Source: an uncultured Phycisphaerales bacterium (GTDB lineage: Bacteria > Planctomycetota > Phycisphaerae > Phycisphaerales > UBA1924). From it: DNA of 64,000 nucleotides. Below, piece by piece: positions 1-64,000 of this stretch; the stretch's first letter is position 1; the number at the start of each line of letters is the position of its first letter. The translations under genes were made by a program, and so were the position numbers. Under the pieces are notes generated by a model. It searched no databases, was not told the origin of the DNA, and was given only the letters and a program-made list of their open reading frames with translations. The stretch spans positions 62,001 through 126,000 of the forward strand of contig CALKJW010000005.1 of the NCBI GenBank assembly GCA_937995595.1, in the 5' to 3' direction.

Positions 1-296
1 CCGCCGCGACTACCGCCGCCGCCGAAGCCGCCGCGGCCGCCGCCACCGCCGCCCTCGCGCGGGCGCGCCTCGTTGACTGTCAGGTTGCGGCCGTCGACGT
101 TCTTGCCGCTCAGGGCCTCGATCGCCGCGCGGGCGTGATCGTCGTTGGCGAACTCGACAAAGCCGAAGCCGCGGGGGCGGCCGGTCTCGCGGTCCATGAC
201 CAGCGAGGCCGACGTCACTTCGCCGTGCGCCTCGAACAGTTCACGAAGTTGGGACTCGGTGGTGCTGAAAGACAGATTGCCGACGTAGAGTTTCAT
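1..296 (-). CDS. RNA-binding protein with one RRM domain (3' end outside window)
   Basis: The reverse strand encodes an RNA recognition motif that begins [11 protein letters not shown] at 296. RNP2 is LYVGNL (residues 3-8) and RNP1 is RGFGFVEF (about residues 43-50), with the usual 80-residue domain length between start and the end of the fold. After the RRM comes a glycine/arginine-rich tail, which runs off the window edge, so the stop codon is not visible. Small RRM plus Gly-rich proteins bind single-stranded RNA and are often cold-shock induced in cyanobacteria and planctomycetes; this role is family knowledge, not seen here. AGGA lies about 9 nt before the ATG. The gene diverges from the phosphatase-cytochrome gene at 591. 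Confidence 0.93.
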
Positions 297-513
297 GATG
301 CTTGATCCTGCCCTTGAGTGTGAAACCGCTGCTTGAACTCGGGCAAGAGAAAGCGTCGGCGATCCGAAGCCGCGACCGAACCATCGGGCGAAGCGAAACA
401 GAGATCGGGCCATGCTAGGACTGCCGGAGGTGTGAAACCAGCCGACGAAGAAGAAAGATCGCTCCGTGGCCGGCCCCGCGCCTGCCGGCCGGATCGCCGA
501 GAATCCGGCGTCG

Positions 514-542
514 TTGCAACCGGGAGAGCAGCCCGATAGAAT
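514..542 (+). promoter_or_regulatory. Sigma-70-type promoter for the phosphatase-cytochrome gene
   Basis: TTGCAA (514-519) and TAGAAT (537-542) are separated by exactly 17 nt, the best -35/-10 pair I found in the window. Transcription would start near 549, giving a leader of about 42 nt that contains AAGGAG before the ATG at 591. The rest of the 297-590 gap holds no convincing gene. Confidence 0.6.
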
Positions 543-590
543 TTTTCAGGATACCCGCCGCGGAACCGGCATTTGTCAAGGAGTGCGACG

Positions 591-1598
591 ATGCAGGTCT
601 GTGCCCTCGCTCTGCGGCTCTCGGTGCTCGCCGTTTCCGTGGCGGCGTCGTGCGCATCCGACGACCACGCCAAGCGCGCGCAGCGGCCCGTTCCCGAGCC
701 CACGGTCGTGCTCGACAGGCCGTCGGTCCCGCCCGACCAGTTCAACAACCGCGAGGGGCGGGACCTCGGCCCGCTGCACAACGTGCTGCGCGTGACCGAC
801 CGGCTCTTCAGCGGCAACTCGCCCGAGAGCGACGCCGCGTTCGCCGAACTGCAGGCGCTGGGCGTCAAGACGATCATCTCCGTCGACGGGGGCAGGCCGC
901 TGGTCGATCGCGCCGCGGCGTATGGCATGCGCTACGTGCACATCCCCGTCGGCTACGACGGGATCGACGGCCAGACGCAGGTGCTGATCGCCCGCGCCTA
1001 CCGCGACCTGCCCGGACCCGTGTACCTGCACTGCCACCACGGCAGGCACCGCGGACCCGCCGCGGCGGCGAGCGCGGCGGTGATCCTCGGCGAGATGACG
1101 CCCGAGCAGGGCGTCGCGCTGCTCAAGGCCGCGAAGACCTCGCCGAACTACCCCGGCCTGTACGAGTGCGTGTCGTCGATCTCGCCGGAGTTCAGGGACT
1201 TTGTTGATCGCGCGCCGCCCGCGGACTCGCTGCCCTCGGTCGCGACGGTCTCCGGCCTGGTCGCCAACATGGTCGGCATCGACTTCTGTTTCGAGAACCT
1301 CGGGCACGTGAAGAAGGCGAACTGGGCCGTGCCCAAGGACCACCCGGACCTCGTGCCCGCGGCGGAGGCGGGGCGGCTGGCCGACCACTACCGCGTGCTG
1401 ATGGACGACCCCGAGTGCGGGAGCATCTCGGCCGAGTTTGTCGCGCTGCTCAGGCGTTCGTGGGAGGAGGCGCAGGCGCTGGAGGACGCGATCGTGGCCA
1501 AGAAGGGCGCGGAGCACCTCGACGCCCTGTTCGCCGCGGTGGACCAGTCGTGCAGGGACTGCCACAACTCCTACCGCAACGTGAAGCGGAAGAAGTGA
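591..1598 (+). CDS. Exported tyrosine-phosphatase-like domain fused to a cytochrome c'-like heme domain
   Basis: 335 aa. Start ATG 591 is chosen over an in-frame TTG at 573 because AAGGAG (578-583) sits 7 nt upstream. The N-terminus is a signal sequence with Cys21, possibly a weak lipobox (AASC). Residues of about 70-200 form a dual-specificity/tyrosine phosphatase-like fold with the CX5R P-loop: HCHHGRHR, Cys148 to Arg154. The C-terminal part is helical and ends in CRDCH (Cys321, Cys324, His325), the C-terminal heme c site typical of cytochrome c' four-helix bundles. Heme attachment requires export, so the phosphatase domain must also lie outside the cytoplasm. The substrate is unknown; similar phosphatase domains occur in planctomycetes without known function. 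A histidine kinase gene follows after 69 bp. Confidence 0.85.
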   Translation: MQVCALALRLSVLAVSVAASCASDDHAKRAQRPVPEPTVVLDRPSVPPDQFNNREGRDLGPLHNVLRVTDRLFSGNSPESDAAFAELQALGVKTIISVDGGRPLVDRAAAYGMRYVHIPVGYDGIDGQTQVLIARAYRDLPGPVYLHCHHGRHRGPAAAASAAVILGEMTPEQGVALLKAAKTSPNYPGLYECVSSISPEFRDFVDRAPPADSLPSVATVSGLVANMVGIDFCFENLGHVKKANWAVPKDHPDLVPAAEAGRLADHYRVLMDDPECGSISAEFVALLRRSWEEAQALEDAIVAKKGAEHLDALFAAVDQSCRDCHNSYRNVKRKK

Positions 1599-1654
1599 GG
1601 GCAGGCCGCGCCGGAGCCGCCCCGAACCCCGTCGGGAGGGCGGGGCGGCACCGC

Positions 1655-1660
1655 TAGACT
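1655..1660 (+). promoter_or_regulatory. -10-like TAGACT, leaderless start of the histidine kinase
   Basis: TAGACT ends 7 nt before the ATG at 1668, so the predicted transcript starts at or next to the start codon. There is no Shine-Dalgarno sequence between them. Confidence 0.5.
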
Positions 1661-1667
1661 TGGGCGC

Positions 1668-3368
1668 ATGTGGCGAGGCATCTCACTTGCGAACAAGTGC
1701 CTGCTGCTCTTCGGGGCGGCGGTGGTGCTGATCATCGTCGCCGCGCTGTCGGTCTCGTGGCTCCGCATGAGCGCCATCGTCGATGAGTCGCAGCGCGAAC
1801 TATCGCGCGAACTGGTCGCGGCGTGGGAGACCTCCGCGGCCGAACTCACCGGCTCGGGCCCGCTGCTGCGCCCCGGCGTCGAGGCCGACGTGGGCGGGGC
1901 CAAGGTCGTGCTGCTGACGCCCGACGCCGCGGCGGGCCACAGCGACCCGTTCGTCTCGCGCGCGTGGGCGCGGATGAACGAGAACCCGGAGCACCTGGAG
2001 GAGCACCAGTCGCGCTGGGCGGGGCTGAAGCGCGAGTACCGGTTCGCCAAGGCGGTTCGGCCCGCCGCGTCGCCGCGGCAGGAGCCCGACGGGCTGGTGT
2101 ATCTGCGTCGCGAGTCCGCGACCGCGGGAACGCAGATGCTCGTGAACATGGCGTACCTGCTCAGCGCGGGCCTGTTGGCGCTGGGGCTGGCGGTGCTGGT
2201 GTTCTACCTGATCACCAACCGGCTGATCCTCGGCCCGGTGCGCCTGCTCAAGGACACGGCGGAACTGGTGCGCGAGGGCGACGTGGGCGTGCGTTCGGAG
2301 ATCCGCACGGGCGACGAGTTCGAGGAACTGGGCGAGACCTTCAACCAGATGCTCGAGGCGCTCTCGAGCACGCAGGAGCAGTTGCGGGCGATGAACCGCT
2401 CGCTGGACCTGCGCGTCAACGAACTGGCCGAGCGCAACGTCGCGCTCTACGAGGCGAACAAGCTCAAGGGCGAGTTTCTCGCCAACGTCAGCCACGAACT
2501 GCGCACGCCGCTCAACTCGATCATCGGCTTCACCGAACTGCTGATCGAGGCGGCGGACAAGGAGGCCGAGGCGGGGGACGACTCGACGCGCCTGGCCAAG
2601 CGGCGGCGCTACCTGGAGAACATCCAGACCTCGGGCCGCTCGCTGCTGGAACTCATCACCGGCCTGCTCGAACTGGCCAAACTCGAAGCGGGCAGGATGG
2701 ATCTGCGCATCGAGCCGGTGAACCTGCGCGACATGCTGGAGATGCTCGCGGCGATGATGCGCCCGCTGGCCGACCGCGGCGGCGTCGAACTGATCGTCGA
2801 ACTGCCCCCGGACCTGCCCGTGATGGAGACCGACGGGAAGAAACTCCAGCAGGTGGTCTTCAACCTGCTGAGCAACGCGGTGAAGTTCACCAGCGACAAG
2901 TGGAGCGCGGCGGGCGCTGGCTCCGGCAACGGCGCTTGGACGGGCGGCGGCGGGGGCGCGGGCGGCGGCGGAGCGAGCGGCGGGGGGGCGAAGGTGACGC
3001 TGCGGGCCGAACGTCTGCCCGGGCGCGCGACGGAGGGCCCCGGCGCGGCCGACCGCGTGCGCATCAGCGTGCTGGACACGGGGCCGGGCATCGCGCCCGA
3101 GGACCGGCAGCGGATCTTCGAGAAGTTCCAGCAGGCCGACAGCGGGCACACGCGCCGGCACGCCGGCACGGGGCTGGGGCTGGCGATCTGCAGGGAGTTG
3201 ACCGGCATCCTGCAGGGCGAGATCCAACTCGACAGCGAGGTCGGGCGCGGGTCGATGTTCAGCGTGATCCTCCCCGAGAAGATCGACCCGACCCGGGCCG
3301 AGGAGATGCGCCTGGAGATGGCCTTCCGCGGCAAACTCGCGGAGCGGAAGGACAAACAGACGGCGTAG
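1668..3368 (+). CDS. Membrane sensor histidine kinase (HAMP, HisKA, HATPase_c)
   Basis: 566 aa. Two membrane helices (about residues 9-31 and 162-184) flank a periplasmic sensor region of about 130 residues with no recognised fold. A HAMP linker and coiled coil follow (about 185-260), then the phosphoacceptor motif NVSHELRTPLN with His276. The ATPase domain has an N box (FNLLSNAVKF, about 395-405), a G1 box (DTGPGIAP, about 470) and G2 (GTGLGLAI, about 501). A Gly/Ala/Ser-rich stretch of about 27 residues (414-441) is inserted right after the N box, which is unusual. No receiver domain or response regulator is nearby, so the partner is unknown. The start is supported by the TAGACT element 7 nt upstream rather than by a ribosome binding site. 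Confidence 0.93.
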   Translation: MWRGISLANKCLLLFGAAVVLIIVAALSVSWLRMSAIVDESQRELSRELVAAWETSAAELTGSGPLLRPGVEADVGGAKVVLLTPDAAAGHSDPFVSRAWARMNENPEHLEEHQSRWAGLKREYRFAKAVRPAASPRQEPDGLVYLRRESATAGTQMLVNMAYLLSAGLLALGLAVLVFYLITNRLILGPVRLLKDTAELVREGDVGVRSEIRTGDEFEELGETFNQMLEALSSTQEQLRAMNRSLDLRVNELAERNVALYEANKLKGEFLANVSHELRTPLNSIIGFTELLIEAADKEAEAGDDSTRLAKRRRYLENIQTSGRSLLELITGLLELAKLEAGRMDLRIEPVNLRDMLEMLAAMMRPLADRGGVELIVELPPDLPVMETDGKKLQQVVFNLLSNAVKFTSDKWSAAGAGSGNGAWTGGGGGAGGGGASGGGAKVTLRAERLPGRATEGPGAADRVRISVLDTGPGIAPEDRQRIFEKFQQADSGHTRRHAGTGLGLAICRELTGILQGEIQLDSEVGRGSMFSVILPEKIDPTRAEEMRLEMAFRGKLAERKDKQTA

Positions 3369-3380
3369 AGCGCGGAACCG

Positions 3381-3809
3381 TCAGACGGCCACCGCGCCCG
3401 CGTGGTGCCGCAACTCCGCCGGCTCGTTTCCCACGAAGTCGACCGCGATCACGTCGATGCGGCGCGGCCGCCCGCCCCAGCGGTTGGCGCGGGACAGGTG
3501 CCGCATGATGGCGCGGAGTTTGCGGCGCTTGTGCGCGGTGACGTTCAACTCGGCCGGCGGCGCGGCGACGCCCGGCACGACGCGGCGCGACTTGACCTCG
3601 ACAAGCACGACCGTGTCGCCGTCGGGCGCGGTGCAGAGCAGGTCGGCCTCGCCCATCGGCACGCGCGCGTTCCGCGCCAGCACCCTGTAGCCGTTCGCCT
3701 TCAGGAACTTTTCCGCCGCGCGCTCGCCCGCAGGGCCCAGCGGGTCGCGGTTGACCGACCACGCGGGCGGTCGGAGCGCGTCGCGAAGCATTGCAAACAG
3801 GTGCTTCAT
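3381..3809 (-). CDS. yraN: YraN/UPF0102 family nuclease-like protein
   Basis: 142 aa, normal for UPF0102. The N-terminal GERAAEKFL helix, then GEADLLC and LVEVKSRR give the family's PD-(D/E)XK-like core; Glu54, Asp56, Glu71 and Lys73 are the candidate metal and catalytic residues. The family is related to Holliday-junction resolvase and restriction folds, but its cellular role is not established. It is the second gene of a minus-strand pair: its start lies 12 bp after the stop of the SurA-like lipoprotein gene, so the two are probably cotranscribed. Its 3' end is convergent with the histidine kinase, with only 12 bp between the stops. Confidence 0.9.
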   Translation of the reverse strand: MKHLFAMLRDALRPPAWSVNRDPLGPAGERAAEKFLKANGYRVLARNARVPMGEADLLCTAPDGDTVVLVEVKSRRVVPGVAAPPAELNVTAHKRRKLRAIMRHLSRANRWGGRPRRIDVIAVDFVGNEPAELRHHAGAVAV

Positions 3810-3821
3810 CGGCGCCCCCGC

Positions 3822-5114
3822 CTACTGCGCCCGCGCGGGCAGGTAGCGCTCCGCGGCGATCGCCTCGACCTGCGCGATCATGCGCCCGATCTCCGTGAAA
3901 CTGCCGCGGCTGAGCAGCCGCTCGAAGTATACGTCGCCCTCGGCGCGGCGCTTGCGGTCGCGGAGTTCGAAATCGAGGTCCAGTTGCGCGTCGTAGAGCG
4001 AGCGGACGCGCGGCGGCTGGACCGACTCCAGGTGCACCCACGCGAGCGCGTTGTCCCAGCGGATGGGGCCGACCGTCTGGCCGACCCCCAGCGCCCGCGC
4101 CGGTTCGTTGAGCGGCGCGGCGAACACGTCGGCCTCGGACAGTTCGCCGCGGAACTCGCGCCGCGCAAGCCCGCCGCTGTCTCGCAGGAAGGTGTTGAAG
4201 TCCATCGCCGCGGCTTCGGCAAACGGCTTCTCGGCGATGGCCTGCTCGGCCGCGCGGACGCGGTCGGCGTCGGCCATCGGCACGGCGATGACGCGGAACA
4301 CGGCGACGCCGGGCTCGTTGAATCGGTCGGCGTTGCGCTCGTACTCCTGGCGCACCAGCCGCCACGGGATGTTGACGCGCGAGTAGATCTTGCGGTTGAT
4401 CTCGTGTTCGATGAGTTTGAGTTCGAGTTGGTCGCGTGCTTCCTGCTGGAGCGTGCGTCCGGATGTTTCGCGTGTCGCCTCGTCGGCCTGCAGGCGGCTG
4501 CCGGCCTGCTGGCTGACCATGGTCCGCTGCACCTGGCCGAGAAAGAAGAACAGGCCCTGCTGCTGCTCGGGCGTGAGCGACGCGCGGGCCTCGGCGAGGA
4601 TCAGTTCGTCCTGGATCTTCTTGAGCAGCACGCCGCGGATCTCCGGGCGCGCGGCGGCGATGAACGCGGCGCGGTCCGCGCCCACGCGCTCGGCGATGGC
4701 GCGGAGTTTGCCGTCCAGCGGGTCGAGCACCTCGGAGGCGAAGACCGGCCGCCCGTTGATCTGCCCCACGACCGATTCGAGGATGACCGGGTCGGCCGCG
4801 GGGGCGACGGTGGCCGCGGAGGCGACTTCCGGCTCGCCGATGAACGAGCGGATCGGGAGCGTATCGGTGCGCGGCGCGGCGCCCGATGTCTGAGCGCGTG
4901 CCCGCGGAGCGGGGGCCGGGGCGGTCGATCCGGCGCTGTCGCCGGCGTCGAGGGCCCGTGTCGGCGTCGCGCCCGGATCCTGCCGAGGGGCGAACCGATC
5001 GGCCGACACCGCGGCCGGCTCGGCCTTGGGCCCATCGGACCGGCACGCGGCAAGCCCGGCCAGCGCGAGCAGCGCTGCGGGCGCGAGCAGGAGAATCGTG
5101 GCTTCCGTGCGCAT
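3822..5114 (-). CDS. SurA-like periplasmic foldase lipoprotein
   Basis: 430 aa from ATG 5114; longer in-frame starts lack a signal peptide. The first 24 residues are a lipoprotein signal with lipobox LAAC (Cys24). A low-complexity Ala/Pro linker (about 25-95) leads to a SurA N-terminal-like helical domain beginning VVGQINGRPVFASEV, and then a parvulin-like region (about 270-390) with a degenerate GGL-REFRGELS segment. It probably acts as an anchored chaperone or peptidyl-prolyl isomerase for exported proteins. Sequence similarity to SurA/PpiC is by motif only, so isomerase activity is uncertain. A TACCCT hexamer (5154-5159, minus strand) could be its -10, with a leader of about 32 nt. Confidence 0.78.
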   Translation of the reverse strand: MRTEATILLLAPAALLALAGLAACRSDGPKAEPAAVSADRFAPRQDPGATPTRALDAGDSAGSTAPAPAPRARAQTSGAAPRTDTLPIRSFIGEPEVASAATVAPAADPVILESVVGQINGRPVFASEVLDPLDGKLRAIAERVGADRAAFIAAARPEIRGVLLKKIQDELILAEARASLTPEQQQGLFFFLGQVQRTMVSQQAGSRLQADEATRETSGRTLQQEARDQLELKLIEHEINRKIYSRVNIPWRLVRQEYERNADRFNEPGVAVFRVIAVPMADADRVRAAEQAIAEKPFAEAAAMDFNTFLRDSGGLARREFRGELSEADVFAAPLNEPARALGVGQTVGPIRWDNALAWVHLESVQPPRVRSLYDAQLDLDFELRDRKRRAEGDVYFERLLSRGSFTEIGRMIAQVEAIAAERYLPARAQ

Positions 5115-5153
5115 CGGTGTTCCGGCTTTGCCGACGGCCCGCCGGCACGCGTC

Positions 5154-5159
5154 AGGGTA
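5154..5159 (-). promoter_or_regulatory. -10-like TACCCT upstream of the SurA-like gene
   Basis: On the minus strand TACCCT ends 39 nt before the ATG at 5114. It belongs to the same TACNNT class as the leaderless elements elsewhere in the window, but here a short leader would remain. No clear -35. Confidence 0.35.
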
Positions 5160-5189
5160 CACGAAGGGGTCTGTGTGTTCAAACAGCCC

Positions 5190-5195
5190 TATAGT
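5190..5195 (+). promoter_or_regulatory. -10-like TATAGT upstream of the DUF1844 gene
   Basis: TATAGT lies 34 nt before the ATG at 5230; the presumed leader carries GAGGAG (5219-5224) as ribosome binding site. It faces away from the TACCCT of the divergent SurA-like gene, 31 bp apart. Confidence 0.4.
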
Positions 5196-5229
5196 CGTCC
5201 GCCGCGGCACGCGGCAGCGAGGAGCCTTG

Positions 5230-5748
5230 ATGTCGCAGAACCCCGGCGAGCCGAAGATCGTCATTGACAGCGATTGGAAGGCGCAGGCACAGGCCGAGCG
5301 CGCCAAACTTGCCGAGCAGGAGAAGAAGGCCGCGGCGGCGCGCCCCGCGCCCGACGCGGCGGGCGATCAGCCGCCGATGGAGGGCCTCCCGCCGGCGGAC
5401 TTCCAGACCCTGCTGGGGTCGATGATCACGCAGGCGCTGATGTACATGGGCGCGTTCCCCGACCCCGAGACGGGCCGGGCGATGGTGTCGCTCGAGCACG
5501 CCAGGTTCCACATCGACCTGTTGGGCGTGCTGGAGGAGAAGACCAAGGGCAACCTGACCGCGGAGGAGGCGTCGGACCTGTCGCGTGCGCTGAACGAACT
5601 GCGGATGCGGTTTGTCGAGATCAGCAAGGCCGTGGCCGCGGCGATCCAGCGCGGCGCGGTGCGGACCGCCCCCGGTCCCGGTGCTCCGGCCGGTGGGGCG
5701 CAGGGCCCACGCGTCGGCCCGGCGACGGGGCAGAGCCTGGGCCTCTGA
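5230..5748 (+). CDS. DUF1844 family cytoplasmic protein
   Basis: 172 aa. The middle section (about residues 55-140) has the DUF1844 pattern: FQTLLGSMITQALMYMGA, a conserved E-HARFHIDLLGVLEEKTKGNLT helix-turn, then a helix ending near residue 145. The N-terminus is charged and Ala/Pro-rich, and the C-terminus is low-complexity Gly/Pro. No signal peptide or membrane segment. DUF1844 proteins have no established function. A strong Shine-Dalgarno (GAGGAG) precedes the ATG. It is followed by mnmA after 57 bp, which has its own promoter-like element, so cotranscription is not required. Confidence 0.88.
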   Translation: MSQNPGEPKIVIDSDWKAQAQAERAKLAEQEKKAAAARPAPDAAGDQPPMEGLPPADFQTLLGSMITQALMYMGAFPDPETGRAMVSLEHARFHIDLLGVLEEKTKGNLTAEEASDLSRALNELRMRFVEISKAVAAAIQRGAVRTAPGPGAPAGGAQGPRVGPATGQSLGL

Positions 5749-5794
5749 TCGCGCGAATCGAGAACGCGGGACGGGGGCGACGGCGCGGCCTTTC

Positions 5795-5800
5795 TACCAT
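5795..5800 (+). promoter_or_regulatory. -10-like TACCAT, leaderless start of mnmA
   Basis: TACCAT ends 5 nt before ATG 5806. No ribosome binding site is present in the 5-nt gap, in line with a leaderless transcript. Confidence 0.45.
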
Positions 5801-5805
5801 TGGGC

Positions 5806-6954
5806 ATGAGGGCCGCGGCGCACAAGGGCAAGGTGCTGGTGGCGATGTCGGGCGGCGTCGATTCGTCGGTCGCGGCCGCGCTGCTGCTGCGCGAGGGCTA
5901 CGAGGTCGTTGGCTGCTTCATGCGGCTGGGCTCGCCCGGCGAGGAACTGGACGCGCCGGTCGAGTTCGACGATCGGCAGATCGCCTGCGACCCGGAGAAG
6001 ATCCGCATCGGGCACCGCGGGTGCTGCTCGATCAACGACGCGGCCGATGCGCGGCTGGTGTGCGCCGAACTGGGCGTGCCGTTCTACGTCGTGAACTTCA
6101 AGAAGGACTTCAACCGGATCATCGCGTACTTCGTCGATGAATACGGCGCGGGGCGTACGCCCAACCCCTGCGTGCGCTGCAACGACTGGCTGAAGTTCGG
6201 CAGGCTGCACGACTACGCCGAGCAGATCGGCGCGTCGTGGGTGGCGACGGGCCACTACGCGCGCGTCGATCGCGGCGGCGGCGCGGCGCGCCTGATGCGC
6301 GGGGTCGATCACGCCAAGGACCAGTCGTACGCGCTGTTCGGCATGAGGCGCGACCGGCTCGAACGCACGCTCCTGCCGATCGGCACGATGCGCAAGCCCG
6401 ACGTGCGCGCCCTGGCGCGGCAGCTGGGCCTGCCGATCTTCGACAAGCCGGATTCGCAGGAGATCTGCTTCGTGCCCGACAACGACTACGCCGGGCTGGT
6501 CGAGCGCAGGGTGCCGGGGGCGGTCCGTCGCGGCGACATCCTCGACACTTCCGGCAACAAGGTGGGCGAGCACGAGGGCCAGCACCGCTTCACCATCGGC
6601 CAGCGTCGGCGCGTGGGCGTGGCGCTGGGCCACCCCGTGTTCGTCGTGGACAAGGACGCCGCGTCGAACACGGTGACGGTCGGCCCGCGCAAGGCGCTGC
6701 TGCGCGGCGGACTGGTCGCGAGCGAGATGAACTGGCTCGCGGAAGAGCCGCGCTCCGGCGAGTGGGCGCGGTGCGGCGCCAAGGTCCGGTACAACGCGCA
6801 GCCGGTCGCGGCGCGCGTCCGCGCGGCCGAGGGCGCTCGCGCCGAGGTGCGCTTCGACGAGCCGCAGGAGGCCGTCGCGCCCGGTCAGGCCGTCGTGCTC
6901 TACGACGGCGAGACGGTGCTCGGCGGCGGGTGGATCGACCGGGCAGAACTCTGA
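5806..6954 (+). CDS. mnmA: tRNA-specific 2-thiouridylase MnmA
   Basis: 382 aa. MnmA activates U34 of tRNA-Lys, -Glu and -Gln with ATP and replaces the C2 oxygen by sulfur delivered as a persulfide. The PP-loop SGGVDSS is at 15-21; the first active Cys lies in PNPCVRCN (Cys122, with Cys125) and the second in EICFVPD (Cys221). The central tRNA-binding and C-terminal beta-barrel domains are present (GQRRRVGVALGHP, EVRFDEPQEAVAPGQ). A Cys-containing segment around residue 69 (GHRGCCSINDA), absent from E. coli MnmA, is seen in planctomycete-type sequences. ATG 5806 is preferred to the in-frame TTG at 5800. Confidence 0.96.
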   Translation: MRAAAHKGKVLVAMSGGVDSSVAAALLLREGYEVVGCFMRLGSPGEELDAPVEFDDRQIACDPEKIRIGHRGCCSINDAADARLVCAELGVPFYVVNFKKDFNRIIAYFVDEYGAGRTPNPCVRCNDWLKFGRLHDYAEQIGASWVATGHYARVDRGGGAARLMRGVDHAKDQSYALFGMRRDRLERTLLPIGTMRKPDVRALARQLGLPIFDKPDSQEICFVPDNDYAGLVERRVPGAVRRGDILDTSGNKVGEHEGQHRFTIGQRRRVGVALGHPVFVVDKDAASNTVTVGPRKALLRGGLVASEMNWLAEEPRSGEWARCGAKVRYNAQPVAARVRAAEGARAEVRFDEPQEAVAPGQAVVLYDGETVLGGGWIDRAEL

Positions 6955-6973
6955 AGGCGGGCGAGCGGTCGCT

Positions 6974-7990
6974 TCAGCCCGCGGCCCACGCGTGCCAGAG
7001 CGCGTCGGCGACCATGGCCATCAGCACCAGCGGCAGGTGGATGATCGAGGCGAAGAACGCCGCGCGGACGTGCCTGCGCTCGGTCGAGCGCAGCAGGCGC
7101 AGGCAGAGGGCGGCGAACGCGCCGCTGAGCGCCAGCGCCAGCGCGGCGTAGAGCCAGCCGAGCGACTCGGGCATCAGCAGCACCGGCGCAAGGCACACGG
7201 GGATGAGCGTGACGGCCCACGCGGCCATGGTCGCGGCGGTGGCGCGGCCGGTGGGGTCGGTCATCGGCAGCATGCGGTAGCCGCCGCGGGCGTAGTCCTC
7301 GCGGTGCATCCACGCGATGGCGAGCACGTGCGGGACCTGCCAGACGAGCATGATGAGAAACAGCGCCCACGCGGCGGGCTGCAGGAGCGGATCCACGATC
7401 GCGGTGTAGGCGGTCGGTGCGCCGTGCGACCACGCCGCGGCCCAGCCGACGACCGGCGGCAGCGCGCCGGGGATCGCGCCGATGAGCGTGTTGAACGCGG
7501 TGACGGGTTTGAGGGGCGTGTACAGCAGGACGTAGAGCAGGATGGTCGCGGCCGAGACCAGCGCGGCGGCGGGCCCGCACATCGCCCACAACACGAGAAT
7601 GCCCGCGAACCCGAGCGCAAGGCCGACGCCCAGCGCGGCGTTGGCGGAGAGGCGGTGCTCGGGGAGCGGACGCGTCCGCGTGCGGTGCATGAGCGCGTCG
7701 CGGTCGCGCTCGAGCCACTGATTGAGCGCGTTGGCGCCCGAGGCCGAGAGCGACGTGCCGACGACGCAGCCGAGCGCTGAGACCACCAATCCCGCGGCGG
7801 TCCACGGTCTGCCGATCGCGGCCATGGTGAACCCGACGCCCGCGGTGATGGCGACCATGCGCGTGATGCGCGGCTTGGTGAGTTCGTACGCCGCGGCGAT
7901 TCGCGGGCGGAGCGAGGATGGAGCGAGGTCGCTCCGCGCGGGCGCGGTGAGCGCGGTTGTTTGGGCGATGGGTGCGTGGGGTTTGGTCAT
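6974..7990 (-). CDS. ctaB: Protoheme IX farnesyltransferase (heme O synthase)
   Basis: 338 aa UbiA-family integral membrane prenyltransferase, with about nine hydrophobic helices. The first Asp-rich motif region is NALNQWLERDRDALMHRTR and the second lies around HREDYARGGYRMLPM, as in CtaB/CyoE. It farnesylates heme B to heme O for heme-copper oxidases; no oxidase subunit genes lie next to it in this window. It is convergent with mnmA, with 19 bp between stops. No obvious Shine-Dalgarno or nearby -10 precedes the ATG at 7990, and an alternative start further inside (near the first membrane helix) cannot be excluded because the first 30 residues are low complexity. Confidence 0.93.
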   Translation of the reverse strand: MTKPHAPIAQTTALTAPARSDLAPSSLRPRIAAAYELTKPRITRMVAITAGVGFTMAAIGRPWTAAGLVVSALGCVVGTSLSASGANALNQWLERDRDALMHRTRTRPLPEHRLSANAALGVGLALGFAGILVLWAMCGPAAALVSAATILLYVLLYTPLKPVTAFNTLIGAIPGALPPVVGWAAAWSHGAPTAYTAIVDPLLQPAAWALFLIMLVWQVPHVLAIAWMHREDYARGGYRMLPMTDPTGRATAATMAAWAVTLIPVCLAPVLLMPESLGWLYAALALALSGAFAALCLRLLRSTERRHVRAAFFASIIHLPLVLMAMVADALWHAWAAG

Positions 7991-8158
7991 GGGGCGACGG
8001 AACGAGGCGGGCGCATCCGCAAACTTGGAATCGATTGTTTCCCGTCCGGCTTGCGGCGGCTACTGGCAAACGGGAATCTTCCCGGTTTGACAGGATTCCG
8101 CTGGCGATGGCCGAGGCTGCGATCGGGACGCTCTCTCCAACCGATCGGCCTGGTCGAA

Positions 8159-8164
8159 TACGAT
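8159..8164 (+). promoter_or_regulatory. -10-like TACGAT upstream of tRNA-Arg
   Basis: TACGAT ends 13 nt before the first base of the tRNA at 8178, so transcription would start a few nucleotides upstream of the mature 5' end. No consensus -35 at the right distance. Confidence 0.4.
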
Positions 8165-8177
8165 CTGGGTCAGCGGA

Positions 8178-8251
8178 GTCCCGGTAGCTCAGTTGGATAG
8201 AGCGGCCGCCTTCTAAGCGGCAGGTCGGGCGTTCGAATCGCCCCCGGGACG
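8178..8251 (+). tRNA. tRNA-Arg (anticodon UCU)
   Basis: A 74-nt cloverleaf. The acceptor stem GTCCCGG (8178-8184) pairs with CCGGGAC (8244-8250), followed by discriminator G. The D arm is GCTCAGTTGGATAGAGC, the anticodon stem is GCCGC/GCGGC around loop CTTCTAA with anticodon TCT (8212-8214), and the T arm is GGGCGTTCGAATCGCCC. CCA is not encoded. It reads AGA (and AGG by wobble), rare codons in this GC-rich genome. Confidence 0.97.
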
Positions 8252-8338
8252 TTCGGCCCTTGCGAGGGCCTCTTGAAACGGCGCCGTGTTGATGCGGAAA
8301 CACCCTGAGCCGCGCGGCGGGTGGGAAGGAGGCACGTC

Positions 8339-9283
8339 ATGGGCGGCCCCGCGATCGGCTTTGGCCTGCTGCTGGTTGCGGTGATCGTTGGCGCGATCGT
8401 CGTGTCGCTGGTTGCGGCGATCGTTCGCTGGCGCGACCGCGTGCGGACGCCGTGCTGCGGCGGGTGTCGGTACCCGGTCGAGGGGCTCACGTCGTTCACA
8501 TGCCCCGAATGCGGTCGCGACCTGCGGGAGGCGGGCATCCTCGTGCCGGGTGTGCGGCCCAGGCACCGCGTGCACGTGGCGGAGATGATCGCGGCGTGCG
8601 CGGCGGTGGCTGTGCTGGGTGCGGTCATCACGGCGGGCGTGCTGGCCGCGACGCCGACGGGCAGGCAGTTCACGGTTCAACGCACGCAGTCGTTGGTGCC
8701 CGCATCGGGGAGTTTCGGCGAGTTGCACGTGAGCGCGTCGGCGCGGATTCGGACGCAGACCGGCCCCTTGAACCTGGTTGCTGCGCAGTCGATGACCATC
8801 AGCGAGTTGCCCGGCGGCGCGCCCGCGCCCGGCGGGCCGGCGGGTGCATCGACGCCGAGTCTGCTCGAAGTGGACCTGGTGCGCCAGACGTGGCGGGTTG
8901 TGCCGTTTGCGGGCACGCCGCGCTCGGCGGATCTTGCCGCGGGCGCGTTGCCGATCACATCGGCAGATATCGGCGGGTGGCTGACCAGCGGCGGCCCCGC
9001 GCCGGCCGGGCGCACGCTGCCGCAGAACGAACTCGATGCGCTCGCGGCGTACATCAACGGCGGCGCGGTCAATGCAGGGCCGGAGTTGCGGGTCACATCC
9101 GCCGGGTTCAGCACGTCCGGCGGGGTTGCGCCGTGGGCGATGTGGACGACGGTGATCGTGTGGGCCGCGCTCTTCGGCGCGGCGACGTGGCTGATCCGGC
9201 TGAGCAATCGGGCGCGGCCGGGGCAACGAAGGGCGGCGGACAGCGATCGCGTAACTCCGGTCGCAGCCAGGCCGTCCCGATGA
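8339..9283 (+). CDS. Membrane protein with N-terminal zinc ribbon, function unknown
   Basis: 314 aa. A first membrane helix (about 7-30) is followed by a four-cysteine zinc ribbon, CCGGCRYPVEGL then CPECGRDL (about 38-62), a type common in planctomycete membrane proteins. A second helix (about 80-104) leads to a domain of about 150 residues without recognisable motifs, probably extracytoplasmic, and a third helix (about 264-286) lies close to the C-terminus. The ATG has a GGAGG motif 7-8 nt upstream. It follows the tRNA gene by 87 bp; there is no functional link I can see. The function is not known. Confidence 0.75.
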   Translation: MGGPAIGFGLLLVAVIVGAIVVSLVAAIVRWRDRVRTPCCGGCRYPVEGLTSFTCPECGRDLREAGILVPGVRPRHRVHVAEMIAACAAVAVLGAVITAGVLAATPTGRQFTVQRTQSLVPASGSFGELHVSASARIRTQTGPLNLVAAQSMTISELPGGAPAPGGPAGASTPSLLEVDLVRQTWRVVPFAGTPRSADLAAGALPITSADIGGWLTSGGPAPAGRTLPQNELDALAAYINGGAVNAGPELRVTSAGFSTSGGVAPWAMWTTVIVWAALFGAATWLIRLSNRARPGQRRAADSDRVTPVAARPSR

Positions 9284-9361
9284 AGTTGAGCGGTCTTCGA
9301 CGGGGGATTCCGCAGATCCAAAGTCAGACTTTGAGTTTGCAGTACCTATCAACTTGCGCAA

Positions 9362-10048
9362 CTACGAGCGCGCCCCGGACTTGCGCGGACGGCGCGGGCG
9401 CTCGGTGAACGGCTCCAACTCCGCGGGCAGGACCTTGAGTCCGCGCCGGCGGGCCTTGGCGACGGCGTACCACAGCGACAGGTGCATGCGGTAGCGCACC
9501 TGCTCGGTGATGTTCAGGCCGTGGGCCTCCATCGCCTCCAGCGACCACCGCCACGCGTGGAACTCTTCGAGGCAGCGCGGCTTGTACACGTTGAAGCCGA
9601 TGGCGTGGTGGCCGATCTCGTGGAGGAAGACCGCCGCGGACATCGGCCCGCGCGGGCGCGGCGCCTCGATGAGGCGCTTGACGCTGCCGTCGCGGTACGT
9701 AAGGCACCAGGCCAGGCCGCTCATGCTGGTGCGCCACTTGCGCACGCGGATCGAGTAGCGTTCGAGCATGAGCCGCGTGACGGCGTCGTAGCGTGCCTCC
9801 ATCGAGTCGGGAAGCGGGACGTCGGAAGTGGGAAGTGGGGGCCTCGTCGCCGATTCGCGAACGGGCGGCGGCGCGGTCGGCGGCTGCGGGGCGATTCGCG
9901 TAGGGAAGCCGCGTCCCTCGGGCTCCTTGAAGGCGGTCACTCGCTCGCCGCGGCGTGTGCGTTGCGGCGGCTTGGCCTGCTGGCGCGTGCGCTCGGGCGG
10001 CTTTGGTCGCAGCCAGTTTTCGAGAAGGTCCCAGAGCGTGGTCGTCAT
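9362..10048 (-). CDS. Putative zinc metallopeptidase (HExxH), third gene of def-fmt cluster
   Basis: 228 aa, cytoplasmic by sequence. The first 80 residues are Pro/Arg-rich and low complexity. A compact domain then carries the zincin motif HEIGHH (about residue 142), with a possible third ligand in the following RCLEEFHAW helix. I cannot place it in a named peptidase family; the arrangement is reminiscent of small soluble gluzincins. The start codon lies 3 bp after the fmt stop, so it is almost certainly cotranscribed with fmt and may be translationally coupled. Whether it acts on nascent proteins, as its neighbours do, is only a guess from position. Confidence 0.72.
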   Translation of the reverse strand: MTTTLWDLLENWLRPKPPERTRQQAKPPQRTRRGERVTAFKEPEGRGFPTRIAPQPPTAPPPVRESATRPPLPTSDVPLPDSMEARYDAVTRLMLERYSIRVRKWRTSMSGLAWCLTYRDGSVKRLIEAPRPRGPMSAAVFLHEIGHHAIGFNVYKPRCLEEFHAWRWSLEAMEAHGLNITEQVRYRMHLSLWYAVAKARRRGLKVLPAELEPFTERPRRPRKSGARS

Positions 10049-10051
10049 GCG

Positions 10052-11065
10052 TCATGCATCCGGAGAGAACAGACGCGCGCCGGGCGGGATCGGCCTGCCG
10101 CGGGCAAAGGAGGCCCAGTCCATCGGGCGCTTGCCCGCTGGCTGGAGTTCGAGGATCTCCAGCGCGGTGCGGTTGCCGCAGCATACCACGCCGCGGGCGG
10201 GGTCGATGATCGCGCCCGGATCGTCGGCCGGCGCGCGTTCGGGCGCGACCCGGACGCGCAGGAGCTTGATGGGAATCGGCGGCTGGTCGTTTTGGCGCGG
10301 ATCGAGGTGCGCCGTCACGCCCGGCCACGGCGTGAGCGCGTGGACCTGCCGGCGCAGAAAGTCGGCGGGCTGGTGAAAGTCGATCTGCCCGTCGGACTTG
10401 CTGAGTTTGGTCGCGATGGTGACCTCGGACTCGATCTGGTGGCGCGGCGAGAGGCTGCCCGCGGCGTGCTGGGCCAGCACGCGCTCGACCAGCGCGGGGC
10501 CGTCGGCCGCGAGCCGGTCGTGCAGTTCGCCGGCGGTGGCGAGCGGGTCGATCGGGATCGGCGGGTCGGTCTGCGCGAGGATGAGCCCGGCGTCCATGCG
10601 GTCGGCGAGCGTGATGACGGAGTTGCCGGTGACCTTGTCGCCCGCGAGGATCGCCGCGTTGATCGGCGCCGCGCCGCGCCACCGCGGCAGGAGCGACGCG
10701 TGCAGGTTGATGGCGAACGCGCCTTCGAGCAGACGCGCCGAGAGTTTCTGGCCAAACGCGATGACGACGAAGGTGGGGTGCTGAACGTCGGAGGTCGGAT
10801 GCGACGACGCGGCCGGCGCGGCCGCGAGGCGGTGGATCTCGGCGACGACCTCGGGCGCGTTGACCTTGGGCGGTTTGAGCATCGCAACGCCGGGGAGATG
10901 CTCGGCGGCCCACGCGGCGACGGGGGTGGGGGTGAGTCTGCCGCCACGACCGGCGGGCTTGTCGGGCTGGGTCACGATCGCGGCGATGTCGTACTTCCCG
11001 CTCTGCGCGAGGTGCGCGAGCGTCGGAAGGCCGAACGCGCCGGAACCGAAGAAGACCAGCCGCAT
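10052..11065 (-). CDS. fmt: Methionyl-tRNA formyltransferase
   Basis: 337 aa. It transfers a formyl group from 10-formyl-THF to Met-tRNA(fMet). The catalytic region INLHASLLPRWRGAAPI contains the Asn and His of the Asn-His-Asp triad, followed by the TGNSVITL-MDAG segment and a C-terminal OB-like domain. The N-terminal nucleotide-binding fold starts LVFFGSGAFG. An insert of about 10 low-complexity residues (AAAPAASSHPTS) lies near residue 90. The partner gene def is immediately upstream (22 bp), but fmt also has its own TACACT 7 nt before the ATG, so it may be transcribed both with def and from its own start. Confidence 0.96.
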   Translation of the reverse strand: MRLVFFGSGAFGLPTLAHLAQSGKYDIAAIVTQPDKPAGRGGRLTPTPVAAWAAEHLPGVAMLKPPKVNAPEVVAEIHRLAAAPAASSHPTSDVQHPTFVVIAFGQKLSARLLEGAFAINLHASLLPRWRGAAPINAAILAGDKVTGNSVITLADRMDAGLILAQTDPPIPIDPLATAGELHDRLAADGPALVERVLAQHAAGSLSPRHQIESEVTIATKLSKSDGQIDFHQPADFLRRQVHALTPWPGVTAHLDPRQNDQPPIPIKLLRVRVAPERAPADDPGAIIDPARGVVCCGNRTALEILELQPAGKRPMDWASFARGRPIPPGARLFSPDA

Positions 11066-11072
11066 GGGTTCG

Positions 11073-11078
11073 AGTGTA
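11073..11078 (-). promoter_or_regulatory. -10-like TACACT, leaderless start of fmt
   Basis: On the minus strand TACACT ends 7 nt before ATG 11065. The hexamer lies inside the 22-bp gap between the def stop and the fmt start. Confidence 0.5.
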
Positions 11079-11087
11079 GTGGCGCGG

Positions 11088-11645
11088 CTACCGCGGCGCG
11101 GCGCGTTCGAGGTCGCGCACGGCCGATCGGTTCTTCAACCGCGACATCTGCGTCATGCGGTCGATGATGAGCACGCCGTCGAGGTGGTCGGCCTCGTGCT
11201 GCCAGCAGCGCGCCAGCAGACCGGTCGCGGTGCGGGTGAAGGGCTTGCCGTCGAGGCCGATTGCCGCGATGGTGATGGTCGGCGGGCGGAGGACTTCGCC
11301 GGTGATCTCGGGGAGGGAAAGGCAGCCCTCGCTGAGCGGCTCGGGCGGGCCGAGCGGGTTGCTGAGCACGGGGTTGATGTAGACCTCGGGCGCGCGGGTC
11401 GCGCTGGGCGGCTCGGCCGCGGCCGAACGGTCCTCGTTCTCGGGCACGTGCGCGACGAACATGCGCCAGTCAAGGCCGACCTGCGGCGCGGCGAGGCCGA
11501 TGCCGTCGGCCTCGAACATCAGTTCGATCATGCGGCGGGCGACGGCGCGCACCTCCTCGGACACGTCCGACAACGCGCGGGTCCTGACCCGCAGCACGCG
11601 GTCCGGATAGGTGCGGATACTCAGGCTCGCCGGATCGATGGGCAT
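11088..11645 (-). CDS. def: Peptide deformylase
   Basis: 185 aa. All three deformylase motifs are present: GIGLAAPQVG, EGCLSLPE (metal-ligand Cys) and QHEADHLDGVL (HEXXH-type, metal-ligand histidines and catalytic Glu). The enzyme removes the N-formyl group from nascent proteins. The reading frame is open further upstream, but ATG 11645 (MPIDPASLSIRTYPD) matches the family start and has TACCCT 6 nt upstream. Co-located with fmt, the usual pairing in bacteria. A short insert (AAAEPPSATRAP) precedes the EVYINP segment. Confidence 0.95.
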   Translation of the reverse strand: MPIDPASLSIRTYPDRVLRVRTRALSDVSEEVRAVARRMIELMFEADGIGLAAPQVGLDWRMFVAHVPENEDRSAAAEPPSATRAPEVYINPVLSNPLGPPEPLSEGCLSLPEITGEVLRPPTITIAAIGLDGKPFTRTATGLLARCWQHEADHLDGVLIIDRMTQMSRLKNRSAVRDLERAAPR

Positions 11646-11651
11646 GAAGCA

Positions 11652-11657
11652 AGGGTA
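11652..11657 (-). promoter_or_regulatory. -10-like TACCCT, leaderless start of def
   Basis: On the minus strand TACCCT ends 6 nt before ATG 11645, with no ribosome binding site in between. Confidence 0.45.
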
Positions 11658-11826
11658 TGCGGCGGGAACGCGGGATCGGCCCGCGCCGGGCATGCGTATG
11701 GGCGTAGGGCGGGTCGCTGGTGGAGAACCGCGGAATCCCGGGCCGCGTTGACGCTCCGGCGTGCGAGCCGGTAGGATTGCGTCCGGCACCGGCACTCGGG
11801 GCGGCAGGGCAAGCAAGGAGCGCGCA

Positions 11827-13392
11827 TTGGGTCTTTTTGGCAGGAAGAAGACGGAAGAGAAGCCCGCGGCCGAAGGGTCTGCGCCGGCAAACAACGGCGC
11901 GCCGGCCAAGCCCGCGGATGCGCCCGCGTTCGAGTATTCGCCCGACAAGGCCGGCAAGTTCTTCGAGCGGGCCTCGACCCTGCACGAGGCCACGAACTAC
12001 GGGTACGCCATGCAGTTGTGGCTCGGGGGCCTGCGACAGGACCCGACGAGCATGGCCGGGCTCGAGGGGTTTGTGAAGTCGGCGACCGCGTACATGGCGG
12101 ACAAGAAGTACCCGGAGAAGGACATCGTCAAGCAGTTCTCGACGACCAAGTCCGACCTCGACCGCTACCTGTACGACTTGCTGATGTGGGGGTGCAAACT
12201 CACGGACGCGGGTCTGGGTGTCCGGGCCATGCAGGCCGCGGCGAAACTCGGCCTTGCCGAGCCGGCAGTGTGGATCGCCGACCGCGCTGCGGGCGCGGCC
12301 TCGCGCGAGAAGCGGCCGCGCAAGGACTATCTCGTCGCGTGCCTCGACGTGTTCGAGAAGTTCCAGCGGTTCGACAAGGCGGTGATCGTCGGCGAGGCGG
12401 CGGTGCGGCTGGACCCGGCCGACGGCCGGCTCGCGCAGCGCGTGAAGAACCTCTCGGCCGAATCGACGATGCACCGCGGCGGGTTCGATCAGGTCGGGCA
12501 GGCGGGCGGCTTCCGGCAGAACGTCCGCGACGCGGCCAAGCAGCGGCAACTCGAGGACCAGGACCGCGTCGTCAAGACCGAAGAAACGCTGGAGCGCATG
12601 ATCGAACAGACGCGGACCGAGCACCAGACGCACCCGCAGGACCGACCGACCATCCTGCGGCTGGGAAACCTGCTCAAGGAGCGCGGCCGCCCGGAGGACG
12701 AGGAAGAGGCGCTGCGTCTGTACCAGGCGGCGCACCAGGCGACCGACGAGTACCGGTTCAAGGAACTGGCGGATCAGATCACGCTCAACCAGGCGCGCCG
12801 GCGCGTGGCGAAGTTAAAGGCCGATCTGGAGCGCGGCGACGAGTCGGCGCGCGAGCCGCTCAAGCGGGCGCGACAGGACCTGCTGGCCCGCGAGATCCGC
12901 ATGCTGGAGGACCAGGTGCGGGCGTACCCGACCGACCTGATCAAGAAGTTCCACCTCGGCCGCGCGTTCTACGCGACCGGGCGGTACGACGAGGCGGTCG
13001 CGCTGTTGCAGGAGGCCAAGGCCGACCCCAAGCACCGCTCGCAGGTGCTGAACTACCTCGGCCTGAGTTTCCTGAACATGGATGGGTACACCGACGAGGC
13101 GATCGAGACGCTGCGGCAGGCGCTGGCGACGCACGACACGCCCAGCGACGAGGTGGGGACCGAACTGCGCTACGGCCTGATGCTCGCGCTCGAGACGCGC
13201 GCCCGCGAGAACAAGGACCTCGCCGACGCCGAGGAGGCGTTCAAGATCGCCGCGGGCATCACGATCCAGAATATTTCGTACAAGGACGTGCGCAAGCATC
13301 GCGACGACATCAAGGCGTTGATCGCGCAACTCAAGGGCGGAGGCGGCGGGGGGGGTGGGGGTGGTGGCGGTGGTGGTGGGGGCGCGGCGTGA
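11827..13392 (+). CDS. Tetratricopeptide-repeat protein with poly-Gly C-terminus
   Basis: 521 aa from TTG 11827, chosen because AAGGAG (11815-11820) is 6 nt upstream and the first residues read (M)GLFGRKKTEEKP; the open frame reaches further upstream without a signal. It is a soluble helical repeat protein. TPR-like units are clearest in the last third (for example HLGRAFYATGRYDEAVALLQEA and YLGLSFLNMDGYTDEAIETL), and the middle section is charged coiled coil. There is no catalytic motif. The C-terminus is about 16 consecutive glycines followed by AA, encoded by a G-rich tract with eight Gs in a row at 13348-13355. Its stop overlaps the kdsB start (GTGA). A scaffolding role is inferred from TPRs only. 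Confidence 0.85.
   Translation: MGLFGRKKTEEKPAAEGSAPANNGAPAKPADAPAFEYSPDKAGKFFERASTLHEATNYGYAMQLWLGGLRQDPTSMAGLEGFVKSATAYMADKKYPEKDIVKQFSTTKSDLDRYLYDLLMWGCKLTDAGLGVRAMQAAAKLGLAEPAVWIADRAAGAASREKRPRKDYLVACLDVFEKFQRFDKAVIVGEAAVRLDPADGRLAQRVKNLSAESTMHRGGFDQVGQAGGFRQNVRDAAKQRQLEDQDRVVKTEETLERMIEQTRTEHQTHPQDRPTILRLGNLLKERGRPEDEEEALRLYQAAHQATDEYRFKELADQITLNQARRRVAKLKADLERGDESAREPLKRARQDLLAREIRMLEDQVRAYPTDLIKKFHLGRAFYATGRYDEAVALLQEAKADPKHRSQVLNYLGLSFLNMDGYTDEAIETLRQALATHDTPSDEVGTELRYGLMLALETRARENKDLADAEEAFKIAAGITIQNISYKDVRKHRDDIKALIAQLKGGGGGGGGGGGGGGGGAA
13342..13388 (+). repeat. GGN low-complexity tract with G8 run at the TPR/kdsB junction
   Basis: The codons for the poly-Gly tail are almost all GGN, with runs of G8 (13348-13355) and G5 (13357-13361). 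The -1 frame is open through the tract and joins kdsB in phase, so polymerase or ribosome slippage here could fuse the two proteins. Confidence 0.7.
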
Positions 13393-14168
13393 GCGCGGCC
13401 GCGCAGGGTGCGACGGCGATCATCCCCGCGCGACTGGGCTCGACGCGGTTCCCCGGCAAGGTGCTGGCCGACCGGACGGGCAAGCCGTTGATCCGGCACG
13501 TGTGGGAATCGACGGGGCGCGCGGCGAGCCTGTCGCGCGTGGTGATCGCGACCGACGACCGGCGCGTGCTCGACGCCGCGGCGTCGTTCGGCGCCGAGGC
13601 CGTGATGACCAGCCCCGGGCACCCCAACGGCACGAGCAGGCTCGCCGAGGCCGCCGCGAAACTCCGCCTGCCGGGCGACGCGATCGTGGTGAACGTGCAG
13701 GGCGACGAGCCGGACCTCGATCCGTCGGTGATCGACGCGGCCGTCGGCGCGCTGGTACGCGGGGAGCGGTCCAGCGGCGCGGCGATCGCGACGGCCGCGA
13801 CCGCGCTGCGTCCGGCGATGGGCGAGCGCGGCGACGACCCGAACATCGTGAAGGTTGTGCTGGGGCTCGACGGGTGTGCGCTGTACTTCTCACGGGCGCC
13901 GATCCCGTTTGATCGAGACGGTCGCGGCGAAGGCGCCGCGCCGCTGCGGCACGTGGGGCTGTACGTCTACCGTCGCGCAACGCTGGACCGCTACGCCGCG
14001 ATGCCGCCGACGCCGCTGGAGCAGACGGAGAAACTCGAGCAGTTGCGCGCGTTGGAGAACGGGCTGAAGATCGCGGTGGCGGTCGTGCCGCCGGAGGCCA
14101 CCGGCGGGGGCGGGATCGACACGCCGGCGCAGTACGAGGCGTTCGTCAGTCGGAAGAAGACTGTTTGA
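13389..14168 (+). CDS. kdsB: CMP-KDO synthetase (3-deoxy-manno-octulosonate cytidylyltransferase)
   Basis: 259 aa from GTG 13389, which overlaps the TGA of the TPR gene (GTGA). The nucleotidyltransferase signature IIPARLGSTRFPGKVL is at the N-terminus, then VVIATDD and VNVQGDEPDLDPSVID, and later ALYFSRAPIPFDRD and the RHVGLYVYR-LEQTEKLEQLRALENG block, all diagnostic for KdsB. It makes CMP-KDO for the inner core of lipopolysaccharide, so the organism probably makes KDO-containing LPS. Translational coupling to the TPR gene is likely because there is no separate ribosome binding site. Its 3' end overlaps the convergent glycosyltransferase gene by 23 bp. Confidence 0.95.
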   Translation: MSAAAQGATAIIPARLGSTRFPGKVLADRTGKPLIRHVWESTGRAASLSRVVIATDDRRVLDAAASFGAEAVMTSPGHPNGTSRLAEAAAKLRLPGDAIVVNVQGDEPDLDPSVIDAAVGALVRGERSSGAAIATAATALRPAMGERGDDPNIVKVVLGLDGCALYFSRAPIPFDRDGRGEGAAPLRHVGLYVYRRATLDRYAAMPPTPLEQTEKLEQLRALENGLKIAVAVVPPEATGGGGIDTPAQYEAFVSRKKTV

Positions 14169-15984
14169 CGACCGCCGCGCGCATCGGCGTGCGGCCGTTG
14201 TCGATGCGGAACTCGGGCAGGCTGTCGAGCGGTTCGACCGCCAGCCCCGCCTCGCGCAGCCGTTCGACGGCGGGCGGCAGATCGGTCCCGGGAATGGGCC
14301 CGTCGCGGTAGATCAGGATGGCGCGTCCGTCCTGCTCGAGGCGCCGGCGGAACCGCTCGATGGTCCACGCCTCGCCGGCGTACATCGTCGCGAGCGCGCG
14401 CGGGTCGCCGACGGCGCGCACAGGCCCGCCCGCGTAGTAGTCCAGCGCGGGGCTGGTGTATTCAAACGCGAAGACCTGCCCTGGGCCGGTCCAGAAGGGC
14501 GAGGCCTGCAACGCGCGGACAAGGTCTCGCGGCGAGCGGTGCGCGTTCAAGCGGTCGCGCAGCCAGCCGTACTGAACCGTCTGTGCCGTGGCCAGCGCGA
14601 GCACAGCGGCGCCGAGCCACAACGCCCGCGACCGCTGAAGCGGGCGCGGTTCGCACCAGTGCGCGGCCAGCCAGCCCGCGAGCATCGCCCACGCCGGCCA
14701 CATGGGCGTCAGGTATCGCTGCACGCCCTTGCCGAGGACGCTGAAGACGATCAGGCTCAGGACGATCCACGCCGCGATGACCGCCGCGCCGGGCGTCAAC
14801 CGCGGCCGGGCGCGAAGCAGGACAAACGCCGCGACAAACGCGAGGATCGATCCGATGCCCAGACCGAAAACCAGCGTCTCGAAGTTGCTGATCGGCGCTT
14901 CGGCGATGAACGGCCGGATGTTGTCGTCGACCTCGGCCTGCGCGAGCGACGCGGCACGGTCGGCGCCGATGCGCTGCGCGACGAGGTGCGCCCAGCCGAA
15001 CCTCGCCGCGGCCGGGACTCCGAGCACCAGCAGCGGGTGCGTTCGCGAATAGGCGACCAGCACGGCCATCGCACGCCGTGGTTGCACCAGCCTTCCGAGC
15101 ACCCGGCCCAGCCACGCGCCCGCCGCGCCGATCAGCAGCGGGCCGGGGAGTTCTTCGGGGCTGCGCATGTTCACCGCCGCGGCGGCGAAGAACGCCGTGC
15201 CGACAAGGACCGCGCCCGCCCGGGCGAGCCACGGGTTGGCCGGCGCGGCGGGGGTCGGACGCGCGTTGCGGCTGAACCCGAGGAACGCGGTGTCGAGCGG
15301 GTCGCGCGTGCAGGCGTACCACAGCGCGACGCCGCCGTACGCCGCGAGCGCGACGTAGAGCAGGCCGGGGTCTTTGGTCAGGACGGCGCCGGTGGTGGCC
15401 GCGGTGGCGAGCAGGACCGCGGGAACACTCGTCCGTCGCTCGACCCGGTGCGCGCGGAACGCGTGGGCCACGCCCCACACGGCGCACGCGACGAAGGGCA
15501 CGAGCAGGATGTCCAGTTCGCCGATGCGTGCGGCGCGGACGTAGAGGATGCCGGTGGCGAGCAGCGCGGCGGACCAGAGCGCCGCGCGGGCGGCGGAGTC
15601 GCGCTGCGCGGCGGTCGGCCGGTCGGGCGTGAACAGTTCCCGCGCTGCGCCGTACGTCGCCACAACGCCCAGCAGGCCCGCCAGCGCCACGACAAACCGC
15701 AGGTGCCAGAGTTCCACGCGCTGGCCGAGTGCGCCGGCGACCGCGAGTTGCGCCCAGTAGATCATCGGCGGCTTGGCGAGGTAGGGCTTTCCGTGCACCG
15801 TGGGCACGAGCCACTGTCCCCGCTCCTGCATGTCGCGTGCGACGATGAGCCGCTGGCCCTCCTGCCAGTTGGTCACGCCGTGGGTGTCAAGACCGGGGAA
15901 GAAGGTCAGCAGGCACAGCGCGGCCAGCACGGCCGCGTGGAGCAGCGTGCGCGGGCCGGTCCGTGGGTGTTCGGCGTGGTCCAT
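14146..15984 (-). CDS. Membrane glycosyltransferase, GT39/ArnT-like
   Basis: 612 aa with about eleven hydrophobic helices. The N-terminal loop after helix 1 carries the acidic-site pattern of GT-C enzymes and ends in GKPYLAKPPMIYWAQLA, close to the ArnT/PMT sequence KP-Y-KPPL-YW. A soluble C-terminal domain follows the last helix (about residues 480-612). Such enzymes move a sugar from a polyprenyl phosphate to lipid A, protein or polysaccharide on the periplasmic side; the acceptor cannot be told from sequence. The kdsB neighbour suggests an LPS role. The two genes overlap tail to tail by 23 bp. Confidence 0.88.
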   Translation of the reverse strand: MDHAEHPRTGPRTLLHAAVLAALCLLTFFPGLDTHGVTNWQEGQRLIVARDMQERGQWLVPTVHGKPYLAKPPMIYWAQLAVAGALGQRVELWHLRFVVALAGLLGVVATYGAARELFTPDRPTAAQRDSAARAALWSAALLATGILYVRAARIGELDILLVPFVACAVWGVAHAFRAHRVERRTSVPAVLLATAATTGAVLTKDPGLLYVALAAYGGVALWYACTRDPLDTAFLGFSRNARPTPAAPANPWLARAGAVLVGTAFFAAAAVNMRSPEELPGPLLIGAAGAWLGRVLGRLVQPRRAMAVLVAYSRTHPLLVLGVPAAARFGWAHLVAQRIGADRAASLAQAEVDDNIRPFIAEAPISNFETLVFGLGIGSILAFVAAFVLLRARPRLTPGAAVIAAWIVLSLIVFSVLGKGVQRYLTPMWPAWAMLAGWLAAHWCEPRPLQRSRALWLGAAVLALATAQTVQYGWLRDRLNAHRSPRDLVRALQASPFWTGPGQVFAFEYTSPALDYYAGGPVRAVGDPRALATMYAGEAWTIERFRRRLEQDGRAILIYRDGPIPGTDLPPAVERLREAGLAVEPLDSLPEFRIDNGRTPMRAAVVKQSSSD

Positions 15985-16047
15985 GCGTGCGCGGACTCAC
16001 GATGCCCCGGAGGCCGCGCGCGGCGGGGCGCGGCCCGAGGCGCTCCT

Positions 16048-17256
16048 TCAGGCGTTGTCGAGGATCTCGATGGTCTTGAACGGCCGGCCCGCCAGCATCT
16101 CCAGCGACGCCCCGCCGCCCGTCGAGACGTGCGAGAACTGGTCGGCCATGCCGAACAGTTCGGCCGCGGCGGCCGAGTCGCCCCCGCCGACGATGCTGGT
16201 CGCGCCGTTCTCGCGCGTGGCGTGGACCATCGCGCTGGCAACCTGCTGCGTGCCGACGCGGAACGGCGCCCACTCGAAGACGCCCATCGGCCCGTTCCAG
16301 ACGATGGTCTTGGCCCTGCGGATACGCAGCGCGAAGGCGGTCTGCGTCCTGGGGCCGATGTCCAGCCCCATGTACCCCGGCTTGATCGCGTCGGCGAACG
16401 TCTCGATGTCGCCGGCTTTCTCGGCAAACTGCGTCGAGCAGACGTGGTCCTGCGGCAGCATCAGGTCGCACTTGAGCCGCGCGGCCTCGTCGAGGATGCG
16501 CTTGGCGTCGGCGAGCATCGACTCCTCGACGCGGCTGGCGCCGACCTGCTTGCCCAGGGCGCGGAGGAACGTGTACGCCATCGCGCCGCCGATGAGCACC
16601 GCGTCGGCCTTCTTCAGGACCTGCTCGATCATCGGCAACTTGTCCGAGACCTTCGCGCCGCCCATCACGACGACGTAGGGCTTGGCGGGGCTGCGGAGCG
16701 CCTCGGAAAGGTACCTGAGTTCCCGCTCGACGAGCAGCCCGACGACGCGCGGCTTGCCCGCCATCGCCGCGGGCACGGCGTACATCGACGCGTCCTCGCG
16801 GTGGCAGGTGCCGAAGGCGTCGTTGCAGTAGACGTCGCCGTAGGCGGCGAGTTTGGCGGCAAAGGCCGGGTCGCCCTTCTTCTCGCCCTTGTGGAAGCGG
16901 AGGTTGTCCAGCAGCAGCACGCCGCCGGGGCGCAGGGCCTTCACGGCCGCCGCGGCGGCGTCGTCCACGGGGTCGTGCGAGGGGAACTCGACGGGCCTGC
17001 CCAGGATCTCGGACAGCCGTTCGGCGCAGGGCTTGAGCGACTCGGAGGCCTCGTACCCGACGCCCTCGGGCCTGCCGAGGTGCGACATCAGGACGGCCGA
17101 CCCGCCGCGGTCGAGCACCGACCTGATCGTCGGCACCGCGGCGCGGATGCGCCGGTCGTCGGTGATCCGGCCGTTCTCGATGGGGACGTTGAAGTCCACG
17201 CGGATCAGGACGCGTTTGCCGGAGACGTCGGTCTGGGCGATGGTCTTCTTGGACAT
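16048..17256 (-). CDS. pgk: Phosphoglycerate kinase
   Basis: 402 aa, standard bacterial length. The N-terminal substrate domain contains RVDFNVPIENGRI and SHLGRPEG; the ATP domain contains GGAKVSDKLPMIEQVL and ends in VGGGDSAAAAELFGMADQFSHVSTGGGASLE. It converts 1,3-bisphosphoglycerate and ADP to 3-phosphoglycerate and ATP. It lies 126 bp downstream of atpH in the position where atpA is usually found. That gap contains an AT-rich palindrome that may hold a separate promoter. There is no clear Shine-Dalgarno before the ATG. Confidence 0.97.
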   Translation of the reverse strand: MSKKTIAQTDVSGKRVLIRVDFNVPIENGRITDDRRIRAAVPTIRSVLDRGGSAVLMSHLGRPEGVGYEASESLKPCAERLSEILGRPVEFPSHDPVDDAAAAAVKALRPGGVLLLDNLRFHKGEKKGDPAFAAKLAAYGDVYCNDAFGTCHREDASMYAVPAAMAGKPRVVGLLVERELRYLSEALRSPAKPYVVVMGGAKVSDKLPMIEQVLKKADAVLIGGAMAYTFLRALGKQVGASRVEESMLADAKRILDEAARLKCDLMLPQDHVCSTQFAEKAGDIETFADAIKPGYMGLDIGPRTQTAFALRIRRAKTIVWNGPMGVFEWAPFRVGTQQVASAMVHATRENGATSIVGGGDSAAAAELFGMADQFSHVSTGGGASLEMLAGRPFKTIEILDNA

Positions 17257-17341
17257 GGGGAGCCCTGGGGGTTGGCGGGGCGATGGCCGGGGATGGCGGG
17301 GACCGGTTGCCGAATCGTCACGACATCACGTCATCATCCGA

Positions 17342-17354
17342 ACATAAGTTATGT
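17342..17354. repeat. AT-rich palindrome in the atpH-pgk gap
   Basis: ACATAAGTTATGT reads the same on both strands except for its central base. It is the most AT-rich stretch in this GC-rich area. On the minus strand it contains TATGTT, a possible -10 for pgk, but it could also be an operator. Assignment is tentative. Confidence 0.35.
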
Positions 17355-17382
17355 GGCCGCGGCGGCTCGCGGGCCCGGCGGG

Positions 17383-17988
17383 TCAGTCGATCATCCGGTC
17401 GGCGCGGGCGCGGAGTTTGGCCATGCCCTCCTCGTTCAGGCGGTCGCGCATCTTGCGCAGCCGCGTGGCGATGCTCGCGTCGATCAACTGGTCGCCGATC
17501 TGGAGTTTGAGGCCGCCGATCATGGCGCGGTCGGTGTACGGGTGGACGATCGGGTCCTTGCCGAGCGTGGCGCGGAGCCGCTCGCGGATCGCGGCAAGGT
17601 CCTCCGGGCTGATCGGCGAGGCGGTGTACACGTCGACCTCGACGCGCCCGAAGACCTCCTGCACCTTCTCGTCGAACGCCGCGACGATGCCGGGCAGCGA
17701 GCCCAGCCGGCCCTTGGCGTTGAGGGTGAGCAGGAAGTTGCGGGTCAGGTCGCTGACGCGTCCGGTCAGGATGCGCTCCAGCGACCTGCCGCGAGCGTCG
17801 GCCGCGAGGATTCGCGACGCGAGGAACTCGCCGAAGGCCGGCTCGGACCGGGCCAGGTCGAGCAGTTCCTCCAGTTCGGCCAGCGTGTGCTCGATCGTCG
17901 CCTGGCCGCCCTGGGCCAGCGCAAGATCGAACAGCGCGGCGGCGTACACGCGGGACAACGCATCGGGCTCGGAGTGCGTCAGGGGCAT
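17383..17988 (-). CDS. atpH: ATP synthase subunit delta
   Basis: 201 aa OSCP/delta subunit. The N-terminal helical domain begins SRVYAAALFDLALAQGG, and the C-terminal part contains the conserved VDVYTASPISPEDLAAIRERL and DRAMIGGLKLQIGDQLIDASIATRL segment. It joins the peripheral stalk to F1. It is the last of the ATP synthase genes here; atpA, atpG, atpD and atpC are not in the window. Confidence 0.95.
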   Translation of the reverse strand: MPLTHSEPDALSRVYAAALFDLALAQGGQATIEHTLAELEELLDLARSEPAFGEFLASRILAADARGRSLERILTGRVSDLTRNFLLTLNAKGRLGSLPGIVAAFDEKVQEVFGRVEVDVYTASPISPEDLAAIRERLRATLGKDPIVHPYTDRAMIGGLKLQIGDQLIDASIATRLRKMRDRLNEEGMAKLRARADRMID

Positions 17989-18047
17989 GGGTTCTCGTCG
18001 TGTTCGAGGTCTTGGAGGCGCACCGACCCGAAGGCCGGTGACACGGA

Positions 18048-18647
18048 TCAGTTCGCGTGCGCGGCCTGGAACTCGGCCAGCGATTCCTCGACCAGCCGCT
18101 GCTGGTCCTGCGGGCGGATCTCCTTCTGGAGGATCTTGCCGGCGATCGACGCCGCGAGCGTGCTCGCCTCGGCGTAGATCTCGGCCAGCGCGGCCCGCTT
18201 GGCCGAGTCGATGTCGCGCTTGGCCCGCTCGCGCATGGCGTTGAGTTCGGCGTCGGACTTGGCCTTGAGTTCCGCGGCGATGGCCTGCTGCTGGGCCTTG
18301 GCGTCGTCGAGCATCTTCTGGGCCTCGGCGCGGGCCTGCGCGAGGCTGCGCTCGTACTGCTGCAGGGCCTCCTTGGCCTGCTGCTGCGCCAGTTCGGCCT
18401 CCTCGATCGACTGTCGGATCTTCTCCTCGCGGTCCTTCAGGCCGCCGGAGATCGCGGGCCAGACCTTGGTCGCCAGGATCGCGAACACGATCGCGAACAC
18501 CAGCAGCGAGACGATCATGGGCACGATGCCCTGTTCGACCGTCGGCAGCACGCCGGCGGGCGAATGGCCCGCCGGTTCGGCGGCGCGGGCCGCCGCGGCG
18601 GAGAGCAGGGGCACAACAAGGGCGAGTCGCGGGAGGAGTGCGTTCAT
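18048..18647 (-). CDS. atpF: ATP synthase subunit b with N-terminal signal-like extension
   Basis: 199 aa from ATG 18647; GGAG lies 7 nt upstream, which rules out the longer open frame. A hydrophobic signal-like segment (residues 1-23, ending ARAAEPA) precedes the true membrane anchor (about 40-62, IVPMIVSLLVFAIVFAILAT). Then comes the long charged helix of the peripheral stalk (KDREEKIRQSIEEAELAQQQA and onward). The extra N-terminal segment may be removed after insertion. Gene order is atpB-atpE-atpF-atpH. Confidence 0.94.
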   Translation of the reverse strand: MNALLPRLALVVPLLSAAAARAAEPAGHSPAGVLPTVEQGIVPMIVSLLVFAIVFAILATKVWPAISGGLKDREEKIRQSIEEAELAQQQAKEALQQYERSLAQARAEAQKMLDDAKAQQQAIAAELKAKSDAELNAMRERAKRDIDSAKRAALAEIYAEASTLAASIAGKILQKEIRPQDQQRLVEESLAEFQAAHAN

Positions 18648-18747
18648 CCGTTCGCTCCGAACTTCACGCGTGTGGGGACTTCCGTTCGAGGGCACGCCAC
18701 AAGGCAATGCGGGGTCGTCGCGATTTCCGCGACGCCCCGCGGGTGGA

Positions 18748-20063
<1,316 letters not shown>

Positions 20064-20516
20064 TCAGTGCGCTCCATCCGGGCGGCTGCGTGCCGCCCCG
20101 CTCTTAAGTGTGTGAATCGCCCACGAGGTCTCGGCCATCAACGCAAGGAGCCCGCAGACCAGGAACGTCGTCCAGAACGTCCGGCCCTCGGGGCCCAGCG
20201 CAAAGAACAGGGCCAAGCCGAGCGCCAATGCGCCAAGCATCCGAACGACCGACGCGACCAGCACCGCGAAACTCAGCCGGCCCGCGTCCTGCGTGCCGGT
20301 CGTCGCGACCAGCGCCAGGCCGATGAGCGCGCCCACCGCCCACGCCCCGCCGCCCATCAACGCCGCGGCGGCAGCGCGGCCAGCGTCATCGCCGGTCCAA
20401 ACCATCGCCAGCCCGCACCCGCCGCCAATGACGGCGCCGAGCGCGACCGCGCCGAGCGTGGCCAAGGCCGCGCCGACAGGCGAGTGCAAGGTTTTGGAGC
20501 GCGTCTCGATCGGCAT
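20064..20516 (-). CDS. AtpI-like small membrane protein of the ATP synthase operon
   Basis: 150 aa with four hydrophobic helices and short loops. It occupies the place of atpI between atpZ and atpB and has the size of AtpI, but sequence identity to AtpI is not obvious to me. Start ATG 20516 (MPIETRSKTLHSPVG) has GGAGG about 10 nt upstream. AtpI helps assemble the c ring and affects Mg handling in other bacteria; for this protein the role is inferred from position. Confidence 0.75.
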   Translation of the reverse strand: MPIETRSKTLHSPVGAALATLGAVALGAVIGGGCGLAMVWTGDDAGRAAAAALMGGGAWAVGALIGLALVATTGTQDAGRLSFAVLVASVVRMLGALALGLALFFALGPEGRTFWTTFLVCGLLALMAETSWAIHTLKSGAARSRPDGAH

Positions 20517-20633
20517 TCGTTCGTATGCCTCCTCGCGCGAATGCCTCCAAGGCCCGTGCGAGGGGACGAAGGGTAGCAACCTCCGGCCACGGAGGCGAGC
20601 CTTCGGTATCTCAACGGGCCGGCGGAGCAGGTG

Positions 20634-21017
20634 TCACGAGCGGTTGGCCTTCAGTGCTTCACGGACGAAGCGGATGAAGCCGCCGATCAGGCCAAGGCCC
20701 AGCCCGACCAGCAGCGGCCAGGGCGCCCACGCCGGCACGACCCACTTCTGCACGGCCCAGCCGATCAGCGCAAAGCCGATCACGGCGTAGACGAAGTTGA
20801 GCGCGATCGCCCACGCGCTCGCAGCCGAGACCGTGTCCGACGCGGCCGTCCTGATCGGCACCCCGGGCACGCCGCTGGGGCGCGACACAGGCGTGCGGAG
20901 CACTTCCGGAATCTCCGGCGGCGCGGGCGGCTCGCGCCACGCGGGCAGGTCTTCGACGCGGTCCGGCTGTTCGTCGGAGCGGTCGTCGCCTCGCGGTGTC
21001 TTCGGCTCGCTGGTCAT
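20634..21017 (-). CDS. atpZ: AtpZ/AtpI family protein
   Basis: 127 aa. A Pro-rich cytoplasmic N-terminus (about 60 residues) is followed by two membrane helices. The second contains the family pattern GLGLGLIGGFIRFVREALK, close to the AtpZ ending G-x-x-x-G-xx-xx-xx-F. AtpZ is an accessory protein of F-type ATP synthase implicated in assembly or Mg/Ca transport with AtpI. It starts 3 bp after the alaS stop, so the ATP synthase genes are read from the alaS transcript. Confidence 0.85.
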   Translation of the reverse strand: MTSEPKTPRGDDRSDEQPDRVEDLPAWREPPAPPEIPEVLRTPVSRPSGVPGVPIRTAASDTVSAASAWAIALNFVYAVIGFALIGWAVQKWVVPAWAPWPLLVGLGLGLIGGFIRFVREALKANRS

Positions 21018-21020
21018 GGG

Positions 21021-23969
<2,949 letters not shown>

Positions 23970-23975
23970 GGGCGG

Positions 23976-23981
23976 AGTGTA
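23976..23981 (-). promoter_or_regulatory. -10-like TACACT, leaderless start of alaS (and ATP synthase genes)
   Basis: On the minus strand TACACT ends 6 nt before ATG 23969. If used, it drives alaS and the following atp genes as one transcript without a 5' leader. Confidence 0.5.
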
Positions 23982-24169
23982 CGCTGCAAGGCTCCTGCCT
24001 CGGGGCGAACGATGGAACTCGAAGGGCACGAAGAGCGCCGAGAGAATCCGCCGGATTCGAGTGGTTCGCGTTTGACCGTATCGCCCGCGGCGTCCCCTCT
24101 TCTTCGCTCGTCGCGCCCCTCGAGTTGATCGGGATCATGCGGATTTGTGCGGCGCCGCAGCGGTGCCGA

Positions 24170-24175
24170 TACACT
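24170..24175 (+). promoter_or_regulatory. -10-like TACACT, leaderless start of sthA
   Basis: TACACT ends 8 nt before ATG 24184. It is the same hexamer as the divergent alaS element 190 bp away. The 214-bp gap between the two genes contains nothing else I can identify. Confidence 0.5.
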
Positions 24176-24183
24176 CCCCGCAC

Positions 24184-25599
24184 ATGCGAACCTTCGACCT
24201 TGTCGTCATCGGATCGGGGCCGGGCGGGCAACGGGCGGCGATTCAGGCCGCCAAACTCGGCAAGAGCGTCTGCGTCGTCGAGAAGGCACAGGTGCTCGGC
24301 GGGGCGATGATCAACACCGGCACCATCCCCAGCAAGGCGCTGCGCGAGGCGGTGCTGCAGATGGTCGGCGTTCGCAGGCAGGGGACCGAACTGTTCCAGC
24401 ACCTCGACCGGCGCAGCCAGTTGCAGGGGCTCATCGCCTCGTGCCAGCGCGTCATCAAGGCCGAGATCGACGTCGTCCGCACGCACTTCATCAACAACGG
24501 CATCGAACTGCTCTCGGGCGTCGGATCGTTCGTCGACGCGCACGCCGTCAAGGTCGAAGGGCTGCACTCGGCCGAGGTCGTCCGCGGCGAGCACGTGGTG
24601 ATCGCCGTCGGCACCTCGCCGGCCCGGCCGGGCAGCATCCCGTTCGACGGCAACCAGATCATCACCAGCGACGAACTGCTGCACCTGCCGTACCTGCCCA
24701 CGACCATGCTCGTGGTCGGCGGCGGCGTCATCGGCACCGAGTACGCGTCGATCCTCGCGCAACTCGGCGTCAAGGTCACGATGATCGAGGGCAGGACCCG
24801 CATCCTGGACTTTGTCGATTCCGAGATCGGCGAAGCGCTGCAGTACCACCTGCGTCAGGCGGGGCTGACGCTGCGGCTGGGCGAGAAGGTGGTGTCGATC
24901 CGCAAGGTCGAGCCGCCCCCGGGGGCGCGCACGTCCGCCGGCGGCGAGATGGTCGAGGCGACGCTGGAGAGCGGCAAGACGCTGCGGGCCGACTGCCTTC
25001 TGTACTGCGTCGGCCGGCAGGGCGCGACCGACGCGCTGAACCTCGGCGCGGCCGGGCTTGAGATCGACTCGCGCGGGCGCATCCAGGTGGACGCCAACTA
25101 CCGCACCCGCGTGCCGAGCATCTACGCTGTGGGCGACGTGATCGGGTTCCCCGCGCTGGCCAGCACGTCGATGGAGCAGGGGCGCGTCGCCGCGTGCCAC
25201 ATGTTCGGCGAGCGGTGCGACAGCGTGGCGTCGCTCTTCCCGTACGGCATCTACGCGATCCCGGAGATCTCGATGGTCGGCTGGACCGAGGACCGGCTGA
25301 CCAGGGAGGGCATCCCGTACGAGTCGGGCATCGCGCAGTACAAGGAGACTGCGCGCGGCCAACTCATCGGCGACGAGATCGGCATGCTCAAGATGCTCAT
25401 CCACCAGGAGTCGCACACCATCCTCGGCGTGCACTGCATCGGCACCGACGCGACCGAACTGATCCACATCGGGCAGGCCGTCATGGCCTTCAACGGGACG
25501 GTCGAGTACTTCGTCAACGCGGTGTTCAACTACCCGACGCTGGCCGAGTGCTACAAGATCGCGGCGTTCAACGGGCGGAACAAACTGCGGAACATCTGA
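24184..25599 (+). CDS. sthA: Soluble pyridine nucleotide transhydrogenase-like flavoprotein
   Basis: 471 aa two-dinucleotide-binding flavoprotein. The FAD site is VVIGSGPGGQRAA, the NAD(P) site VVGGGVIGTEYA, and the second FAD motif YAVGDVIGFPALASTSMEQGR. Where lipoamide dehydrogenase has the redox pair CxxxxC, this protein reads GGAMINTGTIPSKAL, without cysteines, as in E. coli SthA. It therefore moves hydride between NADPH and NAD rather than reducing a disulfide. The C-terminal dimer domain has YPTLAECYKIAAFNG, again SthA-like. It probably balances NADPH. holB follows after 53 bp with its own promoter element. Confidence 0.9.
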   Translation: MRTFDLVVIGSGPGGQRAAIQAAKLGKSVCVVEKAQVLGGAMINTGTIPSKALREAVLQMVGVRRQGTELFQHLDRRSQLQGLIASCQRVIKAEIDVVRTHFINNGIELLSGVGSFVDAHAVKVEGLHSAEVVRGEHVVIAVGTSPARPGSIPFDGNQIITSDELLHLPYLPTTMLVVGGGVIGTEYASILAQLGVKVTMIEGRTRILDFVDSEIGEALQYHLRQAGLTLRLGEKVVSIRKVEPPPGARTSAGGEMVEATLESGKTLRADCLLYCVGRQGATDALNLGAAGLEIDSRGRIQVDANYRTRVPSIYAVGDVIGFPALASTSMEQGRVAACHMFGERCDSVASLFPYGIYAIPEISMVGWTEDRLTREGIPYESGIAQYKETARGQLIGDEIGMLKMLIHQESHTILGVHCIGTDATELIHIGQAVMAFNGTVEYFVNAVFNYPTLAECYKIAAFNGRNKLRNI

Positions 25600-25640
25600 C
25601 GGCGGCCCGGCGCGCCGGGCGCATGTGCTCCGTCCCCGCA

Positions 25641-25646
25641 TACGCT
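25641..25646 (+). promoter_or_regulatory. -10-like TACGCT, leaderless start of holB
   Basis: TACGCT ends 6 nt before ATG 25653. A 16-bp perfect palindrome of C and G (25605-25620) lies between the sthA stop and this element. Confidence 0.45.
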
Positions 25647-25652
25647 TGCGCG

Positions 25653-26837
25653 ATGGCCAGACGAGCCGCCAAGCCCGCGCAGACGATCGAGGCCGCGCCG
25701 CAACCGGCGGCGGGGGCCGACGCCGCGCCCGCCGTCACGACCCTCGACGCGGTGATCGGCCATGCCGCGCCCAAGCGCACGCTCGCCGCCGCGATGCAGG
25801 CCGGACGCATGCACCACGCGTGGATCTTCCACGGGCCGGCCGGCGTCGGGAAGTTCACGACGGCGTACGCGTTCGCGGCGACGATCCTCGACCCGACCAC
25901 CGCGCCGGGCCTGACGGGCGAACTCGCGCCCGAGGCCGACTCGCCCGTGCAGCGCATGGCCCGCGCGGGGACGCACCCCGACCTGCACGTGATCCGCAAG
26001 GAACTCGCCGCGCTCAGCCGCGAGGACCGCATCCGCAGGCAGAAGCAGACGACCATCGCCAAGGAGGTGCTGGAGGAGTTCCTGATCGAGCCGGCCGCCA
26101 AGACCGCGGCGCTGCGCGGCGGGTCGATCGCCTCCAAGGTGTTCATCGTCGACGAGGCCGACCTGCTCGACGCGCGCGGGCAGAACGCGCTGCTCAAGAC
26201 GCTCGAGGAGCCCCCCGCGGGCACGGTCATCATCCTCGTGACCGCGTTCCCCGACGACCTGCTGCCGACGATCCGCTCGCGCTGCCAGCGCGTCGCCTTC
26301 GCGCCCCTCGGCGACGACGACATGCGCGGGTGGCTGAGCGTCGGCGTGCTCCAGATCCCGCCCGAGCAGCGCGATTGGGTGCTGCGCTTCGCCTCGGGCT
26401 CTCCCGGCGCGGCGATGATCGCCGTGCGGCACAACCTGTACTCGTGGCACGAAACGCTCGCGCCGATGCTCGACGCCGCGATGGGCGGCCGGTACGTGAT
26501 CGACCTCGGGCCCTCGATGCACAAACTCGTCGAGGAGCAGGCCGCCGCGGCCGCCGCCGCGGACAAACTCGCCAGCAAGGACGCAGCGAACAAGCAGTGG
26601 GGGAGGCGCATGCTCGCGTACGTCGCGGAGCACGCGCGGGGGAAACTGCGCGCCCGTGCTGCCGGTTCGCCGAAACTGGCCCCGGTGCAACTCGAAGCCG
26701 ACCCGCAGGTCCGGCGCGCGATGAGCGCGATCGAGGCCGCGCACCGCGCGCAGGTGTACCTTGAGAGCCACGTCAAACTCGACACGGTGTTCGAGAACCT
26801 GTCGGCGCAGATCGCCGCGGAGCCCGCGCCGGTGTGA
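25653..26837 (+). CDS. holB: DNA polymerase III delta' subunit, AAA+ clamp-loader ATPase-like
   Basis: 394 aa. The AAA+ fold begins after a 35-residue low-complexity head: HHAWIFHGPAGVGKFTTAYAFA (Walker A GPAGVGKFT), VFIVDEADLL (Walker B) and IRSRCQRVAF (SRC motif). It matches HolB in layout, including AGTHPDLHVI. The four cysteines of the zinc module found in E. coli delta' are missing (the aligned stretch reads VQRMARAGTHPD). It loads the sliding clamp as part of the clamp-loader complex. The start is set by TACGCT 6 nt upstream. MazG-like gene 26849 is convergent. Confidence 0.9.
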   Translation: MARRAAKPAQTIEAAPQPAAGADAAPAVTTLDAVIGHAAPKRTLAAAMQAGRMHHAWIFHGPAGVGKFTTAYAFAATILDPTTAPGLTGELAPEADSPVQRMARAGTHPDLHVIRKELAALSREDRIRRQKQTTIAKEVLEEFLIEPAAKTAALRGGSIASKVFIVDEADLLDARGQNALLKTLEEPPAGTVIILVTAFPDDLLPTIRSRCQRVAFAPLGDDDMRGWLSVGVLQIPPEQRDWVLRFASGSPGAAMIAVRHNLYSWHETLAPMLDAAMGGRYVIDLGPSMHKLVEEQAAAAAAADKLASKDAANKQWGRRMLAYVAEHARGKLRARAAGSPKLAPVQLEADPQVRRAMSAIEAAHRAQVYLESHVKLDTVFENLSAQIAAEPAPV

Positions 26838-26848
26838 GTTCGCGGCGC

Positions 26849-27166
26849 TCAGTCCTTCACGCCCTCGACGGCACCGGGCGTGGTGTACTTGGCCAGCGCG
26901 TGTTCGAGATCGACGCCTTGGATGTTGGCCAGCGTCGCCAGCCACGCGATCACGTCGGCGAACTCCTCGGCGAGGTTGGCCCGCTGCTCGGGCGTCGGGT
27001 TCTTGCCGGGGCGGTTGTCGTGCAGGGCGGTGGCGAGTTCGCCGACCTCCTCGATGAGCAGGACGAACGTGTCCGCCGGGCCGCGGGCCGAGTCGGTCGC
27101 GTAGTACCGATCGCGGATGAGTTGCTGGAACGCGCGGACGGTCAGTGGCTGGCCGGGGGTGGTCAT
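26849..27166 (-). CDS. MazG-like nucleotide pyrophosphohydrolase
   Basis: 105 aa, a single MazG-type four-helix unit. The metal-binding pattern is EEVGELATAL followed by EEFADVIAWLATLANIQGVDLEHAL, i.e. EExxE and ExxD. Small proteins of this kind hydrolyse NTPs or dNTPs to monophosphates and pyrophosphate, or clean damaged nucleotides; the substrate here is unknown. ATG 27166 (MTTPGQPLTV) is preferred over an extended frame of 15 residues without family similarity. Convergent with holB (11 bp apart). Confidence 0.88.
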   Translation of the reverse strand: MTTPGQPLTVRAFQQLIRDRYYATDSARGPADTFVLLIEEVGELATALHDNRPGKNPTPEQRANLAEEFADVIAWLATLANIQGVDLEHALAKYTTPGAVEGVKD

Positions 27167-27224
27167 GGCCCATGATTGGCCGGAAATCCGGAACAGGGCC
27201 GCAACCGGCAAGGTTAGGGAGTAC

Positions 27225-27230
27225 TAAACT
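27225..27230 (+). promoter_or_regulatory. -10-like TAAACT for the COG3014/LpoB genes
   Basis: TAAACT lies 49 nt before the GTG at 27280; the predicted leader contains GAGGAGG. This would start a transcript covering both lipoprotein genes to the terminator at 29353. Confidence 0.4.
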
Positions 27231-27279
27231 TGGTGCGGCACAGGGGGAGGGCCAAAGGGGTCGAGGAGGCGCAAGGTCT

Positions 27280-28671
27280 GTGGTCGGCGTGCGGCGGGCA
27301 TCTTCGAGCGGGCGGATCGGCCGAGGTGCGGTCGTGGGATCGCTGCTGGTGTTCGCCGCGGCGGTTCTTCCGGGGTGCGTCACCCGGTTCGATCGGCACC
27401 GTGCCGACCTGGCGGGCCTGCACGCGCAGGGGCGGTACGACCTTGCCGCGGCCCAACTCGACGCCGAGCGCGAGCGCTACGGCGACAACGACATGCTGCT
27501 GTGGTGGCTGGACCGCGGCGCGGTCGCGCTGGCGCTGGGCGACACGCAGACGACCATCGAGACTCTGGAGAAGGCCGAGGCGCGGATGGACATCGTGCGA
27601 GAGAGCGGCGCGGCCGACGAGGCGGCCAAGTGGCTGCTCAACGACACCGCCGCGCCGTACATCGGCGAGCCGTACGAGGACCTCTACGTCAACGTGTTCA
27701 AGTTGCTGGCGCAGTTGGAAGCGGGGCGGATCGACGGGGGTGCGACGGTCGAGGCGCGGCGCATGGCCGGCAAGGCCGACGTGCTGCGCGACCGCTACCT
27801 GAAACTCGAAGCCGCGGTTCGGAGGGAGAGCGCAAAGGTGGACGCGCGCGCGTTGCCGGGCGGCGTGCTCGCCGCCGACAGCGCGGGGCGGTTCGTCGAG
27901 AGCCCGCTGGGCACGTACCTCACCGCCGTGACGTTCATGAAGACGGGGGAGACCTCGATGCAGGACGTCGCGGCGCGCCGGCTGCTGACGATCATCGGTG
28001 CGCAGCGCGGCCTGATCGGTCCCGTGCGCGAGCAGGACTTCGCCTCGCTGGCCGACGTCCGTCGCGGCGACGTGAACGTGCTGGCGGTCGCGCTCTCCGG
28101 GCGCGGGCCGCGCAAGGAAGCGCGACGCTTCGGCCCGATCCCGGTCTTCGAGTGGCCGGTGTACTACGAACTGCCCGAACTGGTCGGCGGCGTGGCCGAG
28201 GCGGCGGGCGCGAGGCTGGTGTTCGACGACGGCACGGCCGTGCCGCTCGCGCTGGTCGAGGACCTGCGCGCCGTGGCGACGGAGAACCACCGCCGGCAAC
28301 TGCCGCTGATCCAGGCCCGCGCGATCATCCGCTCGACGGCCAAGGCCGCGGCGTCGTACGCGCTGACGCGGACGTGGCAGGCCAACTCGAAGCGCGGGAG
28401 CGAACGGGCGATCGCCGGGCTGGTGGGCACGCTGGCGGGCCTGGCCTTCGTGACACTCACGGAGAAGGCGGACCTGCGGTGCTGGACGTTCCTGCCGGCG
28501 CAGGCGCACGTCGGGCTGGCCAAGGCGCCGCCCGGCGAGCACAACGCGCGGATCGAGTACCTGTCGGCGACGGGGGCGACGCTCTTCGCCGGGCCGTGGC
28601 GGACGGTCGCCATCGACCCGCGCGCGGGCGACGGCGCGCTGGTCACACTGATCGAGCACTGGTGGAGATGA
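27280..28671 (+). CDS. COG3014-type outer-envelope lipoprotein, partner of LpoB
   Basis: 463 aa from GTG 27280 (another GTG 9 nt later is possible). The signal peptide ends in a lipobox LPGC with Cys33. The mature part starts with a TPR-like helical region (GRYDLAAAQLDAERERYGDND, then ALGDTQTTIETLEKAE) and continues as a mixed domain with the COG3014 pattern including IIRSTAKAAASYALTRTWQ. It lies directly upstream of an LpoB homologue, the arrangement found in proteobacterial COG3014-LpoB pairs. A role in cell-wall synthesis or envelope assembly is inferred from that pairing, not from catalytic residues. Confidence 0.8.
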   Translation: MVGVRRASSSGRIGRGAVVGSLLVFAAAVLPGCVTRFDRHRADLAGLHAQGRYDLAAAQLDAERERYGDNDMLLWWLDRGAVALALGDTQTTIETLEKAEARMDIVRESGAADEAAKWLLNDTAAPYIGEPYEDLYVNVFKLLAQLEAGRIDGGATVEARRMAGKADVLRDRYLKLEAAVRRESAKVDARALPGGVLAADSAGRFVESPLGTYLTAVTFMKTGETSMQDVAARRLLTIIGAQRGLIGPVREQDFASLADVRRGDVNVLAVALSGRGPRKEARRFGPIPVFEWPVYYELPELVGGVAEAAGARLVFDDGTAVPLALVEDLRAVATENHRRQLPLIQARAIIRSTAKAAASYALTRTWQANSKRGSERAIAGLVGTLAGLAFVTLTEKADLRCWTFLPAQAHVGLAKAPPGEHNARIEYLSATGATLFAGPWRTVAIDPRAGDGALVTLIEHWWR

Positions 28672-28708
28672 ACCCGGAAACGCACACCCAACCAACAAGG
28701 ATGCACAC

Positions 28709-29326
28709 ATGACGACGAGAACACGATGCACGGCGGCCATGGTCCTGCTCGCGGCGGGGGCGCTCGCGCTGCCCGCGTGCGGGCCCACCAGGCGTGAGGT
28801 CGAGCGCGTCGACCCCGCGACCACCAAGGACCTCGACTACCGCTTCAACGACACCGACGCGCGGCTGGTCTGGCAGGGGATGGTCAACGACGCCACCTTC
28901 CGCGGCTGGATCGACCGCTGGAAGGCCGAGCACGGCGGCAACCGGCCGATCATGATCGTCGGGCCGATCACCAACAAGAGCCAGGACTACATCGACACCG
29001 GCCTGTTCACCATGAACTTCGAGCGCGAGATGCTCAACACCGGGCACGTGCGGGTTGTTTCGATGCGCGACCAGCGCGGCGCGCTCCGCGACGAGCGGCT
29101 GCAGGGGCAGGAGTGGAACTCGCCCGAGACGCGCAAACTGATGAAGAACGAACTGGGCGCCGACCTCATGCTCATGGGCACGATCATCGACGTCGTGCAG
29201 CGGTCGCTCGACAACCGCCAACTCACCAAGTACTACCAGGTCGGGCTGGAACTGACCAACATCGAGACCAACGAGAAGGTCTGGATGGGCAACGTCGAGA
29301 TCAAGAAGGTCGCGACGCTGAAGTGA
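28709..29326 (+). CDS. lpoB: LpoB-like penicillin-binding-protein activator lipoprotein
   Basis: 205 aa. The lipobox is LPAC with Cys24. The mature domain matches LpoB: PIMIVGPITNKSQDYIDTGLFTMNFEREML, the acidic loop, then GADLMLMGTIIDVVQRSLDNRQLTKYYQV and LTNIETNEKVWMGNVEIKK. In enterobacteria LpoB stimulates the class A penicillin-binding protein PBP1B. No PBP gene is in this window. AAGGA lies about 8 nt before the ATG. It follows the COG3014 gene by 37 bp and is followed by a strong hairpin terminator. Confidence 0.88.
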   Translation: MTTRTRCTAAMVLLAAGALALPACGPTRREVERVDPATTKDLDYRFNDTDARLVWQGMVNDATFRGWIDRWKAEHGGNRPIMIVGPITNKSQDYIDTGLFTMNFEREMLNTGHVRVVSMRDQRGALRDERLQGQEWNSPETRKLMKNELGADLMLMGTIIDVVQRSLDNRQLTKYYQVGLELTNIETNEKVWMGNVEIKKVATLK

Positions 29327-29352
29327 CCTCGGCGCACTTCGCGGAAAGAACC

Positions 29353-29394
29353 AGAGCCCGGGGCGGCCGTCGCCCCGGGCTCTTCGCTTGTTCG
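29353..29394 (+). terminator. Strong hairpin terminator after lpoB
   Basis: A 13-bp perfect stem (29353-29365 with 29371-29383) around a 5-nt loop, starting AGAGCCCGGGGCG, is followed by a T-rich tail (TCGCTTGTTC). It lies between the convergent lpoB and the PpiD-like gene and may stop transcription from both sides. Confidence 0.8.
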
Positions 29395-29416
29395 CGGGCG
29401 CGTGCGTGCCGGCCGG

Positions 29417-31312
29417 TCAGTTGTCGTCGGTCTTCCTGTCTTCGCCGCGCGGCGAGACGACGTTGAGCCGCTTGCGCATCGTCTCGAGCGAGAACGGCGA
29501 CTCGTCGGGCGTGTTGAAGCCCAGTTCCGTCCGCGTCAGGTTCGCCGCGGTCGAGGGCTGCGCCCGTCGGAACATCTCGATCGTGACCGGGGCGACGCGT
29601 GTGATCACCGCCGCGGCGATGCCGCGGCTGCGCGGGATGGCGACGACCACGGTGCGCCCGTCGCGCGGCGAGTCCACGATCGACACCGTGGGGTCGAGTT
29701 TGCCGGCGACTTCGAGCACCGCCGCGCGGAACTCCTCGGTGTCGACGTTCGCGTCGCGCGGGAACAGGCCGCTGGCCAGCAGCGTCGCCTTCTTGAGCGT
29801 CAGCGGCTCGTCCTCCGCCCGGTCGATCAGCGCGTCCAGCCCGTTGGCGACGACCGCCTCGCGCACCGCGGGAACGCGCTCGCGGAGCCGCTCGAACGCC
29901 GCGAGTTGCCTGAGGTCGCGCACGACTTCGTCGCGGACCTCGTCGACCGAGTCGGGAGCCGCGGCCTTGCGGGCGTCGGTGATGATGTAGTAGTACCTGT
30001 TGCCGCGGAAGTCGGTCGTGGCCTCGGCCGGCACGCCGACCTGCAGGCCCAGATCGCTGGGACCGGCCAGTTCGCGCACGCGGAAGGGCAGCGACGAGAA
30101 CGGCTCGGTCTGCACGCCGCGCTTGAGCGTGCTGGCCCCGATGCCATCCAGGCCGGCGATGTCGCCCTGCACCAGCCAGTCGCCCGTGCGCTTCACGACC
30201 GTCGGGCCGGGGATGCTGATCTGGTGCAGTTCGCGCACGCGCGCCACGACCACGTCGCGGATCGCGGCAAGGTCCGGGCGGGTCTGCGCCCAGTCGTCGG
30301 GCAGGCGCCAGTAGACGCCCTCGGCGGTCGCGCGCCGGAGCGCACGCTCGAACTCGCCGCGGATCACCTGGTCGGCCGTGCGCATCACGCGCTCGACGAC
30401 CTCGTTCTGGACTTCGGTCTCGTAGGGCTTGCGCGCCGCGGCGGGGTCGACGCCCTCGGGCACGTTGCCGCCGGTGGCGCGGATGAAGCGCTTCTGCACC
30501 TCGATCGGGTCGGGCCGCACGGCCGCGGTGATCGCGGCGCGGTCGAGCACGAGCCACTCGATCTTGACGCGGTCGGGGCGGCGGTAGCCGATGCCCAGCT
30601 CGCCCGAGCCGGGCTCGGCGTCGCGGTACCTGGCGAAGTGCGCGGCGATCTGCTCCTCGGTCGGCTCGGGCACGCCCGCCAGTTCGCGGTCGGGCGGGAT
30701 GAACACGTAGTCGATCGAGGCGGACTCGTTGAGCCGCTTCATGCCGACGGCCAGACGGCGGTCGGAGAACCGGGGCGAGCGCTGGTACGCCACCTGCATG
30801 CGGATGACGCCGTGCAGTTTGGAGATGGCCTCGAAGATCTGCTGTTCGCTCAGGCCCGAGCGTTCCTGCACCATGGGCAGGCCGGTCATGATGGCCTGCA
30901 CCATCATGGTCTTCATCTGCTCGACCTCTTCGGGCGACATCTGGAAGACGCGCCCGCTGGCGTAGAGCATCTGGTAGACCAGGTCGGGCAGGAACTCGGT
31001 GCCCTCGCCGCGCCCGGCGATGAACCCGCCGTTCTCGGCCTCGTGCACGAGCAGGAGCCAGTGCTCGGGCCCGCTGACGTTGGAGATCGGCCGCAGTGTT
31101 TCGAACGTGATGAGTTGCAGCGCGTTGTACTCGCGCATCGCCTGCTGGAACTCGACGGCGCCGATTCGCCGCCCGTCGACGCGCATGACGGTGTTGAAGA
31201 TCGGCCGGTTGCCCAACTCCTGGATGGTGGTGGGGAGCAGGAACGCGATCATCAGCAGCGAGCCGCCGACGACCAGGATCCACTTGCTGTACTTGCGCAG
31301 AAACTTGAGCAT
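29417..31312 (-). CDS. PpiD/SurA-like membrane-anchored foldase
   Basis: 631 aa. A single N-terminal membrane helix (about 11-31) with a basic flank (KFLRKYSKW) anchors a large periplasmic part. A SurA-N-type helical region follows (NTVMRVDGRRIGAVEFQQAMREYNAL), and the mid-part has the spacing of a degenerate parvulin domain (FSSLPFRVRELAGPSDLGLQ). It probably helps fold exported proteins, as PpiD does at the Sec exit; isomerase activity is not certain because the active-site residues are not clear. rpsD lies upstream with a 91-bp gap. Confidence 0.82.
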   Translation of the reverse strand: MLKFLRKYSKWILVVGGSLLMIAFLLPTTIQELGNRPIFNTVMRVDGRRIGAVEFQQAMREYNALQLITFETLRPISNVSGPEHWLLLVHEAENGGFIAGRGEGTEFLPDLVYQMLYASGRVFQMSPEEVEQMKTMMVQAIMTGLPMVQERSGLSEQQIFEAISKLHGVIRMQVAYQRSPRFSDRRLAVGMKRLNESASIDYVFIPPDRELAGVPEPTEEQIAAHFARYRDAEPGSGELGIGYRRPDRVKIEWLVLDRAAITAAVRPDPIEVQKRFIRATGGNVPEGVDPAAARKPYETEVQNEVVERVMRTADQVIRGEFERALRRATAEGVYWRLPDDWAQTRPDLAAIRDVVVARVRELHQISIPGPTVVKRTGDWLVQGDIAGLDGIGASTLKRGVQTEPFSSLPFRVRELAGPSDLGLQVGVPAEATTDFRGNRYYYIITDARKAAAPDSVDEVRDEVVRDLRQLAAFERLRERVPAVREAVVANGLDALIDRAEDEPLTLKKATLLASGLFPRDANVDTEEFRAAVLEVAGKLDPTVSIVDSPRDGRTVVVAIPRSRGIAAAVITRVAPVTIEMFRRAQPSTAANLTRTELGFNTPDESPFSLETMRKRLNVVSPRGEDRKTDDN

Positions 31313-31403
31313 CGCGTCCTCCTCGCGCCCCGGCGGCTGGCGCCCGGGGCGGGCGTTGGCCGGGGCGCGCGGCGCGTGCGCCCCGGCAACGGGCCGACAG
31401 GTG

Positions 31404-32003
31404 TTATCGGTAGAACTCGATGATCAGGTTCGCGTTCACGTCGAACGGGATCTGGTCCGACGTCGGCAGGGCGATCACGCGGGTCGTCAGTTCGCCCGGG
31501 TTGAAGTCGATCCACCCCGGCACCTCGTGCCCGGAGAGCGACTCCATGTTCTCGCGGACGAGTTTGTGGATCCGCGGCTTGAGCGTGATCACGTCGCCGA
31601 CCTGCACGGTGTACGACGGCCGGTCGCACTTCTTGCCGTTCACCAGCACGTGTCCGTGCGCGACGATCTGCCGGGCCGCCCAGATGGTCCGTGCCATGCC
31701 CGTGCGGCGGATGACGTTGTCCAGCCGGCTCTCCAGCAGGCGCTGCAGGATCTCGCCGGTGTTGCCCGGCAGGCGCGTCGCCTCGGCGATGTAGCGGCGG
31801 AACTGGCGCTCCAGCACGCTGTAGTGGAACTTGAGTTTCTGCTTCTCGTTCATGCGCAGGCCGTAGTCGCGCAGACGACGGCCGCGGTACCCGTGCATGC
31901 CGGGGTACACCAGCGCACGCTTGGTCGTGTGCTTGGGGATGTCCTCGATCGGCGAGCCGATGCGGCGGGAGAGTTTGAGTTTCGGGCCTGTGTAACGAGC
32001 CAT
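31404..32003 (-). CDS. rpsD: 30S ribosomal protein S4
   Basis: 199 aa. It starts MARYTGPKLKLSRRIGSPI and has the S4 RNA-binding domain: RLDNVIRRTGMARTIWAARQIVAHGHVLVNGKK. The N-terminal cysteines of the zinc-binding S4 form are absent (C-minus type). It nucleates 30S assembly on the 5' domain of 16S rRNA. GGAAGGAG gives a strong ribosome binding site. It is isolated here rather than inside an S13-S11-rpoA operon. The leader holds a hairpin (32055-32079). Confidence 0.97.
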   Translation of the reverse strand: MARYTGPKLKLSRRIGSPIEDIPKHTTKRALVYPGMHGYRGRRLRDYGLRMNEKQKLKFHYSVLERQFRRYIAEATRLPGNTGEILQRLLESRLDNVIRRTGMARTIWAARQIVAHGHVLVNGKKCDRPSYTVQVGDVITLKPRIHKLVRENMESLSGHEVPGWIDFNPGELTTRVIALPTSDQIPFDVNANLIIEFYR

Positions 32004-32054
32004 GGCGGCGCTCCTTCCGTCCCCGGGCGCGGGGCCGTTGGCCCTCGCCGGGGT

Positions 32055-32079
32055 GCCCGCCGTCTGTGGAGCGGCGGGC
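32055..32079 (-). promoter_or_regulatory. Hairpin in the leader of rpsD
   Basis: GCCCGCCG (32055-32062) pairs perfectly with CGGCGGGC (32072-32079) around a 9-nt loop, about 50 nt before the rpsD start. S4 represses its own operon in other bacteria through mRNA structure; whether this hairpin does so is speculation. The 191-bp gap to the next gene holds nothing else. Confidence 0.3.
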
Positions 32080-32194
32080 GATCTGTGCCGGGTGGCCGCG
32101 GCTGCGGTCCGGCGGGTTCAAGAAGATCCGGGCAATCCCAGAATGTGAGGGCGATTGAAGGCCGCGCACGGGCGCGGGTCAAACCCGGCGGCGT

Positions 32195-33214
32195 TCAGGC
32201 CTTGGGGGCGGGCACGAACAGCGCGGGCGTCACGAGATTGGCCGGGTCGATCCGGCCGGCCTCGAAACCGTCGGCGTTGGCGATGGTTGTCTGGGCGATG
32301 TTCGCCATCGCCTCGCGCGTGAAGAAGCCCTGATGAGCCGTGATCAGCACATTGGGAAACGTCAGCAGTCGGGCGAACACGTCGTCGTGCAGGACCTCCT
32401 CCGACAGGTCGCGGAAGAACAGGTCCGCTTCCTCCTCGTACACGTCGAGCCCGACCGCGCCCAGTCGGCCGGCCTTGAGCGCGCCGATCAGCGCCCGGGT
32501 GTCGATCAGCGCGCCGCGCCCGGTGTTGATCAGCATCGCGCCCGGACGCATCGAGCGCAGCGCGGCGTCGTTGATCAGGTGGCGCGTCGAGGGCGTCAGC
32601 GGGCAGTGCAGCGTCACGATGTCGCTGCCGGAGAGCAGCGCAGACAGCGGCACGTACTCCGCGCCCAGTTCGCGGCACTCGGCGCACGGGGCGGGGTCGA
32701 ACGCCAGCACTCGGCACCCGAAGCCGCGCATGATGCGGACCACGCACTGGCCGATCTTTCCCGTGCCCACCACGCCGACGGTCTTGCCGAACAGGTCGAA
32801 ACCCATCAGGCCGTCGAGCGCGAAGTTATGCTCGCGCACGCGGTTGTAGGCCCGGTGGATCTTGCGGTTCAGGCACAGCATCAACGCGACGGTGTGCTCG
32901 GCCACGGCGTGCGGCGAGTACGCCGGGACGCGCGCGACCGCCAGCCCAAGCCTCGCCGCGGCGTCGACGTCGACGTGGTTGAACCCCGCCGACCGCAGCG
33001 CGACCAGTCGCACGCCCGCGCGGGCGAGGGCTTCCAGGCACGGCGCGTCGAGCCGGTCGTTCACGAACGCGCACACGCCCGCGCACCCCGCCGCCCCGGG
33101 CGCCGTCGAGGCGTCCAGACGCTGGGGGAGGAAGACCAGCTCGTGCCGGCCCGCCGCGGCGGCCAGGAAGGGCTCGTGCTCGAACGGCTTGGCGCTGAAG
33201 AACGCGATGCGCAT
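32195..33214 (-). CDS. D-2-hydroxyacid dehydrogenase, D-lactate dehydrogenase type
   Basis: 339 aa. The NAD site is [11 protein letters not shown]; the catalytic Arg is in [10 protein letters not shown], Glu in [11 protein letters not shown] and His in [15 protein letters not shown], the last phrase being characteristic of LdhA-like D-lactate dehydrogenases. It reduces pyruvate or another 2-oxoacid to the D-hydroxyacid. An internal Cys pair ([10 protein letters not shown]) sits in the cofactor domain. It diverges from purF; the 79-bp gap contains the purF -10. The substrate is inferred from the family. Confidence 0.88.
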
Positions 33215-33257
33215 GACGTGTCCCTCCGCGCGGCCGATCCGCGTGGGCCGCCGCCGC

Positions 33258-33263
33258 TACACT
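33258..33263 (+). promoter_or_regulatory. -10-like TACACT for purF
   Basis: TACACT lies 30 nt before the GTG at 33294. The predicted short leader (about 24 nt) includes CGGAG 7 nt before the start. It is the same hexamer as the leaderless genes but with a leader. Confidence 0.45.
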
Positions 33264-33293
33264 AGTCCTCCCACGCCGCGCCCGGAGCACACC

Positions 33294-34847
33294 GTGAACG
33301 TCGCCCGCCTGCCCCTGCCGGTACTTTCGCCCATCGGGCGAGGGTGCGTGCAGCGCGCGGGCGCGGAGAAGAAGGACAAGTGCGGCGTCTTCGGCATCTG
33401 GGGCGGTCCGGAGCCGGCGACGCTGGTCTACATGGGGCTGTACGCCCAGCAGCACCGCGGGCAGGAGAGCGCGGGCATCGCCGTCAGCAACGGGAGATCG
33501 CTCGTGGCCCACACGGGCATGGGCCTGGTTCCCGAGATCTTCGACCAGCACACGCTGGCGCAACTCGAGGCGGCGTGCCTGACGCCGGAGGAACTCGCCG
33601 CGCTCAACGGCAAGCGGCTGATGAGCGGCGCGGTGAAGACCGGGCCGGGGTGCGGCGCGATCGGGCACAACCGGTATTCGACGGCCGGCGGCTCGACCTC
33701 GTGCAACGCCCAACCACTGCTCGAGCAGTACATCGGCGGGCAGGTGGCGCTGGCGCACAACGGCAACCTCATCAACGCGCAGGCGTTCCGCGACCTGTTC
33801 GAGAGGGCCGGGCACCTGTTCCACACGACCAGCGACACCGAGGTCATCATCCACCTGCTCGCCAGCCCTGCGCAGCAGGGCGCGGTCGATCCCATCGCCG
33901 CGACACTGCGGCACCTGCAGGGGGCGTTCAGCCTCGTCTTCCTGTTCCCCGACCGCATCGAGGCGGCGCGCGACCCGTGGGGCTGGCGGCCGCTGGTGCT
34001 GGGCCGCATGCCCGACGGGCGCAACGTCGTCGCCAGCGAGACCGTCGCGCTCGACGTGATCGGCGCCAAGGTCGTGCGCGAGGTCGCGCCCGGCGAGATC
34101 GTGACGCTCTCCGATCGGGGCGTGTCGTCGCGGCGCTTCGCCGATGTCGCCGACCGCCCGGCGCACTGCGTGTTCGAGCACGTCTACTTCGCCAACCCCG
34201 CCAGTTACGTGTTCGGCCAGAACGTGCAGGTGGTGCGCGAGGAACTGGGCGCGGCGCTGGCGCGCGAGGCCGCGGTGCAGGCCGACTACGTGATGCCGAT
34301 GCCGGACTCCGGCAGGTCCGCCGCGGCGGGGTACGCGCGGGCCAGCGGCATCCCGTACCGCGAGGGCATCGTGCCCAATCGCTACGTGGGCCGGACGTTC
34401 ATCAAGCCGACGCAGGCCGAGCGTTCCGCCGCGGTGCGGCTCAAACTCAACACCATCCGCGACATCGTCGAGGGCAAGCGGCTGGTGGTGGTGGACGACT
34501 CGATCGTCCGCGGCACGACGACGCGCGTGAAGATGGACCAGTTGCGGCAGGCCGGGGCGAAGGAGATCCACCTGCGGATCTCGTGTCCGCCGATCCGCCA
34601 CCCGTGCCACTTCGGGGTCGACTTCGCGACGCGGGATCAACTCATCGCGCACGAAAAGAGCGTCGACGAGATCCGCGAGTATCTCGGGGTCGATTCGCTG
34701 CACTTCCTCTCGCTCGAAGGTCTGCTGGCGTGCATGAACCGTCCGGCGTCGCACTACTGCACGGCGTGCTACGACGGTGACTACCGGCTCGACCCGGATC
34801 ACCCGGTGACGAGCGAGGTGGCGACGAGCCAGATGATGATGTTCTGA
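33294..34847 (+). CDS. purF: Amidophosphoribosyltransferase
   Basis: 517 aa from GTG 33294. It makes phosphoribosylamine from PRPP and glutamine, the first step of purine synthesis. The glutaminase Cys is in KCGVFGIWGG; about 30 residues precede it and must be removed as a propeptide, longer than the 11 residues in Bacillus. Other motifs are QQHRGQESAGI, GHNRYSTAGG and the PRPP loop VVVDDSIVRGTT. The cysteines that hold a 4Fe-4S cluster in the Bacillus type are present: HCVFEH, RHPCHFG and CTAC near the C-terminus. The start could be further inside (GTG before QRAG). Confidence 0.94.
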   Translation: MNVARLPLPVLSPIGRGCVQRAGAEKKDKCGVFGIWGGPEPATLVYMGLYAQQHRGQESAGIAVSNGRSLVAHTGMGLVPEIFDQHTLAQLEAACLTPEELAALNGKRLMSGAVKTGPGCGAIGHNRYSTAGGSTSCNAQPLLEQYIGGQVALAHNGNLINAQAFRDLFERAGHLFHTTSDTEVIIHLLASPAQQGAVDPIAATLRHLQGAFSLVFLFPDRIEAARDPWGWRPLVLGRMPDGRNVVASETVALDVIGAKVVREVAPGEIVTLSDRGVSSRRFADVADRPAHCVFEHVYFANPASYVFGQNVQVVREELGAALAREAAVQADYVMPMPDSGRSAAAGYARASGIPYREGIVPNRYVGRTFIKPTQAERSAAVRLKLNTIRDIVEGKRLVVVDDSIVRGTTTRVKMDQLRQAGAKEIHLRISCPPIRHPCHFGVDFATRDQLIAHEKSVDEIREYLGVDSLHFLSLEGLLACMNRPASHYCTACYDGDYRLDPDHPVTSEVATSQMMMF

Positions 34848-34859
34848 ATGGTGCTGGTG

Positions 34860-34880
34860 GGGCAGGCGTCCCGCCTGCCC
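34860..34880. repeat. REP-like palindrome, copy 1
   Basis: GGGCAGGCG, a 3-nt loop TCC, then CGCCTGCCC: a 9-bp perfect hairpin 13 nt after the purF stop. The same kind of G-C-rich hairpin with a short loop recurs at 48319 and 48388. It may also help terminate purF. Confidence 0.6.
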
Positions 34881-34888
34881 ATTGCTTG

Positions 34889-35047
34889 GTGCCGACGGGC
34901 GCTGAGCAACTCGCCGGGCACATCGACAGTTTCACGCGCGGCGTGCGAGGGTTCGCCAACGAGCGTGGGTGCGAGGTCGAGGAAGTGGTGATGCGGCTGG
35001 CGCGATCTCCAGTCGCGGAGAATGCTCAACCCGGCATCGCGGGATAG
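34889..35047 (+). pseudogene. Possible coding remnant in the purF-OYE gap
   Basis: A 52-codon open stretch from GTG 34889 reads plausibly as protein (AEQLAGHIDSFTRGVRGFAN, then EVEEVVMRLARSP) and overlaps the stop of the convergent reductase gene by 22 bp. It has no ribosome binding site and no recognised family. It could be the eroded C-terminal end of a lost gene or chance. Confidence 0.2.
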
Positions 35048-36096
35048 TCCGTGTACCCCTCCGGCCCCGGCGTGTAGAACAGTTCGGGACGCGGATCGTT
35101 GAGCGGGGCGTGCTCGCGCAGCCGCCGCGGCAGGTCCGGGTTGGCGATGAACAAACGCCCGAACGCCGCGCCGTCCGCCCCGCCGGCGTCGAGCGCGGCC
35201 TGCGCACTCTCGCCGGTCAACCCCTCGTTGACGATGTACGCCCCGCCTCCGGCGAGGCGGAACTCGTGCCGGAGTGTCGGCGCGAGCCAGTCGGGCCCGA
35301 TCGACTCGCGCGCGCAGATGAACGCGAGCCGGCGCCGGCCGAGTTCGCGCGCAACGTACGTGAACGTCTCCGCCCGGTGCGAGTCGCCCATGGAGTGAAA
35401 GTCGGCGCGCGGCGCAAGGTGCATGCCCACGCGCCCCGCGCCCCACACGTCGGCGCACGCGTCGGCGACTTCGAGCATCAGGCGGGCGCGATTCGCGACC
35501 GAACCGCCGTAGGCGTCGGTGCGCTTGTTGGTCGAATCCTGCAGGAACTGGTCGAGCAGGTAGCCGTTGGCCCCGTGGATCTCGACGCCGTCAAAGCCGG
35601 CGCGCTCCGCGTTCGCCGCGCCGTGCCGGAACGCGGCGACGACGCCGGGGATCTCGCCTGTCTCCAGCGCCCGCGGCGTGACGTACGGCCTCTGCGGGCG
35701 CACGCCCGAGACGAAGCCCTGCATCGCGATCGCGCTGGGCGCGACGGGCAGCTCGCCGTTCAGGTACATCGGGTCCGACACGCGGCCGACGTGCCAGAGT
35801 TGCAGGAAGATGCGACCGCCTGCGCGGTGGACGGCTTCCGTCACGCGCTGCCAGCCTTCGACCTGCTCATCGGACCAGATGCCCGGCGTTCTGGCGTAGC
35901 CCACGCCCATCGGGTCGACGGAGGTGGCCTCGGTGAGGATCAGCCCGGCGCTGGCGCGCTGGCGGTAGTACTCCATCATGAGCGCGTTGGGCACGCGCCC
36001 CGGGTTGTCGGCGCGGCAGCGCGTCAGCGGCGCCATCAGCACGCGGTTGGGCAGTTCGAGTTCGCCGAGTCGGATCGGGTCAAAGAGCGTGGGCAT
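35026..36096 (-). CDS. Old yellow enzyme family alkene reductase (NADH:flavin oxidoreductase)
   Basis: 356 aa TIM barrel with FMN. PNRVLMAPLTRCRA is the N-terminal signature; FLQLWHVGRVS, the His-Asn region EIHGANGYLLDQFLQDSTNKRTDAYGG is split here as EIHGANGY and DQFLQDSTNKRTD; the phosphate loop is GGADGAAFGRLFIANPDLP. It resembles N-ethylmaleimide reductase (NemA) and reduces activated C=C bonds of enones or nitro compounds. ATG 36096 lies 20 bp after the stop of the zinc alcohol dehydrogenase gene; the two probably form an operon for detoxifying aldehydes and enones. Confidence 0.93.
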   Translation of the reverse strand: MPTLFDPIRLGELELPNRVLMAPLTRCRADNPGRVPNALMMEYYRQRASAGLILTEATSVDPMGVGYARTPGIWSDEQVEGWQRVTEAVHRAGGRIFLQLWHVGRVSDPMYLNGELPVAPSAIAMQGFVSGVRPQRPYVTPRALETGEIPGVVAAFRHGAANAERAGFDGVEIHGANGYLLDQFLQDSTNKRTDAYGGSVANRARLMLEVADACADVWGAGRVGMHLAPRADFHSMGDSHRAETFTYVARELGRRRLAFICARESIGPDWLAPTLRHEFRLAGGGAYIVNEGLTGESAQAALDAGGADGAAFGRLFIANPDLPRRLREHAPLNDPRPELFYTPGPEGYTDYPAMPG

Positions 36097-36116
36097 GGCG
36101 TCGTGTTCGCACGGAG

Positions 36117-37172
36117 TCACTTCAGCGATGCCATGTCGATGACGAAGCGGTACCGCACGTCGCTCCGCAGCATCCGCTCGTAGGCCTCGTTGATCTTCTG
36201 GATGGGGATCATCTCGATGTCGCTGACGATGTTGTGCGTGGCGCAGAAGTCGAGCATCTCCTGCGTCTCGGGCAGGCCGCCGATGGCCGAGCCCGCGATG
36301 CTGCACCGCTTCATGAGCAGCGGCCACACGCCCGGCGACGGGTGCGGGTGCGCCGGGGCGCCGACAAGGCAGAGCGTGCCGTCGAGCCGCAGCAGGTTCG
36401 TGTACGCGTCGAGGTTGTGCGACGCCGCGACGGTGTCGAGGATGAAGTCGAAACTGCCCGCGTGCCTGCTCATCGCGTCGGCGTTCTTCGAGATCACCAC
36501 CTCGTCGGCGCCCAGCCGCCTGCCGTCGGCGACCTTGCTCTCGCTGGTCGTGAACAGCACGGTGTGACAGCCGAAGGCGTGCGCGAACTTCACGCCCATG
36601 TGCCCCAGCCCGCCGAGCCCGACGATGCCGACCTTCTTCCCCTTGGTCGCGCCCCAGTGACGGAGCGGCGAATACGTCGTGATGCCCGCGCACAGCAGCG
36701 GCGCCGCCGCGGCGAGGTCGAGGTTCTCCGGCACCTTCAGCACAAAGCGCTCATCGACGGTGATCGCCTTGCTGTACCCGCCGTAGGTCATCTGGCCGGG
36801 GAAGTGCGGGTCGGGGCTCGAGTACGTCAGCGTCATGCCCCTCTCGCAGTACTGCTCCAGCCCGCGCGTGCACGATTCGCAGGCGCGGCAGGAATCAACC
36901 AGGCAGCCCACGGCGCTTCGGTCGCCGACCTTGAACTTCTTGACGTTTGCGCCGACCTTCGTCACCCGGCCGACGATCTCGTGCCCCGGCACCACGGGGA
37001 ACTGGATGAACTCCCACTCGCCGCGGGCCGAGTGCAGGTCGGAGTGGCAGACGCCGCAGTAGAGGATCTCCATCTGCACGTCGTTGGGGCCGGGGTCGCG
37101 CCGGTCGATGGTGATCGGGGCGAGGGGGGTCTTGCCGGTCTGTGCGGCGTACGCGGCGGCTTTGAAGGGCAT
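36117..37172 (-). CDS. Zinc-dependent NAD(P) alcohol/aldehyde dehydrogenase (YahK/Ahr-like)
   Basis: 351 aa medium-chain dehydrogenase. Catalytic zinc ligands are Cys in LYCGVCHSDLH, His in PGHEIVG and Cys near LLCAGITTYSPL; structural zinc cysteines are in SCRACESCTRGLEQYC. The cofactor site is GLGGLGHMGVKFAHA. The sequence resembles YahK/AdhC aldehyde reductases, usually NADPH-dependent. It is the first gene of the pair with the alkene reductase. The gap of 140 bp to the divergent mqnD-like gene contains no obvious minus-strand -10. Confidence 0.93.
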   Translation of the reverse strand: MPFKAAAYAAQTGKTPLAPITIDRRDPGPNDVQMEILYCGVCHSDLHSARGEWEFIQFPVVPGHEIVGRVTKVGANVKKFKVGDRSAVGCLVDSCRACESCTRGLEQYCERGMTLTYSSPDPHFPGQMTYGGYSKAITVDERFVLKVPENLDLAAAAPLLCAGITTYSPLRHWGATKGKKVGIVGLGGLGHMGVKFAHAFGCHTVLFTTSESKVADGRRLGADEVVISKNADAMSRHAGSFDFILDTVAASHNLDAYTNLLRLDGTLCLVGAPAHPHPSPGVWPLLMKRCSIAGSAIGGLPETQEMLDFCATHNIVSDIEMIPIQKINEAYERMLRSDVRYRFVIDMASLK

Positions 37173-37298
37173 GAGGGGCTCTCTGGTTTGTGGCGCGATG
37201 GCCGGCAGGCGCAGGCGACATGCGACGGGTCATGGAAGCGTTCGCACCGGCGGGTGTCAAACACAGAGCGAGGTTCGGTTGTCGCTCGACGCGGCGAG

Positions 37299-37304
37299 TA
37301 CCAT
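37299..37304 (+). promoter_or_regulatory. -10-like TACCAT, leaderless start of the mqnD-like gene
   Basis: TACCAT ends 8 nt before ATG 37313, with no ribosome binding site between. Confidence 0.45.
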
Positions 37305-37312
37305 GCGGCCGG

Positions 37313-38266
37313 ATGTCGTCCGCTGCTCGCCACACGCTCACGCTCGCGCACTCGCCCGACCCGGACGACGTGTTCATGTGGTGGCCGATCACCGGGAAGA
37401 TCGATCCGATCAGGAAGGACGAACGCGGCTTCGGCGTGGTGGTCGAGCCGGCGCGGATCGACACCGCGCGATTCGCCTTCCGTGCGCTGGCCGAGGACAT
37501 CGCGGTGCTGAACCGGCGCGCGATCGAGCGTGGCGACCTCGACATCACCGCGCTCTCCATGTTCACGTGGGCCCACGTGCGCGACCGCTACCAACTCACC
37601 GCCTGCGGGAGTTCGATGGGCGAGGGGTACGGCCCGAAGGTCGTGTGCCGCCGCGGCGAGGCGGACCGGCCCGTGCGCACCATCGCCGTGCCCGGCGTGA
37701 AGACGACCGCGTTCCTGTTGTGGCGTCTGTGGGAAGAGCAGCGCGGCGCGACCTCTGCCATGAGAGCGCCGCACGCGCCGCGCGTCGTCGAACTCCCGTT
37801 CGATCAGATTCTCGAAGCGGTGTCGCGCGGCGTCGCCGACCGCGGCCTGCTCATCCACCAGTCGCAACTCACGTACGCGAGCCTGGGGCTGGAGCAGATC
37901 GTCGATCTCGGGCGGTGGTGGGGGGAGCGCACGGGTCTGCCCCTGCCGCTGGGCGGGAACGCCGTGCGGCGCGATCTGGAAGCGCGTCTCGGGCCCGGTG
38001 CGATCCGCGAGATCGTCGCGCTGCTCGATCGTTCGATCGCGTACGCGCTGGAGCGCCGCGACGAGTCGGTGCGCTACTGCATGAACTTCGCGCCCGAGAT
38101 CGACCGCGCGCAGGCCGAGCGGTACATCGACATGTACGTCAGCCCGCTGACGGTGGACATGGGCGCTCGCGGCGAGGCCGCGCTGCGAAGGCTGTTCGAC
38201 GAAGCCGCGCGGCTCGACCTCGCGCCCGCAGTGGGAACCATCGACATCGCGCGTGCGTATGGTTGA
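37313..38266 (+). CDS. mqnD: Menaquinone biosynthesis enzyme, MqnD family (futalosine pathway)
   Basis: 317 aa periplasmic-binding-protein-like fold without a signal peptide, as in MqnA and MqnD. The N-terminus TLTLAHSPDPDDVFMWWPI corresponds to the MqnD pattern S-x-PNDTF, which separates it from MqnA. MqnD forms 1,4-dihydroxy-6-naphthoate from cyclic de-hypoxanthine futalosine. The start is set by the TACCAT element 8 nt upstream, since the open frame reaches 123 nt further. It implies menaquinone-based respiration. The other mqn genes are not in the window. The following transglutaminase-like gene starts at or just after its stop. Confidence 0.85.
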   Translation: MSSAARHTLTLAHSPDPDDVFMWWPITGKIDPIRKDERGFGVVVEPARIDTARFAFRALAEDIAVLNRRAIERGDLDITALSMFTWAHVRDRYQLTACGSSMGEGYGPKVVCRRGEADRPVRTIAVPGVKTTAFLLWRLWEEQRGATSAMRAPHAPRVVELPFDQILEAVSRGVADRGLLIHQSQLTYASLGLEQIVDLGRWWGERTGLPLPLGGNAVRRDLEARLGPGAIREIVALLDRSIAYALERRDESVRYCMNFAPEIDRAQAERYIDMYVSPLTVDMGARGEAALRRLFDEAARLDLAPAVGTIDIARAYG

Positions 38267-38304
38267 GCGACGCTGCGGCGGCCCGCCGCCGGAGCAAACC
38301 TTCG

Positions 38305-39213
38305 GTGCTGCTCAGACTGCTCAACCCCGCGCGGCGCCGGCACCGCTGGCCGATCAAGGCCGCGGTACTCGGCGCGGCGTTCCTGCTCGTGCTCTACCCC
38401 GACCCGCGGCTGCTGTTCCGCCATGCGCGGCACTGGTCGGACCCGGGCGCGATGATCGAGCCCGATGAGCCCGCGCTGCAACCGATCGTCGCGCATGTCG
38501 AGTCCCTGCTCGCGAGCGAGCCGGGCCTGCGCGACGACCCGCGCGAGGTCCTGCGCGCGGTTGAACGCGTGGTCTACAACCGCATCGCCTACGAGTGGGA
38601 CTGGGTGACGTGGGGCTGCGCCGACTACCTGCCCACCGTCGCCGAGACGATCGCCAAGGGGCGCGAGGACTGCGACGGTCGCGCGGTGGTCGCGGCATCG
38701 GTGCTGCGCAAACTGGGGTACGAGGCGCACCTCGTGACCGACGGCTCGCACCTGTGGGTGCGGACGGCCCACGGCGAGGCGATGGCGCCGATGGCGACCG
38801 CCAGCGGTCGCACGCTGGTGTCGACCACGGCCGAGGGCGCGTCGCTGGACCCGTTCGCGGTGCTGGGCGCAAGCGCGCTGCTGATCGACTGGCCCAGGAA
38901 CATCGCCTACGGCGTCGCCGTGTTCCCGGTTGGGCGAACGGCGATCTGCGCAGCGGCGGTCTGGTTGGTCCTGCTGCCGCGTCGGCCGCGCCCGGGTACG
39001 GCGGTGCTCGGGGCGGCGCTGTTCGTTGGCGCGCTGTGGACGTGGCGGGCCGCGTGCTGGGACCCGTGGGACAACAGTCTCATCGGTGCGTGGGCGGGCC
39101 TGGGCCTCGCGGCGGCAGGTGCGTGCGCCGCGGGGCGACGGCGGCCCCACGTGCTGGCGCACGCGGGGACTTCCCCAAATGGCGGGGAAAAACAACCAAT
39201 CTCAACGGCCTGA
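38305..39213 (+). CDS. Transglutaminase-like membrane protein
   Basis: 302 aa from GTG 38305 (GGAG about 10 nt upstream); a TTG at 38263 overlapping the mqnD stop would add 14 residues. One helix at the N-terminus (about 17-33), then a papain-like transglutaminase core: YEWDWVTWGCADYLPTVAETI, the catalytic Cys in REDCDGRAVVAASVLRKLGY, and His in LVTDGSHLWV with a following Asp less clear. Two or three C-terminal helices (from about residue 195) anchor it. The domain probably lies outside the membrane as a protease or amidase; substrate unknown. Cotranscription with mqnD is likely. Confidence 0.75.
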   Translation: MLLRLLNPARRRHRWPIKAAVLGAAFLLVLYPDPRLLFRHARHWSDPGAMIEPDEPALQPIVAHVESLLASEPGLRDDPREVLRAVERVVYNRIAYEWDWVTWGCADYLPTVAETIAKGREDCDGRAVVAASVLRKLGYEAHLVTDGSHLWVRTAHGEAMAPMATASGRTLVSTTAEGASLDPFAVLGASALLIDWPRNIAYGVAVFPVGRTAICAAAVWLVLLPRRPRPGTAVLGAALFVGALWTWRAACWDPWDNSLIGAWAGLGLAAAGACAAGRRRPHVLAHAGTSPNGGEKQPISTA

Positions 39214-39219
39214 ATCGCG

Positions 39220-39250
39220 TTGCCCGATGGGCTGCGCGCGGGCATACTTT
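39220..39250 (+). promoter_or_regulatory. Possible promoter for the five-heme cytochrome
   Basis: TTGCCC (39220-39225) with CATACT (39243-39248) at 17 nt, or TACTTT (39245-39250) at 19 nt. The leader to GTG 39370 would be about 115 nt. Weak match. Confidence 0.3.
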
Positions 39251-39369
39251 GGCTGAATGCATCCAACTCTCGGCGCACCACGTATGTGCCGATAGAGCGG
39301 TTGCCCGCTCGTTGTTTGTTCGTTGTCCGTTGCCGGTCCGTTCCGGGCTTGCGTGGGAAGGAGCCGCGA

Positions 39370-41382
39370 GTGAAGCGAGATCAGTCTGATAAGCGCGTCC
39401 GGGCCAGGGCATTGGCCTGGGCGAGTGTGGTGTGCCTCACCGCGGTGGGCGCGGCGGTGGCGTTCGATCCGCCCATGCTCCCGTTGCAGACCACGCGCGT
39501 CGACTTCTTCAGCGGCGGCACGCCCGCGGGCTCGCTCTCCGAGCCGTTGATCGGGCCGAACAACTGCAGCAACTGCCACGGCGGCTACCAGCCCGACCAG
39601 GCGCCCTACGACCGTTGGATCACCAGCCTGATGGGCCAGGCCAGCCGCGACCCGGTCTTCTGGGCCGCGTTCTCGATCGCCCAGCAGGACGCCGAGTTCA
39701 TCGGCGACTTCTGCCTGCGCTGCCACACGCCCATCGGCTGGGCGCGCGGCAAACTCATGGACCCGAACCCGACCGACGGCTCCACGCTCAGCGGCATCGA
39801 CTTCACCGGGGTGTCCTGCTCGGTGTGCCACCGCATGGTGGACCCGGAGTACGTCCCCGGCCAGAGCCCCGCGCGCGACGAGTCCATCCTGCTGGCCGTT
39901 CCCGGCAGCGGGCACCTGTGGCCGCACAACGCGAACTACGTGCTCGACCCGCAGGACTACCGGCGCGGCCCGCACGACCTGCAGGCCGACTGGCTGATCC
40001 ACAACCCGCCCGACCCTGAGACCGGCTTCCCCGGCGGCTGGCCCGGCTTCCACGAGTGGGAGCGGTCGCCGTTCCATCAGGACTCGCGCATGTGCGCAAC
40101 GTGCCACGACGTGAGCACGCCCACGTACACCCTCGACACCAACACCGGCGCGTACGTGCCCAACGCGCTCAACGCGCCGCCGCCGGTGAACAAGTACCAC
40201 CAGTTCCCCGAGCAGCGCACCTACAGCGAGTGGGCCAACAGCCTGTTCGGGCAGGGGCCGGTCGATCTGAACGGGCGCTTCGGCGGCAGCCGCGGCGCGG
40301 TCAGTTCGTGCCAGGACTGCCACATGCCGGGCATCCCCGGCGCGGGGTGCGGTATCGAGGCACCGCAACGGCCCGCCATCGCGCAGCACGACTTCAACGG
40401 GTCCAACTCCTGGGTGCTGCAGGCGATCCTCGAACTCTGGGACTTCGACGCGGCGGAGACAAACCTGAGCCAGGAGGCCGTCGACGGCGCGCTGGCCCGG
40501 AACCGCAGCATGATGGAGCGCGCCAGCGACATGGAACTGTCGCGCATCGGCGACGACCTGAACGTGCGCATCATCAACTTCAGCGGCCACAAACTGCCCA
40601 CCGGCTACGTCGAGGGCCGGCGCATGTGGATCAACGTGCGCTTCCTCGCGGCCAACGGGGCCGTGCTCGCCGAGCACGGCGCGTACGACTTCGACACCGC
40701 GACGCTCGACGCCGCGAGCACGAAGGTGTACGAGGCCAAGCACGGCATCGACGCGACCGTCGCCGCGCTGACCGGCGAGCCCGAGGGCGAGGCCTTCCGT
40801 CTGGCGCTGGTCAACACGATCCTCAAGGACAACCGCATTCCGCCGATGGGCTTCAACAACGCGGCGTTCGAACTGCTGCAGGCCGGCTCGGTCCCGCCGA
40901 ACCTGTACGCCGACGGGCAGTACTGGGACGACACGCTGTTCGAGATCCCGACCGGCGCGGCGCGGGCCGAGGTCGTGGTCTACCACCAGACCTCGACGCG
41001 CGAGTACATGGAGTTCCTGCGCGACCAGGACCAGCGCGTCTTCCCGATCAACCCGATCACGCAGGAGCGCATCCTGCCGATCGCGACGCTGCCCTACATC
41101 CCAGAGCGCTTCGACGACCCGCCGGCCAACACCATGGGCCAGTTGGCGTACAACCTCTGGGCCGCGCTGGGCAAGAGCGAGCCCGTGGTCATGGACGAGG
41201 GCTCGATCGTGGTCGGCTGCCTGTGCGACTGGAACAGCAACGGCGTGACCGACGTGCCGGACATCTTCGCGTTCCTCGGCGACTGGTTCGCCGCGACGCC
41301 CGCGGCCAACAACTTCGGCGGCACGCCCGGCGTTCCGGCAATCTTCGCGTTCCTGACGTGCTGGTTCGCGGGCTGCCCCTGA
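39370..41382 (+). CDS. Exported five-heme c-type cytochrome with GC-type dockerin-like tail
   Basis: 670 aa from GTG 39370, with GGAAGGAG as ribosome binding site. A signal peptide (about 1-32) is followed by five CxxCH heme c sites: CSNCH (66), CLRCH (115), CSVCH (150), CATCH (242) and CQDCH (314). The second half (about 370-610) has no heme motif but contains FSGHKLPTGYVEGRRMWINV, a phrase of this multiheme family, and looks like a beta-rich domain. The C-terminus (about 619-670) is an EF-hand-like pair: DWNSNGVTDVPDIFAFLGDW and GVPAIFAFLTCWFAGCP. It is an electron carrier or oxidoreductase outside the cytoplasm; the reaction is unknown. Confidence 0.9.
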   Translation: MKRDQSDKRVRARALAWASVVCLTAVGAAVAFDPPMLPLQTTRVDFFSGGTPAGSLSEPLIGPNNCSNCHGGYQPDQAPYDRWITSLMGQASRDPVFWAAFSIAQQDAEFIGDFCLRCHTPIGWARGKLMDPNPTDGSTLSGIDFTGVSCSVCHRMVDPEYVPGQSPARDESILLAVPGSGHLWPHNANYVLDPQDYRRGPHDLQADWLIHNPPDPETGFPGGWPGFHEWERSPFHQDSRMCATCHDVSTPTYTLDTNTGAYVPNALNAPPPVNKYHQFPEQRTYSEWANSLFGQGPVDLNGRFGGSRGAVSSCQDCHMPGIPGAGCGIEAPQRPAIAQHDFNGSNSWVLQAILELWDFDAAETNLSQEAVDGALARNRSMMERASDMELSRIGDDLNVRIINFSGHKLPTGYVEGRRMWINVRFLAANGAVLAEHGAYDFDTATLDAASTKVYEAKHGIDATVAALTGEPEGEAFRLALVNTILKDNRIPPMGFNNAAFELLQAGSVPPNLYADGQYWDDTLFEIPTGAARAEVVVYHQTSTREYMEFLRDQDQRVFPINPITQERILPIATLPYIPERFDDPPANTMGQLAYNLWAALGKSEPVVMDEGSIVVGCLCDWNSNGVTDVPDIFAFLGDWFAATPAANNFGGTPGVPAIFAFLTCWFAGCP

Positions 41383-41414
41383 GCAGAGCCGTCTCGCGAT
41401 GACACGGCCCCCAA

Positions 41415-41445
41415 GGCCCGGGCACGCTCCCGGGCCATTCTCATA
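41415..41445 (+). terminator. Terminator after the five-heme cytochrome
   Basis: GGCCCGGG (41415-41422) pairs with CCCGGGCC (41429-41436) around CACGCT, followed by ATTCTCATATT. Confidence 0.75.
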
Positions 41446-41504
41446 TTGCGATGGTTTGTCGCCGATTCGCGGGATGTCCAGCGGCTGTCAAACTGGGCAA
41501 CCTC

Positions 41505-41567
41505 GATCAACGTGGTTCGTCGCGGCACCCTCGGAACAGGGTGCCACTGGAGGCGAAGAGGTTGATC
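41505..41567 (+). promoter_or_regulatory. Nested inverted repeats, possible structured leader
   Basis: The inner stem GGCACCCT (41524-41531) pairs with AGGGTGCC (41538-41545), loop CGGAAC; the outer stem GATCAAC (41505-41511) pairs with GTTGATC (41561-41567). It could be a leader RNA element of the gene at 41719, but it matches no riboswitch consensus I know. Confidence 0.3.
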
Positions 41568-41718
41568 AGAAACCGGTCATCTTGTCATGATTTGCTGAAA
41601 CCGGCGGGCGGCGTTGCGCGCATGGGAATATCTGTCGTTGCAGCGTCGTTCATCCGCGGCGTCGGCCCGCGTCTGGGCCGGCAGGCGGTTCAGGCTCAGT
41701 TTCAACAGGAGGAAGAGC

Positions 41719-44286
41719 ATGAGGCGGAGAGCAAGCGCGTGGGGCGCGTTGGCGATGGTGATCGCGGGCGTGGGGGGCAATGCCCTCGCGCAGATGACGC
41801 CCATCGCGGCGACTGGCTGGAACCGGGACGTGGTGATCGAGAACACCGCGGCGGCGCCTCTCGGCGATTACGCGCAGCCGTTCGACACCTTCAACAACTG
41901 GGCGTGGTACGAGCGGAACCTGCCCGGCTCGACCAAGGGCCTGCCGGTGGGTGGGACGTTCGTGAGCCTGCTCGACGGCACGATGGTGCAGTTCCAGCCC
42001 TACAACCAGAACAACGCGCTGTTCCTCGACGTGCCCAACCCGACGGGGACGCTGACGCTCGCGCCGGCCGACCAGCGCGAGTACGAAACGATCGCGGTCT
42101 TCGCTTCGTCGTCGAACCAGGGCGGCACGGGCACGTTGACGATCACGTTCACCGACTCCTCGACCGTCGGCCCGCTGAACTTCAACGCGCAGGACTGGTT
42201 CAACGTCACGACCAACAACGCGCTGAACAACCTCGGGCGCGCCAACACGGTGAGCAGCGCGATCGACGACGCCTCGGCGGGCAACCCGCGCGTCTACCAG
42301 ACGACGATCAACCTCGGCGCACTCGGGCTCAACACGCGGCGCGTGCAGAGCATCACCTTCACCAAGCCCAACGTCGGCGGGGCGAGCCAGAACACGGTGG
42401 TCATGGCCCTCAGCGGCCTGCCCGCGATTTCGCAGATGAACCCGCTCTCGGTCAGCGGGTTCAACCGCGACATCGTCGTTGAGAACACGGCGACCACGCC
42501 GTACTCGACCTTCGCCGAGTCGTTCGACCTGGTCAACAACCTGTGCTTCTACGAGACCGGCCTGCCCGGCACGCTCAAGGGCCTGCCCATCGGCGGGCAG
42601 TTCTTCAGCGTGTCCAACGCCGCGATCGTCGGGCAACTCGCGCCCTACAACCAGAACAACGCGCTGCTGCTCTCGACGATCATCCCCGCGGCGACGCTCA
42701 CGCTCGACCCGGGGGACCAGCGTCCGTACGACCTGCTGGCGGTCTTCGCCTCGACCTCGTCGGGCGGCGGTCTGGGCTCGCTGGTGATACACTTCACCGA
42801 TTCGACCTCGTCGGCCCCGATCGCGTTCAACGCGCAGGACTGGTTCAACGTCACGACCAACAACGCGCTGAACAACCTCGGCCGCCTCAACCTGAACACC
42901 AACGCCATCGACGACGGCTCGGCGGGCAACCCGCGCATCTACCAGACGGTGCTCAACCTCTCGGGCCTTGGCCTGAACAACCGCGCGGTGCACTCGATCA
43001 CCTTCACGCGGCCGGCCACCGGCGCGACCGCCATCTTCGGCGTCAGCGGGCAGGCGGTCTCGGGGCCGATCGGCGCGTGCGTGCTGGCCGACGGCTCGTG
43101 CTACGTCTCCAGCCAGGGCGCGTGCACCGGCACCTTCCAGGGTGAGAACACCTCGTGCCCGCCGACCGGCGCGTGCATCGCGGCCAACGGCGACTGCAGC
43201 ATCCGTACCTCGGCCAACTGCGCGTTCGTCGGCGGCACGTGGCAGGGCCCGTCGACGACCTGCCCCGCCACCGGCGCGTGCATCGCATCGAACGGCGACT
43301 GCACGCAACTCAACTCCTTCCAGTGCGCCTTCCAGGGCGGCACGTTCCTCGGCGGGGCGTGCCCCGGCGCGGGCGCGTGCATCGCGTCCAACGGTGACTG
43401 CACGCAACTCAACTCCTTCCAGTGCGCCTTCCAGGGCGGTTCGTTCCAGGGCGTGGGCGCGTCGTGCCCGCAGGCCGGCGCGTGCTGCGTCGGCGGCTCG
43501 TGCGTGCTGCTCAACGCCTTCCAGTGCGCGTTCCAGAACGGCGCGTTTGAGGGCCCCGGCACCAACTGCACCGCAGGCCCGGCCGTCGGCGCCAACTCGC
43601 CCGGCCTGTTCATCCCCGACAACGTCACGGTCGAGGACTCGCTCGTTGTCACCAGCACGACGCCGCTGAGTTCGGTCTTCCTCGTCTTGAACATCAGCCA
43701 CACGTGGATCGGCGACGTGTCGGTGACGCTGACGTTCTTTCCCGATGCGGGCGGCCAGATCGGACCGATCGACGTCTTCAACCGGCCCCGCCGGTTCTCC
43801 AACGCCGGGTTCGGCGCCCCCTCGGACCTGTCCAACGCCGGCAACTACATCTTCGGCGACGGCGGGGCGGACCTGTGGGCCGCGCTGGCGTCGGCGCCCG
43901 CGGTGGTGCCGCACGGGTTCTACAGCCCGTCGACCAACGACGGCTCGGCGACCAGCCCGCCCAACGGCGCGTTCACCTCGTTCGCGCCCTTTGCCGGCAT
44001 CAACCCGGCCGGCCTGTGGCGGATCTCCATCACCGACAGCGCTGGCGGCGACACCGGCACGCTGCACACCTGGAGCATCAACGGCAGCCCGTGCGAGAAC
44101 CAGGGCCCGAACTGCCCGGCCGACTGGGACGGCAACGGCCAGGTGCAGGTCAACGATATCTTCGCGTTCCTCTCCGACTGGTTCGCGGGCGTTCCTGCGG
44201 CGCAGAACTTCGGCGGCTCGCCCGGCGTGCCGGCGATCTTCGCGTTCCTGAGCGAGTGGTTCGCGCACGGCGTCGGTCCCTGCTGA
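41719..44286 (+). CDS. Large secreted repeat protein with Cys-rich repeats, P-domain and GC tail
   Basis: 855 aa; AGGAGG lies 6 nt before ATG 41719. After the signal peptide (about 1-25, ending ALAQ) come two homologous beta-rich units of about 215 residues (beginning MTPIAATGWNRDVVIENT and MNPLSVSGFNRDIVVENT). Then follow five Cys-rich units of about 33 residues (GACIASNGDCTQLNSFQCAF type, about 452-620), a proprotein-convertase P-domain-like module (GLFIPDNVTVEDSLVV to GLWRISITDSAGGDTGTLH, about 630-790), and the EF-hand-like C-terminal module that ends VGPC. No catalytic residues are seen. It is probably a cell-surface adhesive or structural protein. Confidence 0.85.
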   Translation: MRRRASAWGALAMVIAGVGGNALAQMTPIAATGWNRDVVIENTAAAPLGDYAQPFDTFNNWAWYERNLPGSTKGLPVGGTFVSLLDGTMVQFQPYNQNNALFLDVPNPTGTLTLAPADQREYETIAVFASSSNQGGTGTLTITFTDSSTVGPLNFNAQDWFNVTTNNALNNLGRANTVSSAIDDASAGNPRVYQTTINLGALGLNTRRVQSITFTKPNVGGASQNTVVMALSGLPAISQMNPLSVSGFNRDIVVENTATTPYSTFAESFDLVNNLCFYETGLPGTLKGLPIGGQFFSVSNAAIVGQLAPYNQNNALLLSTIIPAATLTLDPGDQRPYDLLAVFASTSSGGGLGSLVIHFTDSTSSAPIAFNAQDWFNVTTNNALNNLGRLNLNTNAIDDGSAGNPRIYQTVLNLSGLGLNNRAVHSITFTRPATGATAIFGVSGQAVSGPIGACVLADGSCYVSSQGACTGTFQGENTSCPPTGACIAANGDCSIRTSANCAFVGGTWQGPSTTCPATGACIASNGDCTQLNSFQCAFQGGTFLGGACPGAGACIASNGDCTQLNSFQCAFQGGSFQGVGASCPQAGACCVGGSCVLLNAFQCAFQNGAFEGPGTNCTAGPAVGANSPGLFIPDNVTVEDSLVVTSTTPLSSVFLVLNISHTWIGDVSVTLTFFPDAGGQIGPIDVFNRPRRFSNAGFGAPSDLSNAGNYIFGDGGADLWAALASAPAVVPHGFYSPSTNDGSATSPPNGAFTSFAPFAGINPAGLWRISITDSAGGDTGTLHTWSINGSPCENQGPNCPADWDGNGQVQVNDIFAFLSDWFAGVPAAQNFGGSPGVPAIFAFLSEWFAHGVGPC
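42181..42236 (+). repeat. 56-nt exact direct repeat, copy 1
   Basis: Identical at DNA level to 42826-42881. It encodes FNAQDWFNVTTNNALNNLG in each of the two large beta-rich units of the surface protein. Perfect identity at all synonymous sites points to recent duplication or gene conversion. Confidence 0.9.
42826..42881 (+). repeat. 56-nt exact direct repeat, copy 2
   Basis: Second copy of the 56-nt repeat; 645 nt from the first, the length of one protein unit (215 codons). Confidence 0.9.
43297..43439 (+). repeat. Tandem repeat of the Cys-rich units (99-nt period)
   Basis: A 44-nt segment at 43297-43340 recurs exactly at 43396-43439. The period is 99 nt, or 33 residues, matching the Cys-rich protein units. 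Earlier and later units are diverged. Confidence 0.9.
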
Positions 44287-44320
44287 TCCGGCCTTCGCTG
44301 CGTATGCGTCAAGATCGAGC

Positions 44321-44358
44321 AAGGCCCCCGTTCTTCCAGGAACGGGGTCCTTCTTTGT
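44321..44358 (+). terminator. Terminator after the large secreted protein
   Basis: AAGGCCCCCGTTC (44321-44333) pairs with GAACGGGGTCCTT (44340-44352) with one mismatch, followed by CTTTGTCT. Confidence 0.75.
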
Positions 44359-44429
44359 CTCGCGCACGCGTCGGCGCGCCAACGATCCGACGATCGCTCG
44401 AATCTTGCCGCCTGCCGGAGGGTGCTGTC

Positions 44430-45788
44430 ATGACCACGATGCCGCTCGCGTTCGTTGCATGGGTTTCGATCGCCGCGGCGGCCCACTCTGCCGCAAACCC
44501 GCTTGCCGCAGGTGCGTTCGCCCCTCCGATCGACCTCGGGCCGCAACTCGGGCACGTCGGCCATGATCGTGCCCGCGTCTGGGCCCGTGCGGCCGAGCCG
44601 GGCACGCTCCGTCTCTGGGTGCTTGAGCACGGCGCATCGGCGCCGCGCTCGCTGGAGGCCGCCGCGACGGCCGATGACGACCTGTGCGTGGTGTTCGACC
44701 TCGCCGGCCTCAAGGCCGCGACCGAGTACCGGTTGGCGCTCAGCGATGCCCCGCCGCCGGTCTCGGATCCCGGCGTGTGGCCGCACTCGTTCCGCACCGC
44801 GCCCGACCCGGCACAGCCCGCGCGGGTGTCGATCGCGTTCGGCAGTTGCTGCAAGGACAAGCCGGGCGAGCCGCTGCCGATCTTCGCGACCCTCGCCTCG
44901 CACAGGCCCGACGCGCTGGTGCTCATCGGCGACACGCCGTACATCGACTCGACCGAACTGTCCGTGCAGCGCCGGCGCTACCGCGAGTTCTTCGCCAACC
45001 CGCAACTGGCCGCGCTCCGCGCGTCGACCGCGACCTACGCCACGTGGGACGACCACGACTTCGGCCGCAACGACACCGACGGTCGGCTCAAGGGGCGCGA
45101 CAACGCGCGGCGCGCGTTCGTCGAGTACCACGCCAACGCCGGGCCCGACGGGTGCGGCGGCCGGCGCGACGACGGCGAGAACGGGGAGGGCATCTACAGC
45201 AGGTTCCGCGCGGGGCCGGTCGAGGTGTTCCTGATCGATGCGAGGTGGTTCTCGCGCACCGAGCCGTCGCCGGTGGACCCCGAGCGGCAGACCCTGCTGG
45301 GCGCGCGGCAGTGGGAGTGGCTCAGGCGCGAACTCCGCGCCTCGACCGCGACCTTCAAGGTCCTCGCCACCGGGATGATCTGGAACGAGTCGGTCCGCCC
45401 GCTCAAGACCGACTACTGGGGCGCGTACCCGCACGAGCGCGCGGCGGTGTGGAAGTTCATCGCCGACGAGCGGATCGACGGCGTGGTGCTGATGGGCGGC
45501 GACATCCACCGCTCGCGGCTGCTCCGGCACCCGCCGGAGTTCGCCGGGACGCCGTACCCGCTGTACGAGTTCATCTCCTCGCCGCTGAGCCAGAGCGTGC
45601 ACGCCAACGCGAACGTGCCGCACCCGTCGCTGCTGTGGGACGCGGGCGACCCGTCCGTCTTTCTGCTGCTGGAGGCCGACTCGACGGTGTCGCCGCCGAC
45701 GCTCTCGGGCCGCTGGATCAACGCCGCGGGCGACGAACTGCACCGCGTGAGCGTCTGCGCCGACGAGATCGCGTGCCCGCAACATTAG
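44430..45788 (+). CDS. PhoD-like alkaline phosphatase/phosphodiesterase
   Basis: 452 aa with signal peptide (about 1-28); GGAGG lies 8 nt before ATG 44430. An Ig-like PhoD N-terminal domain (LGHVGHDRARVWARA to AATEYRLALSD) is followed by a metallophosphatase domain: IAFGSCCKDKPGEP, LVLIGDTPYID, TYATWDDHDFGRNDTDG, LATGMIWNES and VLMGGDIHRS. These are the metal-ligand motifs of the PhoD superfamily. The enzyme would cleave phosphate esters outside the cytoplasm. There is no pho box that I can recognise. Convergent with the Gfo/Idh/MocA gene (11 bp). Confidence 0.92.
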   Translation: MTTMPLAFVAWVSIAAAAHSAANPLAAGAFAPPIDLGPQLGHVGHDRARVWARAAEPGTLRLWVLEHGASAPRSLEAAATADDDLCVVFDLAGLKAATEYRLALSDAPPPVSDPGVWPHSFRTAPDPAQPARVSIAFGSCCKDKPGEPLPIFATLASHRPDALVLIGDTPYIDSTELSVQRRRYREFFANPQLAALRASTATYATWDDHDFGRNDTDGRLKGRDNARRAFVEYHANAGPDGCGGRRDDGENGEGIYSRFRAGPVEVFLIDARWFSRTEPSPVDPERQTLLGARQWEWLRRELRASTATFKVLATGMIWNESVRPLKTDYWGAYPHERAAVWKFIADERIDGVVLMGGDIHRSRLLRHPPEFAGTPYPLYEFISSPLSQSVHANANVPHPSLLWDAGDPSVFLLLEADSTVSPPTLSGRWINAAGDELHRVSVCADEIACPQH

Positions 45789-45799
45789 TTATGTCATTG

Positions 45800-47134
45800 T
45801 TATATCAGCGGCGTCTGGCCGGGCGTGGCCACCGCGTCGACCGGCATGGGCCCGAACCCGCTGACCGGGCGCGACAGGTCCAGCGCGCTGTTCAGGGCCT
45901 GCTCCCAGGTCACCTTCTTGCCCGTGTACGCGGCCATGCGCCCCATGATCGCCGTGAGCGTCGAGTGGGCCACGGCGCGGCCCTCGTTGGTCGGCTTGCC
46001 CTCGCGGATGCTGCGGACCAGGTCCGCGTGCTCCTGCACGTAGGGGTTGTTGTTCCTGCCGCCGAACTTCCACGACCGCTCGCCGACGATCTCGCCCCGC
46101 CCGCTGCTGAGCACGCACGTGCCCGCCGTGCCGACGAACACCTCCTCCACGCGCCCGTCGCACCCGTCGATCTGCCGGCAGTAACTCTGCACCGTCTGCC
46201 CGTCGGGGTAGACGTACTCGACGGCGAAGTGGTCGAACACATGGCCGAACGCCGGGCTGGTGCGCACCTGCCGCCCGCCCATCGCCCAGCACGAGACGGG
46301 CGTCGCGCCCAGCACCCAGTTGGCCACGTCGAGGTTGTGCACGTGCTGCTCGACGATGTGATCGCCCGAGAGCCACGTGAAGTACAGCCAGTTGCGGAGT
46401 TGCCACTCCAGGTCGCTCCACTCCGGCTGGCGCGGGTTCATCCACAGACCGCCCTGGTTCCAGTACACCCGCGCCGAGGTGATCTTGCCGATGAACCCCG
46501 CGCCCAGCCGCTTCATCGCTTCGAGGTAGCAGTTCTCGTGGCGCCGCTGCGTGCCCGCGACGACGCTCAGGCCGCGCCGGTCCGCCTCGTCGCACGCCGC
46601 GAGCACGCGCCGGATGCCCGCGGGATCGACGCCGACGGGCTTCTCGACGAACACGTGCTTGCCCGCGTGCACCGCCGCCTCGAACTGAACCGGGCGGAAG
46701 CCCGGCGGCGTGGCGAGGATGACGATGTCGACGTCCTTGAGATCGAGCAGTTGCCTGTACCCGTCGAACCCGGTGAAGCACCGCTCCGCGGGCACCTCCG
46801 CGCGCGTCGCCTGCTCGGGGTCGAGCGCGGCCAGTTGCGACTTGCTGCTGGCGATGCGCTCGGCGAAGACGTCGGCCATGGCCCAGATCTGCGTCTCGGG
46901 CGCTGCTTCGAGGATGTTCGCCGCGGCGCCGGTCCCGCGTCCGCCGCAGCCCACGACGCCGACCTTGAGGCTCGACCGGCCAAGGTGCACGCCGACGCGC
47001 GCGACCGCCGGCAGCACGCCGCCCGCGACGCCCACCGCCGCGGCGGCGGATGTCAGCACAAATCCGCGCCGGGTGATCGGCGCGCCGGGGTTGGGTGTCG
47101 AGTCGGTTACGGTGGGCGCGTTGGTCTTGTTCAT
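45800..47134 (-). CDS. Tat-exported Gfo/Idh/MocA family oxidoreductase
   Basis: 444 aa. The N-terminus has a twin-arginine signal (ITRRGFVLTSAAAAVG), so the folded NAD(P)-loaded enzyme is exported. The Rossmann core starts VGVVGCGGRGTGAAANI; EKPVGVD is the family's EKP motif; the C-terminal domain contains GGLWMNPRQPEW and HNLDVANWVLGA. Such proteins act on sugars or inositols; planctomycetes have many with a Tat signal. The substrate is unknown. AGGGAG is 6 nt before the ATG. A 200-bp gap to the divergent thioredoxin-like gene. Confidence 0.92.
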   Translation of the reverse strand: MNKTNAPTVTDSTPNPGAPITRRGFVLTSAAAAVGVAGGVLPAVARVGVHLGRSSLKVGVVGCGGRGTGAAANILEAAPETQIWAMADVFAERIASSKSQLAALDPEQATRAEVPAERCFTGFDGYRQLLDLKDVDIVILATPPGFRPVQFEAAVHAGKHVFVEKPVGVDPAGIRRVLAACDEADRRGLSVVAGTQRRHENCYLEAMKRLGAGFIGKITSARVYWNQGGLWMNPRQPEWSDLEWQLRNWLYFTWLSGDHIVEQHVHNLDVANWVLGATPVSCWAMGGRQVRTSPAFGHVFDHFAVEYVYPDGQTVQSYCRQIDGCDGRVEEVFVGTAGTCVLSSGRGEIVGERSWKFGGRNNNPYVQEHADLVRSIREGKPTNEGRAVAHSTLTAIMGRMAAYTGKKVTWEQALNSALDLSRPVSGFGPMPVDAVATPGQTPLI

Positions 47135-47335
47135 GGCGCACTCCCTGTTTGTGGCGACTTCGTGCGGGTCGGGTTGGGGTGTCGGACCCGGCGCGCTGAG
47201 CGTATCGTGCCTGCGTCGCGTTTGCACGCTGGGGGCGGGAGGGCGGCTCGCCGTCCGCTGGCGTTCGCGCCGGGCGCGCGCCGATGTCTCTGCAACCGCC
47301 CGAGTTCCGGATCTGTTCTCGACAGGAGGCTCCGC

Positions 47336-47920
47336 ATGGCCGCGACCCCGTCCACGATGGTCCCGCTGGGCACCGACATGCCCGGCTTTGCGCTGATCGA
47401 CGCCGTTTCGGGCAAACTGGTTCGATCCAGCGAGCACACCGCGCGCAAGAAGGCGACGGTGGTCATGTTCATCTGCAACCACTGCCCGTACGTCAAGCAC
47501 GTCCGCGCCGAGTTGGCCAGACTCGCGCGCGACTACGCGCCCAAAGGCGTCGCGTTCTTTGCGATCAGTTCCAACGACGTGAGCAGGTACCCCGACGACG
47601 GGCCGGAGATGATGAAGCGTGAGGCCGCGGAAGCGGGCTACACATTCCCGTACCTCTACGACGAGGACCAGAGCATCGCCAAGGTCTATCGCGCGGCGTG
47701 CACGCCCGACTTCTTCGTCTTCAACGAGAAGGGTAAACTGCACTACCGCGGCCAACTCGACTCCAGCCGGCCCGGCAGCGGCATTCCCGTCACCGGTAAG
47801 GACCTGCGCGAAGCCCTCGACGTCGCACTCCGCGGCGGCTTTCCGCCCGAACGCCAGATGCCGAGCATCGGCTGCAACATCAAGTGGAAGCCGGGGAATG
47901 AGCCGGAGTATGCGAGGTGA
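47336..47920 (+). CDS. Thioredoxin-like AhpC/TSA family protein
   Basis: 194 aa; AGGAGG lies 6-7 nt before ATG 47336. The thioredoxin fold has the redox pair CNHC in MFICNHCPYVKHVRAEL, with GVAFFAISSNDVSRYPDD and TPDFFVFNEKGKLHYRGQLD after it, and the C-terminal SIGCNIKWKPGNEP, which is typical of this group. No signal peptide, so it is probably cytoplasmic. It may be a peroxiredoxin-like thiol reductase; the physiological partner is unknown. Confidence 0.9.
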   Translation: MAATPSTMVPLGTDMPGFALIDAVSGKLVRSSEHTARKKATVVMFICNHCPYVKHVRAELARLARDYAPKGVAFFAISSNDVSRYPDDGPEMMKREAAEAGYTFPYLYDEDQSIAKVYRAACTPDFFVFNEKGKLHYRGQLDSSRPGSGIPVTGKDLREALDVALRGGFPPERQMPSIGCNIKWKPGNEPEYAR

Positions 47921-48030
47921 GCGCCCCCGCGCCGTACTGCATCGGCGAAGCTGGTGGTAGGGAATAGAGATGGGCCCGAGCGACCATCTGGATTGACCGA
48001 GGATCGCTCACGCCCAGGGGCCGGGTTCAA

Positions 48031-48276
48031 ATGCACAAGTCGAATGGATTCGCGATTTGTTCGATCTGCGGCGAGCCATCTCGGGGACTTCGGCCGCGGC
48101 TCTGGTTCCGAAGGGCATGGGACATGTTGTGGGGCCTGCCGCCGATCGAACGGCAGTGGGTCTGTCCCGCATGCCGAAACTCGGAAAACCGTCGGTCGTT
48201 GCAGTATGGACTGATCCTGCTGCTTGTGGCCGTCGTTGCGGCTATTGTCGTTGCCTTGGGCTTCCTGTACCTGTGA
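48031..48276 (+). CDS. Possible small zinc-ribbon membrane protein
   Basis: 81 aa. Two CxxC pairs (CSIC near residue 10 and CPAC near residue 45) could form a zinc ribbon, followed by a single membrane helix (about 59-80, ILLLVAVVAAIVVALGFLYL). The arrangement is like other planctomycete zinc-ribbon/TM proteins, including the one at 8339, and the hydrophobic end is too clean to look random. No ribosome binding site is visible, and the start is uncertain. Unknown function. Confidence 0.5.
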   Translation: MHKSNGFAICSICGEPSRGLRPRLWFRRAWDMLWGLPPIERQWVCPACRNSENRRSLQYGLILLLVAVVAAIVVALGFLYL

Positions 48277-48318
48277 CGACAGTTGTGCCGGCGAGCCGGA
48301 GTGAGTTGGATCAGCGCG

Positions 48319-48343
48319 GAGCACGGGCAGGTTGCTCGTGCTC
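48319..48343. repeat. REP-like palindrome, copy 2
   Basis: GAGCACGGGCA pairs with TGCTCGTGCTC around GGT, with one G-T wobble. It lies 43 nt after the stop of the small ORF. Confidence 0.55.
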
Positions 48344-48387
48344 ACTGCCCGTGGAAATGGGGCGCAATGATGATTTGCGCGCGTATC

Positions 48388-48408
48388 GCACGGGCAGGAT
48401 GCCCGTGC
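48388..48408. repeat. REP-like palindrome, copy 3
   Basis: GCACGGGCA, loop GGA, then TGCCCGTGC: a 9-bp perfect hairpin. It resembles copy 2 at 48319 and copy 1 at 34860 in stem composition and 3-nt loop. Confidence 0.6.
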
Positions 48409-48507
48409 TACGCGAAGACCGCCGGACACTCCACGTCGAAGCGTCCGGCGGCTGGTGTATGCACGAACTTTTTGAGACGAGGGAGCGCCTCCAGAAGGCG
48501 GTAGGGG

Positions 48508-50856
48508 TCAGTTTTCCGTTGCCCCGCGCACCAGCACGCGCTGTCCATCGACCAGCAGGTACACATCGCCGCGCTGCGCCAGCAGCGCCTGCCGGCCCGC
48601 GCCCGAATCGGTCTCGGCGAGTTTGCACGCCAGCGCGAAGTGTTCGGCCGAGCCGAACTCGATCGTCTTGTCGGGCTTCTCCATCTCCGGCTTGTCGACC
48701 AGGTTGCTGTCGAACCACTTTCCGCCGCGGCAGAACAGTGTCTGGTCGGCCACCTGCATCACGCTGAGCACGCGAACCTGCTGCATATTGGCGTTCCAGT
48801 AGGTGTTGTCGTTGTTGGCGCAGCTCTGCATCTGCGCGGCCTTCAGGTTCACGGACTGATTGACCGCGGCCGCGCCGGCCCGCTCCATCAGCCGTCCCGC
48901 CGCGGCGTCCATCGCCAGGTGCAGCCTTTCCTCGTGCGTCGTCGCCGCGACCGGCGTTCCGCTCGGGTCTTCGGCGAGGAACGACGTGTACTCGGTGAGG
49001 ATGCCCCATCGCATCGAGAGTTTCACAACCGCATCAATGAGTTCCTTGGTCCGAGGGTCGGTGCGGACATCGCCGCTCACGCCCGCCTGGCGGACTTCGT
49101 CGAGCAGGAACGCGATCTTCCTCGACGCCCACAGCCGCGGCACGAACGCGTTGGCCGTGGTTGCCCGCGCGGGGTCGATCGCAAACTCAAACGTCCCGCG
49201 CTGGCCGAGGTACTCACCCTCCAGGCGCAGCCGCGCGCCATCGGCGGTTGTCGAGTAGCGCCCCAGCACCACCAGTTGGTCGCCCTCGAACAGATCGGGC
49301 AGCTGCGTCGGCAGGACGTCGTTCGTGGCGGGCGTGCGCGGGCCGGGGTCGGCCGCGTGCCTAGCCGTCAGCGCCGGCTCGTTCATCACCGGGCCTGCCA
49401 GCCGCCGGAACACGCGCGAGACCGAGTTCTCGATGTTCTCGCCCGGTAGCACGTTGATCGACGCGGCACGCGTGACCTCGGCCAGCCGGTCCAGCAGCGG
49501 AGCGTTCAGGTCGTAGCCCACGCCGAAGGTGAACACGCGCCGCTTGGACGTGTTCGCCGCGGCGGAGTCGTCGCGGATCCGCGCCTCATCGGTGATGCCG
49601 ACCGTCGGCAGGCCGTCGGTGAGGAACACGACCAGCGGCAGAAAGCCGGGCGTGACGGGCTGCCGGAGCGCCTGCTGCAGGGCCTCGTGGATGTTCGTCC
49701 CGCCCTCGGCGCGCAGCCGGTTCAGGTAGGCGCGGCCTTCGGCCAGCGTCGCCGCGTCCCTGATGACCGGGCCGTCGCCGAAACGCGCGACGGTGTCGGA
49801 ATAGTCGATGATGCTGAACGCTTCGCCGTCGTTCAGGCCCTCGATCACGGCGACGGCCGCGTTGCGGGCCTGCTCCCATTTCTCGCCGCGCATCGAGCCC
49901 GAGCGGTCGATCACGAGCGTGACCTCGCGTTTGGGCGTGCGGTGCCGGGCTTCGGCGGGCAGCGCGGGCACGCCGCCGAGGAGCATGAAGTAACCGCTGC
50001 CCGCGGGCGCGCCCTCGTCGGTGTCGGGGTAGAGCAGCACCGAGGCCGGCAGCGGGTCGTTCGAGCCCGCGCCGAGCAGCACGCTGACTCGGAACGCGCC
50101 GGCGTTCCCGCTGGCCGCGGCGGGAACTTCAAAGGTCTGCTCCTTGTCCGAGATGCGCGTGGCGCTCAGCGGGTGGCTCGGCGAGTACACCGTGCCGATG
50201 ACGCGCTCGGACACAACGCGGCCCTTGATTGCCCACTTCGTACCCGAGGCTTCGAGCGAGCCCGATCGCGGCAGGACGAAGTCGATGCGCGCCCCGCCCG
50301 TGCTCGCCGCGGAGTCGGCGTTCACGACGTTCTCGTACGTCAGCGTGACCGTCGACTCGCCGTTGGCGGGAACGGGGAAGACGCTTGAGCGCACGAACGA
50401 GCAGTTGACGAACTCGAGCAGCGCTGGGTCGAGGCTGCGGCGCACGATCTCCTCGTAGATGCGGCGGGCTTCGTCCCGCGGCAGCAGTTTCGCGGTCGGC
50501 TCCTGCCCCGGCCCGTCGAAGCCGAACGAGCGGATGGCCGCGCCGTGCGGCACGGGCACGAGCATCTCGGCCTCCTGCTGCGTCGAGGCCGGGTTCTTCA
50601 CCGTCATGCGGAGCGTGGTCGTCGCGACCGACTCGCGCAGGTCCACCGTGGCATCGACGCTCGCGATCTCGATCGCCCGCGGGACCGGGCGGACAGTGAT
50701 GGCGCGGCCGCGCGGGGCCTGCGGAACAATGATGGTCGGCACTCGGATGTCGACCGTTCCGCCGGGTTGGACGGTGATGGTGGTCGCCGGTTGCGCGGCG
50801 ATGGACAGCGGGATCACGCATCCCGCAAGGACGAGCGAGAGAATCGTTCGGCGCAT
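48508..50856 (-). CDS. Exported VIT and von Willebrand factor A domain protein
   Basis: 782 aa with signal peptide (about 1-21, ending SIAAQ). A VIT domain (about 45-190: IEIASVDATVDLRESVATTTLRM, then RDEARRIYEEIVRRSLDPALLE) is followed by a VWA domain (about 310-500) with the MIDAS motif DRSGSM, the second-site GGTNIHEAL and LTDGLPT. The C-terminal third (from about 560) has no family that I recognise, apart from two Cys. The arrangement is that of inter-alpha-trypsin-inhibitor-like bacterial proteins. It probably binds proteins or matrix at the cell surface; there is no obvious anchor. AAGAAGGG lies before the ATG. Confidence 0.88.
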   Translation of the reverse strand: MRRTILSLVLAGCVIPLSIAAQPATTITVQPGGTVDIRVPTIIVPQAPRGRAITVRPVPRAIEIASVDATVDLRESVATTTLRMTVKNPASTQQEAEMLVPVPHGAAIRSFGFDGPGQEPTAKLLPRDEARRIYEEIVRRSLDPALLEFVNCSFVRSSVFPVPANGESTVTLTYENVVNADSAASTGGARIDFVLPRSGSLEASGTKWAIKGRVVSERVIGTVYSPSHPLSATRISDKEQTFEVPAAASGNAGAFRVSVLLGAGSNDPLPASVLLYPDTDEGAPAGSGYFMLLGGVPALPAEARHRTPKREVTLVIDRSGSMRGEKWEQARNAAVAVIEGLNDGEAFSIIDYSDTVARFGDGPVIRDAATLAEGRAYLNRLRAEGGTNIHEALQQALRQPVTPGFLPLVVFLTDGLPTVGITDEARIRDDSAAANTSKRRVFTFGVGYDLNAPLLDRLAEVTRAASINVLPGENIENSVSRVFRRLAGPVMNEPALTARHAADPGPRTPATNDVLPTQLPDLFEGDQLVVLGRYSTTADGARLRLEGEYLGQRGTFEFAIDPARATTANAFVPRLWASRKIAFLLDEVRQAGVSGDVRTDPRTKELIDAVVKLSMRWGILTEYTSFLAEDPSGTPVAATTHEERLHLAMDAAAGRLMERAGAAAVNQSVNLKAAQMQSCANNDNTYWNANMQQVRVLSVMQVADQTLFCRGGKWFDSNLVDKPEMEKPDKTIEFGSAEHFALACKLAETDSGAGRQALLAQRGDVYLLVDGQRVLVRGATEN

Positions 50857-51024
50857 GGATCGGCCCTTCTTGAGCACTGGGTGCTCCCGGCCTGATGGCC
50901 GGTGGGGGGCGAGTGTCCAAGGCGTTTCACGGAATCGCAGCCTACGAACACGTACCGAGCGCACGGCGGGCTCGGCCAAGAGACCTATGGGTCCCATGAG
51001 ACTCAATGGGCCACTGGTGCGCGC

Positions 51025-52860
51025 TCACACACGCGGCCGGATCGCCGCGGCGTGCACCTCGCGGAGTTGCTCGTCGGTCACCGGGCCGGGTGCGCCGGTC
51101 ATCAGGTCCTGGCCGATCTGCGTCTTGGGGAACGCGATCACGTCGCGGATGTTGGACGTGCCGAGGAAGTTCATCACCAGGCGGTCGAGGCCGAAGGCGA
51201 TGCCCGCGTGGGGCGGAGCGCCGAACTGCAGAGCCTCGAGCAGGAAACTGAACTTCTCCCTGGCCTGCTCGGGCGTCATGCCGAGCAACTGGAAGACCTT
51301 GCCCTGCACGCGCGGGTCGTGGATGCGCACCGAGCCTCCGGCGATCTCCTGCCCGTTGAGCACGATGTCGTAGCCGGCGGAGACGATCGACTCGATCGTG
51401 ACCTCGTCGTCGACGTCGGCGGCGACAAAGGCCTCGGCCTGGTCGTCGCGCGGCGCGGTGAAGGGGTGGTGCATCGCCACCCACCTGCCGGTCTCCTTGT
51501 TGCGCTCGAACATCGGGAAGTCCACGACGATCAGGAAGTTCCACGGCCCGCCCTCGCAGCCGGGCCTGGGCACGAGGCCCATGTCGCGCGCGACGACCTG
51601 CCGCAACTCGCCCATCGCCTTGGTGCACACCGAGTAGGTGTCGGCGACGAACAGCGCCGTGTCGCCGGGCACGAGGCCCAGCGCCCTGACCAGTTCGTCC
51701 TTCACGCCCCCGAGAAACTTGGCGATGCCGGTCTCGAACTCGCCCGCGGCGTTGACCTTCACCACCGCGCACCCGCCGGCGCCGAAGCCGCGGACGAACT
51801 CGTGGTAGCCGTCGGTGATCTTGCGCGTGAGTTTCTCCGCGCCGCCGGGCACGCGGATGGCCTTCACCACGCCGCGCTTGGAGTTGTACCTCGGACGGTC
51901 CGCCCCCTTGGCCAGCACGTCCTTGAAGAACGCGACGTCGGTCTTCGCGGCGATCTCCGAGATGTCGACGGTCTCCAGCCCGTAGCGTGTGTCGGGCCGG
52001 TCGATGCCGAACCGCTCCATCGCCTCGCGGTAACTCATGCGCTGGATGGGCGGGACCTCGTAGCCGGTCATCTCCTTCCACAGCCGGCGCACGAAGCCCT
52101 CCATCATCTCGATCACGTGCTCGCGCCGGACGAACGACATCTCCAGGTCGATCTGCGTGAACTCGGCCTGCCGGTCGGCGCGCGGGTCCTCGTCGCGGAA
52201 GCACCGGCAGATCTGCATGTACCGGTCGCACCCGGCGACCATCAGGATCTGCTTGAACAGTTGCGGGCTCTGCGGCAGCGCGTACCAGTTGCCCGGCAGG
52301 TGGCGGCTGGGCACGAGGAACTCGCGCGCGCCCTCCGGCGTGCTCTTGTAGAGGATCGGCGTCTCGATCTCGAGGAACCCGTTCTCGTCGAAGTAGCGCC
52401 GCGTGGTCTGGTAGACCTTGTGGCGCGTCGCCAGCGCGCGCTGCATCGCCGGCCGGCGAAGGTCGATGTAGCGGTACTTGAGGCGCAGTTCCTCGTTGGG
52501 GAGTTTGGCCAGATCGTCGGGCAGGAACGGCGGGTTGGCCGTCTTGTTCAGCACCTCCAGTTTCGAGGCGACCAGTTCGACCTTGCCCGTCGCGAGTTTG
52601 GGGTTCTCGCCGCCGGTGCGGATGCGCACTCTGCCCTCGACGGCGATCACGTCCTCGTTGCGGAGTTTGTCGGCCTGCTCCATCTGCCCGCCCGAGTCCT
52701 CGCGGTCGAAGACGACCTGCGTGAGGCCGAAGCGGTCGCGGAGGTCGATGAAGATCAGGTTGCCGTGGTCGCGGTACGAGTTGACCCAGCCGTTCAGACG
52801 AACGTTCTGGCCGACGTGAGACTCTCGGAGTTCGCCGCAGGTGTGCGACCGACGGAGCAT
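51025..52860 (-). CDS. aspS: Aspartyl-tRNA synthetase
   Basis: 611 aa, bacterial type. The OB-fold anticodon domain (RLNGWVNSYRDHGNLIFIDLRDRFG) precedes the class II core: motif 2 in CFRDEDPRADRQAEFTQID, motif 3 in GIAFGLDRLVM, with a GAD insertion (about 300-410). It charges tRNA-Asp; whether it also mischarges tRNA-Asn cannot be told. AAAGGA lies 7 nt before ATG 52860. Confidence 0.96.
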   Translation of the reverse strand: MLRRSHTCGELRESHVGQNVRLNGWVNSYRDHGNLIFIDLRDRFGLTQVVFDREDSGGQMEQADKLRNEDVIAVEGRVRIRTGGENPKLATGKVELVASKLEVLNKTANPPFLPDDLAKLPNEELRLKYRYIDLRRPAMQRALATRHKVYQTTRRYFDENGFLEIETPILYKSTPEGAREFLVPSRHLPGNWYALPQSPQLFKQILMVAGCDRYMQICRCFRDEDPRADRQAEFTQIDLEMSFVRREHVIEMMEGFVRRLWKEMTGYEVPPIQRMSYREAMERFGIDRPDTRYGLETVDISEIAAKTDVAFFKDVLAKGADRPRYNSKRGVVKAIRVPGGAEKLTRKITDGYHEFVRGFGAGGCAVVKVNAAGEFETGIAKFLGGVKDELVRALGLVPGDTALFVADTYSVCTKAMGELRQVVARDMGLVPRPGCEGGPWNFLIVVDFPMFERNKETGRWVAMHHPFTAPRDDQAEAFVAADVDDEVTIESIVSAGYDIVLNGQEIAGGSVRIHDPRVQGKVFQLLGMTPEQAREKFSFLLEALQFGAPPHAGIAFGLDRLVMNFLGTSNIRDVIAFPKTQIGQDLMTGAPGPVTDEQLREVHAAAIRPRV

Positions 52861-52982
52861 GGACAGTCCTTTCTGAAACCCGATGCGCTGCGAGACCCAC
52901 GGGGCGCGATCGGGTCCGACCGCGGCCGTGAGTGCAAACGGCGGGGAGTATAGGGGTGAGGCCGGCGGTGCCCGCCGTCTGC

Positions 52983-53414
52983 TCAGGCGGCGCGAGCCCG
53001 CGCGCGGCCCGCGCCGCGGAGCGCGACCGACGACACCACCTGCAGCAGCGTCGCCCACGCGTCGCGCAACTCGCTGTTCCAGTCTGCGCCCGAGACGTCG
53101 GCCAGCGCGAACAGCAGCGCCTCGCGCGCCGCGCCGTAGTGCACGGGCTGGATGCCGGCGCGCTCGTTCCGCACGCCGAAGTCGATCAGTGCGCTCTCCA
53201 CCGCGTCCAGGCGGTTGGCGTTGCGCACCAGTTGCTCCAGCGCGCCCAGCAGGTCCTCGGCGCGACGGTACGCGTCCTGCGGGAACAGCGGACGCAGGAC
53301 CGAGTGCGCCGTGAACAGCCGGGCGAAGAACAGCGTGCTCAGCCGCTCGAAGTGCGGGGCCACCGTCCGAAGGTTCGCGCGAACGGCGTCGAGTTGCTGG
53401 GCGGTCAGGATCAT
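52983..53414 (-). CDS. Globin-like protein lacking the proximal histidine
   Basis: 143 aa, length of a single-domain bacterial globin. It aligns with the globin part of flavohemoglobin: LDAVRANLRTVAPHFERLSTLFFARLF for helices A-B, FPQD and then RNERAGIQPVHYGAAREALLFAL against [23 protein letters not shown] (residues split). At the proximal His (F8, His85 of E. coli HMP) this protein has Asn (residue 83), while the conserved Tyr (residue 93) is kept. It probably does not hold heme in the normal way. Start ATG 53414. It lies between aspS and an aminotransferase without functional link. Confidence 0.8.
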   Translation of the reverse strand: MILTAQQLDAVRANLRTVAPHFERLSTLFFARLFTAHSVLRPLFPQDAYRRAEDLLGALEQLVRNANRLDAVESALIDFGVRNERAGIQPVHYGAAREALLFALADVSGADWNSELRDAWATLLQVVSSVALRGAGRARARAA

Positions 53415-53620
53415 CGCGGCGGTTCCTGCCTCGCGGGCGAGTGGCGTGCACGGGCGCGGCCCGGAGCGTTCCCGGACCGTCCGCACTTGCATCGTCCAAC
53501 AACCCGCGCGTCTTGAAGCCCACGCCCGCCCACCAGCCCGCGCCCCGGGCGGAACGCCGCGAAGTCGGACCCGGGCGACCCATGTTCCCATCGCCGCCTC
53601 GACGCCGACCGCCCGCCACG

Positions 53621-53626
53621 TATTAT
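53621..53626 (+). promoter_or_regulatory. -10-like TATTAT for the aminotransferase
   Basis: TATTAT lies 57 nt before ATG 53684. No good -35. Confidence 0.4.
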
Positions 53627-53683
53627 CGCCCCTGCCCCGGTCGGCCTCGCCCGTTCCGCCCGCACCTTTTCACGGAATCTCGC

Positions 53684-54967
53684 ATGAGCACGCCGGCGTC
53701 CTTCGGCTTCCGCGACCTGCCCTTCATGGGCGTCATCCACGTCAACAACGAGGCCATGAAGTCCGGGTGGCGCATGGGCGACCCCAACTGGTCGAACCTC
53801 GGGCAGGGCCAGCCAGAGGTCGGCGACATCGAGGGTGCGCCGCCGCGCATCCGCACGCTCGACATCGACCCCGCCGACCACGCCTACGGCCCGGTGGAGG
53901 GCCTGCCCGAGTACCGCGAGGCGGTCGCCGCGCACTACAACCGGCTGTACCGTCGCGGCAAGGTTTCGCAGTACACCGCCGAGAACGTCTGCATCGCGCC
54001 CGGAGGCCGGGCCGCCCTCACGCGGCTGGCCGCGGCGATGGACCGCGTCCGCATGGGCTACTTCACGCCCGACTACACGGCGTACGAGGACATGCTCACG
54101 ACGTTCGAGACCATCGAGCCGGTGCACATCGAACTCACCGCGGCGCAGGGCTTCCGCGCCTCGCCCGATGATCTGGCGCGGCGCATCGAGCGCGACCGGC
54201 TCGGGGCGGTGCTCATCAGCAACCCGTGCAACCCGACCGGCGTGGTCGTCGCGGGCGACGAACTGCGCGCGTGGGTCGAGACGGCGCGGCGGACGCGCTG
54301 CACGCTGCTCATGGACGAGTTCTACTCGCACTTTGTCTACGACACCGACGGCCCCACCCAGACCGGGCGCGGCGTGAGCGCGGCGGAGTTCGTCGACGAC
54401 GTGAACGAGGACCCGGTGGTGATCATCGACGGCCTGACCAAGTGCTTCCGCTACCCCGGCTGGCGGGCGGGCTGGGTGGTCGCGCCCAGGGCGGTCATCC
54501 GGGCCATGACCGCCGCGGGGAGTTTCCTCGACGGCGGGCCGAGCCGCCCCGTGCAGCGGCTGAGCATCCAGGCGCTTCGGCCCGAGCGCGCCGACCAGGA
54601 GACCAACGCGGTGCGCGCGGTGTTCGCGGGCAAGCAGCGCACGACGCTGACCATGCTGCGCGAGGTCGGCGTGCGCTTCCCGGTGGTGGACAAGGCCCCG
54701 ACCGGCGCGCCCAGCGGCACGTTCTATGTCTGGGGCGACGTCTCGGGTCTCCCGAGTTCGATCAACACCGGCGAGAAGTTCATGCGGGCCGGTTTCGGCG
54801 CGCGGGTGCTGACGGTTCCCGGCGAGTACTTCGACGTGAACCCGCGCAAACTCCGGGCCGGGCCGTCGCCGCTGGCGTCGTGCGTGCGCTTCAGTTTCGG
54901 GCCGCCGCGGGCCAACCTCGAGGCCGGCCTGTCGCGACTGGTCGAGATGATCAAGGCCGCGAAGTGA
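53684..54967 (+). CDS. PLP-dependent class I/II aminotransferase
   Basis: 427 aa fold-type I. The PLP-binding Lys is in IDGLTKCFRYPGWRAGW, the Asn/Pro motif in LISNPCNPTGVVV and the conserved DEFYSHF follows. The C-terminal Arg region is in VRFSFGPP. Substrate specificity cannot be told; it resembles aspartate/aminotransferase-like enzymes with an extended N-terminus (about 45 residues that read NNEAMKSGWRMGDPNWSNLG). A TATTAT hexamer (53621-53626) may be its -10, with a leader of about 50 nt; there is no strong ribosome binding site before the ATG. Confidence 0.9.
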   Translation: MSTPASFGFRDLPFMGVIHVNNEAMKSGWRMGDPNWSNLGQGQPEVGDIEGAPPRIRTLDIDPADHAYGPVEGLPEYREAVAAHYNRLYRRGKVSQYTAENVCIAPGGRAALTRLAAAMDRVRMGYFTPDYTAYEDMLTTFETIEPVHIELTAAQGFRASPDDLARRIERDRLGAVLISNPCNPTGVVVAGDELRAWVETARRTRCTLLMDEFYSHFVYDTDGPTQTGRGVSAAEFVDDVNEDPVVIIDGLTKCFRYPGWRAGWVVAPRAVIRAMTAAGSFLDGGPSRPVQRLSIQALRPERADQETNAVRAVFAGKQRTTLTMLREVGVRFPVVDKAPTGAPSGTFYVWGDVSGLPSSINTGEKFMRAGFGARVLTVPGEYFDVNPRKLRAGPSPLASCVRFSFGPPRANLEAGLSRLVEMIKAAK

Positions 54968-54970
54968 GGC

Positions 54971-56704
54971 TCAGCACCCCGCGAACCACGCGCCGAGGAA
55001 GTCGAAGATGTCGTCGACGCCGAGGCCGCCGCCGTTGAAGTCCGCGGCGTTGTCGCCGGCGAACCACGCGCCGAGGAACGCGAAGATGTCGGGCACCGCC
55101 ACGGTCCCGTCGAGGTCGAAGTCGCCGGGGCACGGCGTGCCGTTGATGGTGAAGTTGTCCGACGACTGGTCGAACCCGGTGTTTCCAACGGCGTCCCGCG
55201 CGACCACGCGGATGCGCGCGTTGGGGGCGTAGATGTCCGGCGGCGTCCACGTGCGCGTGCCCGTCGGCGAAACGGCCGAGGCGATGACCGTGGGGTAGGT
55301 CGCGCCGCCGTCGGTCGAGAGCAGGATGTCGACGTTGGTCACGCCCACGTCGTCGTCGACGAGGTAGCGGATTGTCTGCGCCACGCCCGGCGAGACGCTC
55401 TCGCCGCCGCGGAAGTTGCGGAGGTACGCCGTGGGCGCCAGGCCGCCGTTGGGCCCGGCGGCGCCCAGGTGCCTGGGCACGTGCATGACGATGCAGTGCA
55501 TCACGCCCGCGGAGGTGACGATCGCCTGGCAGTTGATCTGGATGATCTGCTTGCCGGGCATGTGGGCCTGCCACGTGCTGAGCGCCGACTCGTTGTACCC
55601 GGCGTTCACGATCGTGGAGTTGGTGTAGGTCGGAAGGAGGATGATGTCGTTGCACATCACGACGTTGGTGTAGGTGTAGTGCGTGCCGCTGACGTTGCGG
55701 CCCGGGACGCGGTTGATGGTCCACCCCGCGCTGGTCAGCATCGCCGCGGTGTTGTCGCAGATCACGTCCTGCGTCGAACCGGGGTTGGCGGGCCAGTCGG
55801 CGATGATGGCGCGGTTGTCGCCGGTCACCTGCATCCACATGTCGATGTGCTGGGTCGCATCGACGCTGGTGGGGAACGCGTTGGTGAGGGTGGTGTTGAC
55901 GTTCTGGTACTGCTGCCAGTAGGCGACGATCTGCGCCTCGGTCAGCGAGGGGTTCTCGTTGGCGATCAGGCGCGTGGCGAAGCCCGCGCCAAGGCCGTTG
56001 AGGTGGTAGTTGCCGCCCCCGTGCACCAGCGGGATCAGGTAGCGCGCGTGGTTCTTGTACGCGGCGAAGTTGGTCGGGATGAGGTTGTCGTTGGGTCGCG
56101 GGCGGTTGTAGGTGTGATCGACGATCGACCGCACGTTGCCCTCGTAGATGTAGCGCGGGCCGTAGTCTCGGATCCAGACAGTGTCCGTCGTCGCGATGAT
56201 GAACTGCACGCGCGACATGTTCGCGCCGGCGCTGGTGAGCGCCGACTGCGCCGAGTTGCGCACGGTTGAGGAGTCGCAGTAGACGTACAGGTTGGCCTGA
56301 CCCGCGTTGGTGATGTGGTTCCCCATCTGTGACAGAATCGTCGTGAAGCTCTTCCACGAGATCAGGATGCCGTCGGTCGGCTCGTACTCGCCCGGGGCGC
56401 GGACCGGGCCGGACGCATACGGGTACGGGCCGCGAAGGCCCGGGCCCTCGCCGTCTTCGCGCTGCGCGACCAGCGGGTGTAGTTCGAGGTAGCGACGTTC
56501 CGCCTCGGTGAGGAATCGGGGCACGCCGGGGCCGTCCGTCGCGGGCGGGAAGACCAGTTGCCCGTCAATCAACTGCGGCTGCGGCAGCGTGGGCGGCGCG
56601 TCGTCCTGCCGCGCGGTCCGCTGCTGACCGGCAGCGGCGCTGACCACGCCCGCGGCGGCGAGAACGGCGACCACCCTCATCGATCGGGGGAAGCACTTGG
56701 GCAT
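54971..56704 (-). CDS. Exported agmatine/peptidylarginine deiminase-family enzyme with GC tail
   Basis: 577 aa with signal peptide (about 1-26). The deiminase domain (about 85-415) has all the guanidino-group-modifying residues: Asp in TDTVWIRDYGPR, GGGNYHLNG, His-x-Asp in DATQHIDMWM and the nucleophilic Cys in GVMHCIVMHVP. An Ig-like domain (about 430-520) and the EF-hand-like module (CPGDFDLDGTVAVPDIFAFL, then DDIFDFLGAWFAGC) follow. Agmatine deiminases are cytoplasmic, while this one is secreted and resembles the PPAD type, so it may convert arginine residues in proteins or peptides to citrulline. GGAG lies 6-7 nt before ATG 56704. Confidence 0.88.
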   Translation of the reverse strand: MPKCFPRSMRVVAVLAAAGVVSAAAGQQRTARQDDAPPTLPQPQLIDGQLVFPPATDGPGVPRFLTEAERRYLELHPLVAQREDGEGPGLRGPYPYASGPVRAPGEYEPTDGILISWKSFTTILSQMGNHITNAGQANLYVYCDSSTVRNSAQSALTSAGANMSRVQFIIATTDTVWIRDYGPRYIYEGNVRSIVDHTYNRPRPNDNLIPTNFAAYKNHARYLIPLVHGGGNYHLNGLGAGFATRLIANENPSLTEAQIVAYWQQYQNVNTTLTNAFPTSVDATQHIDMWMQVTGDNRAIIADWPANPGSTQDVICDNTAAMLTSAGWTINRVPGRNVSGTHYTYTNVVMCNDIILLPTYTNSTIVNAGYNESALSTWQAHMPGKQIIQINCQAIVTSAGVMHCIVMHVPRHLGAAGPNGGLAPTAYLRNFRGGESVSPGVAQTIRYLVDDDVGVTNVDILLSTDGGATYPTVIASAVSPTGTRTWTPPDIYAPNARIRVVARDAVGNTGFDQSSDNFTINGTPCPGDFDLDGTVAVPDIFAFLGAWFAGDNAADFNGGGLGVDDIFDFLGAWFAGC

Positions 56705-57029
56705 CTCAGACTCCGGCTCGGAACACAGCCGCGCGGGAACCCGCGCGGCAATCGGACCAATGAACAGACAAACCAAAGCCTACCTCATGCGAGCGGCTGA
56801 TACCAACGGTTCGCGTGCCGGCCGTGGCGGTTCCCATCTCCTCTCCGCGGCGTCAAAGACGCAGAATCCGGGTTTTTCCTGCGTATTGACCGATTGGTGT
56901 GCCGAACTTGTGCGCTGCCGCTGGCGATTTCCCAGCGCGCGGTTAATCTAGTGGTCGGCGATGGTTGCGCCGTGTTCGGGAAAAGTCCGAGAACCGCCGC
57001 TTCCGGCGGTGCTGCAGGAGATCCGTGAG
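56705..57029. other. Divergent promoter region between deiminase and TIGR03790 genes
   Basis: 325 bp without a gene. It holds a perfect 10-bp hairpin (56728-56749) in the deiminase leader, and TAATCT (56944-56949) as a candidate plus-strand -10 for the TIGR03790 gene, leader about 75 nt. Confidence 0.5.
56728..56749 (-). promoter_or_regulatory. Hairpin in the leader of the deiminase gene
   Basis: GCCGCGCGGG (56728-56737) pairs with CCCGCGCGGC (56740-56749) around AA. It starts 23 nt upstream of the ATG on the minus strand, close enough to affect ribosome access. Confidence 0.4.
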
Positions 57030-59156
57030 ATGCGAAACGGTCGAGCGCGGGGTTTGGCGGCGGCAGCCGCGCTGGTGCTGTGCGGCGCAGCGATGGCCAA
57101 CGGCGTTGGCGAGACGACGGTCGTCATCATCGACCCGACCGACCCCGATTCCATGGCCGTCGGCAACCACTACGTGCGCGTTCGCAACATCCCGCTCTCC
57201 AACGTCGTCTATCTGCACCACGGCGCGACGACATTCCAGAACTTCCACGTCTACCTGAACGCGGTCTTCGGCGAACTGGCGCAGCGCGGCGTGGAAACCA
57301 CCATCGACTTCGTGGTCCTGGCACCGTCGCAGCGGTTCTTCGTTCCCGCGTCGGGTCTGGTGACCGACTCGTGTTCTCCCGTCACGCGCTTCAGCCTCGC
57401 GACGTGCTACACGACAGCCTTCATTCGTTCCGACCTGATCCCGGGCCCGGTTTCGAGCCAGTTGGCCAACCAGTATTTCGCAGGCAGTTACGTCCCCACC
57501 GCGTTCGACTCGCAGACGCGGTACGCCAACGGCAACGCGTCGACGACCGCTTCGGCCCGCCAGTACCTGGTCGCGGGCATGCTCGGCTACACCGGCCCCA
57601 ACGGCAACTCGGTCGGCGAACTGCTGACGATGATCGACCGCTCGGTCGCGGCCGACGGCACCAGCCCCGCCGCGAACTTCTACTTCATGTCCACGACCGA
57701 CACGCTCCGCAACGTGCGTGCGACGCAGTACTCGGCGGTGGTGACGACGATCAACAACTCCTTCGGCGGGACGGCGCAGACCGTCAGCGGCGTGCTGCCC
57801 CAGAACGCGACCAACGTCATGGGGGTGATGACGGGCATCGCCAACTTCGACTGGCCGTCGGCCAACTCGACGTTCCTGCCCGGCGCGTTCGCCGATCACC
57901 TGACCAGTTACGCCGCGACGTTCGACGTGTTCGACCAGACGAAGGTGAGCGCGTGGATCCGCGAGGGCGCGAGCGGCTCGTTCGGCGCGGTGGAGGAGCC
58001 TTGCAACTACCCCGGCAAGTTCCCGCACGCGCGGTTCCACGCGTTCTACCGGCAGGGGCTGACCATCGGCGAGTCGTGGTTCCGCGCGGCCCAGTTCGTG
58101 CCCTTCCAGGGCCTGCTCTACGGCGACCCGCTCACGCGTCCGTTTTCACGCCTGCCCAACGTCAGCGTTCCGAACGCGCCGGCCGGGCCGGTGTCGGGCT
58201 CCTTCGCGCTCACACCGACAGCGCAGGCCACCGCTCCGAACGCGCAGATCTCGATGCTGCAACTGCTGATCGACGGCGTGCCCGTGTCGGAGATGCCCCC
58301 GCCGGCCAACTTCGTCATCGACACGCGCACGCTCGCCGACGGCTGGCACGACGTGCGCATCCTCGCATGGGACACGACCGCCGCGCGGCACACCCGCGCG
58401 TGGTCCACGACCATCTTCGTCGTCAACCGCGAACTGCTCGCCGGCCTGACGCCGCCGGCGCAGACCACCGGCACGCTCAACGACACGTTCACGTTCGGCG
58501 TGCACGGGGCCGGGCCGGACGTGCGCGAGGTGCGGCTGCTGGCCAACGGGCGCGTCGTCGCCGCGTCCCAGTCGCCCTCGGCCAGTTTCACACTCTACGG
58601 CCGCAACTTCGGACCGGGCGTGGTCAAGGTGCAGGCCGAGGCGATCTTCCGTGCCAACCGCTCGGCGCTGAGCGCGCCCGTCGAGGTCACGGTCAACGGG
58701 GAGGGCACGCCGCCGTTCCCGGTCCAGCCGCAGGCGTTCTCGTATCTCAAGCGGGCCCGCCGCGACCGCGGCTCGGTCGTCGAACTGCCCGCGGTCTACC
58801 CCGACCCGCACGTGAGCGTGCAGTACAACATCGTCAGCCCGCCGGCGTTCTCGACGGCGACGGTCACGGGCTCGTCGGTGCTGCTCTCCGCGCCGACGAA
58901 CGCGACGATGAACGATTCGTTCCAGTACACCGTTACCACGCCCTACGGCACGACCGCCCCGCAGACGGTGACGATCTGGTACGCGTGCGCCGGCGACTTC
59001 AACGGCGACGGCGCGGCGACCGTCTCGGACATCTTCGACTTCCTCGCGGCGTGGTTCGAAGGGTCGGTCTACGCCGACATTGACAACAGCGGCGGGGCGC
59101 CGTCGGTCGCCGACATCTTCGCGTACCTCGGCGCGTGGTTCGCCGGCTGCCAGTGA
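57030..59156 (+). CDS. TIGR03790 family secreted protein with GC tail
   Basis: 708 aa from ATG 57030; CAGGAG lies 9 nt upstream. After the signal peptide (about 1-24) the TIGR03790 core is present: VVIIDPTDPDSMAVGNHYVRVRNIPLSN, where the D-x-DS-x-x-x-x-x-YY-x-x-x-R-x-IP pattern is diagnostic. Function of the family is unknown. Two Ig-like or bacterial-cadherin-like units (about 395-590) and the EF-hand-like pair (DFNGDGAATVSDIFDFLAAW and DIFAYLGAWFAGCQ) follow. It is likely exported and bound at the surface via the tail. Confidence 0.85.
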   Translation: MRNGRARGLAAAAALVLCGAAMANGVGETTVVIIDPTDPDSMAVGNHYVRVRNIPLSNVVYLHHGATTFQNFHVYLNAVFGELAQRGVETTIDFVVLAPSQRFFVPASGLVTDSCSPVTRFSLATCYTTAFIRSDLIPGPVSSQLANQYFAGSYVPTAFDSQTRYANGNASTTASARQYLVAGMLGYTGPNGNSVGELLTMIDRSVAADGTSPAANFYFMSTTDTLRNVRATQYSAVVTTINNSFGGTAQTVSGVLPQNATNVMGVMTGIANFDWPSANSTFLPGAFADHLTSYAATFDVFDQTKVSAWIREGASGSFGAVEEPCNYPGKFPHARFHAFYRQGLTIGESWFRAAQFVPFQGLLYGDPLTRPFSRLPNVSVPNAPAGPVSGSFALTPTAQATAPNAQISMLQLLIDGVPVSEMPPPANFVIDTRTLADGWHDVRILAWDTTAARHTRAWSTTIFVVNRELLAGLTPPAQTTGTLNDTFTFGVHGAGPDVREVRLLANGRVVAASQSPSASFTLYGRNFGPGVVKVQAEAIFRANRSALSAPVEVTVNGEGTPPFPVQPQAFSYLKRARRDRGSVVELPAVYPDPHVSVQYNIVSPPAFSTATVTGSSVLLSAPTNATMNDSFQYTVTTPYGTTAPQTVTIWYACAGDFNGDGAATVSDIFDFLAAWFEGSVYADIDNSGGAPSVADIFAYLGAWFAGCQ

Positions 59157-59159
59157 CGT

Positions 59160-60395
59160 TCACGCCAGGCGCACAAGTTCGTTCTGCACGTCGCACGTGA
59201 CGACCGGCCCCTTCGCCGGGTCGACGTGCACGTTGATCTCGGACCGGCAGCCGAACCGGCCCTTGATGTACACGCCCGGTTCGATCGTGAAACCGATGCC
59301 CGGCAGCATGCGGCGCGTGTCGTGCGTCTCCAGGTCGTCCAGGTTCATGCCGAGGCCGTGCACCTTCGGACCCGGCGACAGGCTGTGCCCGGTTCGGTGC
59401 AGCACGTGCGCGCCGTAGCCCGCGCCGTCGATCTGCTCGCGCGCGGCCCGGTCCAGTTGCCAGCCCTCGACCTCGCGCCGCGCCGCCCAGCCTTCCTGCG
59501 CAGCACGCAGCGCGGCGTCGCGGGCGCGCTTGACCGTCTCGAACACGCGGAGGTGCTCGTCGCCGGGACGCTCGCCCGCGTAGGCCATCCACGTGATGTC
59601 CGAGAAGATGTGCCGCTCCCCCGGCACCCGCGCCCAGAGGTCGAGCATCACCCACGAACCCGGCACGATCGGCGTCGGGTTGTCGGCGCCCGGCTCGTAG
59701 TGCGGGTCGGCGGTGTGCGCATCGACGGCGACGATCGGCCCGTCGGGCCACTCCAGCCCGTCGGCCTTGAAGCGCGAGCGCACGAACTCCGCCGCTTCGT
59801 GCTCCAGCACGCGCTGCCCGGTGCGCAGGCGCTGCCGCATCATGTTGAACACCGCGTCGCGCGTCGCCCCCACGAGCCGCGAGGCCCGTGCGTGCTCCTC
59901 GACCGCCGCGGCGGACCACACGGCCACGGTCGCCTGCAGCACGTCCGCCGACGACACGACCTCGACGCCGCGCGCCCGGACCGACTCGACCGTTCCGGCG
60001 TCGACGATGCCGACCACCGGCAACTCGCAACGGGGTGAGTACTCCATCGCCACGCGCTTCAGGCCGCTCAGCGCGCGGTCCAGCCACGCTTCGCGCTCGG
60101 GCCAGGTCACGTGCCGTTCGACGCCGATGCCGCGACGCACCGCCGCCTCGAGCGCCAGGTGGTCCAGTTCGTGGCAGAGCACGCGGGGCTCGCCGCGCGC
60201 CGGGATGATCATGGTCACGCGGCGGGTCGTGGAGCCGATCGTTCCCAACAGCGCGCGGAGCGTGGGGTTGCTCCCCCGGAAGTCATGCACCAGCCACGCG
60301 TCAATCCCGCGCGAGGCCATCAGTTCCTGTGCCGCCGCGAACATCCCGCCGTTGGCCTGCATCGGTCGCTCTCCAAGCCCCGCTCCCGGCCCCAT
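59160..60395 (-). CDS. M24 family metallopeptidase, Xaa-Pro aminopeptidase-like
   Basis: 411 aa. A creatinase N-terminal domain (about 20-155) precedes the pita-bread domain with five metal ligands: Asp in VMLDLWARV, Asp in IFSDITWMA, His in VLHRTGHSLS, Glu in FTIEPGVYIKG and Glu in CRSEINVHV. It probably cleaves Xaa-Pro dipeptides. The start ATG 60395 is fixed by TACGCT 6 nt upstream, which is more reliable than the M at position 12 (MQANGG). Cytoplasmic. Convergent with the TIGR03790 gene (3 bp). Confidence 0.9.
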   Translation of the reverse strand: MGPGAGLGERPMQANGGMFAAAQELMASRGIDAWLVHDFRGSNPTLRALLGTIGSTTRRVTMIIPARGEPRVLCHELDHLALEAAVRRGIGVERHVTWPEREAWLDRALSGLKRVAMEYSPRCELPVVGIVDAGTVESVRARGVEVVSSADVLQATVAVWSAAAVEEHARASRLVGATRDAVFNMMRQRLRTGQRVLEHEAAEFVRSRFKADGLEWPDGPIVAVDAHTADPHYEPGADNPTPIVPGSWVMLDLWARVPGERHIFSDITWMAYAGERPGDEHLRVFETVKRARDAALRAAQEGWAARREVEGWQLDRAAREQIDGAGYGAHVLHRTGHSLSPGPKVHGLGMNLDDLETHDTRRMLPGIGFTIEPGVYIKGRFGCRSEINVHVDPAKGPVVTCDVQNELVRLA

Positions 60396-60401
60396 GGCCC
60401 C

Positions 60402-60407
60402 AGCGTA
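60402..60407 (-). promoter_or_regulatory. -10-like TACGCT, leaderless start of the M24 peptidase
   Basis: On the minus strand TACGCT ends 6 nt before ATG 60395, with no ribosome binding site between. Confidence 0.45.
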
Positions 60408-60472
60408 GACCGGGGCGTGCCCGTTGCGCGCGGTTGAATCCCGCGCTCGGAGCGTGCGAACACGATCGGGGA

Positions 60473-60478
60473 TACACT
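60473..60478 (+). promoter_or_regulatory. -10-like TACACT for the cobalamin-sensor gene
   Basis: TACACT ends 24 nt before ATG 60503 (an in-frame GTG follows it directly at 60479). A short leader without ribosome binding site would result. Confidence 0.4.
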
Positions 60479-60502
60479 GTGTCGCACCCGAACGAACACC
60501 GC

Positions 60503-61624
60503 ATGATTGCCAACGGCGAGATGGTGGCCAACCTGATCAACGCCAGTGCGAGCGGCATCGCCGCTCTCACGGCCGAGGCGCTCGAGAAGCGTCGTGCCGG
60601 GTTGGTACAGCGCTACGGGTCCGCCGCGACCCGTGCCTGGCGCGACTGCGTGTCGTCGCGTCTGCCCTACCTGGTCGCGGCGGTGAACACGGCGTGCCCG
60701 AGGGTCTTTGTCGAACAGGCGCGATGGGCGTACACGGCCTATGCCAGCCGCGGCGGAGACGCTGCCGCGGCGGACTTCCTCGTGTCGCTCGAGTGTCTGC
60801 GGGACGTGGTCCGTTCCGAGTTGCCGGCCGACGCGGGCCGGCTCGCGGCGTCGTACGTCGATCACGCGATCGACTCGCTCCGCATCGACCCGCCGACGCC
60901 CGTCGCACCGATCGACGCCGGCACGCGGTTCGGGCGTCTGAGCAGCGCGTACCTCGCGGCTGTGCTGTGCGGAGACCGGCGCCGCGCCTTGCAGATCATC
61001 CTCGACGCGGCCAACGGCGCCGACGGCCTGCCGGCGGTGCCGGTGCGCAACCTGTACCTGGACGTGCTGCTCCCGGCGCAGTTCGAACTGGGCCGGATGT
61101 GGCACCTCAACGAGGCGACCGTCGCCGAGGAGCACCTGGTCACGGCGACGACGCAGTTGGTCCTGTCGCAGTTGTACACGATGCTCCCGATGGGTCCACG
61201 CAACGGTCTGACGGCCGTCGCGGCGTCGGTCGAGGGCAACGCGCACGACGTCGGCGTGCGCGTGCTGGCGGACCTGCTGGAGGCCGACGGGTGGAGCGTG
61301 GTGTACCTCGGGGCGAGCGTGCCGGGCGCCGAACTGGCCCAGGCGGTCGAGATGTTCCGGGCCGATCTGGTGGCGGTCTCCGCCGGGCTGGGTTGCCAGT
61401 TGCCGGCCGTCACGCAGACCATCGAGTGTCTCCGGTCCGGCGGCGAGTGCGGACGGAACGTGCGAATCCTGTTGGGCGGGGCGGGCTTTGCCGGCACGGA
61501 CGACGCGCAGCCCGCGCCGCTCTGGAGGCGGCTGGGGGCCGATGGCTACGCCTCGAGCATCGACGAAGGGCTGCGCGTCGCGGCCCAACTCTGCGGGGCC
61601 AGAGGAACAACGGGCCGCGACTGA
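60503..61624 (+). CDS. Cobalamin-binding sensor-like protein with CarH-type W-x9-EH motif
   Basis: 373 aa from ATG 60503. The N-terminal 150 residues are helical and belong to no DNA-binding family that I recognise. A B12 cap domain (about 155-225) follows, with MWHLNEATVAEEH: Trp200, His201 and Glu210-His211, which match the W-x9-EH signature of CarH/LitR photoreceptors. The Rossmann-like B12 domain has the lower-ligand loop GNAHDVG with His248 (DxHxxG with Asn instead of Asp). It therefore probably binds adenosyl- or methylcobalamin base-off, His-on. There is no MerR domain, unlike CarH, so the output is not direct DNA binding by a known fold. It diverges from the M24 gene. Confidence 0.85.
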   Translation: MIANGEMVANLINASASGIAALTAEALEKRRAGLVQRYGSAATRAWRDCVSSRLPYLVAAVNTACPRVFVEQARWAYTAYASRGGDAAAADFLVSLECLRDVVRSELPADAGRLAASYVDHAIDSLRIDPPTPVAPIDAGTRFGRLSSAYLAAVLCGDRRRALQIILDAANGADGLPAVPVRNLYLDVLLPAQFELGRMWHLNEATVAEEHLVTATTQLVLSQLYTMLPMGPRNGLTAVAASVEGNAHDVGVRVLADLLEADGWSVVYLGASVPGAELAQAVEMFRADLVAVSAGLGCQLPAVTQTIECLRSGGECGRNVRILLGGAGFAGTDDAQPAPLWRRLGADGYASSIDEGLRVAAQLCGARGTTGRD

Positions 61625-61633
61625 TCGCGGCCC
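61612..61633 (+). terminator. Hairpin over the stop codon of the cobalamin-sensor gene
   Basis: GGGCCGCG (61612-61619) pairs with CGCGGCCC (61626-61633) around ACTGAT; the TGA stop lies in the loop. The following sequence ends in GGGGGTTTG. It may also terminate the convergent PEP-CTERM gene. Confidence 0.55.
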
Positions 61634-61661
61634 GCTGGGGGTTTGAACTGGAAACTTTGTT

Positions 61662-62255
61662 TCAGCGCCGACGGCGGCAGGCGGCCAGACCGCCCAAGCC
61701 GAGGATCGCAGCCGCGCCGGGCGCGGGGATGATCGTGGCCGAGGACGTGAATGACGCGGTGGCCTGGTAGCCGGTGGGCGTCGAAACAGGGTTGGCGAAA
61801 CTGAAGGCGAAGGCTTCGTCGGCGAGAATCGCGCCGCCGAGCAGGGGGCCGGAGAAGGTGACGTTGTTCCCCTGGAACTCGCTGGCGCCGAAGCCGAACG
61901 AACTGGTCAGCAGGCCGCCGTCGAAGGTGATCGTGAGTTGCAGCACGTTCGAGCTGTCATAGAAGTCGATCTGGCCGGGGCCGAGCGTCGCGAACGGCAA
62001 CGGCGTGAGCAGCGCCACCGCCGTGATCGTGAACGTCGCGTTGGGAACGTCCGGTGCGGCCAAGCCCGGCGTTTCGAGCAGCAGGCCCGAACCGGACCAC
62101 CCGCCGGTCAGTTGGTTCGTGACAGTGTTCACGTCGAACAGCGGGGTCGCAGGTCCCATCGAGGGGTCGGCGAAGGTCACGATCGTCGCGCCTTGGGCGG
62201 CGCCGGCGAGGGCAACCAGAGAGGTCAGAGCGGCAGCGGCAAACACACGTGCCAT
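61662..62255 (-). CDS. PEP-CTERM-like exported protein
   Basis: 197 aa with signal peptide (about 1-22). A beta-rich domain with the Ser/Thr-rich end leads to a short C-terminal sorting signal: PAPGAAAILGLGG followed by LAACRRRR, i.e. P-x-P/PGA, hydrophobic helix, Arg cluster. This is the Phycisphaerales version of the PEP-CTERM signal processed by exosortase-like enzymes. The exosortase gene is not in the window. GGAG lies about 8 nt before ATG 62255. No catalytic motif; possible surface or matrix protein. Confidence 0.85.
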   Translation of the reverse strand: MARVFAAAALTSLVALAGAAQGATIVTFADPSMGPATPLFDVNTVTNQLTGGWSGSGLLLETPGLAAPDVPNATFTITAVALLTPLPFATLGPGQIDFYDSSNVLQLTITFDGGLLTSSFGFGASEFQGNNVTFSGPLLGGAILADEAFAFSFANPVSTPTGYQATASFTSSATIIPAPGAAAILGLGGLAACRRRR

Positions 62256-62409
62256 GGGTCGGATCTCCGCGAGAGGGTTGAATGCGGAGAAACCATACCT
62301 TGGCTCTAAAATCTTGCCAGTGATCGACTTAGAATCGATTTCGAGTTCTGGTTACCGGTCGTGGCCGGCGCGGCTTACCGGCACTTGGCGCGCCCGATAA
62401 CAGCACGTG

Positions 62410-63273
62410 TCATGGGAACACGCGCGGCGGGCCGTCGGGCTGGTAATCCAGATCGTCCCACCGGGAGACCGTGGTGATCTCACGCGCCGGCACAAGAACG
62501 GCGTGACCATCCAGAAAGACGGCGTTGGCCCCGCGGCCGTGCCGGCGAGGGGCGACCCGCTGCGATCCCTGCGCGGTTGAAGAGCCGCCGGTCACGTTGG
62601 TCGCGTGGTGCATGTCGTAGGCCACGGCCACCGACCAGTTGGTCGCGCCGGGGCCGTACCAGCCGTTGGCGTGGATCTCGGCGGGGTCGTCGGTGAAGCA
62701 CGACAGGTACAGCGTGTCGTGGGGACGCTGGTACTTGCTCAGTTTCGTGGGGCGTTTGGCGAAGTCGTTGATGACGTTCGGCGCCCGGAACGACAAGCCG
62801 TTGTTCACGTAGTGAATGTTGTGCCGGTCCCGGCGCCGTGCCGGGTCGCGGTAGTACAAGGCGTGCATGTACAGGTCGCCGATGCCGCCGGTCATGTCCA
62901 CCTGCGGGTCAACAATACCGACCTTGTCGTCCATGAACGGGCGAAGGACGTATGCCCAAGGCGGGTAGTACATCTGCAGTGGGGTCTGCGGCACGCGGGG
63001 CTCCGAGAAACCGCTCTCGCGCGGCGTGAACTCCTTGTACGTGTCCGCGTAGAGCATCAGGGCCGCGCCGATCTGACGCTGGTTGGAGAGGCAGACCGCC
63101 GCGTGGGCGGCCCGGCGCGCGTCGCGCAGCGCGGGCAGCAGCAGGCCGACCAGCAGCGCGATCAGTGCGATGACGACCAGCACCTCGATGAGCGTGAAGC
63201 CCGCTCGGGGACGTGCCCCGCGCCGTCGCTGGTTGGAACCCTGCGCCCGGTCCACGGTTTGAGCATACACCAT
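62410..63273 (-). CDS. Prepilin-type protein with type IV N-terminal methylation motif
   Basis: 287 aa. The prepilin peptidase site is [21 protein letters not shown] with Gly25|Phe26 and Glu30, preceded by a basic leader. The rest is a pseudopilin head with a C-terminal [15 protein letters not shown], the H-X9-DG-like end of planctomycete DUF1559-type proteins. These belong to type II secretion or type IV pili-like systems but occur in many orphan copies. No secretion genes are nearby. A TAGGTT (minus strand, about 12 nt before the ATG) may be its -10. Confidence 0.88.
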
Positions 63274-63317
63274 GTTCGGCCTCGCAACCTACAGTTTCGG
63301 ACCTTCGAGAGGTGTCC

Positions 63318-63725
63318 GTGCAGCAGCAGACCCAGACGGCGTGCAGAGGTTCGGAACTGGCCACCCGGGGCATCCGCGTGCGGGTGACGCCGTCGTTCGT
63401 GCGCGAGCAATCGGACCCTGAACAGAGCCGCTTTGTCTTTGCCTATCGCGTGCGGATCCACAACGAATCGCCGCGGCAGGTGCAACTGCTCTCGCGTGAA
63501 TGGCGGATCGTCGACGCCGACGGCGAGTGCAACATCGTCCGCGGCGAGGGCGTGGTCGGCCAGCAGCCGGTGATCCTGCCGGGACAGTCGTTCGAGTACT
63601 CCAGTTTCTGCCCGCTGATCACGTCGTGGGGCACGATGGAGGGGCGTTACACGTTCCGCGCCGAGGACGGCGAAGAGTTCGAGGTGCCGATCGCCCGCTT
63701 CTATCTGGTCGCGCCGCCGCTCTGA
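63318..63725 (+). CDS. apaG: ApaG family protein
   Basis: 135 aa from GTG 63318, with GAGAGG upstream. The fibronectin-III-like ApaG fold is seen: TRGIRVRVTPSFV, RFVFAYRVRIHNESPRQVQLLSREWRIVDADG, GVVGQQPVILPGQSFEYSSFCPLITSWGTMEG, each split here. ApaG is linked to Co/Mg resistance and to Ap4A in E. coli, but no biochemical activity is certain. It diverges from the prepilin gene and precedes the SRPBCC gene by 55 bp. Confidence 0.9.
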   Translation: MQQQTQTACRGSELATRGIRVRVTPSFVREQSDPEQSRFVFAYRVRIHNESPRQVQLLSREWRIVDADGECNIVRGEGVVGQQPVILPGQSFEYSSFCPLITSWGTMEGRYTFRAEDGEEFEVPIARFYLVAPPL

Positions 63726-63780
63726 CGTCCGGCTCGGCGGGCCGTGAATCCCCGCGGTCGGTCGTGTCGAACACGTCGCC

Positions 63781-64000
63781 GTGAAGGTGTTCGAACTCCA
63801 CACCGAGGTCCGTGTTCCCGGCTCGCTCGAAGCGGTGTTCCCGTTCTTCGCCGACGCGGGGAACCTCGAACTGCTCACGCCGCCGTGGCTCAGTTTCCGC
63901 ATCCTCACCCCGCGGCCGATCGTCATGCGCGTCGGCGCGCTCATCGACTACCGCATCAGCCTGCGCGGCCTGCCGATGCGGTGGCGGAGCGAGATCACCG
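63781..64000 (+). CDS. SRPBCC family protein (3' end outside window)
   Basis: 73 residues are visible from GTG 63781: [36 protein letters not shown] and [18 protein letters not shown], which match the SRPBCC/polyketide-cyclase-like family with the sequence TPPWLxFRIL. Such domains bind hydrophobic ligands; function is unknown. No good ribosome binding site is seen, so the start is less sure. The gene runs off the window. Confidence 0.8.

Follow-up and report, generated by a model that had tools for sequence, protein, structure and literature searches.

Photocobilins were characterised in 2024 and join a cobalamin-binding domain to a biliverdin-binding globin; the function of those that stand alone was described as 'less clear' (PMC10979010). 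SasPcob is an adenosylcobalamin-bound dimer in the dark, and light removes the adenosine and rearranges the Trp/Glu-His pocket, leaving a monomer. Standalone photocobilins can also act on other proteins by contact (PMC10979010). Both characterised members carry the cobalamin domain first. Predicted photocobilins have been grouped by an N- or a C-terminal cobalamin domain and both orders count as members (PMC10979010), so a globin-first order is neither new in itself nor defining. In mycobacteria, the SigK–RskA system controls fasciclin-domain proteins. Two fasciclin genes of M. kansasii with putative SigK sites are modestly light-induced, and the stimuli of the system are called obscure (PMC9861118).

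The window analyzed here is the whole stretch of 64,000 nucleotides from an uncultured Phycisphaerales bacterium (positions 62,001 to 126,000 of contig CALKJW010000005.1; assembly of 3.1 Mb in 55 contigs). It encodes a protein of a kind already known from photocobilins, photoglobins and BBAG-2 globins (PMC10979010, PMC10151467). The gene, in which a bilin globin precedes a CarH-type cobalamin-binding domain, spans 60503–61624 on the forward strand and encodes 373 residues; the ATG at 60503 and the stop codon ending at 61624 were confirmed. Its closest named relative, the orthologue at locus L004 in a Phycisphaeraceae (planctomycete) MAG, is 68% identical, with dN of 0.23 and dS of 0.94; third codon positions account for 182 of the 320 nucleotide differences. 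This orthologue, its substitution rates and the third-position bias indicate that the reading frame is a real gene.

Relatives are spread over the phylum. At least 33 of 397 genomes of the class match at E-values up to 1.3e-36 with both domains wholly or largely covered, a lower bound because G039 (E 7.5e-22) covers both domains with profile A1 yet was counted as negative; the next match listed after the 33 (E 1.7e-26) covers the cobalamin domain only. Across the phylum, profile A1 finds matches at E-values up to 1e-40 in 50 of 392 genomes, and in 36 of these the match spans almost the full model. The collected loci with an open frame over both domains number 59 and come from 57 genomes, with two loci each in G704 (L093, L103) and G439 (L094, L107). 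Twenty-two loci, including L004, lie inside the window's order and 37 outside it. They are phylogenetically non-independent, and L053/L055 and L040/L047 are same-genus pairs. Alignment A1 leaves out L025 (interrupted reading frame) and L027 (partial), and the copy in G325 (L115) failed as a family open reading frame. The loci also leave out the full-length phylum matches in G569 and G039 and fragments in G429, G451, G464, G494, G445, G498 and G430. Wide neighborhoods were taken for 29 of the other 32 class genomes, G392, G306 and G148 being left out.

The cobalamin domain and its light-responsive signature

Residues 141–366 (60923–61600, forward strand) make up the cobalamin-binding domain, a helical bundle with a Rossmann fold. 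Pfam B12-binding_2 (residues 149–224, E 2.5e-9) and B12-binding (residues 237–332, E 7.8e-17) both score above cut-off. The AF2 model of the whole protein is of high confidence (pLDDT 94.4, pTM 0.90), and its residues 141–366 match residues 7–214 of SasPcob 8j2w with Z 25.1 and an rmsd of 2.2 over 208 residues. Among PDB profile matches, photocobilins are best at 157 bits and TtCarH reaches 80 bits. The Pfam scan of the 373-residue protein shows no HTH or MerR domain, which bears out the sequence-only reading of a CarH-like motif in a protein without a DNA-binding domain.

The signature of light-responsive cobalamin proteins consists of GxxW, EH, GxxH and GxxxP (PMC11796333), and it is complete in the window protein. 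The GxxW element, with its adjoining His, is Gly197, Trp200 and His201 (61091–61105, forward strand, as for all elements here). In CarH, the Trp at the Trp200 position stacks on the adenosyl group (PMC11796333). His201 occupies the position of TtCarH His132, the CarH ligand position to which the earlier reading had assigned it; this place is taken by Arg in CtMerR, Gln in SasPcob and Tyr in AbDPcob (PMC11796333). Glu210–His211 (61130–61135) form the EH motif, which sits at the dark-state dimer interface (PMC10979010). The GxxH element is Gly245-Asn-Ala-His248 (61235–61246), with His248 at the lower axial ligand position, and GxxxP is formed by Gly270 and Pro274 (61310–61324).

The residues of this signature are near-invariant among the 59 aligned family members, which argues that the CarH-type motif is not a chance match. 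Gly197, Trp200, Glu210, His248 and Gly270 are each found in 59/59, Pro274 in 58/59, His211 in 57/59, Gly245 in 52/59 and the adjoining His201 in 37/59. The five residues first picked out (Trp200, His201, Glu210, His211 and His248) are all present as described. The motif as written in PMC10979010 is kept in its Trp and EH parts. Its E/DxH part reads Asn246-Ala-His248, in which the axial His is kept and the acidic residue is absent; Asn at position 246 is common in the relatives. The window's genome also encodes a cobalamin adenosyltransferase. Judged by homology, light sensing by the window protein is a well-supported prediction.

The N-terminal bilin globin and its pocket

Residues 1–133 (60503–60901, forward strand) form a phycobilisome-type bilin-binding globin domain as in photocobilins. 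Profile A2, built from residues 1–134 of 29 homologues, matches the C-terminal biliverdin globin of SasPcob with an E-value of 4.7e-9. Weaker matches are to AbPcob (0.036), allophycocyanins (0.055, 0.44 and 0.85) and one designed helical protein (0.062). Pfam Phycobilisome is the top match of the window N-terminus at E 0.0016, below cut-off, and is matched by 3 of the 29 members (best E 1.9e-4). Globin scores are low (25–34 bits) in a few loci, namely L061 and L084–L086.

The N-terminus was modeled and searched alone, as the reversed domain order left a full-length structure search unable to show the SasPcob globin. The resulting AF2 model (pLDDT 96.1, pTM 0.90) places residues 1–133 on chain positions 225–346 of SasPcob 8j2x with Z 16.4 and an rmsd of 2.6 over 122 residues, and it matches 8uhe with Z 16.8. 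The 50 structural matches listed, at Z of 14–17, comprise phycobiliproteins, SasPcob and bilin fluorescent proteins such as smURFP, among which 8j98 and 8u0f were classed by title; no RsbR-type globin is among them. Foldseek E-values are modest for this small helical region (best 8.6e-3), which leaves the profile match as the stronger line of evidence for the globin. The sequence-only reading had left the N-terminus as a helical region of unknown type, which might have turned out to be a known domain of a non-light-responsive family. The region is instead recognizable, by profile and by structure, as the bilin globin of photocobilins. Together with the cobalamin-domain match, this makes the protein a two-domain photocobilin in reversed order, globin then cobalamin.

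Several pocket positions can be compared by profile alignment. SasPcob numbers were obtained with an offset derived here (paper number equals chain position plus 6), which was checked on Trp61, Glu71 and His72. Trp75 (60725–60727, forward strand, as for the residues below) corresponds to SasPcob Trp296, which contacts both biliverdin and corrin (PMC10979010), and is found in 59/59 members. Arg83 (60749–60751; 52/59) aligns, again with an offset derived here, with AbPcob Arg297, a modeled biliverdin contact. Trp46 (60638–60640) lies three residues before the biliverdin-contact position and is Trp in 44/59. The contact position itself is Cys49 (60647–60649); SasPcob has Asp270 there, a key biliverdin contact, and AbPcob a His (PMC10979010). 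Only the window protein and L004 have Cys at this position, the 59 members together showing H 18, D 12, E 11, N 3, Q 3, A 3, S 3, C 2, V 2, F 1 and T 1. Because Trp75 and Arg83 are kept while position 49 varies and is Cys here, biliverdin binding appears plausible in the family as a whole and uncertain in the window protein, in which Cys49 replaces the key Asp.

The window's genome encodes a haem oxygenase (C2:97269–97838, E 4.2e-23). Within the class, haem oxygenase (PF01126) is present in 16/33 genomes with a photocobilin gene versus 70/364 others (p 5e-4). Within the bacterial family of the window there is no difference (6/8 with the gene versus 28/37), so the co-occurrence looks like a lineage effect and was rejected as proof of biliverdin use.

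Gene neighborhoods and a promoter-like motif

A neighborhood survey, which the sequence-only reading had proposed, was run on the 59 loci and separates the window's order from the rest. In 23/37 loci outside the order, the photocobilin gene has an ECF sigma gene within 3 kb, and none was found at 3–7.5 kb in the same 37 loci (about 211 kb searched). An RskA-type anti-sigma gene is nearby in 17/37 and a fasciclin gene in 15/37. In ten loci outside the order (L041, L042, L045, L046, L050, L054, L104, L106, L113 and L114), the RskA gene ends 0–76 bp upstream of the photocobilin gene on the same strand, overlaps of the called frames being counted as 0 bp. These ten loci have an apparent ECF–RskA–photocobilin operon. 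Inside the order, an ECF or RskA gene is found within 3 kb in 0/22 loci and an SRPBCC gene in 4/22. Across the class, RskA is present in 23/33 genomes with a photocobilin gene versus 43/364 others; within the window's bacterial family the figures are 8/8 versus 25/37, which is not significant (p 0.09).

Other neighbors were also recorded. DUF4397, PQQ-repeat, lipocalin, NmrA/DUF2867 and SRPBCC genes occur around some of the RskA-adjacent loci. Photolyase-type genes lie 3–7 kb away in five loci, L045, L046 and L050 (called by Pfam), L114 and, with a weaker match, L113. There is no photolyase excess near the photocobilin gene (within 3 kb in 1/37 loci outside the order), and these neighbors are therefore a lead, not a test. 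In three relatives outside the order (L084–L086), the photocobilin is fused to HisKA, HATPase and receiver domains. Twenty neighbor proteins of relatives scanned with Pfam include no cobalamin-synthesis gene product and no methyltransferase.

In the window, the divergent neighbor is an M24 metallopeptidase (59160–60395, reverse strand; Pfam). The divergent pairing noted from the sequence is real as an arrangement. The peptidase was rejected as a functional partner, since of the 59 loci just the window and L004 have an M24 homologue (BLASTP E up to 1e-8) in the neighborhood of the photocobilin gene. Downstream, an SRPBCC (polyketide cyclase-like) gene with a GTG start (63781–64000, forward strand; 163 residues) runs beyond the window end and is complete in L140. 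A scan for ordinary sigma-70 promoters and terminators over 60300–61800 found none.

The ECF–RskA pair is present elsewhere in the window's genome. An ECF orthologue on contig C2 (56% identity, E 1.4e-55; the next ECF is at 4.4e-24) is followed by RskA (E 2.4e-43; Pfam), unlinked to the photocobilin gene. SigK is the second-best NCBIfam model of these ECF factors, at E 3.5e-33 for the window genome and 6.5e-34 for L050, both below cut-off.

A shared dyad was sought in 14 stretches upstream of ECF and fasciclin genes from seven loci outside the order, some of which are opposite strands of a shared intergenic region. The top dyad, GAAT-N18-CGA, occurs in 11/14 and is part of GAATCC-N16-CGAA. It precedes 6/22 photocobilin genes of the order, the window's excluded, versus 4/253 control genes (p 2e-5), the controls being other genes of the same loci with three called SRPBCC genes left out. 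A form fixed earlier, GAATCCA-N13..15-CGAA, gives 1/22 exact matches versus 0/253 (p 0.08). The window gene matches none of the forms fixed beforehand; its N15 spacer, which lacks one base compared with that of most ECF and fasciclin genes, was allowed only afterwards. A widened motif with up to two mismatches matches 72/160 stretches, photocobilin ones included, and 6/160 when read backwards.

The form GAATCC-N15/16-CGAA was settled on only after these widened matches were known, and its test is partly post hoc. Exact copies precede 8/22 photocobilin genes of the order, the window's included, versus 1/253 controls, and copies with up to one mismatch precede 12/22 versus 5/253; the Fisher values (4e-9 and 1e-11, respectively) come from non-independent loci and a form chosen partly after the fact. 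Shuffle means for the 22 genes are 0.04 exact and 0.58 with up to one mismatch, and the sole exact control match is an SRPBCC site met through a spurious open reading frame. N15 copies by themselves precede 4/22 photocobilin genes of the order, the window's among them, versus 0/253 controls. Outside the order, an exact copy precedes 1/37 photocobilin genes, and 5/37 have a copy when one mismatch is allowed (shuffle mean 0.79). Such rarity is expected if the gene there uses the operon promoter of the ECF gene, an explanation that applies to part of the loci only.

In the window itself, the ECF-type promoter-like motif GAATCC-N15-CGAA lies at 60436–60460 (forward strand), 67 bp upstream of the photocobilin ATG, and a second copy, GAATCC-N16-CGAA, at 63746–63771 (forward strand) is upstream of the SRPBCC gene. 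These are the only two copies in the window, where 0.23 are expected; two copies arose in 2/100 shuffles. The L004 photocobilin gene has a one-mismatch copy at −69. Exact copies elsewhere in the window's genome precede genes for a fasciclin, a trypsin/PDZ protease, a Zn_peptidase_2 protein, a SOUL protein and an aldehyde dehydrogenase, and four more (L134, L135, L136 and L139) precede open reading frames that look spurious by eye. One-mismatch copies precede the ECF gene and a photolyase, a match that 5/253 controls have likewise by chance. The genome-wide motif count was rejected as evidence because all 111 genomes of the order carry copies and the read-backwards control differs in dinucleotides; the position test alone was used. 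The motif may be read by the ECF factor of the RskA pair. Since ECF/RskA adjacency is 0/22 inside the window's order, the proposed coupling there rests on the motif. A promoter tells which factor transcribes a gene, not which partner its product binds.

A proposed light receptor and its relation to known systems

The globin-first photocobilin is best explained as a soluble light receptor that most likely acts through RskA on ECF-controlled photoprotection genes, a reading to which we give a probability of roughly 65%. In the dark, adenosylcobalamin would bind base-off with His248 as its axial ligand, Trp200 and Glu210–His211 would hold the adenosyl group, and the protein would thereby be kept in an associated state. 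Light would cleave the Co–C bond and change the association state, and His201 could then serve as a second ligand in a CarH-like bis-His state. The N-terminal bilin globin is predicted to pack against the cobalamin domain and, if biliverdin is bound, would extend the response to red light. Lacking a DNA-binding domain, the receptor should signal through contact with a partner protein. The most likely target would be the RskA-type anti-sigma factor that belongs to the ECF system, suggested by the operon that recurs outside the order. Light would thus free the ECF sigma factor, which would transcribe photolyase, SRPBCC and fasciclin genes and the receptor's own gene. Predicted steps here are the loading of the cofactors, the photochemistry and the contact between proteins, including its sign; the window photocobilin would work with an ECF sigma factor controlling light-damage genes.

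Both the globin and the partner admit other explanations. The protein could be a green-light sensor using cobalamin only, its globin having lost biliverdin and now serving in structure or protein contact, a possibility raised for the AbDPcob fusion; we put this close to an even chance. The loss of the biliverdin-holding Asp to Cys49, at a position that varies throughout the family, and the presence of haem oxygenase in just 16/33 class genomes with the gene speak for it, as does AbDPcob, which has His at the contact position and about 20% biliverdin occupancy (PMC10979010). Against it stand the retention of Trp75 and Arg83 and the haem oxygenase in the window's own genome. The partner, in turn, need not be ECF/RskA. 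The gene could at most be ECF-transcribed and its product act on a kinase, an enzyme, or the M24 or SRPBCC product, which is possible, if somewhat short of even. No locus of the window's order has the pair adjacent, the photocobilin is joined to a histidine kinase–receiver module in three relatives, and standalone photocobilins can alter a diguanylate cyclase by contact (PMC10979010). The same-strand RskA genes ending just upstream in ten loci outside the order argue the other way, and a kinase is neither fused to the window protein nor among the four flanking proteins scanned.

The other two explanations concern the cobalamin domain, and both are weaker. CarH-type proteins also report the presence of adenosylcobalamin, and the window protein could be a sensor of cobalamin level instead of light. 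This is improbable given the full light signature conserved in the family, the photolyase-type genes in five neighborhoods and the absence of cobalamin synthesis among the 20 scanned neighbors. Least probable by far is a corrinoid protein of a methyltransferase system (MtaC/MtbC type). NCBIfam MtgC (E 6.3e-13) and MtbC (9.3e-12) score much as CarH does (1.2e-12), with all three far below cut-off (MtgC 48.7 bits versus 370), and this explanation has to contend with conserved Trp200 and Glu210–His211, the attached bilin globin and the lack of methyltransferases among the same 20 neighbors.

The preferred reading of a light receptor acting through RskA can be extended to the phylum. Globin-first photocobilins of Planctomycetota may be light-driven RskA antagonists that switch a SigK-like ECF regulon including their own gene, with the operon broken up in the window's lineage and the GAATCC-N15/16-CGAA promoter holding the regulon together. 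We hold this extended proposal tentatively, with the odds leaning against it. The family offers a concrete, testable output for standalone photocobilins, the ECF sigma/RskA pair. If the proposal is true, B12 photochemistry would be coupled to transcription otherwise than through DNA-binding CarH or cyclase fusions, planctomycetes would have a light-response pathway, and SigK/RskA-type systems, whose stimuli are obscure (PMC9861118), would gain a candidate signal. A tie between photocobilins and ECF/RskA was not found among the open-access papers searched. The new output surmised from the sequence alone is supported in part by relatives outside the order, with their ECF/RskA neighbors or kinase fusion, and by the gene's own promoter-like motif, which resembles that of the ECF system. 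The kind of protein itself proves to be the known photocobilins.

Comparison to known systems places the window protein nearest to SasPcob (Saccharothrix syringae; PDB 8J2W, 8J2X; PMC10979010). Both are standalone and share the two domains, the Trp, the EH motif, the axial His and Trp75 as Trp296. The window protein differs in being globin-first and in having Cys49 for Asp270, His201 for Gln and Asn246 for the Glu of ExH. Its relatives are linked to ECF/RskA, whereas the partners predicted for SasPcob are of STAS/SpoIIE type (PMC10979010). AbDPcob (Acidimicrobiaceae; PDB 8J2Y) has the same two sensory domains and, like the window protein, a residue other than Asp at the biliverdin contact. It is, however, a photocobilin–diguanylate cyclase with a fused GGDEF domain and with the cobalamin domain before the globin. 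Photoglobins and BBAG-2 globins resemble the window protein in their biliverdin-type globin without the CXRD attachment cysteine and in their association with B12 proteins, but BBAG-2 globins are described as separate proteins beside the B12 protein (PMC10151467), whereas the window protein is one chain. The mycobacterial SigK–RskA system shares with the window's system a SigK-like ECF factor, an RskA-type anti-sigma factor and fasciclin genes; its description in PMC9861118 does not mention B12, and the passages used here name no photocobilin.

CarH and LitR (PDB 5C8D, 8C31) have the cobalamin domain, Trp-His, EH and axial His in common with the window protein. They carry a MerR DNA-binding domain where the window protein has a bilin globin. 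Light also reaches an ECF sigma factor in LitR–LitS and CarQ–CarR, by way of a B12 repressor with a DNA-binding domain or a membrane anti-sigma factor. In contrast, the window's relatives have a B12/bilin receptor without a DNA-binding domain beside RskA.

Architecture and integrity of photocobilin copies

Photocobilins of about 800 amino acids, fused to HisKA–HATPase–receiver modules, are found at loci L084, L085 and L086, all from one planctomycete family. Two other photocobilin ORFs, both on the minus strand, carry long N-terminal extensions (L087, 6756–9437; L088, 6219–8297), and these 340–540 residues have no Pfam match. Because both ORFs overlap ECF sigma and fasciclin genes on the opposite strand, their N-terminal extensions probably represent spurious open frame. 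The family copy at G325:C97 (L025/L115) has a broken reading frame, which may reflect an assembly error or decay.

A glycoside hydrolase-like neighbor

In one family of the window's order, photocobilin is adjoined by a conserved gene for a putative GH15-type-like glycoside hydrolase, named by eye (loci L040, L043, L047, L048, L049, L057 and L060). It lies on the same strand, its 3′ end just upstream of or overlapping photocobilin.

Other genes in the same genome

The genome containing the window encodes a second B12-fold protein, identified by the Pfam B12-binding domain, on contig C7 (L063), and its immediate neighbor is another ECF sigma gene; the pair spans 7639–8529 and 8651–9385. This protein appears degenerate, with neither the Trp/EH motif nor the axial His seen on inspection by eye.

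In the window, an ApaG-domain gene (63213–63725, plus strand) lies directly 5′ of the second copy of the promoter-like motif and the SRPBCC gene. Elsewhere in this genome, exact GAATCC-N16-CGAA copies precede genes for a SOUL haem-binding protein (L133, 1617–2402) and an aldehyde dehydrogenase (L138, 1682–3172), both possible further regulon members.
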